This document shows positions 1 to 64,000 of a stretch of 64,000 nucleotides of DNA, piece after piece. The first letter of the stretch is position 1. Each line of letters starts with the position of its first letter. Position numbers and translations under genes: made by a program. The DNA lies in assembly GCF_030034735.1 (NCBI RefSeq), contig NZ_CP125370.1:1612001-1676000 (forward strand). The letters are read 5' to 3'. The stretch comes from Paenibacillus sp. RC334. Its GTDB lineage: Bacteria; Bacillota; Bacilli; Paenibacillales; Paenibacillaceae. The notes below the pieces were generated by a model, which saw only the letters and a list, made by a program, of their open reading frames with translations, had not been told where the DNA came from and did not search any database.

Positions 1-177
1 GAATCGTTTGACGAAGAAGCTGTGACTAACCAAGCGCTCAAAGAAGGAATACGTGTTTATCCCCTAAGCAATTATTGTCTAAATAGCGACCGAAAAGGAT
101 GGGTACTTGGTTTTGCTAAAGTAGATGAGGAGGCAATTGAAGTCGGTATTTATCGCCTTGCGGAGATGCTTTTATAA
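1..177 (+). CDS. C-terminal end of a MocR-type (GntR/aminotransferase) regulator, partial
   Basis: An open frame runs from base 1 to a TAA at 175-177 and encodes 58 residues. The segment (EGIRVYPLSNYCLN, then GWVLGFAKVDEEAI) resembles the small-domain end of PLP-dependent fold-I aminotransferases, in particular MocR regulators, which fuse a GntR winged helix to such a domain. The N-terminal DNA-binding part lies outside the window, so a plain aminotransferase is not excluded. It converges with a minus-strand group holding YggS, a BenE-like transporter and a PNPOx-like protein. If this is a PdxR-like MocR, that neighbourhood would have a vitamin B6 theme; this is inference. Confidence 0.6.
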   Translation, partial: ESFDEEAVTNQALKEGIRVYPLSNYCLNSDRKGWVLGFAKVDEEAIEVGIYRLAEMLL

Positions 178-320
178 GGCGCCGTCTACGCCGAGATGCA
201 TCATTAAAGCTTCATGAGATGGCGTAGCTACCACTTTTGCAGCAAAGGTGAATACTCGTTGCTTACCGCCAAGCAGCTTCTCATGTGACCTTATCTGTAT
301 CTGTACTGATTTCAAGCCTT

Positions 321-1550
321 CTATTGGTTCTGCTCAGCTTGTTGTATTACATTCGTACTATATTGCTTTTTTCGAAATTGTCCATAAATCAAAATATGTG
401 CCGCCAAACCTGTAATAAGTCCCCAAAATGCACCTCCAACTCCAAGTAATGTAACATTTGCGGCTGTTGCTAAAAAAGTAATTAATGCTGTCTCACGTCC
501 CTTGGGATCTGTTAATGCGTTGGCAAGGCTACCGCCAATTGTACCCAGGAGTGCCAATCCTGCTAAGGTGGCGATAAAGGTAGCAGGAAGAATCAGAAAC
601 AGAGCAGACAGCGTCACACCAAAAATGCCGACAACAATGTAAAAAATGCCACAGGCAATACCTGCAATGTAACGTTTTGTTGAATCCTCGTGCGCGTCTT
701 TCCCTGTACAAATCGCGGCTGTAATTGCTGCTACATTAAAGGCGTGTGAACCAAAAGGCGCTGTTAAGAGCGAGCCTAAACCCGTTACAGTCAAAATCGG
801 ATTCGCGCTCGTTTTAAATCCGTCATTTCGTAACACTAGCATTCCAGGCATATATTGTCCTGTCAAGGTAATAATAAACAGCGGTAATGCAACACCCAAT
901 AAAGCATGAAACGAAAACTCTGGAACGACAAATACCGGCGATGCAATTGCCAATTTGATATTACTGAAATCTACTTTCCCCACACTAATTAAATAAATAA
1001 GTCCGATTGCCAAAATACCCACGATAGCGTAACGGGATGTAAACCTTCTTAATACTACATACGCAGAAAACAGGACAACTACAAGCAGAGGGTCAACTTT
1101 CGCGCCACCAAAGGCTGAAATGCCAAACTGCAGTAAAATACCTGCCAGCAGCCCTGAAGCAATGCCTGGAGGGATTAGCCGGACGAAACGTTCGAACATC
1201 CCCGATAACCCCAAAATAATAAATCCTAAAGCAGAGATAATATAGGCGCCAATCACTTCTGGATAGGGGGTTACAGCTAACGCCGAAACAAGAAAAGCTA
1301 CGCCTGGTGTTGACCAAGCGGTAATAATCGGTTCACGGTATCGGTAACTTAGCCATATACCAGTTACACCCACACCAATAGAAATCGACCATATCCATGA
1401 AGTGGTCATTTCAGAGCTTAGACCTGCTACTTTTGCTGCCTGAAATACGAGAATAAATGTACCCCCATAATTGACAATGACAGATATTAAAGCAGCTATA
1501 GTGGGTAAAATTAAATCGCGGCCGCGGAGTGAAGTTGATGTTGTGTTCAT
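321..1550 (-). CDS. benE: BenE-family benzoate/H+ symporter-like membrane transporter
   Basis: A 409-residue, highly hydrophobic protein with about 11-12 membrane segments. The N-terminal stretch (LPTIAALISVIVNYGGTF, then WSTPGVAFLV) and the central HAFNVAAITAAICTG motif match the BenE family of proton-driven aromatic-acid transporters. The start is preceded by GGAGAGAG seven bases upstream. It lies 21 bases behind yggS on the same strand, so the two are probably co-transcribed. No benzoate catabolic genes are nearby, so the substrate may not be benzoate; the B6-related neighbours make a vitamin B6 vitamer a testable alternative. Confidence 0.85.
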   Translation of the reverse strand: MNTTSTSLRGRDLILPTIAALISVIVNYGGTFILVFQAAKVAGLSSEMTTSWIWSISIGVGVTGIWLSYRYREPIITAWSTPGVAFLVSALAVTPYPEVIGAYIISALGFIILGLSGMFERFVRLIPPGIASGLLAGILLQFGISAFGGAKVDPLLVVVLFSAYVVLRRFTSRYAIVGILAIGLIYLISVGKVDFSNIKLAIASPVFVVPEFSFHALLGVALPLFIITLTGQYMPGMLVLRNDGFKTSANPILTVTGLGSLLTAPFGSHAFNVAAITAAICTGKDAHEDSTKRYIAGIACGIFYIVVGIFGVTLSALFLILPATFIATLAGLALLGTIGGSLANALTDPKGRETALITFLATAANVTLLGVGGAFWGLITGLAAHILIYGQFRKKQYSTNVIQQAEQNQ

Positions 1551-1571
1551 AAGCTCTCTCCTGCCTCTCTC

Positions 1572-2315
1572 CTAATCGTTCTGACGCGCGTTTTCGTTCC
1601 AGTAATACGTGTCTGGCAAATAACGTTGGCCAAATACGCTTGTCCCTACGCGTATGATTGTAGCTCCTTCTTCGATGGCAACCTTGAAATCCCCTGACAT
1701 GCCCATCGAAAGAGTGTCCATTTCTACACGTGGAAATTTTCCCACCATAATCTGTGCCTGAATTTGTTTTAACAATCGGAAGCAATGTCTGGTTTCGTCA
1801 TTTGAGGCATTCAGTTTTCCAATAGTCATCAAGCCTTTAATGTTTAACGTTTCGAACTGAGACAATTGTTCAACTAACTCCAGTGCTGCTTCTGGCGGAG
1901 CGCCAAATTTGCTTTCTTCGTAGGACGTATTGATTTGTACCAAAATATCCATGGTCTTGTTCTCTTTCAAGAGCTGATGATGCAATGCCTGCCCCAATCT
2001 CAAACGGTCCACAGAATGAATGAGCTTGACATATTTTACAACGTCTTTTACTTTATTCGTTTGCAGATGTCCGATAAAATGCCATTCCACCTGGTTGTAC
2101 TGCTGCATAAGTGGTAATTTCCCCAAAAGTTCTTGAGCTTTGTTTTCACCAAATAAAGTTTCGCCCGCTTGAATGGCAATTTTTAATTTTTCAAGGGGTA
2201 CGGTTTTTGTCGCTAACAACAATTTCACATCTTCTTTCTTGCGCCCTGAAGCTTGGCAAGCCAATTCCATCCGTTGTCGTACGGATTCAAGATTTTCTTC
2301 GACTAAATGGCCCAT
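1572..2315 (-). CDS. yggS: YggS/YlmE-type pyridoxal phosphate homeostasis protein
   Basis: A 247-residue, single-domain PLP-binding TIM-barrel protein of the alanine racemase N-domain fold. Visible family motifs are LLLATKTVPLEKLKIAI (PLP lysine in the VSKTKP-like segment), FGENKAQEL, WHFIGHLQTNK, SMGMSGDFKVAIEEGATIIRVG and the terminal VFGQR. Such proteins buffer PLP and affect amino-acid balance. The start was set at the ATG at 2315 because an AGAGGG ribosome site precedes it; the longer frame from 2348 has no such site. In most Firmicutes this gene sits in the ylm/division cluster; here it pairs with a BenE-like transporter, so it may be a second copy. Confidence 0.9.
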   Translation of the reverse strand: MGHLVEENLESVRQRMELACQASGRKKEDVKLLLATKTVPLEKLKIAIQAGETLFGENKAQELLGKLPLMQQYNQVEWHFIGHLQTNKVKDVVKYVKLIHSVDRLRLGQALHHQLLKENKTMDILVQINTSYEESKFGAPPEAALELVEQLSQFETLNIKGLMTIGKLNASNDETRHCFRLLKQIQAQIMVGKFPRVEMDTLSMGMSGDFKVAIEEGATIIRVGTSVFGQRYLPDTYYWNENARQND

Positions 2316-2607
2316 GTTCGTTTTACCCTCTTTCTGCTTCTCACCCATGTATTTTGTTCAAGTATTTTAGCTTTTCGCATTTCTGATGCCTTCTTATCAA
2401 AATTTTTGGTTCTAACATCAGTAAAGAGCCACAGTCCTTATGATTAGGATCCATGGCTTTTGGTCATTGCTCGACCTGGCTGGTTTAACTTTCATCCCAA
2501 ACCCTATTTTATAGATGTAAGTAACCTCTATATTGGTTCAGGAATGGAGATCACAAAGAAAGACACATGCAAATTGGCAAAAATAAGTGTTTCATTAGAG
2601 ACGGCTA

Positions 2608-3144
2608 TTAGACTGTTTTTGCTGGTCTATACATTTTTTCTTCTTCGATTGGATTTTCTTTCGCCGTTATATGATAGGGGTCAATTCGGTATACCTGAAC
2701 TGGACCTCCGAATACAGCGGACCTATATTTGTCAACGTGCTGTTTGGCTAATGGGCGGTTATAATAATCAGGCACATATTTTCGAATCATTTCCTGCAAC
2801 ATATGTGTAACTTCGTCCAGATCGACAATAGGCTCAGCCTTGCCGAAAATCATAACACTCATATACGCGGTGTCTGTCTTAGCTGGTACTGGATCAGTAA
2901 TAGTTCCATATTCTTCGCAAACTGTAAAACAAACCTCTGGATTTGTACTCATCACCTGATTTCGTCTCCCGCCAGTAGCTCCATGAAAATAAAGCTTTCC
3001 GTTTGACCAAACATAATTGAGCGGAACAACGTATGGCAACTTACCATCAACCATACCCAGATGCCCAATCCTCGCTTTATTCAAGAAAGAATCAATTTTG
3101 CCACTGTCTGTTACTTCTCTTATCTTGTAACGAACCTTATCCAT
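2608..3144 (-). CDS. Pyridoxamine 5'-phosphate oxidase-like FMN-binding protein (NimA-like)
   Basis: A 178-residue split-barrel flavoprotein. An N-terminal segment (IDSFLNKARIGHLGM) is followed by LPYVVPLNYVWSNGKLYFHG and GGRRNQVMSTNPEVCFTV, a pattern typical of PNPOx-like/NimA (5-nitroimidazole reductase-related) proteins that bind FMN or F420. The ATG at 3144 is preferred over the TTG two codons upstream because AGGAG lies nine bases before it. It is a single gene, 292 bases upstream of yggS on the same strand. The real substrate cannot be told from sequence; flavin reduction or detoxification of nitro compounds is the usual family role. Confidence 0.8.
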   Translation of the reverse strand: MDKVRYKIREVTDSGKIDSFLNKARIGHLGMVDGKLPYVVPLNYVWSNGKLYFHGATGGRRNQVMSTNPEVCFTVCEEYGTITDPVPAKTDTAYMSVMIFGKAEPIVDLDEVTHMLQEMIRKYVPDYYNRPLAKQHVDKYRSAVFGGPVQVYRIDPYHITAKENPIEEEKMYRPAKTV

Positions 3145-3315
3145 TTTCAACCACTCCTATAATGTTGGATTGTTTTCGTTAGTATATCAGTGATTGGATT
3201 GAGTTAGTACATCCATAATATAAAAATCAAGCAATCCATATTTTTGCTAAGCAAATGAACATGACTTTATTATGCGAAATTAGGAATACAACCGTTAATA
3301 TATCGTAATCACGAC

Positions 3316-3372
3316 AAAACGCTTATCTATCATTAATCCGTGAAGAGGGATTAGTGTAGATAAGCGTTTTTT
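3316..3372 (-). terminator. Long hairpin terminator downstream of yitT
   Basis: Two arms of about 22 bases (AAAACGCTTATCTA then CATTAATCC, mirrored by GGATTAGTG then TAGATAAGCG) surround an 8-base loop and end in T-runs on both strands (TTTTTT on plus, TTTT on minus). The hairpin lies between the yitT stop and the start of the PNPOx-like gene and would stop minus-strand transcripts from yitT. The stem is unusually long for a simple terminator. Confidence 0.75.
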
Positions 3373-3445
3373 AATGTGTTTATAATTATTGATTATTCTT
3401 TTTTCTCAAATCGCATTAATATAGAAGTAAATATACTTGGCCTTG

Positions 3446-4321
3446 CTACACTTCCCATCGCTTCACATACATAATCTCAGCCTGCGGATCTGCCATTTGG
3501 ATGACCGCCTTAAAGCGCTGCAAATCCAATAGATGAACGCTGTAGACGATGACCTGTTCATCTTTTTCCTCTGCCCGTTCACCTCTATTTTTGCCCTCTA
3601 TCTGTGCAGGATTTCCCACAGGCGTACTGTAAATACGGAGCCTGCGGTATAAGGCTTCTTGGACGGTTTGCTGATCCTTGCTGACGACGCAAATCATCCG
3701 AGTCAGACCGGTAAACATCAGTCGGGTCGTTTCATAGGCAGCAAGGCAGGATAGGGCTGAATACAGAGCTGGTTCCCAGCCTAGCACGAAGCCAGCCGTA
3801 ATTAACAGCAAACCATTACAAAGCATCACAATTTGTATCAACGGAATCTTCCGCTGTGTCAGAAACAGACTGGACGGACGGCCATCGTCAGATTCGTTCA
3901 GCCCCAGAGAATCGAGCAAACCTCCGTGACGGGCCGCCAGCCCTGCGCCAAGTCCGATGCAGATCCCTCCGCCCAGAGCGCATACTACCGGGTGACCACT
4001 TACTGCCGGGAAAGGGGACAGAATAATGGCTGAGCCTGAAAAGGCAAACAGACCTGGAAGCGCCCGAAGTAGCATGGGCTTGTGGGTCGACAGAGAATAT
4101 AGCAGCATGAGCGGCAAGTTCAAAATGAACAGCAGTAATCCAAAATGCTCTTGTGTATAAAGCGACATGAGTCTGGAAATGCCTGTGACGCCACCAGCGA
4201 TCATATCATGCGGATGCAAAAACAATTCCAGACCGACGGATGCCGTAATTCCGCCAATCACCGTATAAAAGACAGGGAACCTGCTCGCATCTCCCGAAGC
4301 GGGCTTCACAAGCCGCCTCAT
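3446..4321 (-). CDS. yitT: YitT-family (DUF161 + DUF2179) membrane protein
   Basis: A 291-residue protein with five or six hydrophobic segments in its first 190 residues (TVIGGITASVGLELFLHPHDMIAGGVTGISRL is the family start, cut here into FLHPHDMIAGG and GVTGISRL), followed by a soluble C-terminal DUF2179 domain (VVSKDQQTVQEAL ... MADPQAEIMYVKRWEV). Family members are common in Firmicutes and of unknown function. The ATG has no ribosome site directly in front; instead it overlaps the stop of an 11-codon leader frame that has a strong AGGAGG. A charged linker (GKNRGERAEEKDEQ) interrupts the DUF2179 domain. Confidence 0.85.
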   Translation of the reverse strand: MRRLVKPASGDASRFPVFYTVIGGITASVGLELFLHPHDMIAGGVTGISRLMSLYTQEHFGLLLFILNLPLMLLYSLSTHKPMLLRALPGLFAFSGSAIILSPFPAVSGHPVVCALGGGICIGLGAGLAARHGGLLDSLGLNESDDGRPSSLFLTQRKIPLIQIVMLCNGLLLITAGFVLGWEPALYSALSCLAAYETTRLMFTGLTRMICVVSKDQQTVQEALYRRLRIYSTPVGNPAQIEGKNRGERAEEKDEQVIVYSVHLLDLQRFKAVIQMADPQAEIMYVKRWEV

Positions 4322-4353
4322 AGAGCTTCGGCATGTTTTACAGCGTGCGGCAT
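4318..4353 (-). CDS. Possible 11-codon leader peptide coupled to yitT
   Basis: On the minus strand an ATG at 4353, preceded by AGGAGGGAAGG, opens a frame MPHAVKHAEAL whose TGA overlaps the yitT ATG as ATGA. yitT itself has no ribosome site within 20 bases of its start and no in-frame alternative start upstream. The simplest reading is translational coupling or a leader peptide controlling yitT. This is inferred from spacing only. Confidence 0.4.
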   Translation of the reverse strand: MPHAVKHAEAL

Positions 4354-4399
4354 AGCCTTCCCTCCTATTGGATTGTCGTATCCAGCTTTTACATTTCAG

Positions 4400-5626
4400 T
4401 TACACCGAGTTCCTCTCTTCCTTTCGAAGGCGGGGGTCCTTGAATTTGAAAACCTTATTCATCATATTAAAAATAGGTTTTGACTGTTTTGCCAGTAAGG
4501 GAGCCATAATCGCCAATATAAGTACATAGATAGCTGCAAAGGGCTGAACAATATCCAGCAAACCGCCCTCTTTTCCCAAATTAGCCATAATGATCGAGAA
4601 CTCACCGCGGGCCACAATCGTCAAACCGATATTTGCCGACGCCTTGGGTGACAGAGAGACAGTGCGTCCAGCCAGCATTCCGGCCCAAACGTTACCGATT
4701 AACGTAAGAATGACTGCTGCCAGCGCAAGCCAGATCGCGTTTCCGCCCAGAGACAGTGGATCAATAGATAGTCCGAAGCTGAAGAAGAACAAGGCGCCAA
4801 AGAAATCGCGGAAAGGAACAATTAAATGCTCGATCCGTTTGGCATGTTCTGTTTCGGCTAGCACGAGTCCGATTAATAAGGCTCCGATGGCTTCCGCCAC
4901 ATGAATCGTTTCCGAAAAACCTGCCACAAGAAACAGGGAGCCAAAAATAACAAGTCCGAATACCTCATTGGAGCGAATACGAAGAATTCGATTTAACAGA
5001 GGGACGGCCTTCCGACCGATAATAATAACTGCGAGCATAAAACCAAGCGCGATTAGCGCCGATAACAGCACACCCCCGAGCGAGGATGAATCGCTGAGAA
5101 CCAATCCGGAGAGGATAGAAATGTAGACGGCGAGGAAAACATCCTCAAACATAATAATGCCTAAAATCATTTCAGTTTCAGCATTAGCGGTTCGCTTCAG
5201 ATCGACCAACACCTTGGCAGCAATGGCGCTGGAGGAAATCGTGGTGATCCCGGCAATGACGAGTGTCTCTGCGATGGGAAAACCAGTTAGAAAGCCGAGC
5301 GCCAGTCCTAATGTAAAATTAATGCCGATATATATGGTGCCGCCCACCGCGATGGAACGGCCTGATTTAATCAAACGGCCTACCGAGAACTCCAGTCCCA
5401 GGTAGAAGAGAAGAAACAGCACCCCGATTCTTCCCATAAAATCAATAAAAGGCGCGCTTTCGATAAATCGAAAATCAAAATGCCACAGCTCCATCGCATG
5501 CGGTCCGACGGCCATTCCAATCAGGATATAAAAAGGGATGACCGATAAGCGGAGTTTGGTGGAGATAAGTCCGGCTGCGGCGATCAGAGCAATAGCCAAT
5601 CCAACCTCAAATACCAGATGATCCAT
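4400..5626 (-). CDS. khtU: K+/H+ antiporter membrane subunit (CPA2 family)
   Basis: A 408-residue protein with about 12-13 membrane segments, matching the Na+/H+ exchanger domain of KefB/KhtU-type CPA2 antiporters. Typical motifs are LRLSVIPFYILIGMAVGPH, the FYLGLEFS segment, GITTISSSAIAAKVLVDL and EDVFLAVYISI. It lacks the long C-terminal TrkA-N domain of KefB; regulation is supplied by the separate upstream subunit, whose stop lies 4 bases before this start. B. subtilis KhtTU exports K+ and is gated by c-di-AMP bound to KhtT; the same role is inferred here. Confidence 0.9.
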   Translation of the reverse strand: MDHLVFEVGLAIALIAAAGLISTKLRLSVIPFYILIGMAVGPHAMELWHFDFRFIESAPFIDFMGRIGVLFLLFYLGLEFSVGRLIKSGRSIAVGGTIYIGINFTLGLALGFLTGFPIAETLVIAGITTISSSAIAAKVLVDLKRTANAETEMILGIIMFEDVFLAVYISILSGLVLSDSSSLGGVLLSALIALGFMLAVIIIGRKAVPLLNRILRIRSNEVFGLVIFGSLFLVAGFSETIHVAEAIGALLIGLVLAETEHAKRIEHLIVPFRDFFGALFFFSFGLSIDPLSLGGNAIWLALAAVILTLIGNVWAGMLAGRTVSLSPKASANIGLTIVARGEFSIIMANLGKEGGLLDIVQPFAAIYVLILAIMAPLLAKQSKPIFNMMNKVFKFKDPRLRKEERNSV

Positions 5627-5630
5627 CCAA

Positions 5631-6125
5631 TCACCCGCTTCCGTTCATAAGAATTTGTTTAAAGCGTTTTTGCTGATCACGTTCCCCGACCACGACCACA
5701 GTAGCATCCTCGCTAATAATCACTTCCGGGCCGGGATTTACATACTTGTTCCCTTTTTTCTCAACAATGGCAATAACCGTAGCTCCTGAATTTTGGCGTA
5801 CATCCAGCTCACCGATGGACTTGCCAACACTAGCATAGTGAGGTTCCACTCTGTACCATTCAATAATAAAATCGTCGAACGTCATTTCTACGCTTTCAAG
5901 CTGCTTGGGCTTATACGTCATGCCACCGATAATGGAGGCCACCAATCGCGCTTCCTGATCACTTAGGGTCGTCATAGAAATACTTTGTTCCAAATCCTCA
6001 TAATCAAAATGATACAACTCACGTCTGCCGTCATCATGAATAATAATGACAAGGCGATCGCCATTTTCCGCATCTATTCGATATTTAATCCCGATTCCTG
6101 GCAAAATAGATTCTCGAATATCCAT
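5631..6125 (-). CDS. khtT: KhtT-type TrkA-C regulatory subunit of the K+/H+ antiporter
   Basis: A 164-residue soluble protein. The N-terminal half (RESILPGIGIKYRID ... VIIIHDDGRRELYHF) is the KhtT/YhaT signature, and the C-terminal half (SIGELDVRQNSGATVIAIVEKKG ... ISEDATVVVVGERDQQKRF) is a TrkA-C (RCK_C) domain, the site of c-di-AMP binding in B. subtilis KhtT. GCCTCC (AGGAGGC on the coding strand) lies just before the start. It forms a two-gene operon with khtU; the third B. subtilis gene, khtS, is not present next to it. Confidence 0.9.
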   Translation of the reverse strand: MDIRESILPGIGIKYRIDAENGDRLVIIIHDDGRRELYHFDYEDLEQSISMTTLSDQEARLVASIIGGMTYKPKQLESVEMTFDDFIIEWYRVEPHYASVGKSIGELDVRQNSGATVIAIVEKKGNKYVNPGPEVIISEDATVVVVGERDQQKRFKQILMNGSG

Positions 6126-6327
6126 TTGTAATGCCTCCTGTATTGTACATTTGTTTAAAATTGGTATGGGAAATAAATCACATACATTAGGTGTGACATG
6201 GAACTTTTTCTCACATTATAAAATTACATTAATTGGCATAAAAACAGACAGAGAACAGACTTACTTATTAAACTATTAGGAAAGGTTTACAAAAAGACAT
6301 GCAAATATGGTGTGCATGCAAGAGGGG

Positions 6328-6723
6328 TTAAGCCACATAACTGGAGGTGAATTTGATGGGGAACAAGTACAATTGCTTTTTCAGCTTGCAGATGACTGGA
6401 ATAAAAGGCAGACGTAGTTTTGGAATACTCAATAGTAGCACCAACGCCACCAAAATGACAAAGGGAAGTGATTTGGCCGCAGCAATCACCAGATGAAGGA
6501 CCGGAGAGGATTTGCGGATCGCTGGTTTGGAGTGATGCTCCAGCCCATGGGAATCCGTTTCCAACGAAGAAGCTTCAACAATCGGCATGAGAGAAGATCC
6601 CGCAGTAAACTGGAGGGATTGAGTAGTATCTTCCGCGTGAAACGTCACAGGAAGGGACAAAATCTGAACGAGGCTCAATATGACAATCATGAGTGTACGC
6701 AGCATGTTCAGCATCGTTGACAT
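6328..6723 (-). CDS. Small exported or membrane-anchored protein of unknown function
   Basis: A 131-residue protein with a GGGAGGGG ribosome site. It starts with a signal-peptide-like segment (LRTLMIVILSLVQILSLPVTFHA) and has a second hydrophobic segment near residues 78-102 (LHLVIAAAKSLPFVILVALV) with a basic tail. The part between is polar and rich in Ser, His and Glu. I do not recognise a family. It is a single gene divergent from ytxC; the predicted topology places the middle loop outside the cell. Confidence 0.6.
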   Translation of the reverse strand: MSTMLNMLRTLMIVILSLVQILSLPVTFHAEDTTQSLQFTAGSSLMPIVEASSLETDSHGLEHHSKPAIRKSSPVLHLVIAAAKSLPFVILVALVLLLSIPKLRLPFIPVICKLKKQLYLFPIKFTSSYVA

Positions 6724-6949
6724 CTAATCCCCTCCCTCTTGTGAAAAATTCATATTACTATAACCTTAACATACGCAACCCTAAATATTCAAACGTATTG
6801 AGTTGCAGCCATTCTTTATAACACCAAAACCTTCTCTTTGAAACCTGATTTTTCTCATTTTACGCTGTATCCTGTTTCCAGTCGTTCACTTCGTATAACC
6901 CTTTGCAGCCCGCCATATACTGTAATCAGTGATCGAAAGGAGTGAGCCA

Positions 6950-7831
6950 ATGGAACTGTTTACAGTGTGGACCCATACAGACGGGAATCAGGAAAGCGAC
7001 CGTTTTTATCAGGTGGTCAAGAGTAGAAACAAAGGACTACATATGTCACGGCGCGGATTTCGATTCACTTTCAGACAACTGGAAAACAAAGTGGCATGGA
7101 CCTGCAAGGGTACAGAGAGCAATCCAGCGTTTGAAAGTTTTCTCCCCTGTGTATACAGCATCATGGCTTCCGCAATAGCGGATTATATTATCGAAGTGAA
7201 GGAATGGGGGATGCTCAATCTGATCCTCGCTAAAGCCTGTTCGCTACTGGAGGAAGAGGATACGGAGCAGATTCGCAGCATGGTGCGTTCTTTGTTAAAG
7301 GATGATGGCTCAAGAGGGCGTATGAAGCGTCACGGCAAACTGGCGGCCTTACTGGAAAAGGATTTTATGGAGCTGCGCGTGATTAATCTGGAAGGGCTTA
7401 TTCAATTCAGGTTGAACACATACAAAAAAGAGCTTGAGGAAATCGTCGACTATGCCATGGAAGAGTTTTGGGCGGATCGGCAGTATGAAGAATTTATGGG
7501 ATTGCTCAAATATTTTGTGTTTTTCCAGGAAAGTAAAGTTCCACTAGTGCATGTGCTTCATCAGGGTGGGCATGATTTTACCATCCTCGATAGCTCCATG
7601 GTGCCGATACCGACACCTGAAGGAGATGACATTATTGTGGAAATGCCAGGGGTTGAACTGGAAATGGAGGTTGAGGACAGGATCGTCAGTACACTCATTT
7701 CGATTTCGCCTGCTTCCATTATATTACACACAGACGACGAGCACACCCCTATTGTGCGGACGCTCCTGCATATTTTTGAAGATAAAATGAAGCTCAGCAG
7801 GCTCTATCCCGGGCAGGATGTTCAAAAATAA
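6950..7831 (+). CDS. ytxC: YtxC-like sporulation protein
   Basis: A 293-residue soluble protein matching the YtxC family of endospore formers (ILAKACSLLEEEDTEQI, then LEGLIQFRLNTYKKELEEIVDYAMEEFWADRQYEEFMGLLKYFV in the centre, quoted here in part as LIQFRLNTYKKELEEIVD). The C-terminal half holds the DUF region with ILDSSM and SISPASIILHT. Function is unknown; in B. subtilis it lies near thrS. The ATG at 6950 was chosen because AAAGGAGTGAG precedes it; the GTG at 6929 lies ahead of that ribosome site. Confidence 0.8.
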   Translation: MELFTVWTHTDGNQESDRFYQVVKSRNKGLHMSRRGFRFTFRQLENKVAWTCKGTESNPAFESFLPCVYSIMASAIADYIIEVKEWGMLNLILAKACSLLEEEDTEQIRSMVRSLLKDDGSRGRMKRHGKLAALLEKDFMELRVINLEGLIQFRLNTYKKELEEIVDYAMEEFWADRQYEEFMGLLKYFVFFQESKVPLVHVLHQGGHDFTILDSSMVPIPTPEGDDIIVEMPGVELEMEVEDRIVSTLISISPASIILHTDDEHTPIVRTLLHIFEDKMKLSRLYPGQDVQK

Positions 7832-7892
7832 TCAAGTGCTCGTATAAACCAACGGATTTCTGGAAAGCCTTTGCCTCAAGGGGAGGTTTTTT

Positions 7893-8468
7893 ATGAGATC
7901 CATGTTGGTATGGAAACGGATTTTGGGAACCGTGTTAACCACCACTTGTCTGGTATTGCCCGGCAATGAGGTTTATGGTCACAAAGAGCCGGTCCAGCAT
8001 AAAAAAGGGCAGTCAACGCCTGTTTTGGCTCCACGGAAGGAGCCGGTGATTACGACCATGACGGTCACGGCAACAGGATATACAGCAGGCTATGAATCCA
8101 CTGGCAAGCGGCCAAGTCATCCGGGTTACGGTATTACGTATTCCGGTGTTAAAGTGCGTCGTGACAAAAACACACTGTCCACGATTGCGGCCGATCCCAA
8201 AACATTTCCTTTGGGCAGCATTTTGTACATTCCAGGTTACGGCTACGGCATTGTGGCAGATACGGGATCAGCGATCAAAGGCAATAAAATCGACCTGTAT
8301 TTCAAAACTACCCGGCAGGTGTATTCCGAGTGGGGCAAGAAAGAAGTGGATGTGCAAATTATTAGAAAAGGAAGCGGAAAATGTACGGAGAAGATGCTGA
8401 ATTCGCTCCAAAGGGTGATCGAGACGCACAAATCCATTCCGGCCGCTACGCTGGATGATTCCATATAA
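7893..8468 (+). CDS. Exported 3D-domain protein (YuiC-like, double-psi beta-barrel)
   Basis: A 191-residue protein with a signal peptide (about residues 1-29) followed by a 3D domain: [18 protein letters not shown], a central [20 protein letters not shown] and the closing [17 protein letters not shown]. These segments carry the three conserved aspartates for which the domain is named; it shares its fold with the catalytic barrel of MltA lytic transglycosylases. B. subtilis relatives are YuiC, YocH and YabE, which act on cell-wall peptidoglycan. It lies 61 bases after ytxC, possibly in one transcript, and upstream of a spore-protein gene. Confidence 0.85.
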
Positions 8469-8472
8469 TTCG

Positions 8473-8503
8473 TGTATATTGTCCTTCCTGACTTCACATA
8501 CTA
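8473..8503 (+). promoter_or_regulatory. Predicted forespore sigma-G promoter of the SASP gene
   Basis: TGTATA at 8473-8478 and CATACTA at 8497-8503 are separated by 18 bases, which fits the sigma-G pattern (TGMATA, 17-18 bases, CATnnTA). It lies about 50 bases upstream of the gamma-type SASP gene, a class that is transcribed by sigma-G in Bacillus. Confidence 0.6.
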
Positions 8504-8508
8504 TGTTG

Positions 8509-8526
8509 CGGGATAAGCTTATCCCG
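8509..8526. repeat. 18-bp perfect palindrome in the SASP 5' region
   Basis: CGGGATAAGCTTATCCCG reads identically on both strands. It lies immediately after the predicted sigma-G -10 element, at or just after the expected transcript start, and 26 bases before the SASP start codon. No T-run follows, so it is not an ordinary terminator. It may be an operator or a 5' end stabilising hairpin. Confidence 0.6.
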
Positions 8527-8551
8527 AAAACATACTGGGAGGTTGAGAATT

Positions 8552-8860
8552 ATGGCAAATCAAGGCGGAAGTTCGTACACAAATCAAGGTAACAAGGCAA
8601 ACGCAGGAAGTCAGTACAAAGCGGAATTTGCCCAAGACAACTCGGTAGGTGTCGTTTCTCAAAAGGTGAAAAAGTCCGAGCAAAATAAAATTCAGGACAA
8701 CTACCAGACACCAAATGAGAAATATAGCGAAGAATTCGCAGCAGATCAAGGCGGCACAAGCTCTGTCGCACAAAAGGTACAAAACTCCAGCCGCAGCAAA
8801 GTTCAAAACAATGCTCAAACACCGAACGAAAAATTCGACGAAAACTTTAACACGAAATAA
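8552..8860 (+). CDS. sspE: Gamma-type small acid-soluble spore protein
   Basis: A 102-residue, very polar protein rich in Gln, Asn, Lys and Ser and lacking Cys and Trp. It contains two imperfect repeats (QYKAEFAQDN/VSQKVKKSEQNKIQDNYQTPNEKY and SEEFAADQ/VAQKVQNSSRSKVQNNAQTPNEKF), with the xEFA motif that marks GPR-cleaved gamma-type SASPs. Gamma SASPs are amino-acid stores degraded at germination and do not bind DNA. The ATG at 8552 follows GGGAGG; a TTG three codons earlier would overlap that site. A sigma-G-like promoter lies upstream and a terminator follows 20 bases after the stop. Confidence 0.85.
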   Translation: MANQGGSSYTNQGNKANAGSQYKAEFAQDNSVGVVSQKVKKSEQNKIQDNYQTPNEKYSEEFAADQGGTSSVAQKVQNSSRSKVQNNAQTPNEKFDENFNTK

Positions 8861-8880
8861 AAAGCATATACGATTGACAA

Positions 8881-8908
8881 TGCTCCGGATTCATATCCGG
8901 GGCATTTT
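8881..8908 (+). terminator. Intrinsic terminator of the SASP gene
   Basis: TGCTCCGGAT, a TCAT loop and ATCCGGGGCA form a 10-bp stem (one G-U pair) followed by TTTTG. Confidence 0.85.
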
Positions 8909-8969
8909 GTGTTTGAACAAGGCGTAAGCTATCATGGAGTAAAAGGTTTTATCTCCTTTTTAATTGTTT

Positions 8970-8986
8970 TTAAGGTGGAATTAAGG
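8970..8986 (+). promoter_or_regulatory. Candidate OmpR-type response-regulator box upstream of htrA
   Basis: TTAAGG is repeated exactly after five bases (TTAAGGTGGAATTAAGG), an 11-bp period like that bound by tandem OmpR/PhoP-family dimers. It lies 70 bases before the htrA start and may be read by the regulator encoded right after htrA. No experimental support; the region is AT-rich. Confidence 0.35.
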
Positions 8987-9055
8987 TTTAAAGTGCAAAA
9001 TAAAGTCAGCTAAACAACACCACCTTGAAGCATAGGGTTTGGGAGGAGATATACA

Positions 9056-10651
9056 ATGGACGAATTTAAAAATAATAATTCCGGACGCCGGGATGACAAC
9101 GATCAGGTTGAATCCGATAAAACAACCCGGCAAAATGATTCAAACGGTTCCTCATATTACTATTCGTACGGTCCCTTTTCTTCGGTTCAATCAGATGGAC
9201 AACGCAAGGATGGGAAGCTTGTAGAGAAGGACGTTGAGATTACGCCACCGCAGGCGGTAAGGCCTCTTCCTTCCTCTTACCATCGTGCCGGGGCTGAACA
9301 ACAACAAGACGGCTCGGGTCGGAACGGTGGTAACTGGCAATTTAAACAAAATAAACCCAAGTCCCAGGTAAAGACGATTTTCCTATCCTTTTTGGCCGGG
9401 ATGCTGGTTATTACGGTTCTGATGTACACGGCCGACCGCACGAATATGTTCACTCCTGAGACGGCGTTGACTTCGGCGGCAGCTGAAAGCGGAGAAACGA
9501 CTAATTCGGGAACGACGAGTCAGTTACCTAACGCAGTTCCGGCTGTGATGCCTTCCGGCACTGCAGACGTTCAATCCGTTGTGGCCAAAGCGGGTCCGGC
9601 AGTCGTCAAAATTGAAACACTGGCTAAGCAATCTAGTAGCAGTGGCAGACAAAGCAGTCCTTATTATAATGACCCGCTATATCAATATTTTTTCGGTAAT
9701 CAGTATGGAGACAGTGGTAATAGCGGAAACAACGGCAGCAGCAATGAAAATGAAGGCAGCAACAGCGGACAACTGACTCCGCTTGGTATTGGTTCCGGCT
9801 TTATTTTCGATAAAACGGGCTACATCCTGACGAACAATCACGTTGTTGAAGGCGCGAATGTGGTCCAGGTCACGGTAGAGGGAACCAATAAGCCTTATGA
9901 AGCCAAAGTGCTGGGCAAAAATGCAGACCTGGATCTGGCTGTGCTGAAAATTGAAGGCAAGGATAACTTCCCGACGGTAACGTTAGGCAACTCCGAAAAT
10001 GCTAAAGTCGGTGAGTGGATGGTAGCCATCGGTAACCCTGAAGGCTTCGAGCATTCGGTAACAGCCGGGGTGTTGAGTGCGAAGGAACGTACGATTACCA
10101 TTAACAGTGAGTCTACGGGAAAACCTACTCAATATAAACATTTAATTCAGACCGATGCGTCCATTAACCCGGGGAACTCTGGTGGCCCTCTGTTGAACCT
10201 GCAAGGACAGGTTATCGGCATGAACGTAGCTGTCAGTGCTGACGCACAGGGAATCGGGTTTGCGATTCCGTCCAATACGATTTTGGAAGTCGTCGACAAG
10301 CTGAAAAACAATCAGCCTATTCCGAAAGAACCCGTTCCTTTCATTGGCGCAAGTCTGTTGAATCTGAGTCCCGAAGTAGCCAAGGAATTGGGGACAACCC
10401 TGACTGAAGGCTCAGTGGTGCGGGATATTATCTACAAATCACCAGCTTATCAGGCGGATCTGCGTCCTTATGATGTGATTATCGGAGCTAATGGTACTCC
10501 TTACAGCACATCACAGGAGCTGATCGATTTCATTCAAAAGCAAAAAGTGGGTACAGCACTGACGCTTAACATTGAACGGGCAGGACAGAAAAAGGATGTC
10601 CAGTTAAAAGTGGGTAACAAGAACGACTTTAGCTCGACTCTTCAACAGTAA
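9056..10651 (+). CDS. htrA: Membrane-anchored HtrA/DegP-type serine protease
   Basis: A 531-residue protein: a hydrophilic cytoplasmic N-terminus of about 105 residues, one membrane segment (near 108-124), a low-complexity Ser/Gly/Asn linker, a trypsin-like domain and one C-terminal PDZ domain (about 430-525). The catalytic triad is visible as H262 (TNNHVV), D293 (DLDLAVL) and S375 (NPGNSGGPLL). It degrades misfolded proteins at the outer face of the membrane. GGGAGGAG precedes the start. It is followed by a two-component system, an arrangement that recalls B. subtilis CssRS control of htrA. Confidence 0.92.
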   Translation: MDEFKNNNSGRRDDNDQVESDKTTRQNDSNGSSYYYSYGPFSSVQSDGQRKDGKLVEKDVEITPPQAVRPLPSSYHRAGAEQQQDGSGRNGGNWQFKQNKPKSQVKTIFLSFLAGMLVITVLMYTADRTNMFTPETALTSAAAESGETTNSGTTSQLPNAVPAVMPSGTADVQSVVAKAGPAVVKIETLAKQSSSSGRQSSPYYNDPLYQYFFGNQYGDSGNSGNNGSSNENEGSNSGQLTPLGIGSGFIFDKTGYILTNNHVVEGANVVQVTVEGTNKPYEAKVLGKNADLDLAVLKIEGKDNFPTVTLGNSENAKVGEWMVAIGNPEGFEHSVTAGVLSAKERTITINSESTGKPTQYKHLIQTDASINPGNSGGPLLNLQGQVIGMNVAVSADAQGIGFAIPSNTILEVVDKLKNNQPIPKEPVPFIGASLLNLSPEVAKELGTTLTEGSVVRDIIYKSPAYQADLRPYDVIIGANGTPYSTSQELIDFIQKQKVGTALTLNIERAGQKKDVQLKVGNKNDFSSTLQQ

Positions 10652-10798
10652 TTCAATCATTCTTAAAAGTGAAAAATGTGAAAAGAAGCGGAAGGAAGCT
10701 ACCTTCCGTTTCTTGCTGTATGCGGCAGCAAGATGCTACACGCGTCTACTCCTGCTACAATAGAGTGAAAAGAAGATAATAAAGGAGCTCGATGGTGT

Positions 10799-11488
10799 AT
10801 GCGTTCTACCGTTCTGATTATTGATGACGATGAAAAAATTGTGTCCATGCTGCGCAGAGGGCTGGCCTTCGAGGGCTATGAAGTGATGACGGCTGCCAAC
10901 GGCGCAGAGGGATTGAATAAAATGCTTACAGCTGAGCCAGACGTTGTCGTGCTGGATGTGATGATGCCTCAACTGGATGGTTTTGAGGTATGCCGTCGCA
11001 TGCGGGAGGGAGGAAGTACGGTGCCCGTTCTGATGCTTACAGCCAAGGACGAGGTGGAGAACCGGGTCAAGGGACTGGATCTGGGTGCAGACGACTATCT
11101 CGTCAAGCCGTTTGCTCTGGAGGAGCTACTGGCTCGTGTGCGGGCGCTTCTGCGCCGTAAAACCGAGCAGCAGGATCATAATGGACATCGACTGACCTTC
11201 GAAGATTTACAGCTGGATAACGAATCGCGTGAAGTGGTTCGCGGCGGCAAGCGGCTGGAGCTGACGGCAAAGGAATTTGAACTGCTCCACTTGTTTATGC
11301 AAAACCCGAAGCGCGTTCTGTCTCGTGATCTGATTATGGACAAAATTTGGGGTTATGACTACAGCGGAGAGTCAAACGTGCTAGAAGTGTATATTGCCAT
11401 GCTCCGACAAAAAACGGAGCAGGATGGCGGCAAACGGCTCATTCGTACGATTCGGGGAGCGGGTTATATTTTAAGAGGTGATGTGTAA
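10799..11488 (+). CDS. OmpR-family response regulator
   Basis: A 229-residue protein with a receiver domain (acidic pocket DDDEK near residue 9, phospho-acceptor Asp in VVVLDVMMPQLDG, Lys in DDYLVKPF) and a C-terminal winged helix (LTAKEFELLHLFMQNPKRVLSRDLI ... YIAMLRQKTE ... IRTIRGAGYIL). AAAGGAG precedes the start. The kinase gene begins two bases after its stop. Given the position behind htrA it may respond to envelope or secretion stress; the stimulus is not readable from sequence. Confidence 0.92.
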   Translation: MRSTVLIIDDDEKIVSMLRRGLAFEGYEVMTAANGAEGLNKMLTAEPDVVVLDVMMPQLDGFEVCRRMREGGSTVPVLMLTAKDEVENRVKGLDLGADDYLVKPFALEELLARVRALLRRKTEQQDHNGHRLTFEDLQLDNESREVVRGGKRLELTAKEFELLHLFMQNPKRVLSRDLIMDKIWGYDYSGESNVLEVYIAMLRQKTEQDGGKRLIRTIRGAGYILRGDV

Positions 11489-11490
11489 TT

Positions 11491-12969
11491 ATGCCTATTC
11501 GTTGGCGACTGACAGCTTGGTATTCCAGCATCTTGGCTATAGTACTTGTTATGTTTGGACTGGCTATTTACGGACTGGTATATTATTACACATATAATGA
11601 AGTGAAAAGTCAGCTTATGAACCAGACGCCACGTATTAACAAGCAGTTACTGCTTACCGTCAAAGGAGGACTGTTTGAGGTCCCCAATCTGGATTTGGGC
11701 TTGGTGCAGGGTCGTGGAATTGATGAATCACAGCTATATGTACAAATTTATAATTATACATCCGGTGTCACCAAGACGACGCAAAATATGAAAAATCTCG
11801 ATATTACCTTTCCGGTTCCATCCACAGCGGCAGGAGCGGTTCAAAATGAGGGAATTCGACGTGTAAGTGTGGATGGGGATTCCTTTATGATTTATCAGCA
11901 ACCGATCAAATCTGAGGAACTGGGATTAGTGGTTGGACTGTTACAGGTGGGGCAATTTACAGGCTCTCAGGATCGGCTTATGAACAGGCTGCAAAGTGTG
12001 CTTGTATACGGTTCGTTATTTGCTTTACTCGCCGCTGCGACCTCAGGCCTCTTTTTAGCCCGCAAGTCCATGAAGCCGCTGGTCAAGGTGATCGAAGGGG
12101 CTAATCAGATTCAGTCCAGTAATGATTTGAGTGTTCGCATTGAATATGATGGACCGCCAGATGAAATTGGGCAACTGATCGCGACGGTTAACAAGATGCT
12201 GGGGCGTACGGAGGTTTTTTATAAGGAGTTGGAGGATGCTTATGGAGCCCAGCGCCGCTTTGTAGCCGATGCTTCCCATGAACTGCGTACGCCGCTTACG
12301 ACAATCCGAGGCAACGTTGATTTTTTGCTTAAAATGTGGACTACCGAGCCGGGAGACCGACCCGATATGGATGAAGCGATGATTCGTGAACTCTCTATGG
12401 AGGCCCTGAGTGATATGGCGGATGAAGGAAAACGGATGAGCCGTCTGGTTGGCGATATGCTGTCGCTCGCCAGAGCAGATACAGGGAAAACCTTCGAGAA
12501 GGCCCCGGTGGCGCTGGAACCACTCGTAAGTGAGGTTGCCCGGCGTGCTCAATTTTTGGAGCGGACGTCCGAATGGAATGTGGGTGACTTTTCGATACTG
12601 AATGGCGTTTATATGGATGGCAGTAAGGATTATTTGCAGCAAATGCTGTTCATTTTCATAGATAATGCGTTCAAATATACACCTGAAGGTATGGTCCGGT
12701 TTGATGCTATCGTCTATCAGGGACAGGTAGGTCTGCGGATTAGTGATACAGGCATCGGGATGGACAAGAGTGAGGTTCCCTTTATTTTTGACCGCTTTTA
12801 TCGGGCGGATGAGTCGCGCGGGGTGACGGAGGGAATTGGCTTGGGTTTGTCCATTGCCAAGTGGATTATAGATGAGCATCACGGGTCCGTGGAAGTGGTT
12901 ACACGCCAAGGGGAAGGGACGACATTTATCATCTGGCTTCCGGTCAGCTTTTCCGCGCCTTTGGAATAG
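11491..12969 (+). CDS. Membrane sensor histidine kinase (HAMP, HisKA, HATPase)
   Basis: A 492-residue kinase with two membrane segments (near residues 10-32 and 168-190) enclosing an extracellular sensor of about 135 residues. A HAMP linker, the dimerisation/phosphorylation helix (FVADASHELRTPLTTIRGN, with the acceptor His) and an ATPase domain (IDNAFKYTP for the N box, ISDTGIGMD for G1, FDRFYRADESRGVTEGIGLGLSI for F/G2) follow. Partner of the regulator directly upstream. The extracellular domain shows no recognised fold by eye. Confidence 0.92.
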   Translation: MPIRWRLTAWYSSILAIVLVMFGLAIYGLVYYYTYNEVKSQLMNQTPRINKQLLLTVKGGLFEVPNLDLGLVQGRGIDESQLYVQIYNYTSGVTKTTQNMKNLDITFPVPSTAAGAVQNEGIRRVSVDGDSFMIYQQPIKSEELGLVVGLLQVGQFTGSQDRLMNRLQSVLVYGSLFALLAAATSGLFLARKSMKPLVKVIEGANQIQSSNDLSVRIEYDGPPDEIGQLIATVNKMLGRTEVFYKELEDAYGAQRRFVADASHELRTPLTTIRGNVDFLLKMWTTEPGDRPDMDEAMIRELSMEALSDMADEGKRMSRLVGDMLSLARADTGKTFEKAPVALEPLVSEVARRAQFLERTSEWNVGDFSILNGVYMDGSKDYLQQMLFIFIDNAFKYTPEGMVRFDAIVYQGQVGLRISDTGIGMDKSEVPFIFDRFYRADESRGVTEGIGLGLSIAKWIIDEHHGSVEVVTRQGEGTTFIIWLPVSFSAPLE

Positions 12970-13079
12970 GCTATAATAGGAAGGCAACTACATCATAGAA
13001 TTGGCCGGTAAAGGCTTGGATGCCGCAGCTACCCAGTTTTTGGAGCTGTATACTGTGTCGAAGAAAGCGGGTGCTATTT

Positions 13080-14036
13080 TTGGAAGTGCTCAGAATTTCG
13101 CCCCGGGGTTACTGCTACGGCGTAGTCGATGCCATGGTATTGGCTCGTCAGGCGGCCAGAAACTTGGATTTACCTCGGCCTATTTATATACTAGGCATGA
13201 TTGTGCATAACAGTCATGTCACAAATTCCTTCGAGGATGAGGGAATTATTACACTGGACGGCCCTAACCGTATGGAGATTTTAAGCCAGGTGGAGAGTGG
13301 TACCGTTATTTTCACCGCCCATGGTGTATCCCCTGAGGTTCGCAAGCTGGCTCGCGATAAGGGGCTGACTACGGTTGATGCAACTTGCCCGGACGTCACG
13401 AAGACCCATGATCTGATTCGGGAGAAGTCTGCCGAGGGATATCAGATTATTTATATCGGCAAAAAGAATCATCCCGAGCCGGAGGGAGCTATCGGCATTG
13501 CTCCCGACCATGTTCATCTGATCGAGAAGGAAGAGGAGATCGACAGCCTTACATTGTCTGCGGGCAAAATCCTGATCACGAATCAGACGACTATGAGTCA
13601 GTGGGACATCAAGCACATTATGAAAAAGCTGCTGGAGAAGTTCCCGGGTGCCGAAATACACAATGAAATCTGTCTGGCCACTCAAGTGCGTCAGGAAGCG
13701 GTAGCGGAGCAAGCCGGACAGGCGGATCTGGTGATTGTCGTTGGCGATCCGCGCAGTAACAATTCAAACCGATTGGCTCAGGTGTCTGAGGAAATTGCGG
13801 GTACAACAGCTTACCGTATTTCCGATGTAACAGAGCTGAAGCGGGAATGGCTGGAGGGCGTTCACAAGGTAGCAGTGACCTCTGGAGCTTCTACGCCTAC
13901 GTTGATTACGAAAGAGGTTATTTTGTACCTGGAGCAATATGATCCGGCTAACCCGGATACATGGGAGATTCAGCGGACGATTGATATGAAGAAGCTGCTA
14001 CCCCCTGTGCGTGAAAAGTCAAAAACGACTAAATAA
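13080..14036 (+). CDS. ispH: 4-hydroxy-3-methylbut-2-enyl diphosphate reductase (IspH)
   Basis: The last enzyme of the MEP isoprenoid pathway, a [4Fe-4S] protein that makes IPP and DMAPP. The three cluster cysteines are seen in [26 protein letters not shown] and [18 protein letters not shown] and SGASTPT are also conserved. A TTG at 13080 gives [14 protein letters not shown] and 318 residues, close to the 314 of B. subtilis; the frame is open further upstream (ATG at 13020), but that extension does not resemble the family. No clear ribosome site was found for the TTG, so the start is uncertain. A TATAAT lies at about 12972, upstream. Confidence 0.9.
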
Positions 14037-14052
14037 TTTGTAACAGATCATG

Positions 14053-14093
14053 GCTGCTATTCGGAAAGGGACTCCCGGATAGCAGCTTTTTTT
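14053..14093 (+). terminator. Intrinsic terminator of ispH
   Basis: GCTGCTAT and ATAGCAGC pair, with an inner CGG/CCG extension, and are followed by seven T residues. Confidence 0.85.
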
Positions 14094-14312
14094 GAATTGG
14101 ACGCTAGACCCACCCGGACTAAATCGGCATCACGAGGATCGAAATTGCAGGCCAGTATTCAGGATAATTAAGTCTTGACGAGTACAGGCAAAACAGGTAT
14201 ATTTACTTTAACGAATAAAAGCTTAAAAGCGAACAAGCGAACAAGCGTTTAAGTGATATAATGTCATCTGTAAATGGTCCATTAAATATGTTTAATAGAG
14301 AGGAAGAAAAAT

Positions 14313-15350
14313 ATGATCGTTATCGCTGGTGTCCAAACACCTGAAGAACATATCCAGGCTATTGTTGCAGTTATTGAAAAAGAAGGTTTGCAGGCTCATG
14401 TTTCCCATGGATCGGATCGTACGATTATCGGGCTGATCGGCAGTGTAGAGCCCAAGTTGGCTGAACACCTGCGCCAAATGAAGGGCGTAGAGAATGTAGT
14501 CAAAATATCGAAGTCTTACAAATTGGCGAGCCGTGATTTTCATCCCGAAAACACCGTCATCTCTATCAAAGGTGTGAATATCGGCGGAGGCGAGCTTGTT
14601 ATTATGGGTGGACCATGCGCCGTTGAGTCTGCTGCGCAGATTGACGAAATCGCTGCATTGGTTAAAGCTGCGGGCGCACAAGTTCTCCGTGGAGGTGCTT
14701 TTAAGCCGCGTACGGGTCCTTACAGCTTCCAAGGAACGGGTGTAGAAGGTTTGATCATGATGGCCGAGGCGGGCAAGAAGCATGACCTGCTGACCATCAC
14801 AGAGGTTATGACACCCGAATACGTGGATATCTGTGCGGAGTATGCGGATATTTTGCAAGTAGGTACACGTAACATGCAAAATTTTGATCTGTTGCGCAAG
14901 CTGGGAACCTGCGGCAAACCAGTGCTGCTCAAACGTGGTTTCAGTTCGACTTACGATGAGTTCCTGAATGCTGCCGAGTATATTTTGGCGGGCGGTAACC
15001 CGAATGTTATGCTGTGTGAGCGCGGAATCCGGACATTTGAAACCTACACTAGAAATACGCTGGACCTGTCAGCTATTCCTGTTCTGCAACAACTGAGCCA
15101 TTTGCCGGTTATTTCCGACCCGAGCCATGGCACAGGGCGCCGTGAGCTGGTTGTTCCTATGACGAAGGCTTCGGTGGCTGCCGGAGCAGACGGGTTAATT
15201 ATTGAAATGCACACGGACCCCGACAATTCGATGACGGGTGATGGTGTACAATCCCTGTTCCCGGATCAATTTTCAGATTTGCTGAAAGATTTGGAATTGC
15301 TGGCTCCAGCTGTAGGAAAAACATTTCATACGCCTAGTACCATTTCTTAA
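14313..15350 (+). CDS. aroF: 3-deoxy-7-phosphoheptulonate synthase (AroF-type, with N-terminal regulatory domain)
   Basis: The first enzyme of the shikimate pathway, condensing PEP and erythrose 4-phosphate. At 345 residues it has an N-terminal ferredoxin-like domain (about 1-70) and a TIM barrel of the DAHP/KDO8P type. Motifs are GGPCAVES, RGGAFKPRTGPYSFQG, LLKRGFSST, CERGIRTFE and the metal-binding DPSHGTGRRE. This is the beta-type form found in Thermotoga and many Firmicutes, in which the N-terminal domain mediates feedback by Tyr or Phe. GAGAGGAAG precedes the ATG; TATAAT at about 14257 may be the -10 element. Confidence 0.93.
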   Translation: MIVIAGVQTPEEHIQAIVAVIEKEGLQAHVSHGSDRTIIGLIGSVEPKLAEHLRQMKGVENVVKISKSYKLASRDFHPENTVISIKGVNIGGGELVIMGGPCAVESAAQIDEIAALVKAAGAQVLRGGAFKPRTGPYSFQGTGVEGLIMMAEAGKKHDLLTITEVMTPEYVDICAEYADILQVGTRNMQNFDLLRKLGTCGKPVLLKRGFSSTYDEFLNAAEYILAGGNPNVMLCERGIRTFETYTRNTLDLSAIPVLQQLSHLPVISDPSHGTGRRELVVPMTKASVAAGADGLIIEMHTDPDNSMTGDGVQSLFPDQFSDLLKDLELLAPAVGKTFHTPSTIS

Positions 15351-15416
15351 AACCAATACTTAACATTAATGCATAAAAGTTTTGCCGCAACGCAGTCATT
15401 TGATTAAAATCGCCCC

Positions 15417-15441
15417 AAAAGCCCGATGTTTCGGGCTTTTT
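15417..15441 (+). terminator. Intrinsic terminator of the DAHP synthase gene
   Basis: AAAAGCCCGA, a TGTT loop and TCGGGCTTTTT form a compact GC-rich stem with a T-run. Confidence 0.88.
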
Positions 15442-15510
15442 GTGCTATTCAAATGTTATCAAGAGCGTAAGCATATCTAACATTAGTTTAAAAAATACCT
15501 TACATAGCTA

Positions 15511-15540
15511 TTGACCCGTGTCATGTTTGAGATTTATAAT
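15511..15540 (+). promoter_or_regulatory. Sigma-A-type promoter of the glutamine synthetase gene
   Basis: TTGACC at 15511-15516 and TATAAT at 15535-15540 are 18 bases apart, about 80 bases before the start codon. TGTCAT and ATGACG form an imperfect inverted pair around the -10 element. No GlnR/TnrA consensus (TGTnA-n7-TnACA) was found here. Confidence 0.65.
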
Positions 15541-15621
15541 GACGACAGAAAAAAACATTCGATCATGAACATTTCAGGGTTGTATAAGACTTAATGTTCG
15601 GAAAATTGGGAGGAAGAAGAC

Positions 15622-17046
15622 ATGTCCGTTGAAAATGTATTAAAAACAATTCAGGAAAATAATATTGAGTGGGTAGATTTTCGCTTTGTAGATTTGTCCG
15701 GCCGTGCTCACCATATTTCGTTGCCAGCTTCCGAAGTAGATGAAGAAACATTTGTTAACGGTGTTGCTTTCGACGGTTCTTCCATTCCCGGCTATCGTGG
15801 CATCGAGGAATCCGACATGGTTATGCTGCCCGATGCGGAAGCGGTTTTTATCGACCCTTTCACTCAGCATCCTACACTGAATATTCTGTGTGACATTGCT
15901 ACGCCAGACGGCGAAAAATACGACCGCGATCCTCGCGGCATTGCAAGAAAAGCAGAAGAATTCCTGAAAACTGCTGGTGTAGGTACAAAAGTTAACTTTG
16001 CACCTGAATCCGAATTTTTCATTTTTGACGAAGTGCGCTATGGAAGCAGTATGAACAGCTCCTCCTTCTTTGTAGATTCCGAAGAAGCAGCTTGGAATAC
16101 GAATCGCAAGGAAGAGGGCGGCAATCTGGGCTTTAAAGTGGGAGTGAAGGGCGGATATGTGCCTGTAGCGCCAGTAGACACCCAACAAGACATCCGTAGT
16201 GAAATGTGCCGTTTGCTTGAAGAAGCAGGTCTGAGAATTGAGCGCCATCACCATGAGGTTGCTACGGCAGGCCAGGCGGAAATTAACTTCCGTTTTGATA
16301 CACTCAAGAAAACAGCTGATAATCTGCTTGTTTATAAATACATTGTACACAACACAGCTCGTCAATACGGTAAAGTGGCAACATTTATGCCAAAACCACT
16401 CTTTGGAGACAACGGAAGCGGTATGCACGTTCACCAATCCATTTTCGATGGAGACACTCCTTTGTTCTACGAAAAAGGTGCTTACGCTAACCTGAGCGAA
16501 CTGGCCCTTCATTACATTGGCGGTATCCTGTACCATGCACCAGCGCTGATCGCTTTGACGAACCCAAGTACGAACTCGTTCAAGCGTCTCGTTCCAGGCT
16601 ATGAAGCTCCAGTTAACCTGGTATTCTCCAAAGGTAACCGTTCTGCGGCTGTCCGTATTCCAGTAGCGGCTGTTACGCCTAAAGGCTGTCGGATCGAGTT
16701 CCGTACACCAGACTCCACAGCTAACCCTTACCTGGCCTTCTCTGCAATGCTGATGGCGGGTCTGGATGGCATCAAGCGCAAACTGAACCCGATCGAATTG
16801 GGATATGGTCCACTTGATACGAACATCTATGAGCTGTCTGACGCTGAAATTGGTAAAATCCGCAGTGTTCCTGCTTCGCTGGATGAGGCTTTGGATGCTC
16901 TGGAAGCTGACTACGAGTTCTTGACAGAAGGCGACGTATTTACGAAGGACTTTATTGATAACTATGTAGAGCTCAAACGTTCTGAAGCTAAATCGGTTAA
17001 CATCCGTGTTCATCCGCACGAATACAGCCTGTATTTCGACTGCTAA
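15622..17046 (+). CDS. glnA: Type I-beta glutamine synthetase
   Basis: A 474-residue enzyme that forms glutamine from glutamate, ammonia and ATP. Family motifs are FDGSSIPGYRGIEESD, APESEFFIFD, HHHEVATAGQAEINF, MPKPLFGDNGSGMHVHQS, NPSTNSFKRLVPGYEAP and the NRSAAVRIP loop. Length and the segment SSMNSSSFFVDSEEAAWN with EGGN match the GSI-beta subclass (E. coli-like) rather than the roughly 444-residue GSI-alpha enzyme that GlnR-containing Firmicutes normally use. Tyr403 in DTNIYELSDAE aligns with the adenylylated Tyr of E. coli. It stands alone, with its own promoter and a strong double terminator; no glnR is adjacent. Confidence 0.93.
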   Translation: MSVENVLKTIQENNIEWVDFRFVDLSGRAHHISLPASEVDEETFVNGVAFDGSSIPGYRGIEESDMVMLPDAEAVFIDPFTQHPTLNILCDIATPDGEKYDRDPRGIARKAEEFLKTAGVGTKVNFAPESEFFIFDEVRYGSSMNSSSFFVDSEEAAWNTNRKEEGGNLGFKVGVKGGYVPVAPVDTQQDIRSEMCRLLEEAGLRIERHHHEVATAGQAEINFRFDTLKKTADNLLVYKYIVHNTARQYGKVATFMPKPLFGDNGSGMHVHQSIFDGDTPLFYEKGAYANLSELALHYIGGILYHAPALIALTNPSTNSFKRLVPGYEAPVNLVFSKGNRSAAVRIPVAAVTPKGCRIEFRTPDSTANPYLAFSAMLMAGLDGIKRKLNPIELGYGPLDTNIYELSDAEIGKIRSVPASLDEALDALEADYEFLTEGDVFTKDFIDNYVELKRSEAKSVNIRVHPHEYSLYFDC

Positions 17047-17122
17047 TAGCAGTTAATAAATGAGCTGCATGGTTGCTCTTAAATAACAATCATTAGTTAA
17101 TAAAACAAGCAGCATAGCTGCC

Positions 17123-17165
17123 TTGAATACTAACCATTTGCCTATGGGTAACGGTTAGTATTCAA
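17123..17165. repeat. Long inverted repeat after glutamine synthetase
   Basis: TTGAATACTAACC and GGTTAGTATTCAA are perfect 13-base arms around a 17-base loop that itself holds TGCC/GGTA pairing. It precedes the terminator hairpin by three bases and may protect the mRNA 3' end. Confidence 0.7.
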
Positions 17166-17168
17166 GAT

Positions 17169-17199
17169 AGGTCTCCGGTTTTTAAGCCGGGGACCTTTT
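17169..17199 (+). terminator. Intrinsic terminator of glutamine synthetase
   Basis: AGGTCTCCGG and CCGGGGACCT form a 10-bp stem (one G-U pair) with a TTTTTAAG loop and a TTTT tail. Confidence 0.85.
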
Positions 17200-17298
17200 A
17201 ACATTAAATTAAATACCACAAAATTAAGATGTTAAATATACTTACATTCACATCTTTGTCACATCGTAAATGAAATCGGCAACTTTTTTTAACAAGTC

Positions 17299-17327
17299 TT
17301 GAACGCTCCTATGATTACTGCTATCAT
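17299..17327 (+). promoter_or_regulatory. Sigma-A-type promoter of serC
   Basis: TTGAAC at 17299-17304 and TATCAT at 17322-17327 with a 17-base spacer, about 45 bases before the start codon. Confidence 0.5.
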
Positions 17328-17370
17328 AGCGATAATATCCGCACCAGAGTAGAGAAGGGATGGGAATTTG

Positions 17371-18459
17371 TTGAGTAAGAGAGCCTATAATTTTAATGCA
17401 GGACCAGCGGCATTGCCGCTCAAAGTGCTGGAACGTGTACAAGCTGAATTCGTAGATTTTCAGGGAACAGGTATGTCCATTATGGAAATGTCTCACCGTG
17501 GAGCTGTGTATGAATCTGTTCATAATGAAGCGCAGGAACGTCTGTTATCTCTGCTAGGCAATCCAGAAGGCTACAAGGTGTTATTTCTGCAAGGAGGCGC
17601 TAGTACGCAATTTGCTATGCTGCCCTTAAATTTCTTGAGCGAAGGGCAGACAGGAAGCTATATCATGACAGGAAGCTGGTCAGACAAGGCTTATAAGGAA
17701 GCCAAGCTTTTGGGCAAAGCCCACATTGCTGCATCCTCTGCTGATGAAAAGTATATGCGTCTTCCGAATGTGGATTCTTTGGACTTGCCTGACAATACTG
17801 CTTATGTGCATATTACCTCCAACGAGACGATTGAAGGTACACAGTTCAAGCAATTCCCGGATACCGGTTCTGTGCCGTTGATTGTGGACATGTCCAGTGA
17901 TATTTTTTGCAAGCCGTTTGATGCTACTCAATTCGGACTGATCTATGCTGGAGCACAAAAAAATCTGGGACCTTCCGGCGTAACGGTCGTGATCGCCCGT
18001 GAAGAACTGTTGACATCTTCACCGGACAACGTTCCTACGATGCTGCGTTACAGCACTTATGAAAAGAATAATTCTCTCTACAATACACCTCCATCCTTTG
18101 CTATATACATGGTGAATGAGGTACTGAAATGGATTCAGGAAGAAGGCGGCCTGGAAGGTATTGAACGCATCAACCAGCAGAAAGCTGCTTTGCTCTACGA
18201 CCGTATTGACAGCAGTGAAGGCTTCTACCGTGGTTGTGTAGACGTCGCTGACCGATCCATTATGAATGTGACCTTCCGCCTCGCAAATGAGGACTTGGAA
18301 AAGCAATTTATTAAGGAGTCTGAGCAGGCCGGTTTCATCGGTCTGAAGGGACATCGTAGTGTAGGAGGGCTCCGCGCTTCGATCTACAATGCTGTTCCAC
18401 TGGAGAACTGTCAAGCGTTGGCCGAGTTTATGGATAGCTTTAAGCAGCGTCATAGCTGA
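17371..18459 (+). CDS. serC: Phosphoserine aminotransferase (SerC)
   Basis: A 362-residue class V PLP aminotransferase that converts 3-phosphohydroxypyruvate to phosphoserine in serine synthesis. Motifs are YNFNAGPAALPLKVLE at the N-terminus, SHRGAVYESVHNEA, the PLP lysine in AGAQKNLGPSG, and HRSVGGLRASIYNA near the end. The start is a TTG; two TTGs lie side by side (17368 and 17371), both downstream of AAGGGATGG, and the second gives the usual SKRAYNF beginning. It is a single gene with its own promoter and terminator. Confidence 0.93.
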   Translation: MSKRAYNFNAGPAALPLKVLERVQAEFVDFQGTGMSIMEMSHRGAVYESVHNEAQERLLSLLGNPEGYKVLFLQGGASTQFAMLPLNFLSEGQTGSYIMTGSWSDKAYKEAKLLGKAHIAASSADEKYMRLPNVDSLDLPDNTAYVHITSNETIEGTQFKQFPDTGSVPLIVDMSSDIFCKPFDATQFGLIYAGAQKNLGPSGVTVVIAREELLTSSPDNVPTMLRYSTYEKNNSLYNTPPSFAIYMVNEVLKWIQEEGGLEGIERINQQKAALLYDRIDSSEGFYRGCVDVADRSIMNVTFRLANEDLEKQFIKESEQAGFIGLKGHRSVGGLRASIYNAVPLENCQALAEFMDSFKQRHS

Positions 18460-18513
18460 TTGTAACGGACATATATTTCGATACACGAATGTTGGAAATC
18501 GAAAAAACGAAGT

Positions 18514-18550
18514 AAAGCCTTCCCTGAACGTGTATAGGGGAAGGCTTTTA
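18514..18550 (+). terminator. Intrinsic terminator of serC
   Basis: AAAGCCTTCCC and GGGGAAGGCTTTT flank a loop of about 13 bases; the T-run is short. Confidence 0.8.
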
Positions 18551-18660
18551 GTGGTGTGGAGCGATTATTTTTTTGGTTTGATGTTCATATCTCACCGATT
18601 TTGTTAAAATAATAGAATGTGTAAATTTTTTCAGTTCAAAAATGAAGGGAACGAAACGTG

Positions 18661-19125
18661 ATGCCATTACATATTGTGCTTGTTGAGCCGGAAATTCCGG
18701 CTAATACAGGGAATATTGCTAGAACGTGTGCTGCTACAGGAACACATCTGCATCTGGTAAAGCCGCTGGGCTTCCGTACCGACGATGCCACGTTAAAACG
18801 TGCTGGACTTGATTACTGGTATGCGGTCCACATTGAATACCATGAATCTTTTGCTGAGGTGCAGGAGAAGTATCAGGAAGGTCGCTTTTTTTATGCCACC
18901 ACGAAAGCGAATCAGCGTTATAGTGATATTGCATTTCAGGATGGAGACTTTCTGGTATTTGGCAAAGAAACGAAGGGGCTGCCTCCCGAGCTTCTGGCTG
19001 CCAACCCGGATACATGCATCAAGATGCCTATGTCAGATAAAGTAAGATCGCTAAATTTGTCGAATTCCGCTGCAATTATCGTATATGAAGCGCTGCGGCA
19101 AATGGAATTTCCAGGTTTATCGTGA
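18661..19125 (+). CDS. trmL: tRNA (cytidine/uridine-34-2'-O)-methyltransferase TrmL
   Basis: A 154-residue SPOUT (trefoil-knot) methyltransferase that methylates the wobble ribose of tRNA-Leu. The three SAM-site motifs are EIPANTGNIARTCAATG, DFLVFGKETKGLP and SLNLSNSAAIIVYEALRQ. ATG at 18661 is chosen over the adjacent GTG because AAGGGA lies at a better distance. It is a single gene with no terminator obvious behind it. Confidence 0.92.
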   Translation: MPLHIVLVEPEIPANTGNIARTCAATGTHLHLVKPLGFRTDDATLKRAGLDYWYAVHIEYHESFAEVQEKYQEGRFFYATTKANQRYSDIAFQDGDFLVFGKETKGLPPELLAANPDTCIKMPMSDKVRSLNLSNSAAIIVYEALRQMEFPGLS

Positions 19126-19497
19126 ATAATATCAAGTGAGTGGGTATAAGTGCGAATAAAGAACCAGGACCTTAGTTGCTAATCAAGCCTCGCGCCTCTG
19201 TTGTTCAGACAAACCCGACGTAGGGCTTGAAAATAAGGTTATAATCAGTAATTTGTAAAATCCTCAGAGAAAGCTAATGATAATGGACATTTCGGTCGAT
19301 AAAAATATTACAGACATTCTGTGCCATACTTTGATATGGTTCATGATTTTATGAAAAAATGTAATAAAATTTCCTGTGATCAGCAGGATTCGACAAAAAG
19401 ACAGCGAATACTACATAAAGAATAGTGTCTTTGTACCTAGTTTTTCGCAGGGAAAAAATTGAAATTCATAATGAAATAGGAGAGGTGTACGATCACG
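19126..19497. other. Intergenic stretch before the AbrB-like gene
   Basis: 372 bases without a convincing gene. It is AT-rich towards the AbrB-like start, with several possible -10 elements (TATAAT at about 19240, TAATAAAAT near 19362) but no well-spaced -35 partner that I can support. A long leader for the AbrB-like gene is possible. Confidence 0.4.
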
Positions 19498-19743
19498 ATG
19501 AAACCTGCCGGTGTGGTGCGTAAAGTTGATCAACTGGGAAGAATAGTGTTGCCCAAATCACTGCGCAAAAGATATCAAATGAATGAGGGAGACCCTGTCG
19601 AAATTTTGGTTCAGGGTGACCATATTATTTTGGAGCGTTATCGTCCGAAATGTGTATTTTGCGGATCAGTTGAGCAAGTGAACAATTTTAAAGATCGTTA
19701 TATTTGTGCTCAATGCTTGACGGAAATGACACAGTACTCCTAA
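19498..19743 (+). CDS. AbrB/SpoVT-type transcription regulator with C-terminal zinc-ribbon-like tail
   Basis: An 81-residue protein. Residues 1-47 are an AbrB-type swapped-hairpin DNA-binding domain (GVVRKVDQLGRIVLPKSLRKRYQMNEGDPVEI, quoted in part as VRKVDQLGRIVLPKSLRK). Instead of the usual AbrB C-terminal domain it carries CVFCGSVEQVNNFKDRYICAQC, two CxxC pairs suggesting a small zinc-binding knuckle. AGGAGAGGTG precedes the start. Likely a transition-state regulator of the AbrB/Abh group; target genes are unknown. Confidence 0.88.
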   Translation: MKPAGVVRKVDQLGRIVLPKSLRKRYQMNEGDPVEILVQGDHIILERYRPKCVFCGSVEQVNNFKDRYICAQCLTEMTQYS

Positions 19744-19751
19744 AATGGGGC

Positions 19752-19787
19752 AAAAGCATCACGACATTTGTTCGTGATGCTTTTTTT
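19752..19787 (+). terminator. Intrinsic terminator of the AbrB-like gene
   Basis: AAAAGCATCACGA and TCGTGATGCTTTTTTT form a 13-bp stem with a long T-run. Confidence 0.9.
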
Positions 19788-19841
19788 CTTATAGAGTATA
19801 AGGGAGCAAGCGTAGTTTACATGCTTGTAAACGATAAACTC

Positions 19842-20909
19842 CTATTTATAGAACAAAAAATGAGTAGGGACCGGACGCAGATTGCCATCCGACGGCTTGT
19901 TCACGATCTGATCGTTCAGGATGAGTGAGGAGGAGCCTCCCCCGTCCAGATTATAAGCATTCTGAACGCCGAGATTGTACATTTTTCCCTGTATTTCTTC
20001 CAGTGTTGCACCTGAACCCCCGCTTTCATTGTAGCCGTCTACGACAATAATGAGCAGTTGATCATCTTTATAGTTGCCGATGGCTGTACGTGGCGCTCGT
20101 TTGGGCGATACCTTCCATTTATCCGGAATAGGCATCTTTTGGCCGCTTTGCAGCAGTACGGGAACGAAGGTAGCTCCAAAGGCAGGCTTTAGGCTGTCCA
20201 GAGCGCCCTGACTGTAAAACTTGCCACCGATGAGCTTGCCGGTGTTGCTCAATCCGACGAAGGACAAATCCTTAAAACTGGACTGAAAGCCGGTCAGGTA
20301 ATGGCCGTTCATGACGGTAGTGCTTAATGGATAGCGTTTGCCGTCTCCATCCGCAAAGCCGCCTGCATTAATACCAGCGACAGCTCCGTGTCTCAGGACA
20401 GCACGCATGGTCGTTTCGGAGCCGCCCAGTTTGTCGCTCCCCAGAGACATTTTCATAGCGGCAGGATCTTTAAGCTTGACCTTCATGGCATAGCCATGAT
20501 AAATCCCCGGGTTCATCTTAAACAATTCAATAGTAATCCGGTTGCTGTCTACCCGCTCATAGGGAACCCCGAGCTTGGCGGTGATGCGTCGATTATAGAT
20601 TTTTTCGGGACGCTTGGATTGAGTGGAGGCCGTTTGGACAAGCTGGTTCATCGTTTGGGTTGTTTGCTTGTACAGTTCCGATGTTCGGCGAATAGTAGAC
20701 AAGGTGTATGTTGCCGTTTGTTTGGCTTCATCAAGCTGCTTGCCTACTGATTGCGTTTGTAGAACGACCTCGGCTTTTTGCAGACTCGGGACGGTAGACC
20801 CCGAAAAACTAAATGTGGGATGAATTAACAAAACACACCCCAACAAACCGATAAAAGGAGCAAGGGCCAACATGAAGAAACGATTTACCTGTTTTGTATC
20901 CATATTCAT
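19842..20909 (-). CDS. Membrane-anchored phosphodiester glycosidase (NAGPA-domain) protein
   Basis: A 355-residue protein with an N-terminal membrane segment (near residues 11-33), a helical stalk and a C-terminal NAGPA domain. Domain marks are AVAGINAGGFADGDGKRYPLST, the RAPRTAIGNYKDDQLLIIVVDG strand and NAYNLDGGGSSSLIL near the end, which match the family that includes uncovering-enzyme-like phosphodiester glycosidases and proteins labelled exopolysaccharide biosynthesis. The enzyme domain is predicted to face outside. Its start overlaps the stop of the upstream coiled-coil gene by four bases (ATGA), so they are translationally coupled. Confidence 0.85.
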   Translation of the reverse strand: MNMDTKQVNRFFMLALAPFIGLLGCVLLIHPTFSFSGSTVPSLQKAEVVLQTQSVGKQLDEAKQTATYTLSTIRRTSELYKQTTQTMNQLVQTASTQSKRPEKIYNRRITAKLGVPYERVDSNRITIELFKMNPGIYHGYAMKVKLKDPAAMKMSLGSDKLGGSETTMRAVLRHGAVAGINAGGFADGDGKRYPLSTTVMNGHYLTGFQSSFKDLSFVGLSNTGKLIGGKFYSQGALDSLKPAFGATFVPVLLQSGQKMPIPDKWKVSPKRAPRTAIGNYKDDQLLIIVVDGYNESGGSGATLEEIQGKMYNLGVQNAYNLDGGGSSSLILNDQIVNKPSDGNLRPVPTHFLFYK

Positions 20910-21379
20910 TTCAGCAGGTCCATTTTTTTCTGAAGTGTATTGAGCTGCTGCTTAACTTCGTTCAGTTGGGTGTAAAGCTTATTGCTGTTGTCGGTTTTAT
21001 TGTTTGCATTATCCTTGGTAAAGGTCAGCAGCTCATTGAAGGACTGCACTTTGCCCTCTAATCCGTTAACTTCCTTGGAAAGCGCAGCCAACTGTTTTTC
21101 ATAGTCGGTTTTGAGCGCTTGAATCTGCTGGTTCGTATGGGTTTGCATTTCGTTCAACATTTCCTGCTTCAAATGATTGCTGTACAGATAGGTTGCGAGA
21201 GCACCTAGTATAATAAGCAGGAACCAAAATAGCAGAAAAGCCTTTACGGGCATCCCCTTTCTTGAAGTGCCCCGCCGGGATTCGGCAGGAGGGTGTTCAG
21301 GTGAAGCTTGCATGCGATTTTTCAACTCCCGTGTAAAATCAAATTTCCAGTCTTTATTTTGCAGTTCCAATTCTATCAT
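20906..21379 (-). CDS. Single-pass membrane protein with extracellular coiled coil
   Basis: A 157-residue protein: a basic cytoplasmic N-terminus of about 48 residues, one membrane helix (AFLLFWFLLIILGALATYLY) and a long heptad-rich C-terminal part (LKQEMLNEMQTHTNQQIQ ... LYTQLNEVKQQLNTLQKK). I do not recognise a family. It is coupled by an ATGA overlap to the NAGPA-domain gene, which suggests a membrane partner or scaffold for it. The start is uncertain: ATG at 21379 has only a weak ribosome site, and a TTG at 21442 would add 21 residues. A small hairpin (TATTTCGC/GCGAAATA) lies just upstream of the ATG. Confidence 0.7.
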   Translation of the reverse strand: MIELELQNKDWKFDFTRELKNRMQASPEHPPAESRRGTSRKGMPVKAFLLFWFLLIILGALATYLYSNHLKQEMLNEMQTHTNQQIQALKTDYEKQLAALSKEVNGLEGKVQSFNELLTFTKDNANNKTDNSNKLYTQLNEVKQQLNTLQKKMDLLK

Positions 21380-21597
21380 GGGCCTATTTATTTCGCAAAA
21401 GCGAAATAGATGCATAAAATTATTTGGAAAAAGAGATTGCAACGGAAGGAAGTCCTAGGATACAATTTCCTTAAGCGATTTTCGCTTCTTATATGTTCAT
21501 ATTTGCGCAATTTCTACATATGCAACCCCAAATTATAGATTCATTTTCGCTAACTATGTATTTTTATGTATTTTTTGTGAAATCAGGAGGTTTAGAT

Positions 21598-22254
21598 ATG
21601 AGAAAAGTATGGCAGGTGGTCATCATAGACATCCATCCTACAAGTATGCTGGGAACAAAGCTTATTTTGGAAGACCAGCAGGATTTGCTTGTCAGAGGGA
21701 TGTCCTCCTCCGGGACGGAAGGTCTGGAATTGGCTTGCTCCATTCGGCCGGAAATCATTTTAATGGATTACAGGTTGCCTGAGGGAACGGCGGAACCGTT
21801 CCTAACACAAATACGGGCCTTGTCTCCAGACAGCCATATTGTTATTATGACGGATGAGGATAATATTACGCTGTTCCAACAGCTGATTTCGCTGGGAGCG
21901 AATGGAATGCTATCCAAACAGGCGTCACCAAGCCAGTTGATCCATCTGATCAACGGTTTGCGCGAAGGATTTGCTTCGTTACCGATGGATTGGATTCGTT
22001 GTGGAAATTGGCCTTTTATGCCGCTCATGGCTTCTGAACCTTTCGACGAATTGACACAGACCGAAATTTTCATTATGGAACGTATTGTGCAAGGAATTAC
22101 ATATGACAAAATTGCTATCGAGATCGAAGTCAGTCGGCGCTCCATTGATAATTATCTACGTAAAATTTATGCTAAATTGGGCGTGTCCAGCCGGGCGCAG
22201 GCGATTGAACGTTATGCCTTGTACGCGCGTCAAGCGAAGCAGCTGTATGCCTGA
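21598..22254 (+). CDS. NarL/ComA-type response regulator, orphan
   Basis: A 218-residue protein with a receiver domain (IIDIHPTSMLGTKLILED, phospho-acceptor Asp in IILMDYRLPEG, Lys in GMLSKQASP) and a LuxR-type helix-turn-helix (LTQTEIFIMERIVQGITYDKIAIEIEVSRRSIDNYLRKIYAKLGVSSR, cited in part as SRRSIDNYLRKIYAKLGVSS). The N-terminal layout resembles ComA of B. subtilis. AGGAGG lies eight bases before the ATG at 21598; the longer frame from 21493 lacks such a site. No sensor kinase is adjacent. It precedes an aminotransferase gene by 51 bases. Confidence 0.88.
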   Translation: MRKVWQVVIIDIHPTSMLGTKLILEDQQDLLVRGMSSSGTEGLELACSIRPEIILMDYRLPEGTAEPFLTQIRALSPDSHIVIMTDEDNITLFQQLISLGANGMLSKQASPSQLIHLINGLREGFASLPMDWIRCGNWPFMPLMASEPFDELTQTEIFIMERIVQGITYDKIAIEIEVSRRSIDNYLRKIYAKLGVSSRAQAIERYALYARQAKQLYA

Positions 22255-22305
22255 CGCGCCAACCCGGAGGTCGTGAGCCTATTTTTCAGGAGAAGGAGGA
22301 TGTTC

Positions 22306-23559
22306 ATGCAATATTCCTTTGCTTCACGAACCGCTGCAATGTTGGCTTCTCCAGTGCGTCATATCCGGGAAAATGCGAGAAGACACTCCTTTATATCTTT
22401 GGCTGAAGAATTGCCTGCACAAGAGCTCTTTCCAGTGAAGCTGCTGGAAGAAGCGGCTCATGATGTATTTGGTTCTGGCCCTGACGCCCTCCAGTATGGT
22501 GAACCGGAGGGCTATTTTCCTTTGCGGGCGTGGCTTGCAGGAGAGTGGGAACAGCGCAAAGGAGTTAGAGTGCCACCAGGACAGATTCTCCTGACAACAG
22601 GCAGTCAGCAGGCCATTGACCTGATTGTAAGGCTGATGGTGGATGAACGCGACCCTGTGTTAGTCGAAAATCCGACATCTCCCGGATGTCTTCAAGTGCT
22701 CTCAATGCAAGGTGCGCAGATCGTTCCCGTTGAATCTGATGGAGAAGGTGTGCGTCCCGATCAGCTTGAAGCCTTAATCATTCACCACCATCCCAAGCTT
22801 TTTTTCGCCACACCCACGTTTACGAATCCGACCGGTTCCTTATGGAGCGCGGCAAGACGTCAGGAGATTTTGGAGCTGTGCAGGCTCCATCAGGTGCTGA
22901 TCGTGGAGGACGATTCTTACGGAGAGCTACATTTTAAACAAAAAAATGAATCCGGCGACAAGAGCCAGCATGGGCAAAGTCGGAAATTTGCAGAAGCCTA
23001 TCCTTCGCTATTTGCGCTGGATCATGCGGGGCAGGGTGGTCAGGTGCTATATATCGGTTCATTCAACAAAACGGTTGCGCCCGCACTGAGAACCGGATGG
23101 GCGGCAGGCCCCGCTCCGTTGATCGAAGGTATGTACGCTTTGAAGCAGTTGGCCGATATGCAGTCCAGTACGATGAACCAGCGACTCCTGTTCCAGTTGC
23201 TGACCAGCTCGCGGTTTCAATGGCACGAGCATTTAGCCATGCTGAACAAAGAGTACTCGACACGTCTGCAATTAATTCTGGAGCTGCTCAAGCGTCCATT
23301 TTGGAAAGATGTGACGTACCATATTCCGTCCGGCGGCATGTATGTGTGGGTTCGGTTGCCCGATGGGCTGGACAGCGCACTGCTGCTAAAGGCGGCCTTA
23401 CCCAAGGGTGTAGCCTTTATGCCAGGAGAGTTGTGCGCGGTTGGCAGCGAAGGCGCGTCCCATATCCGCCTGAACTTCAGCCATCCGGGCCGCGAGCAGC
23501 TACTCATGGGCATGAATTTGATCGGTGAGACGATCAGTGAATTCACTGCGCGAAGCTAG
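22306..23559 (+). CDS. PLP-dependent aminotransferase, MocR-like without the DNA-binding domain
   Basis: A 417-residue fold-I aminotransferase of the 2-aminoadipate/LysN type. Motifs: LQYGEPEGYFPLRAWLA, LLTTGSQQAIDLIVRLM, ATPTFTNPTGSLW, VEDDSYGELHF, the PLP lysine in YIGSFNKTVAPALRTGW, and the closing HIRLNFSHP. It corresponds to the enzymatic half of MocR regulators but starts directly with the aminotransferase part. GGAGAAGGAGG precedes the ATG at 22306. The substrate is unknown; the preceding ComA-like regulator may belong to the same transcript. Confidence 0.87.
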   Translation: MQYSFASRTAAMLASPVRHIRENARRHSFISLAEELPAQELFPVKLLEEAAHDVFGSGPDALQYGEPEGYFPLRAWLAGEWEQRKGVRVPPGQILLTTGSQQAIDLIVRLMVDERDPVLVENPTSPGCLQVLSMQGAQIVPVESDGEGVRPDQLEALIIHHHPKLFFATPTFTNPTGSLWSAARRQEILELCRLHQVLIVEDDSYGELHFKQKNESGDKSQHGQSRKFAEAYPSLFALDHAGQGGQVLYIGSFNKTVAPALRTGWAAGPAPLIEGMYALKQLADMQSSTMNQRLLFQLLTSSRFQWHEHLAMLNKEYSTRLQLILELLKRPFWKDVTYHIPSGGMYVWVRLPDGLDSALLLKAALPKGVAFMPGELCAVGSEGASHIRLNFSHPGREQLLMGMNLIGETISEFTARS

Positions 23560-23679
23560 CTGTGGCTGAATGCTCTGCTTGCTGTGGCATAGCTTCCGGC
23601 AGTCGCGGCGTCAGAAGTAAGCTGTAGGCTTTTCAGTGATCGTCTGCATTCGGAGCGCCTGAAGTAGGCGGCAGGATAT

Positions 23680-24510
23680 TCAGAGATCCTCCGCATTCGT
23701 AGTGGCAGAGTACGCGGCTGGCGCTTCCGCGATTCGCTGTTGTCCGCCGCCGTCATCAGGCTCTACAGCCTTGCCAGCGGCCGTTTCGGCGCCTTGCTCT
23801 TGCAGTACCGCCGCATATTCGCTCAGGGCAACCTCGCCAAACGGGGTCAGCTTGTAGCGGCCACGAGCTACGCGTTCGAACCAGCCGTAGTAGTTGCGCT
23901 GGAGCACGGCTGCTGCCCCGCTGACGGCTGCTGTGCGGGCGAGCTGCGCCGGGGCAGCTTCCCCCAGGCCCTGCAAGGCTGCGGCCACGCGCAGCGCTTT
24001 TTCCCGGTAGGCCGTGACCAGCTTGCGTCGGGTACTGCCGCCAGTGTTGTGGTCGCCGCTGCGTGCGTGAAACTCTCGCAGCAGCCTTTCCTTGCGCGAG
24101 CCGGTGCGGGCTGTCGCCGTTTTGCGGTCACCACCGTTCGTACTCGCAGGCTTGCAAAGTACCTCTACGAGCGGCGGCTTGGTCTTATAATGGGTGACGG
24201 TGAGCAAGCCCAGCCCCAACTGGCGGCACAGTCCGACCAGCTCGTTCCAGCGCTGATTGACAGCCCCTTTTTTCGCACGGTTTCGTTCCACCGCCACATA
24301 CACATTGCTGCTTAGCTTCAGACGCTGCATGCCCTGCAGCACAAGCGCCAGATTAAACGTCTTTTTAATCTCCACAATCAGTGGCTCCTGCTGTTCTGGC
24401 TTTATACCCACCAAATCGCAGTTACGCACTTCTCCCTTGATTTCGTATCCCAAGCTCTCAAAAAAGGCTTTGATCGGAGCGTACAGCTCCGTCTCATGCC
24501 GAACCGCCAT
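23680..24510 (-). CDS. DUF2161 protein with PD-(D/E)xK nuclease-like core
   Basis: A 276-residue soluble protein. The N-terminal 120 residues (YAPIKAFFESLGYEIKGEV, NCDLVGI, PLIVEIKKTFNLALVLQGMQR) show the D...ExK pattern of the PD-(D/E)xK fold: Asp of NCDLVG and the ExK of VEIKK. The C-terminal half has a winged-helix-like stretch (NYYGWFERVARGRYKLTPFGEVAL) and an Ala/Gly-rich tail. The region is clearly more GC-rich than its neighbours. AAAGGAGCGGGAG precedes the start. Function is unknown; a nuclease role is inferred from the fold only. Confidence 0.75.
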   Translation of the reverse strand: MAVRHETELYAPIKAFFESLGYEIKGEVRNCDLVGIKPEQQEPLIVEIKKTFNLALVLQGMQRLKLSSNVYVAVERNRAKKGAVNQRWNELVGLCRQLGLGLLTVTHYKTKPPLVEVLCKPASTNGGDRKTATARTGSRKERLLREFHARSGDHNTGGSTRRKLVTAYREKALRVAAALQGLGEAAPAQLARTAAVSGAAAVLQRNYYGWFERVARGRYKLTPFGEVALSEYAAVLQEQGAETAAGKAVEPDDGGGQQRIAEAPAAYSATTNAEDL

Positions 24511-24793
24511 GCTTCTCCCGCTCCTTTATCCCATTATTCCGAGTTTATATTGTACCATAATGCGTCAGGTCCGCGTCGTTGTTGTATATTTTAGCACAGT
24601 GTATCTCTCTGTTTTTCGAAAAAGCAAGGGAACCTGTCGCAAAAAAAAGGTCAATTCTGAAATCAATCTGCATAGGTATGTATTACACTTTTTTTAAGAG
24701 GATTGCATCATATCCTGAAAGGCGTGGACGAGTGTAGCCATTAACCATCCGGAGTGGAGGATAGTCATTACGCAGTCATGGGAGGAACCGAGC

Positions 24794-26689
24794 ATGAATA
24801 TTTTTGAACGCGTTGCGGAGTACCGGGCGGAAAACAACCGTCTGGCCTGGAGCGGCACTTTTAGAGAGTATATCGAGATACTCAAGAAAGACCCGACGCC
24901 GGCGATGACCGCTCATGCACGGGTTTACAAGATGATTGAATCTTTTGGTGTAGAAGAGGTTGGGGGACATAAGCGATATAAATTTTTCGAGCAGGAGATT
25001 TTTGGGCTGGACCGTGCGCTTGAAAAGCTGGTGGAGGAATACTTCCATTCCTCAGCCCGTCGGCTCGATGTGCGCAAGCGTATTCTACTTTTGATGGGAC
25101 CCGTCAGTGGAGGTAAATCCACGCTGGTCACCTTGCTCAAACGCGGTCTGGAGAAATTTTCGAGGACGGATCAGGGAGCGGTATACGCCATTGAAGGCTG
25201 CCCCATGCACGAAGATCCGCTTCATCTCATTCCTCATGAGCTGCGTCCGGATTTTGAGAAGGAGCTGGGGGTGCGGATTGAAGGCAATCTGTGCCCAGCC
25301 TGCCAGATGAGATTGCGTACAGAATTCGATGGAGATATTGAAAAGGTCCGCGTGGAGCGGGTGTTTATATCGGAAGAAAATCGGATCGGCATCGGTACGT
25401 TCAGTCCTTCGGATCCGAAGTCACAGGATATTGCTGATTTGACGGGCAGCATCGACTTTTCTACGATTACGGAGTATGGCTCGGAATCCGATCCGCGCGC
25501 GTATCGTTTTGACGGAGAACTGAACAAAGCCAACCGTGGACTGATGGAGTTTCAGGAGATGCTGAAATGCGATGAGAAGTTTTTATGGAATTTGCTGTCT
25601 CTGACTCAGGAGGGGAATTTTAAAGCGGGACGTTTTGCGTTAATCAGTGCAGATGAGCTGATCGTTGCCCATACCAATGAGTCGGAGTATAAAAGCTTTA
25701 TCTCGAACAAAAAGAACGAGGCCCTCCAATCGCGGATGATCGTGATGCCAATTCCTTACAACCTTAAAGTCTCGGAAGAAGAAAAAATTTACGCCAAGCT
25801 CATTGGACAAAGCGACATGAAGCATATTCACATCGCCCCTCATGCGCTGCGGACGGCTGCTATTTTCTCCGTGCTTACCCGCCTGAAGGAGACGAAGAAG
25901 CAGGGCATGGATCTGGTCAAAAAGATGCGCATGTATGATGGCGAAGAGGTGGAAGGCTACAAGACAGCCGATCTGAAGGAAATGCAAAATGAGTTTCTGG
26001 AGGAAGGTATGTCTGGGGTAGACCCAAGGTACGTCATCAATCGCATTTCCAGTGCGCTCATTAAGCAAAATGTAGAATCCATCAATGCACTGGATATTTT
26101 ACGAGCTATCAAGGATGGTCTGGATCAGCATGCTTCTATTACGAAGGAAGAAAGGGAGCGTTATCTGAATTTCATTTCCGTAGCCCGTAAAGAGTATGAC
26201 GAGCTGGCGAAAAAAGAAGTCCAGAAAGCTTTTGTGTACTCGTTCGAGGAATCAGCCAAGACGCTGTTCGATAACTATCTGGATAACATCGAAGCTTTCT
26301 GCAATTGGGTGAAAATCCGCGACCCGCTTACGGATGAGGAACTCGACCCGGATGAGCGGCTGATGCGTTCGATCGAAGAGCAGATTGGGGTATCGGAAAA
26401 TGCGAAAAAGGCGTTCCGCGAAGAAATTCTCATCCGGATTTCCGCTTACTCACGCAAGGGACGCAAGTTCGAATATCATCATCATGATCGGCTGAGAGAA
26501 GCGATTGAGAAAAAGCTGTTCGCTGATTTGAAGGATATTGTGAAAATTACGACCTCGACCAAAACACCCGATGCTAATCAGCTCAAACGCATGAATGAGG
26601 TGATTAAGCGATTGATTGAGGAACACGGTTATACAGGTGCCAGTGCCAACGACCTGCTCAGGTATGTAGGAAGTCTGTTGAATCGATAA
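24794..26689 (+). CDS. prkA: PrkA serine protein kinase / AAA+ ATPase
   Basis: A 631-residue protein matching PrkA/YeaG throughout. It starts ERVAEYRAENNRLAWSGTFREYIEIL, shown here in part as AENNRLAWSGTFREYIEIL, has Walker A LMGPVSGGKSTLV near residue 95-108, the CPMHEDPLHLIP motif, EFQEMLKCDEKFLWNLLS, and a C-terminal kinase-like part ending in GYTGASANDLLRYVGSL. It acts in sporulation and stress. Its usual companions YhbH and SpoVR are not adjacent but lie 18 kb further on. GGAGGAACCGAGC precedes the ATG. Confidence 0.95.
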   Translation: MNIFERVAEYRAENNRLAWSGTFREYIEILKKDPTPAMTAHARVYKMIESFGVEEVGGHKRYKFFEQEIFGLDRALEKLVEEYFHSSARRLDVRKRILLLMGPVSGGKSTLVTLLKRGLEKFSRTDQGAVYAIEGCPMHEDPLHLIPHELRPDFEKELGVRIEGNLCPACQMRLRTEFDGDIEKVRVERVFISEENRIGIGTFSPSDPKSQDIADLTGSIDFSTITEYGSESDPRAYRFDGELNKANRGLMEFQEMLKCDEKFLWNLLSLTQEGNFKAGRFALISADELIVAHTNESEYKSFISNKKNEALQSRMIVMPIPYNLKVSEEEKIYAKLIGQSDMKHIHIAPHALRTAAIFSVLTRLKETKKQGMDLVKKMRMYDGEEVEGYKTADLKEMQNEFLEEGMSGVDPRYVINRISSALIKQNVESINALDILRAIKDGLDQHASITKEERERYLNFISVARKEYDELAKKEVQKAFVYSFEESAKTLFDNYLDNIEAFCNWVKIRDPLTDEELDPDERLMRSIEEQIGVSENAKKAFREEILIRISAYSRKGRKFEYHHHDRLREAIEKKLFADLKDIVKITTSTKTPDANQLKRMNEVIKRLIEEHGYTGASANDLLRYVGSLLNR

Positions 26690-26796
26690 AAATCGGTAAG
26701 CTTAAGGTAAGCAAAAGCAATAGGCTGGAGTAATGAGTTGTGATGGACGGCGTTGTAGCTGAACAGATATATCAATCGGCTGCGTAACCTATGAGG

Positions 26797-26850
26797 AATC
26801 CGGTAGCAAGCACTGGGAGTTTCAAGTACTTGCTACCGGATTCTTTTTTT
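26797..26850 (+). terminator. Intrinsic terminator downstream of prkA
   Basis: AATCCGGTAGCAAG and CTTGCTACCGGATT are perfect 14-base arms, followed by a CTTTTTTT tail. Confidence 0.92.
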
Positions 26851-26996
26851 ATCATGAAGAAGTTATTTCAGGTGCTTGTCCATCATGGATATGTGAAAAG
26901 TCACAATGAATCCACTAATTTATAACATTTTCCAAAAATGCGCCGATAAATATGGTAATGTTAAATGGATGTAAACTATTTATTTGGAGGAACCTT

Positions 26997-28013
26997 ATGA
27001 TTGATGTAGCTGAAAGTAGATTAAAACAGATTCAATATATTGGAATCACGGATGATGATTTGGCTTTATTGCATCTCCATCAGGGTTTGTTCCAATCTAT
27101 TGTGGATGAGGTGGTGGATCGATTTTATGATCATGTGGAAAAGGTCCCGTATCTCATGTCGATTATCTCCAAATGGTCCAATATTGAACGCTTAAAGCAA
27201 ACACAACGAGATTACTGGCTTTCTCTGGCAGATGGGAAAATAGATGAACCATTTATAGAGCACCGTCTTTTTGTAGGTCAGGTGCATTCCCGCATTGGTC
27301 TGTCCTCGGATTATTATTTGGGCACATACATAACTTACTTGGACATTGCAGTAGATATTTTGAAGCATTCGGGGATCGACGATTGGTATCCGATTGTTCA
27401 CGCTCTTTCCAAAATGTTCAATCTGGACTCGCAGCTTGTGCTGGAAGCTTATCAGAAGAAGGAAAAGGAGCAAATTAACGAGCTGGCCGATGAGCAGACA
27501 CAAGTATTAACCGTCGTGTCCCGAATTGCTCAAAATTTGACCGGTATGATTGCTGAATTACGTGAAAATACAGGTAACATTGCAGATAGTGCACGTACAA
27601 CGGCCTCTTCGCAGGAACATACGGAAGAATTGGTACAGCAGTTGGGCGATGAGATCAAGCATATTGAGCAGATGAGCGGCACGATTCGCGAGCTGTCGGA
27701 TCAGACACACTTGCTGGGGCTGAATGCGGCGATTGAAGCAGCACATGCGCAGGAAGCAGGGCGCGGGTTTCAGATTGTGGCACAGGAAGTACGCAAGCTG
27801 GCATCCAATTCCAAGCAGGCGCAGGAGCAAATCCAGTGCAAGGTACTGGATATTGCCCATATGTTGAACAGTGTGCAATCCGAAACGGCTGCCACAACAG
27901 CCAGCGCCCGACAACAGGCCTCCAGTTCTGAGGAATTGGCTTCATTCACAAAGCTGATCGAAAATATGGTGAAAGAATTGGAAACGCTTCAACATCCCGG
28001 CGAAATGATGTAG
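26997..28013 (+). CDS. Globin-coupled sensor with short methyl-accepting signalling domain
   Basis: A 338-residue soluble protein. Residues 1-165 are a sensor globin; the proximal haem His is H97 in [11 protein letters not shown]. The rest is a chemoreceptor signalling hairpin with the conserved tip ([20 protein letters not shown], then [15 protein letters not shown]). HemAT of B. subtilis has about 430 residues; here the receptor arm is shortened, so methylation-helix length is reduced. It likely senses oxygen or another gas ligand and signals to CheA. GGAGGAACC precedes the ATG at 26997. It is a single gene. Confidence 0.9.
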
Positions 28014-28033
28014 GTGTGAGAGGATAGAATTAG

Positions 28034-28162
28034 ATATCGATACGTTCTTTCTTTGAGCATGACGGGAAAATAACGCTCTCCCTCCGTGGCGGTCCAATCA
28101 ACGCAACCGAGGAAGAGCGTAATACTTATAAGGAAATGATTGATTTCTTCCATTCAGTATGA
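28034..28162 (+). pseudogene. Possible C-terminal gene fragment overlapping the nat 3' end
   Basis: A 42-codon frame after a TAG at 28031 reads EHDGKITLSLRGGPINATEE and continues with ERNTYKEMIDFFHSV to a TGA at 28160. The composition looks like real protein sequence, and no start codon or ribosome site precedes it. It overlaps the last 37 bases of nat on the other strand. A 12-base imperfect inverted repeat (28073-28084 and 28109-28120) lies within it. The family is not recognised; a chance frame of this length is possible. Confidence 0.3.
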
Positions 28163-28998
28163 GCCGCAAATACCCTTTTCCATAACTCGTCCCGTTCCTG
28201 GTGACTATAGTTAACAAGCCGCTCACCAAACACATCTGCCAACACTTCCAGCCACTGCGATTTATGATCCAGCTCTATTTTTTTCAATCCGTTCAGCCCG
28301 TGTTTTTTCCAAATGCAGCCTCTTAGTTCATTCGTCTCTAATGCTTGTCTTTGCCGAATCAGAAACAGGTTGAACCATGGAGAATCCGCTGAGCGGCTAT
28401 AGAAATGATGTTTTGGCATAAACTCTTCCAAATCCCGAACAACCGTAGGGTCATAATCAACGCCAACAAATGAAGCAAGCGAATCATGCTCTAACCGCCA
28501 GCCTTTTGCAACAATCCTGGACTCCGTAACCTTATATTGAAGAGGAGCTTGTTCATAAGTGCCCATCCGGAGTGGAACAGGCTCATATGGCATATCGCCT
28601 AAACCGACATCAACAATCCATACTTCATCTTCGTGCTGCTCATTTAGCAAGTTCACGGTTAACCCAAGATGAAATGAATTGATACGTGGCTCTGCCCCTA
28701 AAGGCTGAACCCCTGCACGATGCAGGCAGACCTTGTAGCCCAGTGAATGTAGTAGTGCGCTGAAGGCACCATTCAGATGAAAACAATAACCGCTTCTCCC
28801 CTGTAAAATAAGTTGAACTGATTCTTGAAAACCAATGTCCGCCGGCTTTCTTGCAAAAATGTCCACCGTTTGCCACGAAAGATGTTTCACATGGGCCTTA
28901 TGCAGCTCAAATAAATAGGATTGGGTAGGAGGCTGAATGTCTTGAATTCCGATCCTGTTTAGATAAGTCTTTATTTCTTCTTTTGTCATGATGTACAT
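28126..28998 (-). CDS. nat: Arylamine N-acetyltransferase
   Basis: A 290-residue enzyme that transfers acetyl from acetyl-CoA to arylamines or hydrazines. The catalytic triad is visible: Cys72 (GRSGYCFHLNG), His110 (NSFHLGL) and Asp130 (WIVDVGLGD). The N-terminus (YLNRIGI ... LFELHKAHVKHLSWQTVDI) is typical of the family. The start has GAGGTGA seven bases upstream. It is a single minus-strand gene, convergent with the globin sensor. Confidence 0.9.
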   Translation of the reverse strand: MYIMTKEEIKTYLNRIGIQDIQPPTQSYLFELHKAHVKHLSWQTVDIFARKPADIGFQESVQLILQGRSGYCFHLNGAFSALLHSLGYKVCLHRAGVQPLGAEPRINSFHLGLTVNLLNEQHEDEVWIVDVGLGDMPYEPVPLRMGTYEQAPLQYKVTESRIVAKGWRLEHDSLASFVGVDYDPTVVRDLEEFMPKHHFYSRSADSPWFNLFLIRQRQALETNELRGCIWKKHGLNGLKKIELDHKSQWLEVLADVFGERLVNYSHQERDELWKRVFAAHTEWKKSIISL

Positions 28999-29183
28999 GT
29001 GCAGTCACCTCTATTGTTAGTTTCTCAATTTTTCTTTTCGGAACAAATGATCCTTGAGTCATAGCATCATTGTAGAAGGGGGGCGTATTGATTACAATGC
29101 TATAAACTTTTGATTGTACCGGTACAATCAGCCAGTGGATTCGGTTCAGTGACATGTAGATTTACCAAAGATAGTTGTCAGAA

Positions 29184-29220
29184 TATAAAAAAAACAGACC
29201 GTTTCGCCGGGTCTGTTTTC
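29184..29220 (-). terminator. Intrinsic terminator of the CotS-like pair
   Basis: On the minus strand AAAACAGACC and GGTCTGTTTTTTTT form a 10-bp stem with a long T-run, 24 bases after the stop of the second kinase-like gene. Confidence 0.88.
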
Positions 29221-29243
29221 CTGTTTAGTTCCAAGCCGACAGA

Positions 29244-30140
29244 TTATAGCAGCGCTCTAAGTTCACGTCGGTATTTGTTTAACTGCACGAATGATGGAAT
29301 AACACGTTTGGCAGAACGGATGCCGCCTATTCTGATGTTGCGGACCACATGATAGGGAGAGATCAAAAGTGTGTGAAGCAAATGTAAATCATGGGCGCTT
29401 AACGGACGATATCGTTGATAGTAGTCGACCGCGCGCAGCATCTTGGTCCCGTTCCAAAGACAATTTCGATGAAGAAGATGGGACAAGTCTTTCATTCTTA
29501 CGTGCAGGGAGCAATTTTCAAAATCGATTAAATGAATCTTGAGCTGTCTGTCTTTAATCAGATTGGGATAATTGTAATCACCATGTATAAATGCGGCAGC
29601 TTTTTGCTCCGAGTCGATTGCTTCTCGAACTTTGGGCTGCTGTAGATGCTTCGACGCTTCTTCACAGAGAGCCACGAGATGTGCTGTGCCTTTGTAGGGA
29701 CTGAGGCGTTTTTTGTATCCAGCTATTTCATCACCCAAGCCTTCGTAACGTATTCTGGCTGCCGGAGCCTCGGTGACAGGAAAGCCTACGGCACTGGAGT
29801 GAAATTTGGCTAAGGTGGAAATTCCCTTTTTGAAATCTATTTTTTTTGTAAATTTTGGTCTTCCTCCATCAACCCAATTGGTTAATGTATACGAAATGCC
29901 TTCATGGATCATAAAAGCGGTTTGCTGCACTGTCGGATAGACCTTTTGGCTACGGGTAAACCCGCGCTCATCCAGGAAGGACAACACACGTGTAATAAAA
30001 CGAATTTCATCTTCTGGGAATTTGTAGGGCTTTAAACAATAGGTCATGCTGGCGGTCTCAATCTTGTGTATGTCCTTCTTTTGACGAGTACGTTGAATTT
30101 TGATTCCGTACATCTGCTCAACGTTCGATAAAATCGACAT
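29244..30140 (-). CDS. CotS-family spore coat kinase-like protein (second of pair)
   Basis: A 298-residue protein of the aminoglycoside-phosphotransferase fold. The catalytic loop AAFIHGDYNYPNLI and the metal-binding HLIDFENC are visible, so catalytic residues are kept. CotS, YutH and YsxE of B. subtilis belong to this group and are laid down in the spore coat. The ATG at 30140 follows AGTGAGGATC. It lies 18 bases after the first kinase-like gene and forms a two-gene operon with it. Confidence 0.82.
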   Translation of the reverse strand: MSILSNVEQMYGIKIQRTRQKKDIHKIETASMTYCLKPYKFPEDEIRFITRVLSFLDERGFTRSQKVYPTVQQTAFMIHEGISYTLTNWVDGGRPKFTKKIDFKKGISTLAKFHSSAVGFPVTEAPAARIRYEGLGDEIAGYKKRLSPYKGTAHLVALCEEASKHLQQPKVREAIDSEQKAAAFIHGDYNYPNLIKDRQLKIHLIDFENCSLHVRMKDLSHLLHRNCLWNGTKMLRAVDYYQRYRPLSAHDLHLLHTLLISPYHVVRNIRIGGIRSAKRVIPSFVQLNKYRRELRALL

Positions 30141-30158
30141 TTTGATCCTCACTTTCTT

Positions 30159-31166
30159 TTATGCATGCACCCATTCCTGCAAAATATGAATGATTTGTAA
30201 ACGAAGGGGCCACGATTGATCCCAATTGTCCAGGATCTCGCGGTTTCTTGAGCGATTCGGGTGTAGGGAGGCATGCCACGCTTCGCGTGGCAGTTTATAC
30301 AAGGCTGTAACCATTTTTCGTTCAGTTCGGCTTAGTGGTTTGCGTTTTTGGTATCCCTTCAGCAAGGATTGCACAAATTCAGGATTGAATTGGGTCGTAT
30401 TCATAAGGGTCTTTGCCAGATCTACATAGACTGAGCCGACCTTAACTCGATCCCAATCAATGATTTTGAGTTGACCATCATCTGAAATAATGACATTGGG
30501 GATCGTGATGTCGCCGTGTATTAAAGAGGGGGAACGGTTTTCCTTCTGAAGCAGCTTAACAATGGATGTGTCCTGCAAATCCTTCCATGCCCGCTTAGCT
30601 AAACGTTTGCAGTCTTTGCCGTGAGCGTTGTACCAGTTGCCGTATTCTTTGTCATGACGGCTGATTTGTGATATTTTTCTTTGAAAAAGATGGTCCTGGT
30701 TTTTCCATATCCGCAATTGCTGAAACGTAGGGGATTTCCCCCTTCCAATCCGATGCAAGCCAGTGGATGAGGCATGAAGCGTGGCAAGTGCCCACCCAAG
30801 CTTTTTAAAATCTTCAGCATTCTCCAATCCCCGTCCTTTGATCCACTGACTTACATAAAATGGCGTTCCTTGATGTAAAGTCCACAGCTTCCCTGAATGT
30901 GTTGGAAGCCACGCTGGCATGTAGCTATACTTTCTCCTTTTCAAAAGCCTGATCATGCTTGCAGCCTGCTCCATCTGTTGGATTGTATTTGAGCGGACCA
31001 TCCTAGTACGGCTAAAGGGCTTTAATGCATAAGTTCCCTTTTTCGTTTTCACCTGGATTACTGCATTTTTTCGGTACAGTGATGAGACCAAGCTTGATTT
31101 TAACGGGATCAGACCGAAACGACTGGTGATTTTGCGAATCTGTGCTTTGGTATAGGATTTCGTCAT
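30159..31166 (-). CDS. CotS-family spore coat kinase-like protein (first of pair)
   Basis: A 335-residue protein with the same APH-type kinase fold: N-lobe VIQVKTKKGTYALKPF, catalytic loop SLIHGDITIPNVII and the DxD-like KIIDWDRVKVG. It is rich in Arg and Lys, as often seen in coat proteins. It probably belongs to the CotS/YtaA group and is expressed in the mother cell; no promoter was assigned. The two tandem genes are only distantly similar, so the duplication is old. Confidence 0.82.
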   Translation of the reverse strand: MTKSYTKAQIRKITSRFGLIPLKSSLVSSLYRKNAVIQVKTKKGTYALKPFSRTRMVRSNTIQQMEQAASMIRLLKRRKYSYMPAWLPTHSGKLWTLHQGTPFYVSQWIKGRGLENAEDFKKLGWALATLHASSTGLHRIGRGKSPTFQQLRIWKNQDHLFQRKISQISRHDKEYGNWYNAHGKDCKRLAKRAWKDLQDTSIVKLLQKENRSPSLIHGDITIPNVIISDDGQLKIIDWDRVKVGSVYVDLAKTLMNTTQFNPEFVQSLLKGYQKRKPLSRTERKMVTALYKLPREAWHASLHPNRSRNREILDNWDQSWPLRLQIIHILQEWVHA

Positions 31167-31270
31167 AAGAACCTCACTTGACTTGTGATTATAGAAAAAG
31201 GTAATCCTTTGTTAGTTATCAGTCTATTCATGAGGAAGATGAAGGTGAGTTCAAATATTGCAAGAGCCAT

Positions 31271-31305
31271 AAAAAAAGGAGCAGCGAAAGTTCGCTACTC
31301 CTTTT
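31271..31305 (-). terminator. Intrinsic terminator of the PepSY/two-component operon
   Basis: AAAAGGAG-AGCGAA and TTCGCT-CTCCTTTTTTT on the minus strand pair with one internal mismatch; the T-run has seven bases. Confidence 0.8.
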
Positions 31306-31348
31306 GAGTTAACTCTGTATTTTGCAAGCTGGAATAGGGTCTGGATAT

Positions 31349-31912
31349 TTAATCATTACTATCATCGTAACGGTCATCATCATGATCATCGTCCGTATCC
31401 ACGATTTTTCCAGATGTCGCATGGATTTCGATGTCAACGGTTCCTTCGTTGGTGAGAATCTTCACGTCATAGATAAACTGTCCGTCTTCCTTGTCCAATT
31501 GGGTAGACAGAAGGGTACCGGGTACTGTCTTAAGAGCAATCTGTCCGGCCTGTTTTTCGGTTATGGTGATATTACTTGGCTTGTTTAGGGGCTTCTTGGC
31601 ATTCAAGTTATCATCCAACTTTGAATGGGACCGAAGGGTTTTTCCAGTATAAGCATCCACATCCACGTCCCAATCTTTATTACCCTGTTGAAGTTCCACC
31701 TCATAGTAGGCTTTTCCGGTTTTATGTTCCAGTTCTACATCTTCAACCTTAGCACCATTGCCCACAGCCTTTTTGGCGATATTGGCAGCGGCTGTCGCTC
31801 CAATGAGATTCGCAGGCTTGGCTGCCCAGACGGCATTCGCCGAAACACCTGCTACTGTAGCACCGAGCAAAACTGTTGCCGCCATGATTCCTAATGTATA
31901 GTTTTTTTTCAT
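31349..31912 (-). CDS. Secreted PepSY-domain protein
   Basis: A 187-residue protein with a signal peptide (about 1-30, ending near AVWA) and two PepSY domains: LIGATAAANIAKKAVGNGA ... YEVELQQGNKDWDVDVDAYTG and ITEKQAGQIALKTVPG ... VDIEIHATSGKIV. PepSY domains often inhibit proteases or act with two-component systems. The C-terminus is very acidic (DTDDDHDDD). It is last in an operon with a second PepSY gene, a kinase and a regulator, separated from the second PepSY gene by 121 bases. Confidence 0.85.
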   Translation of the reverse strand: MKKNYTLGIMAATVLLGATVAGVSANAVWAAKPANLIGATAAANIAKKAVGNGAKVEDVELEHKTGKAYYEVELQQGNKDWDVDVDAYTGKTLRSHSKLDDNLNAKKPLNKPSNITITEKQAGQIALKTVPGTLLSTQLDKEDGQFIYDVKILTNEGTVDIEIHATSGKIVDTDDDHDDDRYDDSND

Positions 31913-32033
31913 GTATAGTTCCTCCTTGTGATGTAAGCTTGAGTACAGCTTATCTATTGAAAATGAGAGGAACGTAATAAAATCATTAGAAAACGATGAG
32001 AGAAAATGAGCGATGATGAGAAGAGAGTCATTA

Positions 32034-32597
32034 TTAATCTTCGTTGTCCTGTTTTTCTTTTTCCCAAGTTACAGAATCAATAGAGCCTGATACCGCGTTG
32101 ACCTGCACCACGGCCTCACGCCCATCCTTCACATCAACCTCAACGAGATAATAAAGACTCTTTTCGTTACGATGAAGCTCAATATCATCTATGGTTCCTC
32201 CGTTCACCGCCTTTGCAGCAAGCTGGGCCGCTTCCTTTTCTGTGATGACGAGAGATACAGGATCAGGTTTAGGGGAGCTTGGGGTGTTTTTCTGGGGCTC
32301 CTGTGTCGTATCCGTATAAGCTTGTGTTCGTCGAATGGAGTCAATATGGCCGTTATAGGCGTTGACTTGTATTTCGTATTTTCCTTTGGGACGCTGCAGC
32401 ATGATCAGATAAGCATCATTCAATCGTTTGGATTCCAGCACCTCGCCGGGATATTGATGCAATACAGACTGGATGGCCGCTTTTTCCTCCAACGGTGAAG
32501 CTGATAGCGACTGTGCCCAAGGCGATTGCAGAAGGTAAAGTGTGATCAGTATAGCCGTCCCTGCCGCCCCAATCATCCACGCATAGATGGCTTTCAT
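32034..32597 (-). CDS. Membrane-anchored PepSY-domain protein
   Basis: A 187-residue protein with one N-terminal membrane segment (IGAAGTAILITLYLLQSPW) and two PepSY-type units (YLIMLQRPKGKYEIQVNAYNG and ITEKEAAQLAAKAVNGG ... AVVQVNAVSGSIDSVTWE). It lies 19 bases behind the sensor kinase gene. It may modulate that kinase from outside the membrane; this is inferred from the conserved pairing of PepSY proteins with such systems. Confidence 0.83.
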   Translation of the reverse strand: MKAIYAWMIGAAGTAILITLYLLQSPWAQSLSASPLEEKAAIQSVLHQYPGEVLESKRLNDAYLIMLQRPKGKYEIQVNAYNGHIDSIRRTQAYTDTTQEPQKNTPSSPKPDPVSLVITEKEAAQLAAKAVNGGTIDDIELHRNEKSLYYLVEVDVKDGREAVVQVNAVSGSIDSVTWEKEKQDNED

Positions 32598-32616
32598 CGT
32601 TATTCTCTCCTTTTGA

Positions 32617-33981
32617 TTAATCTGCGGGAACGGCGGGGAGGATGATCGTTGCTGTCGTTCCGCTTCCCTGAATACTTTCTAGCCCAATGTGAGCATGAAG
32701 GGCCTCTGCAATTCCTGTAGCCAGCGATAAGCCTAGTCCGGCTCCACCTTCTTCGCGGCTTCTGGCTTCATCCACACGATAGAAGCGGTCAAATACTTTA
32801 GATAGCTTGTCCTGCGGAATTCCAATCCCTTGGTCTGTGATTCTGATACAAGGTTGAGCCATCTCACCCGTGGTTCCAATAGTTAGGCGTATCGACTCGT
32901 CACTGTATTTACGTGCATTATCCAAAAAGATAAACAGTAGCTGTTTCAGCTTATTTTCATCGCTGTAGCCCATACAGTCCGCCTGCACGTCCAGTTGCAC
33001 TTCCCGGGCAAAAGCATTTTCAAATGTGACCTTCAACTCTGTCACGATTTTGCTCAGGCGAACCGGCTCCAACACGATATTCCATTGCTCCTCGTTTCTC
33101 GCCAAAAGAAGAAGCTGCTCTGCCATTTCCTTCATTCGTATCGCTTCGGAATGGATGGCTTCAACGGACTCGGCGAAAATCTTGGGATGCTGCAGTCCCC
33201 GGCGTTTGAGCAGGCTAGCATAGCTTTCAATAATGGTGAGGGGTGTTTTCAGTTCATGGGATGCATTGGAAACAAACTGTTCTTGCCGGACAAAGTTGCG
33301 CTCCAGCAATTCAATCATGTCGTTAAACGTTTCTCCCATTTCTACCAGTTCGTCGCGTGATGAGGAGTTGAGCGGAAGGCGCTTAAATTTCCCGCTACGT
33401 TGAATCTCTCTCATCGTGCTGATCATAGATGTGATTGGACGTGTAATGAATCTGCCGAGCAATCTTCCCGAGATCACGACAGGAATGAGTGCAATCCCTG
33501 TGACAGCTATAAGTACGATTCTGAGTACCTGTAGCGTCTGCATCGTTGGTTGCAGACTTTCGGTTATCTGAAGATTGACGACCTCTCCATCGCTCCAGAT
33601 CATGGGAACCGATACAAGAATGTAACGGTTGTTTTCATGGGTAATCACGCGTACTTGTCGTGTCTCATCATAAACAGCCTTCATCAAACTGAGAGATTGC
33701 TCCGAAGAAGAGGTGATCGGGGAAAGAAAATCGCCCTCCGGTTTCATTAGCCGAAGCATACCGTCTGGTGGCACATAGGCTCGAAGAAGATCCCCTGCGA
33801 CTACCGATGCGGGGGCGCGCTGAATGCCGCGAATCATGTTGTCCGCTGCGGCTTCTACCTGATCTTTGCGGCTGTCTATCGAAAGGTGGCTGAACAGGAA
33901 ATAGACCGAAAAGTTAATGGCCACAAGTAAAATCGCGAGTAATAACGAGGTGTACATATGGATCTTGTTTTGCAGCTTCAT
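32617..33981 (-). CDS. Membrane sensor histidine kinase of the PepSY operon
   Basis: A 454-residue kinase with two membrane segments (about 10-32 and 150-175), an extracellular sensor between them, HAMP, the phosphorylation helix (FVSNASHELKTPLTIIESY) and an ATPase domain (FLDNARKYSD, ITDQGIGIPQDKL, FDRFYRVDEARSREEGGAGLGLSL). Its start overlaps the regulator's stop by four bases (ATGA). Confidence 0.92.
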   Translation of the reverse strand: MKLQNKIHMYTSLLLAILLVAINFSVYFLFSHLSIDSRKDQVEAAADNMIRGIQRAPASVVAGDLLRAYVPPDGMLRLMKPEGDFLSPITSSSEQSLSLMKAVYDETRQVRVITHENNRYILVSVPMIWSDGEVVNLQITESLQPTMQTLQVLRIVLIAVTGIALIPVVISGRLLGRFITRPITSMISTMREIQRSGKFKRLPLNSSSRDELVEMGETFNDMIELLERNFVRQEQFVSNASHELKTPLTIIESYASLLKRRGLQHPKIFAESVEAIHSEAIRMKEMAEQLLLLARNEEQWNIVLEPVRLSKIVTELKVTFENAFAREVQLDVQADCMGYSDENKLKQLLFIFLDNARKYSDESIRLTIGTTGEMAQPCIRITDQGIGIPQDKLSKVFDRFYRVDEARSREEGGAGLGLSLATGIAEALHAHIGLESIQGSGTTATIILPAVPAD

Positions 33982-34679
33982 AACGATTCCTTCAGCACAT
34001 AGCCAATTCCGCGTACGGTATGAATCAGCTCAGGGAGCTGGCGCGTGGGGTCAATTTTATTGCGCACGTATCGGATATACACGTCCACTACGTTGGTATC
34101 GCCGTAATAATCAATACCCCATACATTCTCCAGTAATTGTTCTCGGCTAAGCACCTGCCGCTGATGTCTCAGCAAATGAACGAGCAAGTCAAACTCTCGT
34201 GGCGTAAGCTCAATGCTGTGCTCACCGCGAAGAACTTCACGGGTACCTTCATGGAGGCGTAAATCCCCGGCATGAAGCCATGCATCTTCCACTTCGGGAA
34301 CGGCTTCTTTCGTTGCACCTACCCTAAGCGCGGCGCGGACACGTGCAAGCAGCTCTTCGATCACAAAGGGCTTGGTAATATAATCGTTAGCTCCCAGATC
34401 GAGCCCCTCGACCTTATCTGCAATAGAACTTTTGGCCGTCAGTAAAATGACAGGAATGCTCGCATCATCTTTACGAATCCGCCGCAGTAGTTCGATGCCA
34501 CTGAGGCCGGGAATCATAATATCCAGCAGGACCAGATCCCAATGACCTTTGCAATATGTCTCCAGTCCGTCAATTCCGTTTTTTTCTTTGCATACTTGAT
34601 ATCCTTCAAACTCAAGCTCGATCTCCAGAAGCCGGGCAATTTTCTCTTCGTCTTCCACGATCAGAATGGATTGGTTCAT
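33978..34679 (-). CDS. OmpR-family response regulator of the PepSY operon
   Basis: A 233-residue protein with a receiver (EDEEKIARLLEIELEFEGY, phospho-acceptor in LVLLDIMIPGLSG, Lys in NDYITKPF) and a winged helix (ELTPREFDLLVHLLRHQRQVLSREQLLENVWG, YIRYVRNKID, HTVRGIGYVL). First gene of a four-gene operon (regulator, kinase, two PepSY proteins). AGGAGGGC precedes the ATG. Confidence 0.92.
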   Translation of the reverse strand: MNQSILIVEDEEKIARLLEIELEFEGYQVCKEKNGIDGLETYCKGHWDLVLLDIMIPGLSGIELLRRIRKDDASIPVILLTAKSSIADKVEGLDLGANDYITKPFVIEELLARVRAALRVGATKEAVPEVEDAWLHAGDLRLHEGTREVLRGEHSIELTPREFDLLVHLLRHQRQVLSREQLLENVWGIDYYGDTNVVDVYIRYVRNKIDPTRQLPELIHTVRGIGYVLKESL

Positions 34680-34786
34680 TGTGATGCCCTCCTGTAGGCG
34701 AATAGCCGATACGGAAGTATTTTAGCATAAGCGGTCGAGTAAGACACGCTTAAGCAGCACAGGATTTGTAAGTATATACTAGATAA

Positions 34787-34820
<34 letters not shown>

Positions 34821-35055
34821 TTATTTTTATACCAAGGATTGAGCGAATTTTCTTGTGTTATATTTCTTTACATTGAAAAGGGATAAAATGTCATGATAGC
34901 GCTATATATATCGTCTTTTATCCTGTATGCACAATAAATAAGCCTTTGTTTTGGTCAGGACGAACATTGTTTATGGAAGGAAAGTTGCAGTAACATAAGT
35001 TAAACCTATTCAATAGAGGACGAAATACATCATGTCTAAGCCACAGGAGGGTCAT

Positions 35056-36624
35056 ATGGAAAACGAAAAAGAAAAACGCCACCCGAAAACGTTTGAGCCT
35101 TTTGCATTTATTCTCATTGTGGCTACAAGTGTTCTGGGAGCTATTATCGGAATGCAGATCGTAACCAGTCTGGGGGTGACCCCAAATACGGCCATCATCG
35201 GAGCGTTAATCGCGATGCTGATTGCACGTATCCCGTTTAACTGGTTTTTACGTTATAAATCGGTACATCGTCAAAATCTGGTCCAGACGGCGATTTCCTC
35301 GGCTACCTTCGGGGCGGCCAATAGCCTGCTGATTCCGATTGGAATTCCATATCTCATGGGAACCCCTGATTTGGTCGTACCCATGCTGCTGGGGGCGGCG
35401 TTGGCTATGTTCGCAGATGCAACGATACTGTACAAAATTTTTGATTCCAGACTGTTCCCCGCCTCGGGTACATGGGCTCCGGGTGTTGCGACAGCGGAAT
35501 CCATCAGAGCCGGGGACAAGGGCGGCAAGCGTGCCGGATTGCTGGGTGTCGGCGCACTGATCGGGGTAGTCGGCTCTTATCTCAGCATTCCGATGTCTGC
35601 CTTTGGTGTGGCTTTTATCGGTAATATTTGGGCCTTGGGCATGTTTGGTGTCGGCTTATTGATTCGCCAGTATTCCATGCCGCTATTTCAGATTGATGTA
35701 AATGCGCTATACATTGCGCATGGAGTGATGATCGGGGCGGGCATTGTGGCGCTGATTCAGGCTGCTGTACTCGTATTCGGCCGTTCCGGCAAGAAAAAGG
35801 ATAGTACCGCCGCGCTTTCGGATAAAGCTTCAAATGAAGCATCCGGCACGAGTAGCATTGTCGTGGATGGGGCTCCCGTGCAAGCCTCTTCGCAGGATGA
35901 AGAATACACCCGTCCGATTGCAGAGGCTCGTCGTACGCTTGGACTCGGGTTCATCGCGTATCTGGCGATTTCCCTGCTGATCGCCATCATCGGTGGACTG
36001 GTAACGCACATGTCCGTAGGCATGCTGATCGGCTTTATCGTGTTTGCAGCCTTTGCCGCGTTCGTGCATGAAATTATCGTCGGCATTGCCGCCATGCATT
36101 CCGGGTGGTTCCCCGCCTTTGCGGATATGGGCTTTGATTTGAAAACAGGCTATATCCTGCGTGGCAACGGTAAGGATAAGGAGCTGGAACGGGAAGGTCG
36201 AAAGCAACAGTATATAACGGCTCTGATCGCCTTCGCTGTTGCACTGGTGACTGTAGCTCTGGCTTATCCGAGTTATTTTGCGCAAAATCTGGTGCCACCG
36301 ATTGATAAAGTATATGTATCCACCATTCAGGCCGGAGCTACACCGGGTGTGGCAAGCCAGCTCTTGCTGTGGGCGATACCGGGAGCGATTCTCCAACTCA
36401 TAGGTGGCTCCAAGCGCCAACTGGGTGTTATGTTCGCGACAGGGCTACTGATTGCGACAGCGAATGCGTGTTGGGCTGTTCTGGCCGGCATCGCAATTCG
36501 CTTCCTCGTAACCCGTTTCGCAAAAAAAGAGGTCGTTTCTTCCATGACGATTCTGGCCGCAGGTTTTATCGCAGGGGATGCGCTGTACAACTTCTTTAAT
36601 TCCGTATTTAAACTAAAAAAGTGA
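35056..36624 (+). CDS. OPT-family oligopeptide transporter
   Basis: A 522-residue integral membrane protein with about 13-14 segments, of the OPT superfamily, which takes up oligopeptides or metal chelates with protons. Family marks are the TSLGVTPNTAIIGALIAMLIAR-like start (LGVTPNTAIIGALIAMLI), SATFGAANSLLIPIGIPYL and TPGVASQLLLWAIPGA. A long polar loop (KKKDSTAALSDKASNEASG) splits the two halves. ATG at 35056 is favoured by AGGAGGG five bases upstream; an in-frame ATG at 35032 is possible. It opens a six-gene run probably devoted to uptake and breakdown of one compound. Confidence 0.85.
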   Translation: MENEKEKRHPKTFEPFAFILIVATSVLGAIIGMQIVTSLGVTPNTAIIGALIAMLIARIPFNWFLRYKSVHRQNLVQTAISSATFGAANSLLIPIGIPYLMGTPDLVVPMLLGAALAMFADATILYKIFDSRLFPASGTWAPGVATAESIRAGDKGGKRAGLLGVGALIGVVGSYLSIPMSAFGVAFIGNIWALGMFGVGLLIRQYSMPLFQIDVNALYIAHGVMIGAGIVALIQAAVLVFGRSGKKKDSTAALSDKASNEASGTSSIVVDGAPVQASSQDEEYTRPIAEARRTLGLGFIAYLAISLLIAIIGGLVTHMSVGMLIGFIVFAAFAAFVHEIIVGIAAMHSGWFPAFADMGFDLKTGYILRGNGKDKELEREGRKQQYITALIAFAVALVTVALAYPSYFAQNLVPPIDKVYVSTIQAGATPGVASQLLLWAIPGAILQLIGGSKRQLGVMFATGLLIATANACWAVLAGIAIRFLVTRFAKKEVVSSMTILAAGFIAGDALYNFFNSVFKLKK

Positions 36625-36625
36625 G

Positions 36626-37702
36626 ATGATGCAGATGGACGCTTTGAAGCTGGATGAGAGAATTGTTGAATATGCCGTTTATGGCGGTGCTGTTCTGGGC
36701 GGAGGAGGCGGAGGCTGGATTGAAGAAGGTCTGCGGATCGGAAAGCTGGCTCTTGAAGTGGGACAGCCGAAGCTGGTATCCGTCGAAAGCTTCGCAGATG
36801 ACGATCTCTTCGTCACCGTGGCTGTCGTTGGTGCCCCGGCTGCTCCGAATAAATATGTGAAGCCTGTTCATTATGTGAAGGCGCTGGAAATGGTGTCCTC
36901 CATGACAGGAAAGGGTGTCCGGGCTTTGCATACGAATGAAAATGGCGGCGAGACAACGATTAACGGCTGGTTTCAGTCGGCTTTGAGTGGTATTCCGGTT
37001 GTGGATTTTGCATGTAATGGCCGGGCACATCCGACAGGCACAATGGGCTCCATGAACCTGACCGAGCTTCCAGATTACGTAAGCCATCAGGCTGCGGTGG
37101 GCGGACGTGGAGAGCATTATATGGAAGTGGGTATTTCAGGCTCCCTGGACCATGCTGCATCGCTGGTTCGTAAAGCCTCGGTAGAGGCTGGAGGACTTGT
37201 AGCGGTTGCACGGAATCCGGTGACGGCCGCTTATGCGAGAGCCAACGGTGCACCGGGAGCCATTTCCCGGGCAATTGCTGTTGGAGAAGCGATGCTGGCC
37301 CATCAAGGCGAAGCTGCGATTGCAGCCGTGGCAGCTGAGCTGGGCGGTAAGGTTATCGCCGCAGGAGAAGTAACAGAATGCCGACTTGAAACATCGGGGG
37401 GCTTTGATGCCGGGTTGGTTCGCATTACCGATAGTGGTCGGGCCTACGAAATGACCTTCTGGAATGAGTACATGTCCCTGGAGCTTGATGGGGAGCGGCT
37501 GGCGACATTTCCAGATCTGATCATGACACTGGATATGGATACAGGCAGACCTGTAATCACAGCCGCCGTAGCCCAAGGACAGCGTCTGGCTGTCATCGTG
37601 GTACCGAAGGAAAAGCTGCTGCTGAGTACGACCATGTTTAACACCAAGCTGCTGCAACCGATTGAGCAAATTATCCATAAGCCTATACTGTCCTATCTAT
37701 AA
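36626..37702 (+). CDS. DUF917 (S-methyl thiohydantoin desulfurase-like) family protein
   Basis: A 358-residue soluble protein. The N-terminus (VYGGAVLGGGGGGWIEEGL) is the glycine-rich start of the DUF917 family, followed by FVTVAVVGAPAAPNKYV, GETTINGWFQSALSGIPVVDFACNGRAHPTG and a C-terminal ITDSGRAYEMTFWNEYMSL. As I recall, Pfam now names this family after S-methyl thiohydantoin desulfurase, and it often sits beside hydantoinase/oxoprolinase genes. It starts one base after the OPT stop, so coupling is likely; the ribosome site is weak. A second or third ATG (36629, 36635) could also be used. Confidence 0.82.
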   Translation: MMQMDALKLDERIVEYAVYGGAVLGGGGGGWIEEGLRIGKLALEVGQPKLVSVESFADDDLFVTVAVVGAPAAPNKYVKPVHYVKALEMVSSMTGKGVRALHTNENGGETTINGWFQSALSGIPVVDFACNGRAHPTGTMGSMNLTELPDYVSHQAAVGGRGEHYMEVGISGSLDHAASLVRKASVEAGGLVAVARNPVTAAYARANGAPGAISRAIAVGEAMLAHQGEAAIAAVAAELGGKVIAAGEVTECRLETSGGFDAGLVRITDSGRAYEMTFWNEYMSLELDGERLATFPDLIMTLDMDTGRPVITAAVAQGQRLAVIVVPKEKLLLSTTMFNTKLLQPIEQIIHKPILSYL

Positions 37703-37726
37703 AATGATTTCGGGAGGAATGCAACG

Positions 37727-38674
37727 ATGGCACTTCAACAGACATTAACCGTATTCGAAGCGCTGGACAGCGCCTATGTGAACGGAGAGCGGGTTAAGCA
37801 GCTTTTCGCCGGATACGAGGACATTGTGGTAACGGTAAAACAGGTAAAAGGAGCCAAGGGCAGCACGGATTTTATACAAGTGCTTATTCCGGGTACGGAA
37901 GGCAAAAGCTCTGGAGGTACGGCACCGACATTTGGCATTGTAGGACGTCTAGGCGGGATCGGCGCACGTCCTTCCCGAATTGGTCTTGTATCTGATGCGG
38001 ATGGAGCTATTGCAGCGGTTGCCGCTGGGCTGAAGCTGGCGGATATGCAAATTAAAGGTGACAAGCTGAAGGGTGATGTGATCGTAACTACGCATATTTG
38101 CCCGGATGCACCTACCCGTCCGCACGAGCCGGTTGATTTTATGGACTCCCCTGTGGATATTTTGGAAATGAATCGTCATGAGATTGTTCCCGAGATGGAA
38201 GCTATTCTGTCCATTGATACCACCAAGGGCAATCGTGTTATTAATCATAAGGGGATCGCCATTTCACCCACGGTGAAGGAAGGCTATATTTTGCGAGTCA
38301 GTGAGGATCTGCTGCGCCTGATGGAGCAGACTACGGGACAATTGCCCGTTACTTTTCCGGTAACCACGCAGGATATCACGCCGTACGGTAATGACTTATA
38401 CCATATTAATTCCATTTTACAGCCTGCTGTAGCGACGGATGCGCCTGTGGTTGGTGTTGCTATTACAGCGCAGGCTGCCGTACCAGGATGTGGGACCGGG
38501 GCCAGTCATGAGATTGATATCGCGGCAGCCGTACGTTTTTCCATTGAAACGGCCAAGGAATTTACGAATGGCACTTGTGCATTTTATAACCCGCAGGAAT
38601 TTGTCAAAATTACCGAATTGTACGGCTCCATGAAGATATTTCAGACAGCAGGCAGTGCGCAAAACCACGGCTGA
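37727..38674 (+). CDS. DUF1177 family protein, possibly metallopeptidase-like
   Basis: A 315-residue soluble protein of the DUF1177 family. Segments such as TFGIVGRLGGIGARPSRIGLVSDADG, quoted here in part as GIVGRLGGIGARPSRIGLVS, then VIVTTHICPDAPT, AILSIDTTKGNRVI and ISPTVKEGYIL, are conserved-looking. The His and Asp spacing recalls M42/M20-type peptidases, but I cannot prove the metal site. GGGAGGAATGC precedes the ATG. It lies 24 bases behind the DUF917 gene in the same run. Confidence 0.75.
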   Translation: MALQQTLTVFEALDSAYVNGERVKQLFAGYEDIVVTVKQVKGAKGSTDFIQVLIPGTEGKSSGGTAPTFGIVGRLGGIGARPSRIGLVSDADGAIAAVAAGLKLADMQIKGDKLKGDVIVTTHICPDAPTRPHEPVDFMDSPVDILEMNRHEIVPEMEAILSIDTTKGNRVINHKGIAISPTVKEGYILRVSEDLLRLMEQTTGQLPVTFPVTTQDITPYGNDLYHINSILQPAVATDAPVVGVAITAQAAVPGCGTGASHEIDIAAAVRFSIETAKEFTNGTCAFYNPQEFVKITELYGSMKIFQTAGSAQNHG

Positions 38675-38755
38675 TGCTAAACAGGGCAGGCCACAGGCTT
38701 GCCCTTTGCCGTCAGGAGCGTAAAATAAAATGGATGCGAAAGCAGGGGATTGAAG

Positions 38756-39427
38756 ATGGATAAGCTTGGGATGATTACGATTGGGCAAGCGCCCCGGACA
38801 GATGTGGCTCCTATCGTGGAACGGGCTTTGGAAGGACGTGCAGAACTGGTACAGGCAGGTGCGCTGGACGGTCTTTCTTTTGCTTATATACAAGAGCATT
38901 TGTCTCCGTCGCCGGGAGAGTATGTATTGACCTCCCGCCTGACGACTGGCGAGTCGGTGGTTATATCACGCGAAAAAATCCAGCCGCTGCTTCAGGAGAA
39001 AATCACGCGCATGGAAGAACAAGGCATCCGTACGATTTTATTGCTATGTACCGGCGTATTTCCGGGATTGCATACCCGAACCGCCTTTTTGATTGAGCCG
39101 GACCATGTGCTTCCTCCTGTGATTAAGGCGATGTCCGGCGGACGGCGGGTCGGTCTGATTGGTCCGCTGGAAGAGCAGAAGGACAATCTCAAGCTCAAAT
39201 TCAGTCCTCACGGAATGAATCCCGGGTTTGCAGCGGCCTCGCCTTACAGCAGCAGTGAAGAGGAATTTCGCCAGGCTGCCGGGCAGTTCAAGGATCAGGC
39301 TGATCTTATCGTGCTGGATTGTATGGGGTATACGGATGTTCACAGAGAACTGGCGGCGCGTTACGCGGGGGTTCCCGTCGTATTGTCCAATGCCCTGATC
39401 GGCAAGCTGGTATCGGAAATGGTGTAA
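38756..39427 (+). CDS. aroM: AroM family protein
   Basis: A 223-residue protein of the AroM family, which belongs to the Asp/Glu racemase clan. Marks are MITIGQAPRTDV at the start, LLLCTGVFPGLHTR with a candidate catalytic Cys, GRRVGLIGPLEEQ, and LIVLDCMGYTDVHRE with the second Cys. In E. coli aroM sits next to aroL but has no known reaction. Here it is in a catabolic-looking run. ATG at 38756 is preferred over the TTG two codons earlier. Confidence 0.85.
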   Translation: MDKLGMITIGQAPRTDVAPIVERALEGRAELVQAGALDGLSFAYIQEHLSPSPGEYVLTSRLTTGESVVISREKIQPLLQEKITRMEEQGIRTILLLCTGVFPGLHTRTAFLIEPDHVLPPVIKAMSGGRRVGLIGPLEEQKDNLKLKFSPHGMNPGFAAASPYSSSEEEFRQAAGQFKDQADLIVLDCMGYTDVHRELAARYAGVPVVLSNALIGKLVSEMV

Positions 39428-39461
39428 GCGTATAAGCTAACTGAAAATAGGAGGTAAAAAA

Positions 39462-40412
39462 ATGAGCCAACAACGTGTTGAAATTAGTAAAAATGTATTG
39501 CAAAAATGTTTGGGACTTACCGCTGGAGAGACGCTTCTAGTGGTAACGGACGATGATAAAAAGGAATTGGGCGAGTCCATTTATGAAGCTGGCAAGGCGC
39601 TGGGCGCAGAAGCTGCTATTTTGACGATGAAGGTACGCTCCAAATCAGGGGAAGAGCCTCCGGCACCTGTGGCCGAAGCCATGCTTCGCTCCAATGTTGT
39701 CGTATGTGTCACCCGGTATTCGCTGACCCATACCCATGCCCGCAAGCAAGCAGCAGCCGCTGGAGCGCGTCTAGCGACGATGCCTGGTATGACGGACGAC
39801 ATGTTCATGAACGGGGCGATTGCTGCTGATTATCCGAAGGTCAAGGCGCTGACCGAAGAGGTGACCGCATTATTGACAGCTGCCAAGCAGGTGCGGATCG
39901 AGAAGGATGGGTACAGCCTGTGCTTTACCATTGAGGGTCGCAACGGCGTGCCCAGCACGGGCATGTATCTGAACCCTGGCGAATCCGGCAACCTTCCTTC
40001 CGGTGAAGCGTATATTGCTCCGCTGGAGGGGACGGCGCAAGGCCAGATTGTGGTGGACGGTTCTGTTGCAGGAATCGGTGCCTTGAAGGAGCCGCTGTTG
40101 CTGACGGTCGAAAACGGCAGGTTGACAGCCGCAGAAGGGGAAGCAGGGCAGTCCCTGCTGGAAATGCTGGGTGAAGGTGACGGCAGAATGCTGGCAGAGT
40201 TCGGTATCGGTACGAATGATAAAGCACGTATTACAGGTGTCGTACTGGAAGATGAGAAGGTGTACGGCACGATTCATGTGGCTTTTGGCAGCAATAATAC
40301 TTTTGGTGGGACCATCGCTGCGGGTGTACATATTGACGGTGTCGTTCAGCGACCGGATGTGTATCTGGATGACCGCCTGATTATGAAAGCTGGGCAACTG
40401 CTGGAGCGCTAG
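39462..40412 (+). CDS. M29-type aminopeptidase / NicX-like metalloenzyme
   Basis: A 316-residue protein labelled in related genomes as leucyl aminopeptidase. Conserved parts are ESGNLPSGEAYIAPLEGTA, AEFGIGTNDKARITG, GTIHVAFGSNNTFGG and GVHIDGVVQRPDVYLDD. The His and HxD ligands of the last two match both M29 aminopeptidases and 2,5-dihydroxypyridine 5,6-dioxygenase (NicX), which share this fold. The protein is shorter than classical M29 enzymes (about 410 residues), so peptide or ring cleavage are both possible. AGGAGG precedes the start; 34 bases behind aroM. Confidence 0.8.
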   Translation: MSQQRVEISKNVLQKCLGLTAGETLLVVTDDDKKELGESIYEAGKALGAEAAILTMKVRSKSGEEPPAPVAEAMLRSNVVVCVTRYSLTHTHARKQAAAAGARLATMPGMTDDMFMNGAIAADYPKVKALTEEVTALLTAAKQVRIEKDGYSLCFTIEGRNGVPSTGMYLNPGESGNLPSGEAYIAPLEGTAQGQIVVDGSVAGIGALKEPLLLTVENGRLTAAEGEAGQSLLEMLGEGDGRMLAEFGIGTNDKARITGVVLEDEKVYGTIHVAFGSNNTFGGTIAAGVHIDGVVQRPDVYLDDRLIMKAGQLLER

Positions 40413-40458
40413 GTGGGTGAGAAACAGCAGGAGCTGTAAAAACAGGGAGGAATTCATC

Positions 40459-41118
40459 ATGCTCGGAATTATCAGAGTGCTTACCATGCAAGACGAAGTC
40501 GCTATTGGCCTTCACGGCCGAGTTATCGAGCAGCGCTACGGACTGCCTGTCACCAGTGTGTGTATCCCTGACCAGCCGCAGGGAATCTACGACGATGCAA
40601 CGGATCGGGAATCAGTGCCTAAAATTGTGGTCGCAGCACAACAGCTCGTCGAGCAGGGCTGCACGTCTATTGGCATTAGCTGCGCGGCTGATCCGGCGTT
40701 GGAGGAAACCCGCCATGCGGTGAATGTACCTGTATACGGCGCAGGCTCCTGTGCGGCGCATCTGGCATTGACAGCGGCCAGTCGTGTCGGTGTGTTGACC
40801 ATTTTGGAGGAGGCACCCCCGCTGATCCGCCGTATCCTGGGTGAGTCTTACATCGGCACAGAGCGCCCTGAGGGTGTACGTACGACGCTGGACCTGAACA
40901 CTCAGCAAGGCAAGGAAGCGGCCATGGCAGCGGCGCTGCGGCTTCAGGAGAAGGGAGCAGAGGCTATCGTGCTGGCCTGTACGGGTTTTGTGACGATGAA
41001 CTTCGCACCGGAGCTGGAGCGCAGGCTGGGCATCCGTGCCATTGATCCGATTGTGGCGCTCGGCGCAGCCGCATCGGTGCACTGGCAGCGGGAGAATGAT
41101 GAAGTCCAGGCAGGATAA
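40459..41118 (+). CDS. Asp/Glu/hydantoin racemase family protein
   Basis: A 219-residue enzyme of the aspartate/glutamate/hydantoin racemase superfamily (which also includes maleate isomerase). The two catalytic Cys positions are in SIGISCAADPALEETR and IVLACTGFVTM. VGVLTILEEAPPLIRRILG separates them. GGGAGGAATTC precedes the ATG at 40459; the longer frame from 40417 has no such site. Last gene of the OPT run before a terminator. Substrate is unknown. Confidence 0.87.
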   Translation: MLGIIRVLTMQDEVAIGLHGRVIEQRYGLPVTSVCIPDQPQGIYDDATDRESVPKIVVAAQQLVEQGCTSIGISCAADPALEETRHAVNVPVYGAGSCAAHLALTAASRVGVLTILEEAPPLIRRILGESYIGTERPEGVRTTLDLNTQQGKEAAMAAALRLQEKGAEAIVLACTGFVTMNFAPELERRLGIRAIDPIVALGAAASVHWQRENDEVQAG

Positions 41119-41149
41119 TCCTGACTTATAAAATAATAGGGTATTGAAT

Positions 41150-41182
41150 TAAACCGCCTTTTCCTGAAAGGGCGGTTTATTT
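41150..41182 (+). terminator. Intrinsic terminator of the OPT-racemase run
   Basis: TAAACCGCC and GGCGGTTTA flank a loop with further A/T pairing; a short T-rich tail (TTTATTTG) follows. Confidence 0.8.
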
Positions 41183-41320
41183 GCGTTCCATCCGGTAAAA
41201 GGTTTTGTTTTGTATACTTTTTTGGTACACTATCCTGAAAATTAAGTTAGGCGAGAACTTTGCAAAATCCTCAATATATGTGCCGTTACCGCAAAATAAA
41301 TAGCAAGGTGGTCTGTCCAT

Positions 41321-42856
41321 ATGAAAATACCGGGTGTAACCGTTCAGGAGCTTATGACAATGCCCGTATTGAAGGAGGCGAAGGTACTAAGCGGAGAGCA
41401 GGGATTAAATCGGTTTGTCCGTTTTATTGATATTATGGAGGTCCCTGACTTGAAGGGCTGGATCAGGGAAGGCGTACTATTGATGACAACCGCTTATTCC
41501 ATCCGTCATGAGCCTGAGGTATTGTGTCAAATTATTCAATTATTGCACCAGGGCGGGGCCGCAGCACTTGCGATCAAGCCGACCCGCTTTCTCAAGGAAA
41601 TTCCCCGCAGTGCGCTGGAGGAAAGCAATGCGTGCGGCCTGCCCGTGATTGAGATTCCGGCCGATATTCCATATACGGATATTACACAGCGAGTCATGGA
41701 TATGGTGTTGAATCGGCAGGCAGAGCTGCTGCGACGCTCGGAAGAAATATATCGGACCTTAACAACGATGGTGCTGGAGAACAGCGGTATACAGGCTGTA
41801 AGCGATAATATAGCAGAGCTGCTTAAAGCCCCGGTTGCTTTGATTGATAATGGAGGCCGAGCCATCGTCACTTCACCACAGGAATGGAATTGGATGGAGG
41901 CGCAGGATTCCCGTCATTTTCCAATTAATGTCGATAAACGCACGGTTGCCAAGCTGGTCATTGCCCGCAATGAGCTGGATGATATGGAGCAGGTGGGCAT
42001 TGAGCAGGCACGTCTGGTCATGGCACTGGAATTAATGCGTGAAAAGGCAGTAGAAGATACAGAAAGCCGACTACGGGGTAACTTTATCGACGAGTTGATG
42101 ACCCCTCCGGTACCTTTGCGACATGAGGTTGAGCGGAGAGGGCGTCAACTGGGATTTAACCCGGCATATGATTGGGAGGTTGCTGTACTGGAAAGTGCTA
42201 CCGCTCCGCCAGAAGAGATTCTGTCCGGATTGCTGAGTCAGGAATCCATCCGGCGGCGTGTGGTATCCCATATTGAGTTCCGTTCCAATCGGGCGATACT
42301 ATTTTTACCTACTCTTCATCCGAATGACCACCATGACGGGGCTGGCGCTGATCAGGGACTAACCTGGGCTGAAACGCTAAAGAGCTGGAACAGTGAAAAA
42401 GCATTGGGAACGGGCGATTATTATATAGGCATTGGAAGTACCAAAAAGCTGTGGGAGCTGATGCAAAGCTATAATGAGGCACGACGTGCCATCACTGTCT
42501 CCCAGCGGCTGTACCCCGATAGACGTGTATGTAAATTCAGAGATATCGAAATGCACTATATGCTTGGGGAAGCAATGAACAAAGAGGAATTTGGCGATTT
42601 GTTTGAACGTAAGCTGGGCAAACTCCAGCAGTATGATCGGTCTCATGGCAGCGATTTGCTTAAAACGTTATTTTATTATTTGGAAAATCGGGGCAGTCTG
42701 ATGGATACAGCGAATTATCTTTTTATACATCGTAATTCGGTCAAATACAGACTGGAACGGATTCGTGACATTGCGGATTTTGATCTCAACGATCCACGCG
42801 AGCAGTTCATATGCCATACCTGTCTGATCCATTATTATTTGCGGGAACATAAGTAG
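41321..42856 (+). CDS. PucR-family transcription regulator
   Basis: A 511-residue regulator. Residues 1-125 are a PucR ligand-binding domain (VTVQELMTMPVLKEAKVLSG, REGVLLMTTAYSIRH); a central domain follows; the C-terminus (near 445-505) is the PucR helix-turn-helix (LLKTLFYYLENRGSLMDTANYLFIHRNSVKYRLERI, shown in part as TANYLFIHRNSVKYRLERI). PucR-type proteins activate catabolic genes for purines, hydantoins, proline or aromatic compounds when inducer binds. It is separated from the OPT run by a terminator and has a weak promoter-like TTTTGT/TACACT pair near 41205-41233, so it is likely its local regulator. Confidence 0.88.
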   Translation: MKIPGVTVQELMTMPVLKEAKVLSGEQGLNRFVRFIDIMEVPDLKGWIREGVLLMTTAYSIRHEPEVLCQIIQLLHQGGAAALAIKPTRFLKEIPRSALEESNACGLPVIEIPADIPYTDITQRVMDMVLNRQAELLRRSEEIYRTLTTMVLENSGIQAVSDNIAELLKAPVALIDNGGRAIVTSPQEWNWMEAQDSRHFPINVDKRTVAKLVIARNELDDMEQVGIEQARLVMALELMREKAVEDTESRLRGNFIDELMTPPVPLRHEVERRGRQLGFNPAYDWEVAVLESATAPPEEILSGLLSQESIRRRVVSHIEFRSNRAILFLPTLHPNDHHDGAGADQGLTWAETLKSWNSEKALGTGDYYIGIGSTKKLWELMQSYNEARRAITVSQRLYPDRRVCKFRDIEMHYMLGEAMNKEEFGDLFERKLGKLQQYDRSHGSDLLKTLFYYLENRGSLMDTANYLFIHRNSVKYRLERIRDIADFDLNDPREQFICHTCLIHYYLREHK

Positions 42857-42894
42857 GCAGAACCGGTTGGTTTATAGGGCAGGGAGGAAAAGAC

Positions 42895-43581
42895 ATGGAT
42901 AAAAAAATATTAGTAGCGGACGATGAACCCAGCATTCGCAATGCGCTAGCCTATGCGTTGAAAAGAGAAGGTTTTTTGGTAGAAACCGCTGTTGACGGGG
43001 AGGACGCATTGGAAAAAGTCCGTTTGTTTCACCCCGATGTGCTGGTGCTCGATGTGATGATGCCCAAACTGGGCGGATATGAGGTGTGCCGCCGTTTGGA
43101 AAGTCGGAAGGGCATCGGTATTCTGCTGCTGACTGCCAAAAACGATATCGTGGATAAGGTGCTCGGGCTGGAGCTGGGCGCGGACGATTTTATGAGCAAG
43201 CCCTTTGATCTGCGAGAGCTGCTCGCCCGCATCAAGGCGCTGGTACGGAGGCTGGAGCGGGAAGGAGCGCCCGCGCCGGAAGGATCAGAAACGATACTTG
43301 GCCCGTTACGAGTGCGTCCGTCCAGCAGGACGGCTGAACTGGAGGAAACAGTGCTGGAGCTGACACCCAAGGAGTTTGATGTGCTGGCGCTTCTGGTGTC
43401 ACACGCTGGGCGGGTATACACGCGGGACGAGCTGCTGGAGCAGATATGGGGCTTCGATTATGCAGGTGGAACACGGACGGTGGATATTCACATCCAGCGC
43501 TTGCGCAAGAAGCTTGAGCCGCATCAGTCGCTATTGCAGACGGTGTATGGAATAGGCTATAAGGCAGAAAAGATACTGTGA
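42895..43581 (+). CDS. OmpR-family response regulator, orphan
   Basis: A 228-residue regulator with a receiver (VADDEPSIRNALAYAL, phospho-acceptor in VLVLDVMMPKLGG, Lys in DDFMSKPF) and a winged helix (ELTPKEFDVLALLVSHAGRVYTRDELLEQIWG, QRLRKKLEP, TVYGIGYKA). No kinase gene follows: a minus-strand Rieske gene begins its end 34 bases later. It lies 38 bases behind the PucR-type regulator, possibly in one transcript. GGGAGGAAA precedes the ATG. Confidence 0.9.
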   Translation: MDKKILVADDEPSIRNALAYALKREGFLVETAVDGEDALEKVRLFHPDVLVLDVMMPKLGGYEVCRRLESRKGIGILLLTAKNDIVDKVLGLELGADDFMSKPFDLRELLARIKALVRRLEREGAPAPEGSETILGPLRVRPSSRTAELEETVLELTPKEFDVLALLVSHAGRVYTRDELLEQIWGFDYAGGTRTVDIHIQRLRKKLEPHQSLLQTVYGIGYKAEKIL

Positions 43582-43615
43582 ACGAACGCCAGTTGCTTGG
43601 CGCTTGCCCATCCAT

Positions 43616-44632
43616 TCACCACGTTGATTCTTGGTCCAGGCGGACACGAGGTTCATCGTTAACGAGAAAGTCGTACCAGCGGTTGCGAAAACGAACCTGA
43701 GGCCCGTCTGCGGGTACGTGCGCCTCCATGCGCAGCGCCTCAGGGATAGGACGCGGATGCTGGCTTTCCACCACGGTTCGATCCTCTTCCAGCACTCTGT
43801 TGCTATATCTGGAAAAAATCCGGCTCATACCCGGTACAAATTTGGCAAAATTACGCCCAGCCAGCCCGTAGATGGCGGTCACTTCCTGCTCAATTGGGGT
43901 GAAGGTGACGAAATTAATAAACTTGCTGCGTCCCTCCTCAGCCGGAGTCAGAATCCATTGCTGCGGAAAGGTGTATTGCAGTAGCCCGCTTCCGTTTTTC
44001 ACCCGAATATGATCGTGATCTGCTTCGAACTGGATATGGATGTCGGTAGACGATTTTTTACCAATGGTTTTGTTGTGTACAATCGGCAGGTGGGCGACAT
44101 CCAGCACGCTTTCCACAACTCTTGTCAGATGCGCCTTCCATACAGAATCGTAGGGTGACATCATAAGATTCGGGTCCTCCAGCTCGGGAAAAAGCTCCAG
44201 CGGGGGAGGTGTCAAAGTGGATGCCCAACTCTCTGTACCCGGCCCGGATACTGGGCCAACAGCCTGAGGATAGACCCACAACAGCCCGACTTTTTCAATC
44301 GCAGGATAGGCGTAGGTATGAGCAAAATCGGGAATGGCACGCCCCGGATGAGCCGGGATATCCACGCACTGCCCATTCTCATCGAAGGACCATGCATGAT
44401 AAGGACATGTGATTTGCCCGTTTTGACAAAAGCCCAGCGACAAATCGGCTCCCCGATGCGGACAATACGCATGTATGGCACGTACCTGCCGATGGTTGTC
44501 ACGGTACAATACGATATCCTTGCCGAGCAGCCGCTTTTTAAGCGGCTTATCCCGCAGTTCCTTGGACCAGCCGACGGGGAATACCTGCTGGTCACTTTCT
44601 CGTACTTCACGAAAGCCAGGATGGCTGTTCAT
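43616..44632 (-). CDS. Rieske [2Fe-2S] non-haem iron oxygenase
   Basis: A 338-residue oxygenase of the VanA/PaO-like class. The Rieske ligands are Cys57, His59, Cys76 and His79 (YCPHRGADLSLGFC then ITCPYHAWSF). The mononuclear iron triad is Asp178, His181 and His186 (VLDVAHLPIVH), with the same spacing as naphthalene dioxygenase. Such enzymes hydroxylate or demethylate aromatic or related substrates and need a separate reductase, which is not present nearby. Promoter and a perfect palindrome lie directly upstream, and the spacing suggests repression by an unlinked TetR-type protein. Confidence 0.9.
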   Translation of the reverse strand: MNSHPGFREVRESDQQVFPVGWSKELRDKPLKKRLLGKDIVLYRDNHRQVRAIHAYCPHRGADLSLGFCQNGQITCPYHAWSFDENGQCVDIPAHPGRAIPDFAHTYAYPAIEKVGLLWVYPQAVGPVSGPGTESWASTLTPPPLELFPELEDPNLMMSPYDSVWKAHLTRVVESVLDVAHLPIVHNKTIGKKSSTDIHIQFEADHDHIRVKNGSGLLQYTFPQQWILTPAEEGRSKFINFVTFTPIEQEVTAIYGLAGRNFAKFVPGMSRIFSRYSNRVLEEDRTVVESQHPRPIPEALRMEAHVPADGPQVRFRNRWYDFLVNDEPRVRLDQESTW

Positions 44633-44675
44633 CTATATCCACACTCCTGTTCTCATTTGCATATATGACTTACAC

Positions 44676-44695
44676 AAATGACCCACGGGTCATTT
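44676..44695. promoter_or_regulatory. Perfect palindromic operator upstream of the Rieske gene
   Basis: AAATGACCCACGGGTCATTT has 9-base arms around two central bases, a layout common for TetR-family operators. On the minus strand it lies just after TATAAT-like bases (44702-44709), 44-63 bases before the Rieske start codon, where repressor binding would block transcription. On the plus strand it could also act as a weak hairpin with a T-run, although no gene ends here. Confidence 0.6.
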
Positions 44696-44856
44696 TTTCT
44701 ATTATTATAATACACCCCCCTCATCCGAACTGAAACAGCCGCCCTGAAATTGGAAAGGTTTTTTGGCTTCCATCACATATCGTACATCCCCGTGAATATA
44801 CTTAATAACCAACAAGGCCAAACTGTGCCGTGTATCCACTTGGGGGGTGCCTAACA

Positions 44857-46023
44857 ATGCCGGAACCACGTCAGCCATATTCATTCGTCGTATCCCGTGA
44901 AGATTGGTCGCTGCATCGCAAAGGGTACCAAGACCAGCAGCGTCATCAGCAGAAGGTCAAAGATGTGATTAAGCAAAATCTGCCTGATCTGATTACGGAA
45001 GAAAATATTATCATGTCAGACGGTAAGCAGATTATTAAAGTGCCGATTCGCAGTCTGGACGAATATCGCTTCATTTATAATTATCAGAAGCAAAAGCATG
45101 TAGGCCAAGGGGACGGAGATAGTCAGGTGGGGGATGTCATCGGACGTGATCCTGCTTCCCAGAAGCCCGGTAAAGGCGAGAAAGCCGGGGACCAGCCCGG
45201 ACACGATATCATGGAGACGGAAGTCAGCATGGAAGAACTGGAAGATATGCTGTTCGAGGACATGGAATTACCGCATTTGCAGCAGAAAGACAAGGAACAG
45301 ATTGAGGTTGAGTCCATCGTATTCAATGATATACGCAAAAAAGGCATGCAGGCCAACATTGACAAGAAGCGAACGATTCTCGAAAATCTGCGTCGCAACG
45401 CCCGCGAGGGCAATCCGGGCATTCATCATATCAGTCCGGACGATCTCCGTTATAAAACATGGGAGGAAAAAACCATCCCCCAATCCAACGCGGTGATCAT
45501 TGCGATGATGGATACTTCAGGCTCAATGGGATCTTTTGAAAAATATTGCGCCCGCAGCTTCTTTTTCTGGATGACCCGCTTTTTGCGCCGTCAATATGAA
45601 AAGGTGGAGATTGTCTTTCTGGCGCATCATACCGAAGCCAAAGAGGTTACGGAGGAAGAATTTTTCACCCGTGGAGAAAGTGGCGGCACCATCTGCTCTT
45701 CGGCCTACCTCAAGGCACTGGAGATTATCGACAAGCGCTATCCTCCTTCCAACTACAATATTTATCCCTTCCATTTCTCGGACGGCGACAATCTGACCTC
45801 GGACAACGAGCGGTGCGTGAAGCTAATCGAGGAGCTTATGAAGCGCAGCAACATGTTCGGCTATGGAGAAGTGAATCAATATAACCGCAGCAGCACACTG
45901 ATGTCGGCCTATAAGAACATTAAAATGGATCAGTTTATGTATTACGTTATCAAGGAAAAGGGCGAGGTATACCAAGCCTTACGCACCTTTTTTCGCAAAC
46001 GGGAAGGGGGAACGGTGGGATGA
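44857..46023 (+). CDS. yhbH: YhbH-type sporulation protein (DUF444)
   Basis: A 388-residue protein, close to the 392 of B. subtilis YhbH. The N-terminus ([25 protein letters not shown], in part [18 protein letters not shown]) and the C-terminal von Willebrand-like region with a MIDAS motif ([15 protein letters not shown]) are typical. The linker ([14 protein letters not shown] ... [13 protein letters not shown]) is low in complexity. The ATG at 44857 follows GGGGGGTG; the GTG at 44830 precedes that site. It overlaps spoVR by four bases. It is part of the PrkA-YhbH-SpoVR functional set. Confidence 0.92.
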
Positions 46024-47465
46024 GCACCGACCAGAAAGAGCTGGAATACGCGATAACAGAAATTATGGAGATTGCAAATGGATTCGGGCTCGATTACTAT
46101 CCGATGCGGTATGAGATTTGTCCGGCGGATATTGTATACACGTTCGGGGCCTATGGGATGCCCACGCGCTTCAGCCACTGGAGTTTTGGAAAAACGTTTC
46201 ACAAGATGAAGATGCAGTACGATTTTGGCCTGAGCAAAATCTATGAGCTGGTCATCAACTCCAATCCCTGCTACGCCTTCCTGCTGGAGGGAAATTCTTT
46301 GGTTCAAAATAAACTGATTGTCGCCCATGTGCTGGCGCACTGTGATTTTTTCAAGCACAACGCCCGCTTCTCAGCTTCCAACCGCAATATGGTGGAGAGT
46401 ATGTCCGCTACGGCAGACCGAATTAACGGTTATGAAATGGAATACGGTTCGAAGGTCGTCGAATCCTTCATTGATTCAGTACTGGCTATACAGGAGCATA
46501 TTGATCCGCAGTTGATCAAACCGCAGCATCTGGATAAACAGCGATATATGGAGCTTAAAATCCGTGAGCAAAAGGAACCGGGAAAACGGCAGCGCCCAGA
46601 CGGTCCTTACGATGATCTGTGGTCACTGGACATGGTGAAGCTACAGCCGGATTCGACGGAAAGCGAAGGCATCCAGATACGACAGTTCCCGCCTGAACCG
46701 GAGAAGGATGTCGTATGGTTTATTCAGGAATTTTCGGAAGTGCTGGAGGACTGGCAGCGGGATATTATGACGATGCTGCGGGACGAAATGCTGTATTTCT
46801 GGCCCCAAATGGAGACTAAAATTATGAATGAAGGCTGGGCCTCCTATTGGCATCAGCGGATTGTCAGGGAATTGGATTTGACCGGGGATGAAACTGTTGA
46901 ATTTGCACTGCTGAATGCTTCTGTCGTACAGCCTTCCAAGCAAAGCCTGAATCCGTATTATTTGGGGCTTAAAATATTTGAGGATATTGAAAAGCGATGG
47001 GATAACCCAACCCGTGAAGAGCAGGAGCGACAAGGACGAAAACCGGGCGAAGGACGCGCTAAAATGTTCGAGGTACGGGAGTTTGACTCAGACACCTCTT
47101 TTATACGCAATTACATGACCAAGCAACTGACGGAGGATTTGGATCTGTACGTATTCGAGAAACGGGGACCGGATTGGAAAATCACAGATAAATCGTGGGA
47201 AAACATACGGGACCAGCTCGTATTCTCGCGTGTGAATGGTGGCTCTCCTTATATCGTCGTTGAGGATGGAGATTATCTGCACACTGGCGAATTGAAGCTC
47301 AAGCACCAGTTTGAAGGGATTGAGCTGGATTTAAAATATATGGAGCGTACGCTTCCGTATGTGTATCAGCTGTGGGGGCGGACCGTTCATTTGGAAACGA
47401 TGATTGAAGGCAAGCTGGCCTTATTCTCATACGATGGCAAGAAGCACCATCGCAAGTTTGTATAA
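46020..47465 (+). CDS. spoVR: Stage V sporulation protein R
   Basis: A 481-residue protein of the SpoVR/YcgB family. Markers are [45 protein letters not shown], shown in part as [13 protein letters not shown], the [21 protein letters not shown] stretch, and [17 protein letters not shown] with a conserved HxxxxE-like pattern. It is needed for spore cortex formation in B. subtilis. Its ATG overlaps the yhbH stop (ATGA), so the two are coupled. Confidence 0.94.
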
Positions 47466-47498
47466 GGGAGCAGGGTAACGAACGAAGAATGAATATCT

Positions 47499-47537
47499 AA
47501 AAAGGTGCAGCCGTAAAAAGGGACTGCACCTTTTTTT
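47499..47537. terminator. Bidirectional terminator between spoVR and azlD
   Basis: AAAAAGGTGCAG and CTGCACCTTTTTTT flank a 13-base loop. T-runs occur on both strands, so it may serve both convergent genes. Confidence 0.88.
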
Positions 47538-47539
47538 CT

Positions 47540-47869
47540 CTATCCCAGCCATAGCAGCCGAACTACAGCCATACTCACAATACCGACAATAACGGTAGCC
47601 AGCAGGTTTTTGCTCCATAAGGCAGTCACTAGTGTAGGAAGGATCGCAATAAGCACTTGCCAATTAAAAGTGACGGAGCCTTCCGTTCGGACGAGCAGAT
47701 GTTCCATGACGAGCGCCGTAAAAATGCAAATAGGGATGTAGGACAGCCATTGGAGCACTGGTTTGGGCAGAGCCAGCTTTTGCAGTACGACGAAGGGAAT
47801 GATTCTCGGGATGGCTGTGACGACCATGCCGCCGATAATGATGTACATGACGTTGGGATCAATGTTCAT
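47540..47869 (-). CDS. azlD: AzlD-type branched-chain amino acid exporter small subunit
   Basis: A 109-residue membrane protein with three or four segments (VMYIIIGGMVVTAIPRIIPF at the start, then LSYIPICIFTALVMEHLL, LIAILPTLVTALWSKNLLATVIVGI). The ATG at 47869 overlaps the azlC stop as ATGA, and this start gives the family length. With AzlC it exports branched-chain amino acids or analogues. Confidence 0.9.
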   Translation of the reverse strand: MNIDPNVMYIIIGGMVVTAIPRIIPFVVLQKLALPKPVLQWLSYIPICIFTALVMEHLLVRTEGSVTFNWQVLIAILPTLVTALWSKNLLATVIVGIVSMAVVRLLWLG

Positions 47870-48591
47870 TTGTCGGTTAACACTCCAATCGTTGCGGTCA
47901 TCACAGTAGCTACAATGACGGCGATATGCGACGGCACCCACCAGGACAAAAGGTACATCAGAACAGCCATACACAGCACGAGCAGCAGACGGTGCTTGAG
48001 CTTGGAGATCTGGACGCTTTGCAACTGGGAAATAAGCAGAGCCAGAAACATTGCTGGCAAGGCAAAATCCAGACCAAATGCCTCTGGCCGGGAAATCCAG
48101 TTCCCGAGAATCCCTCCTGCCACACAGGAGGCAATCCAGACGAGGTAAGCGGTGATATTAAGCCCGTTCATCCAGCGATCGCTTACCTGCCCGCCTTTAG
48201 CCAATTTATCCGACGCTACCCCAAAGGATTCGTCTGTCAACAGTACGCCGATGCCTATGTTTTTCCACAATGAATATTTTGAGAAATAAGGAGCCAACGA
48301 TGCGCTTAACAACAGGTGGCGGGCATTCACAATGAATGTCGTTAAAATAATGACAGAGGGGGGACTGGACGCAGCCAGCATCGAACACATAATAAATTGG
48401 GAAGCTCCTGCGTACACAAGCGCCGACATCAGGGCAATTTCCATCGTGCTCACACCTGACGAGGCCCCCACAATGCCTGCCGCGAAGCCAATACACACAT
48501 AACCGAGCAACGTAGGGATACAATCCTTGACTCCTTGTAAAAAGTGGAGTGGATCGCGCTCCGTTTCGCTCAACCCCGAAGCTATAGACAT
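47866..48591 (-). CDS. azlC: AzlC-type branched-chain amino acid exporter large subunit
   Basis: A 241-residue membrane protein with about seven segments. The motifs GVKDCIPTLLGYVCIGFAAGIVG, in part PTLLGYVCIGFAAGIVG, the QFIMCSMLAA stretch, NARHLLLSASLAPYF and LTDESFGVA are typical of AzlC. GGAGGGAAGG lies before the ATG. First gene of a two-gene operon. The substrate class is known for the family in B. subtilis (4-azaleucine resistance). Confidence 0.92.
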   Translation of the reverse strand: MSIASGLSETERDPLHFLQGVKDCIPTLLGYVCIGFAAGIVGASSGVSTMEIALMSALVYAGASQFIMCSMLAASSPPSVIILTTFIVNARHLLLSASLAPYFSKYSLWKNIGIGVLLTDESFGVASDKLAKGGQVSDRWMNGLNITAYLVWIASCVAGGILGNWISRPEAFGLDFALPAMFLALLISQLQSVQISKLKHRLLLVLCMAVLMYLLSWWVPSHIAVIVATVMTATIGVLTDK

Positions 48592-48659
48592 TTCAACCTT
48601 CCCTCCATTCTAAATTTCATTATAGTATATAACGGAACCTCGAAAATGATCAATATATT

Positions 48660-48671
48660 ATACAATTGTAT
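48660..48671. promoter_or_regulatory. Palindrome upstream of azlC
   Basis: ATACAATTGTAT is a perfect 12-bp palindrome about 70 bases before the azlC start, where an Lrp/AsnC-type or similar regulator could bind. It is short and in AT-rich DNA, so support is weak. Confidence 0.3.
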
Positions 48672-48780
48672 GTTATGATGAACAATCTCTATAGCTAACG
48701 AGCCTACTTTTGTGTCCGCTGTAATTAGTTTTGTCATTATATAGAATATGTTTTGTCATTAAACTTGAATTAGATGTCAG

Positions 48781-48812
48781 TGCCTGCGACCTTGATGGTT
48801 CAGGCATTTTTT
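48781..48812 (+). terminator. Terminator-like hairpin without an upstream gene
   Basis: TGCCTG and CAGGCA flank a 14-base loop, followed by TTTTTT. No plus-strand gene ends before it. Confidence 0.5.
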
Positions 48813-49037
48813 ACTTTCGGTTATTTATTTTCTTGATTAACGCTAACTTTTTTCGGCAACAATGGCTTAAATACCCACTAAGTTGTTATTTTTAATATAA
48901 TCATTGTTTAGATATTTTTGATAAGTCGAGTATTCATCTAACGGTAATGTGTCAAAGAAACTACCCGGCTGCGTGCATCAATATCTGAACTTGGTCCCCA
49001 AAACTAATTAAAGTAACATTTTTCTGCCTTGACACGT

Positions 49038-49073
49038 AACACCCGATCGGTTCACAACCGTATCGGGTGTTTT
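49038..49073 (+). terminator. Second terminator-like hairpin without an upstream gene
   Basis: AACACCCGAT-CGG and CCG-ATCGGGTGTT form a stem of about 13 bp (one bulge) with a TTCACAA loop and a TTTT tail on the plus strand. Confidence 0.65.
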
Positions 49074-49415
49074 CATATCCTTGTTTTCCATCGCACTATC
49101 TACATAAAAGGCCCGCAGCTTCTCTGGGAAATTAAAACTGACATATTGACCGTTATGTGTAAGGAGTAAGGGATAATTTCTTGAGCAGCAGCCTGTACAT
49201 GATGTATGGGAATGAAACATCGGGATATAAAATGGTTTCGTGCAACTGTTTTTCCATTTAAGAGAAGGTCCTTTCTTCTGACGATATTTCTATATAAATA
49301 AAAGATATAATTACACAAAATAAACAGAAGTGGTGATATTATTATATTCAGTTTGGTTTATCATTCAATTATTCTGTGCACAGACAATTGGCAAAAACAT
49401 CTTAGAGGGGTCAGT

Positions 49416-50309
49416 ATGAAAATAAATAAACCGTTTCATCCGTATATTTTGCTATTCATTGCCATATTATCTGTTTCTATCTCTTCCATCATGATAAAAT
49501 CCTCAGATACGCCAACCTCTGTGGCTGGAATGTACAGACTGTATATATCAGTAATAATAATGCTTCCTTTTGTACCCTGGAAAATGCTTCGATCCTTAGA
49601 GATGAACAAAAAAGATTGGAGTACCGTTTTCTTAGCTGGTCTTTTTCTCGGATTATATTTCTTATTTTGGATGGAATCTTTAGTATATACCTCAGTTGCG
49701 AGCTCCATGGTCATCTTATCATTACAGCCTTTATTTGTAATGATGGGTTCATACTTTATGTTCAGAGAACGAGCAAACATATTAACCATTCTTTGTTTGA
49801 TCGCTGCTCTTTTCGGTTCAATCATTATAGCTTGGGGAGACATTGGGGTTTCCAAAGAGGCATTAATCGGAGATGGGTTATCTTTGTTAGGAACAATCTT
49901 GGTTTCAGCATATATGTTGGCAGGACAGAAAGTAAGTCACAAAATAGATGCAAATTTATATAGTGTTATTGTTTTTTTTCTGGGTGGCAGCGTCATGTTA
50001 ATCTACAATTTGTTGAATAATTATTCCTTGATCGAATATGACTCGTCGGATTGGATGTATTTCTTTTTACTTGCAGTAATCCCAACTATTTTTGGACAAT
50101 ATATTTTTAATCTGTTGTTGAAATCAATGGGTGCAACTACTGTTTCAGTGGGCATTATTGGAGAACCTGTTCTCGCCATAATTCTCGCTTACTTATTCTT
50201 GGGAGAAATAATCTCTGTATTTCAATTCATAGGTGGAATGATAACTTTATTCGGTATGGGGATGTATTTTTGGGCAAAATCTTTAAAGTATACAGTTGCA
50301 AAATATTAA
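49416..50309 (+). CDS. EamA/DMT-family transporter
   Basis: A 297-residue membrane protein with ten segments in two EamA repeats (SVSISSIMIKSSDTPTSVAGMYRL, in part IMIKSSDTPTSVAGMYRL; second repeat ends GEPVLAIILAYLFLGEIIS). The family exports amino acids and other metabolites. AGAGGGG lies before the ATG at 49416; an in-frame start at 49353 is less likely. This gene and csaA are lower in GC than the flanking core, consistent with acquisition. Confidence 0.88.
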   Translation: MKINKPFHPYILLFIAILSVSISSIMIKSSDTPTSVAGMYRLYISVIIMLPFVPWKMLRSLEMNKKDWSTVFLAGLFLGLYFLFWMESLVYTSVASSMVILSLQPLFVMMGSYFMFRERANILTILCLIAALFGSIIIAWGDIGVSKEALIGDGLSLLGTILVSAYMLAGQKVSHKIDANLYSVIVFFLGGSVMLIYNLLNNYSLIEYDSSDWMYFFLLAVIPTIFGQYIFNLLLKSMGATTVSVGIIGEPVLAIILAYLFLGEIISVFQFIGGMITLFGMGMYFWAKSLKYTVAKY

Positions 50310-50366
50310 AATTTGTAACTGTATATCGCGAAATTTGAGAAAATAATAGATGAGGAGAATGTTTAA

Positions 50367-50699
50367 ATGGCAACGATTGATGATTTTTTGGAACTGGATA
50401 TTCGAGTTGGAACAATAATTAAAGCTGAGTTTTTTGCAGAAGCAAAAATACCTGCTATTAAACTTGAGATTGATTTTGGACAAGATATTGGAATAAAAAC
50501 ATCAAGTGCACAAATTACAAAAAGATATGTGGCTGAAGATATTATAGGAGAACAAATAATAGGTATAGTCAACTTTCCTCCTCGACGGATAGCAGGCTTT
50601 AATTCAGAGGTATTAGTCCTTGGAGGAATACCCGAAAAAGGGGATGTGGTTCTGTTGAAACCAGATATTAAACTACCTGATGGAACACCTATTGGGTGA
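50367..50699 (+). CDS. csaA: CsaA-type tRNA-binding-domain chaperone
   Basis: A 110-residue single OB-fold protein: DFLELDIRVGTIIKAEFFAEA at the start, then IKTSSAQITKRY and IIGIVNFPPRRIAGFNSEVLVLG, ending in LPDGTPIG. CsaA binds peptides and assists protein secretion in B. subtilis. GAGGAG precedes the ATG. It lies 57 bases behind the EamA gene and is probably co-transcribed. Confidence 0.92.
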   Translation: MATIDDFLELDIRVGTIIKAEFFAEAKIPAIKLEIDFGQDIGIKTSSAQITKRYVAEDIIGEQIIGIVNFPPRRIAGFNSEVLVLGGIPEKGDVVLLKPDIKLPDGTPIG

Positions 50700-50822
50700 T
50701 ACATCGTTCTTGTTTAATCAGTGTAAAAAATACAACTTTACAAAAGGCAAGGCACGAACCTTCAAATGATAAATGTAGTTTAATTAACCACAGGGATTAC
50801 TCTGGTAATTCACGACGTGTAG

Positions 50823-50861
50823 AAAAAGTGTCAAATTGATTTTTCAATTTGACACTTTTTT
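50823..50861 (+). terminator. Intrinsic terminator downstream of csaA
   Basis: AAAAAGTGTCAAATTGA and TCAATTTGACACTTTTT are perfect 17-base arms around a short T loop, with a T-run. Confidence 0.9.
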
Positions 50862-50903
50862 ATATTGGATAAGATAATAAGTTTGTGTAGATAGCAAAAC
50901 TCT

Positions 50904-52136
50904 TTAGCCCCCTAGTGAACTTGGACACTAAGAGTGTATATGGATTACACTACTAGTGATAAGTGGCTGAGGAAATGACACGAAATAAACATTCTAGAGA
51001 ATTTAAACGCCAAATCGTCAAGGAAGCCATCGAAACCGGGAATAAGGCGGCTGTAGCCCGGAGATATGAAATTGCCGTCAATATGCTTCAACGTTAGGTA
51101 AAGGAATTTGAAGAAGGTAAATATGGTGAAACTTCACTGGAAACCATACATGGACTGGATTCCAAAGTGCTTTCCCAAGAAAATGATCAATTGAAGAAAC
51201 CATCCATGAAGGATATGCCGTCACGCTTGTGCTACGATTGGCCAACATCCCGAGATCTAGCTACTACTACCATAAAAATGGAAAAGTGATCGAGAAAACA
51301 GCAAGTGAGGGACGACAAAAGCCAGGATATTCGCTGCGTTCGGACGGCGTAAAAGTACCGGATGCTCAGATTATGGAACGGATTATGGAGCTGGTTTCTG
51401 CAGACGGCAATGCGTATGGATACCGAAAATTAACCGTCGTTTTACGCCGAGATTATGGCCTAATCATTAACAAAAAGAAGGTTTACCGATTGTTCAGAGA
51501 ACTGAACATCCTGCGACCACAGCGAAAAGTGAACTCGTCTTACCCACGGAAACTGGCACGAAATCGGATCATTACGAATTCGAACCAACTGTTTGAGACG
51601 GACATTAAGTACGGTTATATTGCAGGAGAAGACCGATTCTTCTTCATTCAGTCCTGCCTCGATGTTTACGACCGTTCTGTGGTCGCTTACCACATAGGAT
51701 TGCGGTGCGAGGCCAAAGATGTGATCTGAACGCTACAAACGGCCTTGCTTAAGAGACAATTATTTAAGGTGCAAACCAACCTGTGATTCGTTCAGACAAT
51801 GGCCCTCAGTTTATTTCTCATGGGTTTGTAACTGCCTGTGAAAGCTTTGGAGTGGAGCATGAACGCATTCCTCCACGAACACCGAATATGAACGCACATA
51901 TTGAATCTTTTCATAGGTTATTGCAGGATGAATGCTTAGTTCGCTACGACTTTGAAACGTACAGCGAAGCTTATGAAGCCGTCACTGAATTCATTCCAGC
52001 ATTCGCGATTTGTCGCCGTCTCAGTTTTATGAGAAAAACCAGACAAAACCGATTCCGATCCGAGAAGTTCGTGTATAATTTCAAAAACGAAATCTCGATG
52101 AGCAAGAGAGAGTTAGTGTCCAAACTTAGGGGGTTA
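50904..52136 (+). mobile_element. Degenerate IS3-family insertion sequence
   Basis: About 1.23 kb bounded by imperfect terminal inverted repeats. The left end is TTAGCCCCCTAGTG then AACTTGGACACTAA; the right end, read in reverse, is TTAACCCCCTAAG then TTTGGACACTAA. Inside is an orfA/orfB-type transposase broken by stops, a deletion and a frameshift. No target duplication was identified with confidence. Confidence 0.8.
50975..52078 (+). pseudogene. Broken IS3-family transposase (orfA and orfB remnants)
   Basis: orfA starts at 50975 (MTRNKHSREFKRQIVKEAIE) but has a TAG at 51095 where Trp is expected. Between orfA and orfB sequence is missing, since LSQENDQLKK runs almost directly into the orfB segment TLVLRLANIPRSSYYYHKNG. 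orfB keeps DDE motifs (ETDIKYG; IRSDNGPQF after a TGA at 51727; MNAHIESFHRLLQDECL) and then shifts frame near 51995; its true end, FYEKNQTKPIPIREVRV, stops at 52078. The element cannot make an active transposase. Confidence 0.85.
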
Positions 52137-52436
52137 ATCCGAGAACTACGTCTGTTTATATCGTTCGCTGGATGGTTTGTAACATTGAGGGCTTGCGTGC
52201 TTATGTGGTTTTCTCCATCCCGCCGGACCAGTAGGAGAGATCAGGAATTTTCATTGATTTTAGTGTGAGCACGTCTCGTACCTGCTAATATAGATTAGAG
52301 GTGTTATACTCGACTGGTGCGTTAATGAAGGAATATATTCTTTAGCAGAACGAATTGAGAATATTTAAAGCTTATTATCAGTTCCAATTCAGTTTAAATA
52401 ACCAATAATAACTAAACAGAGAAAAGGTGTGTTCAT
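52137..52436. other. Gap between IS remnant and Rrf2 regulator
   Basis: 300 bases with no supported gene. Short frames are present but lack ribosome sites. The last 60 bases are AT-rich leader of the Rrf2-type gene. Confidence 0.4.
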
Positions 52437-52868
52437 ATGAGTACAGCAAATCGTGGAATCCACATTGGTCCTCCCCGTTTTAAAATAGCCGTTCATTCTG
52501 TCGTATGGCTAGCAAAAAGTAACAGCGTTTTATCTAGTGCAATGATTGCGAGTCAAGTTAAATCGCATGCTACATTCATGAGAAGAGTCATGCAGTCTTT
52601 AACCATTGCAGGTATCGTGGAGTCAAAAGGTGGACGTGAGGGGGGCTACATTTTACGAAAAGCTCCCGGTCTAATTACTTTAGGTGATATTTATTATGCA
52701 GTAAATACGGATATATCAGAATCTGATTTTGATATTGATTGTGGAGATGCCGCTAAACAGCTTGATCTTGAATTGGAAAAAATTCTGTATGAAACTGAAC
52801 AGCACACTATAAAATATTTGAGTCAGTTTACAATCGATGATGTCGCTAATCGTATAGATTTCTTTTAA
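52437..52868 (+). CDS. Rrf2-family transcription regulator (YwnA-like)
   Basis: A 143-residue winged-helix regulator. FKIAVHSVVWLAKSNSVLSSAMIASQVKSHATFMRRVMQSL, shown in part as SSAMIASQVKSHATFMRRVM, and the wing GIVESKGGREGGYILRK match the YwnA branch of Rrf2. It has a single Cys (DIDCGDAAK), not the three-Cys Fe-S cluster set of IscR, so it may sense thiol stress. GAAAAGGTG precedes the ATG. An azoreductase gene follows 590 bases downstream and may be its target. Confidence 0.88.
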   Translation: MSTANRGIHIGPPRFKIAVHSVVWLAKSNSVLSSAMIASQVKSHATFMRRVMQSLTIAGIVESKGGREGGYILRKAPGLITLGDIYYAVNTDISESDFDIDCGDAAKQLDLELEKILYETEQHTIKYLSQFTIDDVANRIDFF

Positions 52869-52965
52869 TTGGTAAAAAATTAAAAAAAATTATAATGTGC
52901 TGATTCAAAGATGCATCTCAAAAGCTTTAACCAATGATGCTGCCTTAGTGGTTAAAAGTTATAAG

Positions 52966-52990
52966 ATGTCGCCATATTGGCGACTTTTTA
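52966..52990 (+). terminator. Intrinsic terminator after the Rrf2-family gene
   Basis: GTCGCCA and TGGCGAC with a short loop, then TTTTTA. Confidence 0.75.
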
Positions 52991-53326
52991 TTTTCTTGCT
53001 GAATTTTGTTATAACAGTACACTGATCGCTCATCCCCCCAATTGCGCATACTTGTAACTAATGTATATAGAGAACAGCACTGGTATGGTAATACCGGTTA
53101 AAGTATTAAAGGATACTACCAGAATAGACCCGTTCCAAATATCTTTTAGATAATCATATAAATTTTGATGGTAAGTTCAATCAATAGACGAAAGTAAGCT
53201 TTTTAAAACCCTAGTTGTAAGAAAAGTGATTAAAAGTATACCTCTTCATCGATCATAGTTAGTCGTCTATTGTTGTATTCAGAAGAAAGCATATTTTGTA
53301 ACCTAACATTCGTACAGAAATAAAAC

Positions 53327-53355
53327 TTGAGATTAAGGAATAAACGAATTATAAT
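53327..53355 (+). promoter_or_regulatory. Sigma-A promoter of the azoreductase gene
   Basis: TTGAGA at 53327-53332 and TATAAT at 53350-53355 with an ideal 17-base spacer, about 100 bases before the start codon. The -10 lies inside the 14-base repeat AATTATAATGTGCT. Confidence 0.7.
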
Positions 53356-53455
53356 GTGCTTATAACAGTTGCATTTAAGAGTTTTAAGTGTGCTTTAAAA
53401 AGGCGCAATATGAAATGGACTGAGATAAATATCTTACTATAAGGGAGAAATTACT

Positions 53456-54079
53456 ATGTCCAATGTACTTTTTATTAAAGCGAATGATCGTCCAGCAGAT
53501 CAAGCAGTAAGTGTTCAGATGTATGAGACTTTTCTCAAGACTTATAAAGATACCCATTCTTCTGATGTAATTACTGAACTTGATTTGTTCGTAGAGAACC
53601 TTCCTACTTATGGGAATACTGTGATCACAGGCATCTATAAATTAAGTCAAGGTTATGAAATTACGGCAGAAGAGTTGGAAGCCACAACAACGTCCAATCG
53701 TTATCTGGATCAATTCCTTGCCGCAGATAAAGTAATCATTGCCTTTCCACTCTGGAACACCATGGCACCTGCACCGTTGGTCAACTACATCGCTCATATC
53801 TCCCAGGTTGGCAAAACATTTAAATTTACTGCTGAAGGTCCTGTTGGTCTTGCCGGTGATAAAAAAGTCGCATTGCTAAGCGCACGTGGAGGAATGTACT
53901 CCATAGAGCCGATGGCGTCCTTCGAATCAGCGGTTAAACCAGTGAAGATGAATCTTGGCCTTTTCGGAATTCAAACTATCGATGTTATTATTGAAGGACA
54001 TAATCAGTACAAGGATCGTGCAGAGGTGATTGTAAAAGAAGGACTTCAAGAAGTGGCCAAAGTAGCATCAACGTTCTAA
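53456..54079 (+). CDS. azoR: FMN-dependent NADH azoreductase
   Basis: A 207-residue flavodoxin-fold quinone/azo reductase. Motifs are LFIKANDRPADQAVSVQMYETFL, in part KANDRPADQAVSVQMYETF, IIAFPLWNTMAPAPLVNYI and LLSARGGMYS. It reduces quinones and azo compounds with NADH and protects against thiol-reactive electrophiles. GGGAGAAATT precedes the ATG. A good promoter is present, and the Rrf2-family gene upstream may control it. Confidence 0.92.
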   Translation: MSNVLFIKANDRPADQAVSVQMYETFLKTYKDTHSSDVITELDLFVENLPTYGNTVITGIYKLSQGYEITAEELEATTTSNRYLDQFLAADKVIIAFPLWNTMAPAPLVNYIAHISQVGKTFKFTAEGPVGLAGDKKVALLSARGGMYSIEPMASFESAVKPVKMNLGLFGIQTIDVIIEGHNQYKDRAEVIVKEGLQEVAKVASTF

Positions 54080-54099
54080 GACACTTTCCAGGAGGGCTT

Positions 54100-54213
54100 C
54101 ACCTGTTTGGCGCCAGCGGCTCTATTGGGCAGATGTTGATACGGCAAGCACTTGAGAAATGTGCTCTTGTAAGGCCTATGTACGCAAATCTGCAAGCCTA
54201 TTCTAGAAAATAA
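54100..54213 (+). pseudogene. N-terminal remnant of an NAD(P)-binding Rossmann protein
   Basis: 38 codons without a start codon read HLFGASGSIGQMLIRQALEK followed by a short tail and TAA. The GxxGxxG motif and helix match the first 20 residues of NmrA/SDR-type NAD(P)H-binding proteins. A ribosome-site-like AGGAGGG stands where the start region would be, so the ATG seems lost and the gene truncated. It is 20 bases behind azoR and may have been its operon partner. Confidence 0.6.
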
Positions 54214-54243
54214 GAATTATAATTTTGCAAACACTATTTAAAC

Positions 54244-54274
54244 GTAAAGGCAGCTGATTATCGGCTGCCTTTAC
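54244..54274 (+). terminator. Hairpin after the azoR region
   Basis: GTAAAGGCAGC and GCTGCCTTTAC are perfect 11-base arms around a 9-base loop. The T-run is short (inside the stem), so strength is uncertain. Confidence 0.65.
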
Positions 54275-54600
54275 AAATTTAACGTGATCTCTGAGGAAAT
54301 TTGGGATTAACCACTAAAACAAGAAAGATAGAGATGAATATGAACAGATGTAGAGGACAAGGACGTATATCTAATGGAATCCGCGCTGGCGCTTCAGCCT
54401 GACAGGGAAGATAAAAAGCTTTTATAAAGGCCGTGGGCATTTGTGGTCATGAACGTTTATAAGGCTGCACGCTTACTTACGGAACGATAGAACACGAAAA
54501 GAACGCCACATACCAAGACCCCTCAACCAATTAGTAAAACGTTTGTCGAAAAAATAAAGTAACAACAAAAACACTTTCCATTGATGAATAATCTGAAAAT
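54275..54600. other. Debris region with no intact gene
   Basis: 326 bases with many stops in all frames and no recognised motif, between the Rossmann fragment and the ROK kinase fragment. It probably is further decayed sequence. Confidence 0.4.
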
Positions 54601-54755
54601 ATGAATAAGTATTATTGAAGCTGGAGGCACAAAATTCATATGCAGGGTTGGCATGAAAAGGGCAAGATCGAGGAGCAAATCATTTTTCTGACGGATGTAC
54701 TGGAGAGAACGCTTGAGCAAGCGTAGGGATATTTCCGGAACAAAAATTGATACAG
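54601..54755 (+). pseudogene. N-terminal remnant of a ROK-family fructokinase
   Basis: The frame from 54614 reads IEAGGTKFICRVG, the phosphate-binding start of ROK sugar kinases (consensus xIEAGGTKFVCAVG). After a frameshift the continuing frame reads HEKGKIEEQIIFLTDVLERT and LEQA, then a TAG and GYFRNKN, which match the next 30 residues of bacterial fructokinases (GKIEE, TTPEETLEQAIGYF). At least two frameshifts or stops are present and the rest of the gene is missing. It lies upstream of the LacI regulator. Confidence 0.75.
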
Positions 54756-54901
54756 ATTATAACCGTTCTCTCTAATGATAATTTTCATCACAAGCCTTGT
54801 TTTTTCAAGATCCGCATACAACTGACAATAGAGCTTCATTAAAGCGACGACATTCTTTAGGAAGCATGAAAACGGTCAGCGAAAAAAGAGCATCAAAAAA
54901 A

Positions 54902-54916
54902 TTGAAACGTTTCCAT
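54902..54916. promoter_or_regulatory. LacI-type operator upstream of the lacI-family gene
   Basis: TTGAAACGTTTCCAT contains the palindrome GAAACGTTTC (54904-54913), typical of LacI-family operators. It lies about 50 bases before the regulator start, which suggests autoregulation. The same sequence, inverted, recurs at 56007-56021. Confidence 0.65.
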
Positions 54917-54961
54917 CTCAGTGTTATTATAATTTTCATAAAGAGAGATAGGGGGAGTGAG

Positions 54962-55930
54962 ATGCCAAGTATTAAAGATGTAGCTAACTTAGCTGGCGTA
55001 GCTGTAGGAACTGTATCCCGAGTTATTAACAACTCGGGCTCTGTAAAACCAGATACACGCAGAAAAGTGGAGGAAGCTATACAAGAACTGAATTATTTTC
55101 CTAATGAAGTCGCTCGAAATTTCAAGATGAGGAAATCCAAGATGGTAGCCTTGCTGCTTCCAAGTATCTGGCATCCTTTTTTTTCTGAACTGGCTTATTA
55201 CATTGAGGATGAGTTGGATCGGGAAGGCTTTAAGCTCATGTTATGTAATAGCGGCGGCAAGCCCGAAAAGGAACTGTATTATCTGGATATGCTACGGCAA
55301 AACAAAGTGGCTGGTATTGTCGGTATTACTTACAATGATATAGAGAATAGCGTAAGCAATGACATTCCGATTCTAAGTATTGATAGGCACTTCAACAAAA
55401 AAATTACCTGTGTGACCTCAGATAATTATGAGGGAGGCCGTCTAGCTTTGAGGGAACTTGTTAAAGCAGGGGCCCAGAAACCGGCTTTTATGGGAAGTGT
55501 AACTTCCGTTTTTAGTGAAACCATGAATCGAAGAAAAGGTTTCATTGATGAGGCGAAAAAATTAGGTGTAGACTATGTTGTATACGAGAAACCAGATCCT
55601 ATTGTGGACGACGAAGCCTATTTTGGCGAATTTCTATCTAAGCGTCAGGATGTGGACGGCATTTTCGCTATTACCGATATGTTTGCCGCCAAATATATAG
55701 AAAGAGCAGGTAGGCAGGGTATTCGTGTTCCAAAAGATGTAAAGGTTATCGGCTACGACGGCATTCAGGATCATCCTTATTTTCATCCGATATTGTCTAC
55801 AATCAGGCAGCCAGTGGAGGAGATGGCACGTATGACAATCAGACTGCTTTATAAGAAAATCGAAGGTGAAACTTTAGATCAGCAAGTGTATCGTCTCCCC
55901 GTTGTCTTCAAGCAAGGCGAAACTACATGA
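54962..55930 (+). CDS. LacI-family transcription regulator
   Basis: A 322-residue repressor with the N-terminal LacI helix-turn-helix and hinge (IKDVANLAGVAVGTVSRVIN, YFPNEVARNF) and a periplasmic-binding-protein-like sugar-sensing domain (ends GYDGIQDHPYFHPILSTIRQP). The ATG at 54962 follows AGGGGGAGTGAG; an in-frame extension to 54797 is not needed. With ROK fructokinase and GH172 remnants beside it, it resembles sucrose/fructan regulators. It appears intact while the genes around it are broken. Confidence 0.9.
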   Translation: MPSIKDVANLAGVAVGTVSRVINNSGSVKPDTRRKVEEAIQELNYFPNEVARNFKMRKSKMVALLLPSIWHPFFSELAYYIEDELDREGFKLMLCNSGGKPEKELYYLDMLRQNKVAGIVGITYNDIENSVSNDIPILSIDRHFNKKITCVTSDNYEGGRLALRELVKAGAQKPAFMGSVTSVFSETMNRRKGFIDEAKKLGVDYVVYEKPDPIVDDEAYFGEFLSKRQDVDGIFAITDMFAAKYIERAGRQGIRVPKDVKVIGYDGIQDHPYFHPILSTIRQPVEEMARMTIRLLYKKIEGETLDQQVYRLPVVFKQGETT

Positions 55931-56006
55931 TTTTATTGTAAAAATATCAGCTCATTCGGTCGATTCATAGTATGGATCTAATGAATGACGTTTTTCTTAC
56001 AGCAAA

Positions 56007-56021
56007 TTGGAAACGTTTCAA
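56007..56021. promoter_or_regulatory. Second LacI-type operator, upstream of the GH172 remnant
   Basis: TTGGAAACGTTTCAA (palindrome GAAACGTTTC at 56010-56019) is the inverted match of the operator before the LacI gene. It stands about 40 bases before a ribosome-site-like AAGGGGGTG and ATG (56057), probably the old start of the hydrolase operon. Confidence 0.65.
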
Positions 56022-56160
56022 AAGTGAAAACATCCTAGTTCAAGAAAGGGGGTGTAATGGTGAATTCAAGAACTAGCGAGTCGGATCATTCTGGATCAAG
56101 CCAAATCGAAAAATATGGAACCGGATCAAACGCGACTATTAACTGTATCTGTTTTTGCTA

Positions 56161-56400
56161 TCGCTGGATGAAATGAACACCAACATTCCAGCCTGATTTC
56201 AAAGGAGTGAACAGCGGAGCGGAACAGACCGCTGCCAAGAACATGGTTATGGGAACTCCCAATCGAACCACTATTTGTCGGTCGCTTACTGGTATCAGCG
56301 GGAGTTGCATAAAAGCTTTCCTGAGACGTTGCCTGTCTTGCTGCACCTACCACTATCTGTGAAAGAGAGCGCCCGGCTTTTTAACGTACGTTTAAACTGA
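56161..56400 (+). pseudogene. C-terminal remnant of a GH172 (DUF2961) fructosidase
   Basis: In one frame the DNA reads TDRCQEHGYGNSQSNHYLSV followed by AYWYQRELHKSFPETLPVLL to a TGA at 56398. EHGxxN...YSSVAYWYQxxPHxxFPPLP is the end signature of DUF2961/GH172 proteins, a family that includes alpha-D-fructofuranosidase and difructose dianhydride I synthase/hydrolase. A TGA at 56194 interrupts the frame, and the N-terminal 250-300 residues are missing; 56057-56160 may be the old start region. Confidence 0.7.
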
Positions 56401-56485
56401 TTAAAAGAGGAAGGCGGCCGAAATGAGCACCAAAAGATTGGCTGCCTATAATTTTTTTCGATATGTGAGCGCTGCCCTTAGACAT

Positions 56486-57880
56486 TTAAACTTCAAACTT
56501 TTTTCTTTTGGCAGAAGAAAGATATCTCAGTTCTTCCCGATATTTCGCCACGGTTCTGCGTGATAGATGCAGACCTTCCTTTCCCAGCAGGGTGGTAATA
56601 GCCTGATCCGATAACGGTTTTCGCTTGTCCTCATCATCTATCAACTTTTTAACTCGCTTTTTTGCACTCTCCGATGAAGCAGCTTCTCCGTCCGCTGACG
56701 TCAAGGAGGAAGTGAAGAAGAATTTGAGTTCGAACAATCCGCGAGGCGTCTGTATAAATTTATTACTGACCGCCCTGCTGACCGTGGATTCGTGTAAGCC
56801 CGTCTTTTCGGCAATCTCCTTTTGGGTGATTGGTTTGAGGAAATACACGCCATGCTCAAAAAAATCCTGCTGCTTTTCCACAATGGCCTTGGCAACCCGT
56901 AGAAGGGTCAGCCGACGTTGCTTCAGGCTATTGATCAGCCATTTTGCCGTATTCATCTTCTCATGGATAAAACGTTTGGTTTCACTATTCGGTAGATCCT
57001 GCATCATTTGTCGGTAAAAAGGGTTGATCTCAACCCGCGACGCACTAATGTCATTAATCAGGACAAGATATTCACCGTTGGCTTTTTCGACCGTTATATC
57101 TGCTATGATGTATTGCTGCTCTTTATGAGCAAATGCTGCGCCCGGGCATGGATTTAGCTTGCGAATTCGATCGGCCATCTGTATAACCTCTCGCCTACCG
57201 ATTTCAAGAGCATCCGCAATTTTTTGTATCCGATTGTTCGCCAGATCGGCCAGATGGTTGCTCACCATTCTGACTATGCATTCATCATCCATGCCAGCAA
57301 GCTGGAGCTGGAGAAGAAGACACTCTTCCAAGCTGTAAGAGGCGATCCCCGGTGGATCAAAACTCTGTATCACTAAGAGCATATCCTCAATTTCGGCTAA
57401 GGGAACGTCCAATAGTGATGCGACTGTTGGAACATCAAGTTCTAAATATCCCATATCGTTCAAATTGCCAATGAGGTACCATGCCACCATACGCTGTGAA
57501 TTTGTAAGCCCACTTACCAGTCCAAGCTGCCTGTTCAGATGTTCAAACAGGGTATCATTTGGATTGGCAACAAAATCCAGAAAAGTAACGGGGTTTGCAC
57601 GCTGGACCGATGGATATTTTTCTCCGCCACGATAATGTTCAAGCAGCTCACCTCGATCTTTCTGTGAAAACCGCTCTGCTTCTTCTTTGATACTGCCTAT
57701 GGACATATTAAACTCCGGCAAATCAATGACTGGATTATCGTTCGCCTGTTCATGCAGATAGGATATTAAATCAGCCGAAGAATATTGCAAGATCGTGATT
57801 GCTTGTCGCAATTCGGGCGTCATAACCAGCTTGAATCCTTGTTCCTGTTGTAATCCATATCGTATCATTGACTTATTCAA
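56486..57880 (-). CDS. sigL: RNA polymerase sigma-54 factor (SigL/RpoN)
   Basis: A 464-residue sigma-54. It has the glutamine-rich region I (LRQAITILQYSSADLISYL), a core-binding domain (ASLLDVPLAEIEDMLLVIQSFDPPGIAS, in part QSFDPPGIASYSLEECLLLQ), a helix-turn-helix (ITQKEIAEKTGLHESTVSRAV) and the C-terminal RpoN box SRRTVAKYREELRYLSS. It reads -24/-12 promoters with an AAA+ activator; the LevR activator and a -24/-12 promoter lie 1-6 kb away. A weak cre-like palindrome (TGTTAACGTTACC at 57972) lies upstream; B. subtilis sigL is under CcpA control. Confidence 0.95.
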   Translation of the reverse strand: MNKSMIRYGLQQEQGFKLVMTPELRQAITILQYSSADLISYLHEQANDNPVIDLPEFNMSIGSIKEEAERFSQKDRGELLEHYRGGEKYPSVQRANPVTFLDFVANPNDTLFEHLNRQLGLVSGLTNSQRMVAWYLIGNLNDMGYLELDVPTVASLLDVPLAEIEDMLLVIQSFDPPGIASYSLEECLLLQLQLAGMDDECIVRMVSNHLADLANNRIQKIADALEIGRREVIQMADRIRKLNPCPGAAFAHKEQQYIIADITVEKANGEYLVLINDISASRVEINPFYRQMMQDLPNSETKRFIHEKMNTAKWLINSLKQRRLTLLRVAKAIVEKQQDFFEHGVYFLKPITQKEIAEKTGLHESTVSRAVSNKFIQTPRGLFELKFFFTSSLTSADGEAASSESAKKRVKKLIDDEDKRKPLSDQAITTLLGKEGLHLSRRTVAKYREELRYLSSAKRKKFEV

Positions 57881-58145
57881 ACTCCTTTCCCGTACATTTC
57901 TGGTACAACTTCACAGTCTGTCATTTATGAAAGATCTACTTCTCTAAGCCTATGCAATTCTCCTGCCTAGATGTTAACGTTACCGAGTAATTTTCTCTGA
58001 TAAGAAACGATTCATACACAAGGTCAAAGCTTGTAGTAATGAGTAACAGTTATTATGTGTGTTGCATTTTTGGTTATATACACTATCTTTCTTGTATACT
58101 CATTCATTGAATAACAAAATTACACTGGGGTTGGAGGAATCATTT

Positions 58146-58967
58146 ATGGAAACTTATAAAATTGTCTGCATTGACATTGACGGGACGCTGCTTAACTCGG
58201 CGCATCAAATCACGGAAGCAACCAAAGAAACCATTCTCCAGGTTATAAATGATAAGCAGATTCCAGTGGTTCTTGTCTCTGCGCGAATGCCAAAAGGAAT
58301 TATTCCATTGCAGAAGCATCTTGGTATTTCTGAGCCTCTCATATGCTACAGTGGGGCACTTGTTATAGATAGGCACGGGAACAAGCTGAACACCCGTTAT
58401 ATAGATACGAAAATGACACAGTGTTTGCTTGACAGCCTGGCTGCATATGATCTTCATGTAAGCCTGTATAAGGATGATGAGTGGTATATTGAGCAATTGG
58501 ATGCATGGGCGCTTCAAGAACGTGACATCACCAATATCGAGCCTCGCATTTATAGTTTTTCTAAACTTACCAATGGTTGGAGGGAAGAGACTGATGGAAC
58601 CAGTAAAATTTTGTGCATGGGTGATCCCGAAGAGATCAGCCGCGTCCTTCAAGTATTGCGACCCGTATACGGCGAAGAAGTAAATCTCTACTTATCCAAG
58701 CCTACGTATCTGGAAATCATGTCAAAAAAGGCTTCCAAAACCGCAGCCATTCAAATTCTGCTAAAAGAGTACCAACTGAAACAAAGCGATTGTCTGGCTA
58801 TTGGTGACAACTACAATGATATGGACATGCTGGCCTTTGCGGGACTTGGCATTGCCATGGAAAATGCTCCCCTTGAGGTCAAAGCTGCTGCCAACACCGT
58901 TACTCTTTCGAATGACGAGGATGGAGTAGCTTATGCGCTGAAAAACAATATTCTGTTCCCTAAATAA
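58146..58967 (+). CDS. Cof-type HAD-superfamily phosphatase
   Basis: A 273-residue HAD-IIB hydrolase. The nucleophile motif I CIDIDGTLLNS, motif II (VVLVSARMP), motif III Lys in SKKASKTAAIQILLKE, and motif IV AIGDNYNDMDMLAFAG are all present. These enzymes dephosphorylate sugar phosphates or FMN/PLP. GGAGGAATC lies before the ATG at 58146. It ends 49 bases before levR and may be co-transcribed with it, fitting a role in sugar-phosphate turnover. Confidence 0.9.
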   Translation: METYKIVCIDIDGTLLNSAHQITEATKETILQVINDKQIPVVLVSARMPKGIIPLQKHLGISEPLICYSGALVIDRHGNKLNTRYIDTKMTQCLLDSLAAYDLHVSLYKDDEWYIEQLDAWALQERDITNIEPRIYSFSKLTNGWREETDGTSKILCMGDPEEISRVLQVLRPVYGEEVNLYLSKPTYLEIMSKKASKTAAIQILLKEYQLKQSDCLAIGDNYNDMDMLAFAGLGIAMENAPLEVKAAANTVTLSNDEDGVAYALKNNILFPK

Positions 58968-59016
58968 GCAGGTTGAAATCAATTTCCAATGACTGATTCT
59001 GGCTGGAGGAATACAG

Positions 59017-61797
59017 ATGAAACGAATAGATAAGATTTTAGAGTATATTGCCGAAAGCACCAAGAAAATTTCCAAAGAGGCTTTACTTGGGGGGAAAGGG
59101 ATTACGGTTGCGGAAATTGCTGATGATCAAAAGATGCTGAGAAACAATGTGAGCAAAGAGTTGAATAATCTGCTGCGTGACGATCTAATCCTTAAAATCA
59201 AAGGAAGACCGGTCAGGTTTCTGCACAAGCAGATTATCGAGGACACCTTTCGGGTTCGGCTGAAAGAGAAACAAATTGAGGTCAAAAGTATCAAAGAGGT
59301 ACTGCTGCCTGACGAACAGGTCGATCCGTTCCATGCCTTGATCGGTTTCAGGGGCAGCATGCGTAACCAGGTTGAGCAGGGGAAGGCAGCGATTCTGTAT
59401 CCTCCTAGAGGTCTGCATACACTGATAGTCGGGCAGACTGGTGTTGGAAAAACTATGTTTGCCAGGTTGATGTACCATTATGGCAAGTATATGAAGCGGT
59501 TTTCAGAGCATGCGCCATTTATCGTTTTTAACTGCGCTGATTATTTCAATAACCCCCACTTGCTACTTTCCCACATCTTTGGTCACGTTAAAGGGGCGTT
59601 TACAGGCGCTGATCATGAAAAAGCAGGGCTGGTGGAGAAAGCTGACGGAGGCATCCTGTTTTTGGATGAGATTCACCGTTTACCCCCGGAAGGCCAGGAA
59701 ATGATTTTCTATTTCATGGATACTCACACCTATAACAAATTGGGCGAAACGGATCGAAAAAGAGACGCGAGTGTGTTATTGATTGGAGCTACGACGGAGG
59801 ATCCCGGATCATCCATGCTGAAAACCTTCATTAGGCGCATACCCATCACGATCAATATCCCTTCCCTTCAGGAACGTGCTATTGAGGAGCAAATGCTGAT
59901 TTTGAAGCATTTGTTTGCTAACGAGGCCAATAGGGTAAACAAGCCGATTAGGATTGAACCAGAGGTAGTAAGAGCACTGATCGGCAGCGTCACTTACGGC
60001 AATATCGGCCAGTTAAAGTCGAACATCCAGCTGGTATGCGCTAAAGGGTTTTTAAACAGCATACATGAAAACAAAGAAGAAATAGGACTTGATTTTAAAA
60101 ACCTGCCGGGAAATATCCGAGATGGTTTGTTTAATATTGATAAAACGCAATATAAGATGAAGGAAATGGGATGTATTTCCTCGTGCCTATACATTACTCC
60201 AGAAGGAAGAAAAGCTTTGGATGAAGAGGTTGTTTCCGAGCTGCCGTTTAACCTTTACAAACTAATTGAAGACAAGATTGGCATGCTGAAGGAAGAAGGG
60301 CTCGACGACGTCTACATCCACAGATTTATTGCTACGGATGTCAATATCCATATTAAAAGCTTTTATAACCGTTTTTATAACACCAAGGGGAGCAGGGAAC
60401 GAATTCTGAAAATTGTGGACAAAGACATCCTTGAATTCTCCGAGCAGATTAAGGATATGGCCAAAAAAGAACTAAACCGAATTTACAGCGAGAGATTCGT
60501 GTATGCTTTCAGTCTTCATTTAAGCGCCTTTTTCAAGCGCACCAGAGAGAAAAAATACGGTGATGCACGAATCTATGAACCGATGAATGACCATGATGAA
60601 GAGTACAGACTGGCCCAGACTATCAAAAGTTTGATCGAGTCTAAGTTCGGTGTACATGTACCGGAGGCCGAAATAACTTATATGGCGATTCTTCTGAAAT
60701 CTGTTGAGGAGGAACGACAGGGTAGTGTGGGAATTATTGTGGCGGCACACGGCACCAGTACAGCGAGCAGCATCGTCGGCGTCGTAGACAGCTTGCTGGG
60801 CAGTTCTAATCTTTGCGCTGTTGATATGCCCCTCGATGTCAGTCCTAGGGAAATTTTGGAGCTTATTATCGATAAAGTAAAGAGTATTGACCGTGGTAGA
60901 GGCGTGTTGCTGCTGGTTGATATGGGCTCTTTGCTCAATTTTGAAGAAACTATTATGGAACGTGTTGGAATCAATGTAAAGACCATTGATATGGTTTCAA
61001 CTCCGCTCACGCTTGAGGCTGTCCGAAAGGCCAGCGTTTTTGACATGGGGATAGAGGAGATATACCAATCGCTAAAGGATTTCAGGGGATATAACAATAG
61101 CAGCGCCGCAGTGAAAGTAGTTCATAAGGCAATTGTGACGGTTTGCTCCTCTGGCAAAGGTGCAGCAGTCAAATTGAAAGAGTTTGTGGAGAAAATTGTC
61201 TGCGATTTGACGGATGAGGAAATACTGGTTGTCCCGGCAAACGTAAGGGAGTTGGATAAAGTGGTCCAGGATATGCGGTCTAAGCGAACAATTCTTGCCG
61301 TGATTGGAGTAAAACGGCCAAGCGAGCCGGAAATCCCGTTTATTCCCTTGGAAAAGCTGATTGAAGCAAGCGGTGAGCAGACATTGAGAGAGCTACTGCT
61401 GAATAACAAACAGATCCCTGCTGTGGATCAAAGCGTAGTCGTCAGGGAGTTATGCGAGGAAAGTCTGAAAGAATTTATGACTTATTTGAATCCCCACAAA
61501 ATTCTGGGAATGGTGATGAGATTTGTGCAAGAGCTGGAACTTGGATTGGAAGTCAAATTTGATTATGCAACAAAAGTCCAAATTTCTACTCACACAGCTT
61601 ATGCGCTGGAACGCATGGTTATTCGCGATGGACTTGTTTATCAGGGGGAAGTGAAACAGCTCGACCAGCGCATATTCGAGGTGGTAAACCGTTCATGCAG
61701 CATATTTGTTTCTGGTATGAATCTTATACTTTCTGATGACGAAAAATATTATATTTGCGATATGTTGAGCGAAGTATATAACTTTATTCCACAGTAA
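59017..61797 (+). CDS. levR: LevR-type sigma-54 activator with PTS regulation domains
   Basis: A 926-residue regulator. An N-terminal winged helix is followed by an AAA+ domain with Walker A GQTGVGKTMFA (139-149), the sigma-54 contact motif GAFTGA (193-198) and Walker B LFLDEI (214-219). Then come PRD1 (about 465-570), an EIIA-Man-like domain with His578 (VAAHGTST), an EIIB-like linker and PRD2 (about 815-926). In B. subtilis LevR is switched by phosphorylation through HPr and LevE and drives levDEFG-sacC. The gene lies directly before a mannose-family PTS operon with a -24/-12 promoter. Confidence 0.95.
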   Translation: MKRIDKILEYIAESTKKISKEALLGGKGITVAEIADDQKMLRNNVSKELNNLLRDDLILKIKGRPVRFLHKQIIEDTFRVRLKEKQIEVKSIKEVLLPDEQVDPFHALIGFRGSMRNQVEQGKAAILYPPRGLHTLIVGQTGVGKTMFARLMYHYGKYMKRFSEHAPFIVFNCADYFNNPHLLLSHIFGHVKGAFTGADHEKAGLVEKADGGILFLDEIHRLPPEGQEMIFYFMDTHTYNKLGETDRKRDASVLLIGATTEDPGSSMLKTFIRRIPITINIPSLQERAIEEQMLILKHLFANEANRVNKPIRIEPEVVRALIGSVTYGNIGQLKSNIQLVCAKGFLNSIHENKEEIGLDFKNLPGNIRDGLFNIDKTQYKMKEMGCISSCLYITPEGRKALDEEVVSELPFNLYKLIEDKIGMLKEEGLDDVYIHRFIATDVNIHIKSFYNRFYNTKGSRERILKIVDKDILEFSEQIKDMAKKELNRIYSERFVYAFSLHLSAFFKRTREKKYGDARIYEPMNDHDEEYRLAQTIKSLIESKFGVHVPEAEITYMAILLKSVEEERQGSVGIIVAAHGTSTASSIVGVVDSLLGSSNLCAVDMPLDVSPREILELIIDKVKSIDRGRGVLLLVDMGSLLNFEETIMERVGINVKTIDMVSTPLTLEAVRKASVFDMGIEEIYQSLKDFRGYNNSSAAVKVVHKAIVTVCSSGKGAAVKLKEFVEKIVCDLTDEEILVVPANVRELDKVVQDMRSKRTILAVIGVKRPSEPEIPFIPLEKLIEASGEQTLRELLLNNKQIPAVDQSVVVRELCEESLKEFMTYLNPHKILGMVMRFVQELELGLEVKFDYATKVQISTHTAYALERMVIRDGLVYQGEVKQLDQRIFEVVNRSCSIFVSGMNLILSDDEKYYICDMLSEVYNFIPQ

Positions 61798-61809
61798 TGA
61801 CCAAAGAGT

Positions 61810-61838
61810 ATAAAACGCTTTCATATGTGTATGAAAGC
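61810..61838. promoter_or_regulatory. Candidate LevR upstream activating sequence overlapping a cre-like site
   Basis: GCTTTCATA and TATGAAAGC (61817-61825 and 61830-61838) are perfect 9-base arms around TGTG, about 105-125 bases before the -24 element, the distance used by sigma-54 activators. The left part, ATAAAACGCTTTCA (61810-61823), matches the CcpA cre consensus at 12 of 14 bases. CcpA and LevR could therefore compete for this site. Confidence 0.6.
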
Positions 61839-61879
61839 AGCGAGGATTGATAAATAATGATCTGTTCAGACTGGAAAAG

Positions 61880-61904
61880 ACCTCCGACGCAACGGGGGTT
61901 TTTT
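61880..61904 (+). terminator. Intrinsic terminator of levR
   Basis: ACCTCCG and CGGGGGT (one G-U pair) with a six-base loop, then a T-run of six. It separates levR from the PTS operon promoter. Confidence 0.8.
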
Positions 61905-61941
61905 GTTGTTTACAAAATTTCCTCTGATCTATACAGATGTT

Positions 61942-61958
61942 TGGCACAGAACTTGCAT
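61942..61958 (+). promoter_or_regulatory. Sigma-54 (-24/-12) promoter of the PTS operon
   Basis: TGGCACAGAACTTGCAT matches the sigma-54 consensus TGGCAC-n5-TTGCW at every fixed base. It lies 40 bases before the EIIA start codon, right behind the levR terminator. SigL and LevR are encoded just upstream. Confidence 0.93.
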
Positions 61959-61997
61959 TATAGATATATATGGAGAGAAACAAAGGGGGTGAGACAG

Positions 61998-62417
61998 ATG
62001 ATCGGTGTAATTGTTGGGACACATGGGAAATTTTCTGAAGAAATACTGAGGTCAACGGAAATGGTTTTCGGCCAATTGGATAATGTGGCAGGTGTTACGT
62101 TTGAACCAGGTGAAAGTGTCAGCGGACTTGTAGAGAAATATAAGGCTGCGTTGGCATCGCTGGATTGGACGGACGGTGTTATCTTCCTTGTTGATCTATT
62201 CGGTGGCAGTCCTTATAATGCTGCCAGCCGAATTGTGGTTAACCATGAAAAAATGGATATTGTGACAGGAGTCAACCTGCCAATGATCGTTGACCTTCTT
62301 GCAAACAGAGGGATTGAACAAGTGGAGAATTTGGTAAATCTAGCGATCCATGCGGGGCACGATTCCATGATGTCTTTTCGTGCTATTCGAAACAGTCAAT
62401 CAGAGGAGGAATTATAG
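61998..62417 (+). CDS. levD: PTS mannose/fructose-family EIIA component
   Basis: A 139-residue EIIA-Man domain with the phosphorylated His9 (IVGTHGKFSEE), FLVDLFGGSPYNAA and GVNLPMIVDLL. It passes phosphate from HPr to EIIB. GGGGGTGAGACAG precedes the ATG. First gene of the sigma-54-driven operon; the EIIB gene starts one base after its stop. Confidence 0.93.
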   Translation: MIGVIVGTHGKFSEEILRSTEMVFGQLDNVAGVTFEPGESVSGLVEKYKAALASLDWTDGVIFLVDLFGGSPYNAASRIVVNHEKMDIVTGVNLPMIVDLLANRGIEQVENLVNLAIHAGHDSMMSFRAIRNSQSEEEL

Positions 62418-62418
62418 A

Positions 62419-62901
62419 ATGCAAATTGCATTAGTTCGTGTTGATGACCGTCTGATTCACGGTCAGGTGGCGACCGTTTGGGTGAAAGAAGCGAAGTGCA
62501 ACAAGATCATCGCCGTTAGCGATGAAGTCGCAGCGGATACACTACGCAAAACCTTATTGCTTCAGGTGTCGCCGCCTGGAATTAAGGCGTATGTCGTAAC
62601 GATTAACAAAGCGATAGAGGCTTATAATAACCCCAAATACAGTGATTTTAAAACATTGTTCCTCTTTACCAACCCTACGGATGTACTGCGGGTTGTGGAA
62701 GGGGGAGTACCCATCCGCTCGGTGAATGTAGGCGGAATGTGTTTTAAGGAAGGGAAGACACAGATTACCGGGGCGGTCTCCGTAAACCAACAGGATGTAC
62801 ACGCATTTCGTAAGCTGCATGAAAAAGGCATTGAGCTGGAAATCAGAAAAGTAGCCAGTGATCCGAAAATCAACTTAATTACCAAACTGCAGGATCTATG
62901 A
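62419..62901 (+). CDS. levE: PTS mannose/fructose-family EIIB component
   Basis: A 160-residue EIIB of the mannose class, with the phosphorylated His14 in RVDDRLIHGQVAT and SVNVGGMCFKEGKTQITGAVSV, in part NVGGMCFKEGKTQITG. It takes phosphate from EIIA and gives it to the incoming sugar; in B. subtilis LevE also phosphorylates LevR to switch it off. GAGGAGGAATT precedes the ATG at 62419. Confidence 0.93.
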   Translation: MQIALVRVDDRLIHGQVATVWVKEAKCNKIIAVSDEVAADTLRKTLLLQVSPPGIKAYVVTINKAIEAYNNPKYSDFKTLFLFTNPTDVLRVVEGGVPIRSVNVGGMCFKEGKTQITGAVSVNQQDVHAFRKLHEKGIELEIRKVASDPKINLITKLQDL

Positions 62902-62940
62902 TCGTAAATACCAGGCGGCAACAAGAGAGGAGTTATAGAA

Positions 62941-63711
62941 ATGACTGTTTTTCAAATTGTGATGGTAACACTGGTAGCGGCCATATGTGGCATGGGCAGC
63001 GTTCTGGATGAAGGGCAAACCCATCGTCCTCTGATTGCGTGTACGTTGATTGGCCTTGTCCTTGGCGATCTCAAAACTGGCATTATACTTGGCGGTACTC
63101 TGGAATTAATGGCTTTGGGATGGATGAATGTAGGAGCATCCATAGCACCAGACGCTGCTCTAGCCAGCGTAGTTTCCACCATTTTGGTCATCGTCGGCCA
63201 TCAATCGATCGGCGCCGGAATTGCCGTTGCGATTCCAATTGCAGCCGCCGGACAAGTGCTTACCATTTTTGTCAGGACGATTACTGTCTTCTTCCAGCAT
63301 TTAGCTGATAAGTATGCGGAATCTGCAAATTTCAAAGGAATTGAGCTATGTCACTTTACTGCCTTACTTTTGCAAGGTCTGCGCGTCGCTCTGCCCGCTG
63401 TTCTGGTGGCAGTTGCTGCAGAAACGGGTCTGGTGACTGCAATGCTTGACGCAATTCCGGAGGTTATCACAAGAGGACTACAAATTGCGGGCGGCTTTAT
63501 CGTAGTCGTAGGGTATGCGATGGTCATTAATATGATGGCAGCCAAATACCTGATGCCATTCTTCTTTCTGGGCTTTGTCATTGCAGCTTTTACAAACATT
63601 AATCTGGTTGGTTTTGGGGTCATTGGCGCGGTTCTGGCTCTGCTTTACATCCAGTTGAGTCCAAAATACAACCAGCGTAATGAGAATATGGAAGAAATTG
63701 AAGAGTTATAG
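62941..63711 (+). CDS. levF: PTS mannose/fructose/sorbose-family EIIC component
   Basis: A 256-residue membrane permease subunit with about 8-9 segments. GQTHRPLIACTLIGLVLGDLKTGIILGGTLELMALGWMNVGAS, in part GGTLELMALGWMNVGAS, is the EIIC-Man signature. With EIID it forms the sugar channel. GAGAGGAG precedes the ATG. Confidence 0.93.
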   Translation: MTVFQIVMVTLVAAICGMGSVLDEGQTHRPLIACTLIGLVLGDLKTGIILGGTLELMALGWMNVGASIAPDAALASVVSTILVIVGHQSIGAGIAVAIPIAAAGQVLTIFVRTITVFFQHLADKYAESANFKGIELCHFTALLLQGLRVALPAVLVAVAAETGLVTAMLDAIPEVITRGLQIAGGFIVVVGYAMVINMMAAKYLMPFFFLGFVIAAFTNINLVGFGVIGAVLALLYIQLSPKYNQRNENMEEIEEL

Positions 63712-63739
63712 TAAATACCTGACGGAAGAGGAGAGCATT

Positions 63740-64000
63740 ATGAAAGAAAAGAAGCTGACTAAAAGTGATTTAAATAAAATGTTTGTACGTTCATGCTTCC
63801 TGTTAGGCTCGTTCAATTTTGAGCGAATGCAGTCGATTGGTTTCTGTGTCACCTTGATCCCGGCGATTAAGCGGCTGTACAGCAAGAAAGAAGATCAAAA
63901 AGAGGCATTGAAAAGACATCTGGAATTTTTCAATACTCAACCGTTTATCTCGGCGCCTATTATGGGTGTAACGGCTGCGATGGAAGAACAGAAAGCGAGC
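63740..64000 (+). CDS. levG: PTS mannose-family EIID component, partial
   Basis: The first 87 codons are in the window. LTKSDLNKMFVRSCFLLGSFNFERMQSIGFC, in part SFNFERMQSIGFCVTLIPAI, and EFFNTQPFISAPIMGVTAAM mark EIID-Man. GAGGAGAG precedes the ATG. The gene continues past the window end, where more of the operon is expected. Confidence 0.93.
   Translation, partial: MKEKKLTKSDLNKMFVRSCFLLGSFNFERMQSIGFCVTLIPAIKRLYSKKEDQKEALKRHLEFFNTQPFISAPIMGVTAAMEEQKAS

Follow-up and report, generated by a model that had tools for sequence, protein, structure and literature searches.

What does a compact gene run in Paenibacillus sp. RC334 do, when the literature we searched holds no assigned reaction for two of its products, DUF1177 and AroM? 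Within the window (the whole 64-kb stretch of DNA analysed here), genes for an OPT transporter, DUF917, DUF1177, AroM, an M29-like protein and a racemase (RAC) run in the same direction, separated by gaps of 1, 24, 81, 34 and 46 bases, and are followed by a hairpin and then by a PucR gene (Table 1). All seven genes and their spacing agree with the preliminary description, and a terminator-like hairpin lies where it placed a terminator, after the racemase gene. The case for this hairpin is its stem length and its position, because the terminator scan overall returned 9 sites against 10.2 in shuffled sequence; a promoter scan ran at chance level (13 versus 11.9) and was not used. The OPT start is preceded by AGGAGG, with an alternative in-frame ATG upstream at 35032. 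The transporter belongs to the OPT family, and the regulator combines the PucR N-terminal domain with HTH_30.

Table 1 Features of the cluster in Paenibacillus sp. RC334 (positions within the window)
Feature	Position	Strand	Evidence
OPT-family transporter, likely importer	35056..36624	+	PF03169 84.1 bits (cut-off 25.8)
DUF917/S-Me-THD-like enzyme, predicted cyclic-amide hydrolase	36626..37702	+	PF20906 110.5 bits, PF06032 74.5 bits (cut-offs 27)
DUF1177 protein, hallmark of the unit, predicted amidohydrolase	37727..38674	+	PF06675 459 bits (cut-off 25)
AroM, predicted two-cysteine racemase/epimerase	38756..39427	+	PF07302 238.1 bits (cut-off 23.8)
M29-like metallopeptidase, predicted amide or dipeptide hydrolase	39462..40412	+	PF02073 39.0 bits (cut-off 27)
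RAC, Asp/Glu/hydantoin racemase family	40459..41118	+	PF01177 88.3 bits (cut-off 31)
Intrinsic-terminator-like hairpin	41150..41179	+	13-pair stem, -16.9 kcal/mol
PucR-family regulator, likely local	41321..42856	+	PF07905 110.4 bits, PF13556 60.1 bits

Next, we examined whether the gene order is conserved in other genomes, as the preliminary description expected. Loci were found through DUF1177 alone, the best 80 of 153 confirmed loci were used, and partners were scored when they lay on the DUF1177 strand no more than 8 kb away. Conservation was borne out: AroM was present in 79 of these best 80 loci (L066 being the single one without it), lying at most 1.5 kb from DUF1177 in 77 and about 3.5 kb away in two Burkholderia, and every locus carried an importer gene, OPT (58) or DppB (24). 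The M29-like gene was found in 54 of the best 80 loci (absent from 26), the racemase in 47, PucR in 46 (upstream of DUF1177 in 31, downstream in 15) and DUF917 in 35 (absent from 45); an EamA transporter occurred in 16, and PepE (S51) was added in 10. Beside the constant core the amide hydrolases are interchangeable (M29, M20, PepE or an aspartoacylase-family gene). Twelve loci hold a minimal version made up of OPT, DUF1177 and AroM without any scored hydrolase, which suggests that DUF1177, not DUF917, is the core hydrolase.

A second set comprised 30 further Bacillota loci, drawn from 33 positives among 299 genomes; one of its members, L137, duplicates the record L011. Here AroM accompanied DUF1177 in 20 loci (absent from 10), the racemase in 17, DUF917 in 15, PucR in 14 and the M29-like gene in 13. 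Neither OPT nor DppB was found in 12 of the 30, some of whose contigs end early, and seven had none of the nine scored partner families. In a Sulfolobus control, DUF1177 was present and AroM absent. Together, these surveys establish that the gene set is found again and again across bacteria and also in one haloarchaeon, with a transporter, DUF1177 and AroM as its core and with changing helper enzymes.

DUF1177, for which we found no family function in the literature, is predicted to have the fold of an M28/M20-type hydrolase. Its model passes an overall-fold test against di-zinc hydrolases of the M20/M28/M42 type, most of the matched structures being ones that we take to belong to these families. 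The first metal motif of such enzymes is a conserved His-x-Asp. Upstream of H123, no His was conserved at 95% or above in 113 DUF1177 sequences (the alignment leaves out L019, which has a stop codon in the reference, as well as L062 and L066, and conservation counts exclude proteins outside the set length limits or below 100 bits), so DUF1177 lacks the usual first motif. Profile comparisons with two M42 sequences and one M20 sequence found nothing; homology to M42 or M20 at the sequence level was thereby rejected, and the likeness is claimed for the predicted fold, not as membership of M20, M28 or M42.

Two further enzymes of the set are predicted to act on stereochemistry. RAC belongs to PF01177 and carries the two catalytic cysteines, C75 and C174, both conserved in 67 of 67 sequences. 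Its best solved relative is 2eq5 (E 3.7e-59), deposited as a hypothetical hydantoin racemase, followed by hydantoin/allantoin racemases and by OpaE, which changes a D residue into its L form within a nonribosomal peptide derivative (PMC12661438, excerpt). AroM is a clear member of its own family (NF007788, 239.1 versus 198 bits, besides the match in Table 1); against PF01177 it scores 23.9 bits, under the cut-off of 31, and only a racemase fold is therefore claimed for it. The predicted AroM fold finds 2eq5 first, tied with Asp/Glu racemases, and passes the fold and two-cysteine test for the Asp/Glu/hydantoin racemase superfamily. The idea that both proteins belong to one clan with two cysteines each has thus held up, by fold for one and by family for the other, with both cysteine pairs conserved.

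AroM also connects the cluster to a gene of E. coli. An order-wide survey of Enterobacterales (four AroM and two DUF1177 matches, one of these below the cut-off, in 148 genomes) proved too wide and was replaced by a family-level survey of 198 genomes. In Ewingella, Hafnia and Serratia, yaiA and aroM are separated by an IclR-OPT-DUF1177 cassette; the corresponding interval of E. coli is free of genes. The AroM stretches were examined in 77 of the 79 genomes with AroM (G498 and G473, with a broken DUF1177, were omitted), and the cysteine counts exclude AroM reading frames shorter than 150 residues and copies sharing their last 150 residues. Counted in this way, AroM copies in cassettes kept both cysteines in 32 of 32 cases, and orphan copies had lost the first in 58 of 62, all within one lineage that includes E. 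coli K-12, in which Ser takes its place. Among 21 Enterobacteriaceae genomes with DUF1177, AroM was absent from three and elsewhere in one, and two cases are broken. Outside the E. coli lineage, the aroM gene travels with OPT-DUF1177. The E. coli aroL-yaiA-aroM locus is like the enterobacterial cassette in having a homologous and syntenic AroM, and differs in having no IclR, OPT or DUF1177 and in the loss of the first AroM cysteine; aroM of E. coli is probably what is left of the small OPT-DUF1177-AroM version. The gene was sequenced in 1986 (cited in the reference list of PMC11055893), and among the publications listed for AroM, yaiA or aroL, judged by title and the start of the abstract, none dealt with AroM function. 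As a probable cassette remnant minus one catalytic cysteine, aroM may be the wrong place to look for a role in the aromatic pathway.

The M29-like protein has 316 residues, of which the PF02073 match spans 175-278. It shares with the M29 aminopeptidases AmpS, AmpT and LmAmpII the five metal ligands E, E, H, H and D (PMC7023490, excerpt), here E182, E246, H272, H290 and D292, kept in 64, 65, 65, 67 and 67 of 67 sequences, respectively. It differs from them in its partial profile match and in lacking the Tyr of their EEHYHD motif of catalytic residues (PMC7023490, excerpt); the position seven after the His is N279 here and N, H, D, T, Q or S in relatives. Because this Tyr is missing, the protein is filed as M29-like only. 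The preliminary description had seen in it ligands common to aminopeptidases and to the ring-cleaving dioxygenase NicX, and had listed an N-heterocycle among the substrates. The aminopeptidase set is present, and the iron site is not: the NicX Fe ligands H265, S302, H318 and D320 (PMC7910607, excerpt) align with E246, A274, H290 and D292, and on these ligands the reading as a 2,5-dihydroxypyridine dioxygenase of the NicX type is rejected. A weak match to NicX 7cn3 (E 2e-6) does rank above aminopeptidase T 2ayi (0.3), and the protein has a His-x-Asp in common with NicX; against this stand the two replaced iron ligands and three aminopeptidase ligands that are absent from NicX in the alignment (PMC7023490, excerpt). 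Catabolism of an N-heterocycle through such a dioxygenase is almost certainly not what the cluster performs.

DUF917 falls within its superfamily through both of its profiles, and E105, D127, N131, R133 and H135 are invariant across 48 sequences. Its proposed kinship with thiohydantoin desulfurase is real and distant, since it reaches 288.1 bits against the desulfurase model NF058529 (cut-off 440) and 261.3 bits against the S-methyl thiohydantoin desulfurase model NF058532 (cut-off 450), models that we take to belong to an ergothioneine-type pathway. The cluster resembles that pathway in having a DUF917-superfamily enzyme, and differs from it in these low scores and in that no ergothionase/urocanase-type family is found among the seven genes. 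Among the matches listed in a search of the thiohydantoin and ergothioneine literature, none concerned the enzyme.

Part of the gene association had already been noticed from the oxidase side in 2024: DUF917, AroM, PF01177 racemases, OPT, Dpp/Opp and EamA transporters and peptidases are found around cyclodipeptide oxidases that lack a synthase, the first six being described as enriched there, and hydantoin/purine metabolism or secondary-metabolite biosynthesis was suggested for such clusters (PMC11055893, excerpts). A further likeness is an oxidase-like pair near 12 of 116 related loci: CDOA- and CDOB-like genes occur together in 11 of the best 80 of 153 loci and in one of the 30 further Bacillota loci, and in the one pair tested (L052) they matched AlbA (8uc3_A, 8e-26) and AlbB (8uc3_D, 1e-6). 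The difference is that the published search starts from the oxidase, whereas tblastn found no oxidase pair in the 64-kb window, which does not count as a cyclodipeptide-oxidase cluster; a whole-genome search for DUF6092 gave no match, with its positive control also silent. The excerpts of PMC11055893 make no mention of DUF1177, peptidase M29, the enterobacterial cassette or the E. coli aroM remnant. What is new here is the IclR-OPT-DUF1177 cassette at yaiA/aroM and the loss of the cysteine in orphan AroM.

A relative offers a physiological lead. Paenibacillus chibensis DSM 329 cleaves two of 11 diketopiperazines, cyclo(Asp-Phe) and cyclo(Asp-Asp), by an enzyme that the study did not identify, and its hydrolysis rate was not raised by growth with diketopiperazines (PMC3852281), which does not fit simple induction. 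Among the matches listed for the later literature, none named an enzyme for diketopiperazine cleavage in Paenibacillus. The cluster is present in P. chibensis NBRC 15958, where no Hydantoinase_B was seen, and the RC334 genome has one Hydantoinase_B gene, outside the cluster. PepE hydrolyses Asp-X dipeptides (PMC11078827, excerpt) and would suit cyclo(Asp-X), of which Asp-X is the expected ring-opening product.

We tentatively propose that the cluster imports and degrades cyclic dipeptide-like amides, namely 2,5-diketopiperazines or, as a near alternative, hydantoin-type rings. This reading of cyclic-amide catabolism is favoured because of the conserved neighbourhood, the peptide-type importers, the hydrolases and the oxidase-like pairs. 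OPT, or a Dpp/Opp ABC transporter in relatives, would import the compound; RAC and AroM would invert C-alpha centres next to the carbonyl groups of the ring, with two cysteines acting as acid and base, and would thereby supply the hydrolases with a single stereoisomer. The ring amide would then be opened by DUF917, DUF1177 or both and the linear dipeptide cut by M29-like, M20 or PepE peptidases, and PucR or IclR would regulate the genes. Of the single pathway with an importer that had been suggested for these genes, the conserved, catabolic-looking unit stands and the N-heterocycle option falls. Several observations weigh against cyclic amides: membership of the racemase family is also compatible with linear and free amino acids, the P. 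chibensis evidence concerns a single species, with the cluster from NBRC 15958 and the cleavage from DSM 329, the window has no oxidase pair, and DUF917 and M29 are missing from many loci. A far-reaching version, a cross-domain cyclo(Asp-X)/diketopiperazine pathway in which DUF1177 would represent a novel type of ring-opening amidase, its metal site remodelled on the di-zinc peptidase fold, with AroM as a cyclic-dipeptide epimerase and E. coli aroM as a decayed remnant, is decidedly unlikely as a whole.

The importers (Dpp/Opp and OPT), the M29-type, M20 and PepE peptidases, the predicted peptidase-like fold of DUF1177 and the aspartoacylase-family gene of the haloarchaeal set would also suit a system that scavenges non-standard linear dipeptides or N-acyl amino acids (D-, beta-aspartyl or acylated), in which racemases turn D into L and metallopeptidases cut the amide. 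We regard this as unlikely: it leaves DUF917 and the oxidase-like pair of 12 loci unexplained, and the best RAC match is named a hydantoin racemase, not an amino-acid racemase. That match points instead to catabolism of hydantoins or thiohydantoins (cyclic ureides), in which DUF917 opens or desulfurizes the ring, RAC and AroM racemize C5, and it is left to metallo-amidases to take off the N-carbamoyl or acyl group. The hydantoinase process includes a racemase. Its sequence of racemase, cyclic amidase and carbamoylase (partly PMC3852281) resembles the order of racemizing, opening the ring and hydrolysing proposed here, and differs in its enzyme families and in the peptide-type importers of our loci. 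The DUF917 similarity (288 bits), the hydantoin/allantoin names nearest to RAC, a PucR family named for purine catabolism, the hydantoin-type chemistry suggested for similar clusters (PMC11055893, excerpts) and a Planococcus plasmid that carries DUF1177 close to DUF917 and to hydantoinase/oxoprolinase genes all speak for cyclic ureides; still, we consider them unlikely, given that DUF917 falls well short of the two equivalog cut-offs (288/440 and 261/450), that it is missing from 45 of the best 80 of 153 loci when peptide-type importers are in all 80, and that single-sequence profiles of HyuA, HyuB and ASPA matched nothing in either main set (110 loci altogether). A role in making or modifying a secondary metabolite derived from peptides, one of the options raised in PMC11055893 (excerpts), would draw on EamA (16/80), the oxidase-like pairs (11/80) and the precedent of OpaE (PMC12661438, excerpt), and is very improbable beside several hydrolases and importers in 80/80 of the same best 80 of 153 loci; nor was a synthase noticed, in passing, among the neighbouring genes.

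Cyclic-amide catabolism, if correct, would turn DUF1177 and AroM, which recur with DUF917 in bacteria and archaea, from orphan families into parts of one testable pathway. The cluster supplies candidates for the genes behind diketopiperazine breakdown, which has been reported for Paenibacillus cells (PMC3852281). It also accounts for E. coli aroM, probably as the remnant of an uptake-and-degradation cassette.

The seven genes and intergenic gaps listed for the cluster in the preliminary description proved correct throughout when re-read in the window sequence. The genes were assigned to the OPT, S-Me-THD-like (DUF917), DUF1177, AroM, M29, Asp/Glu racemase and PucR families, with a hairpin of 13 pairs 3′ of the racemase gene. 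The window belongs to a 5.98-Mb Paenibacillus-type genome in which AroM is single copy. Its closest named DUF1177 locus, among the best 80 of 153, was that of P. brasilensis (DUF1177 92% identical); P. terrae proteins reached 98%. Judged by bit scores, the operon appears mosaic: the racemase (median 289 bits versus Dpp-type operons, 187 versus OPT-type) and PucR (median 690 versus 439) were far closer to the Dpp type; AroM sided weakly with the OPT type (305 versus 278 bits for the Dpp type), and OPT and DUF917 were confined to OPT-type operons.

Coordinates of the cluster surroundings and of loci in other contexts
Feature	Sequence	Position	Remark
TA-repeat run	window	34790-34822	intergenic, upstream of the OPT gene
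Histidine kinase/response-regulator-like genes	window	32617-34679 and 42895-43581	flank the cluster on both sides (by eye)
Apparently mosaic part of the operon	window	39462-42856	bit-score comparison
Second DUF1177	window genome, L089	G000:C1:3923000-3942000	Dpp ABC operon with M20 peptidase, without AroM
aroM (orphan)	E. coli K-12, L083	4429-5106	
IclR-OPT-DUF1177-AroM-PepE-racemase, complete cassette	Klebsiella pneumoniae, L085	6559-11966	transposase genes on both sides

The neighbourhood recurs across the best 80 of 153 confirmed loci, which were fetched by DUF1177 alone and scored for partners on the same strand within 8 kb. Among these 80, AroM was found in 79 (no more than 1.5 kb from DUF1177 in 77; the Chromobacterium locus lacks it) and OPT (58) or DppB (24) in all 80, followed by M29 (54), racemase (47), PucR (46), DUF917 (35), IclR (30), EamA (16), CDOA-like (12), CDOB-like (11), PepE (10) and M20 (9) genes. 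Many of the loci are from Paenibacillus and therefore not independent; they also span Bacillus relatives, Enterobacterales, Burkholderia, Chromobacterium and one acidobacterial bin. Across a Bacillota sample, 33 of 299 genomes carried DUF1177; the 30 loci read (one of which, L137, repeats L011) had AroM in 20, racemase in 17, DUF917 in 15, PucR in 14, M29 in 13, OPT in 11 and DppB in 7. None of nine scored partners was found at seven of the 30, some of which have OppD/F ATPase genes adjoining DUF1177. Within Paenibacillus, 23 of 75 genomes carried DUF1177, a patchy spread as expected of an accessory trait. In the haloarchaeon Salinigranum rubrum, a plasmid holds a single run of Dpp genes, DUF917, DUF1177, AroM, an M29-like aminopeptidase, a racemase and an aspartoacylase-family gene. 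On a Planococcus plasmid, DUF1177 has DUF917 and hydantoinase/oxoprolinase genes nearby, with no AroM seen at that locus.

Three main arrangements recur. In (a), OPT-DUF917-DUF1177-AroM-M29 is accompanied by racemase and PucR; in (b), Dpp ABC genes join DUF1177-AroM-M29 together with either racemase/PucR or M20; (c), the enterobacterial one, is IclR-OPT-DUF1177-AroM, which at 12 loci lacks every scored hydrolase and otherwise has PepE, often also racemase, behind AroM. The constancy of importer, DUF1177 and AroM, against variation in the remaining amide hydrolases, suggests DUF1177 as the core hydrolase.

DUF1177 was also seen in other settings. A family of 274–286 residues (43–73% mutual identity; no Pfam match in three members scanned) lies between DUF1177 and AroM at five Bacillota loci (L109, L112, L117, L119, L121) and behind DUF1177 at a sixth (L123). 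Away from the usual partners (L126, L130, L134, L135, L136), DUF1177 neighbours RNase HII and GTPase genes at L126 and is flanked by two OppD/F-like ATPases at L134–L136. Fragmented copies in two enterobacterial (G498, G473; L197–L201) and three Paenibacillus genomes (G683, G697, G646) may reflect trait decay or contig ends.

Four hints favour cyclic dipeptide-like amides as the predicted substrate. CDOA- and CDOB-like genes occur as a pair at 11 of the best 80 of 153 loci, about 2 kb behind M29, and at 1 of the 30 further Bacillota loci; the pair tested (L052) matched both components of cyclodipeptide oxidase, AlbA (8uc3_A, 8e-26) and AlbB (8uc3_D, 1e-6). Synthase-less oxidases surrounded by DUF917, AroM, PF01177, OPT, Dpp/Opp, EamA and peptidases are described in PMC11055893, which leaves their role undecided between purine/hydantoin metabolism and secondary metabolites. 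According to PMC3852281, P. chibensis DSM 329 cleaves cyclo(Asp-Phe) and cyclo(Asp-Asp), 2 of the 11 diketopiperazines assayed, by an enzyme not named. P. chibensis NBRC 15958 carries a PucR-RAC-OPT-DUF917-DUF1177-AroM-M29 locus (RAC, racemase) and gave no Hydantoinase_B match; genes and activity come from one species. In DSM 329, growth with diketopiperazines left the hydrolysis rate unchanged, so simple induction does not fit. PepE, an Asp-X dipeptidase (PMC11078827), adjoins the cassette at 10 of the best 80 of 153 loci, and the racemase relative OpaE epimerises a residue within a nonribosomal peptide derivative (PMC12661438). Hydantoins, like linear D- or acyl-dipeptides, are less likely but plausible alternatives to cyclic dipeptide-like amides.

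In Ewingella, Hafnia, Serratia and two Pantoea, the cassette lies in the order aroL-yaiA-IclR-OPT-DUF1177-AroM-ppnP-rdgC-mak, as in four Rahnella except that yaiA was not detected. E. coli K-12 (aroL-yaiA-aroM-ppnP-rdgC-mak) shares these flanks but lacks IclR-OPT-DUF1177 between yaiA and aroM; its AroM is 43.6% identical to that of Ewingella. Among 198 Enterobacteriaceae genomes, 79 carried AroM and 21 DUF1177; in these 21, AroM adjoined DUF1177 in 15, was absent in 3 and lay on another contig in 1, and the last 2 had broken DUF1177 copies. The 14 control genomes included E. coli with AroM only, Sulfolobus with DUF1177 only and Haloferax with both. The Klebsiella pneumoniae cassette sits on a plasmid typed as conjugative, so the trait may be mobile.

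Across 96 distinct AroM sequences, both catalytic cysteines were present in all 32 cassette copies (one Burkholderia, one record labelled Martelella, the others Enterobacterales) and in both copies with IclR but without OPT and DUF1177. C98 was absent from 58 of 62 orphans (Enterobacteriaceae, including L202–L261), which form one lineage and are therefore not independent; 46 of the 58 kept C189 alone and 12 neither cysteine. Three further orphans had both and one lacked only C189. On the midpoint-rooted AroM tree (106 rows), all 62 orphans fell on one side of a single branch (100/97), nested in an 81-row group (100/100) that includes 17 cassette copies situated at aroL; the tree's rows from outside the Enterobacterales were all fetched via DUF1177 and so cover AroM of DUF1177 loci only. 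Partner loss is thus one event on this tree, and C98 loss largely one event, plus further losses. A search of 61 loci recovered no remnants of OPT or DUF1177. Because the orphans nest among aroL-locus cassette copies, loss in the E. coli line fits better than later insertion elsewhere.

Together, these results confirm the observation of the preliminary description and partly support its interpretation. Within the literature collection searched, the full-text term DUF1177 gave one paper, on an unrelated subject; the cluster, a predicted catabolic operon for a peptide-like nutrient, had in part been recognised by the oxidase-centred work of PMC11055893. What is new is chiefly the DUF1177-AroM core and the predicted DUF1177 fold, together with the finding that the M29-like protein has aminopeptidase-type ligands and the probable origin of E. 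coli aroM.
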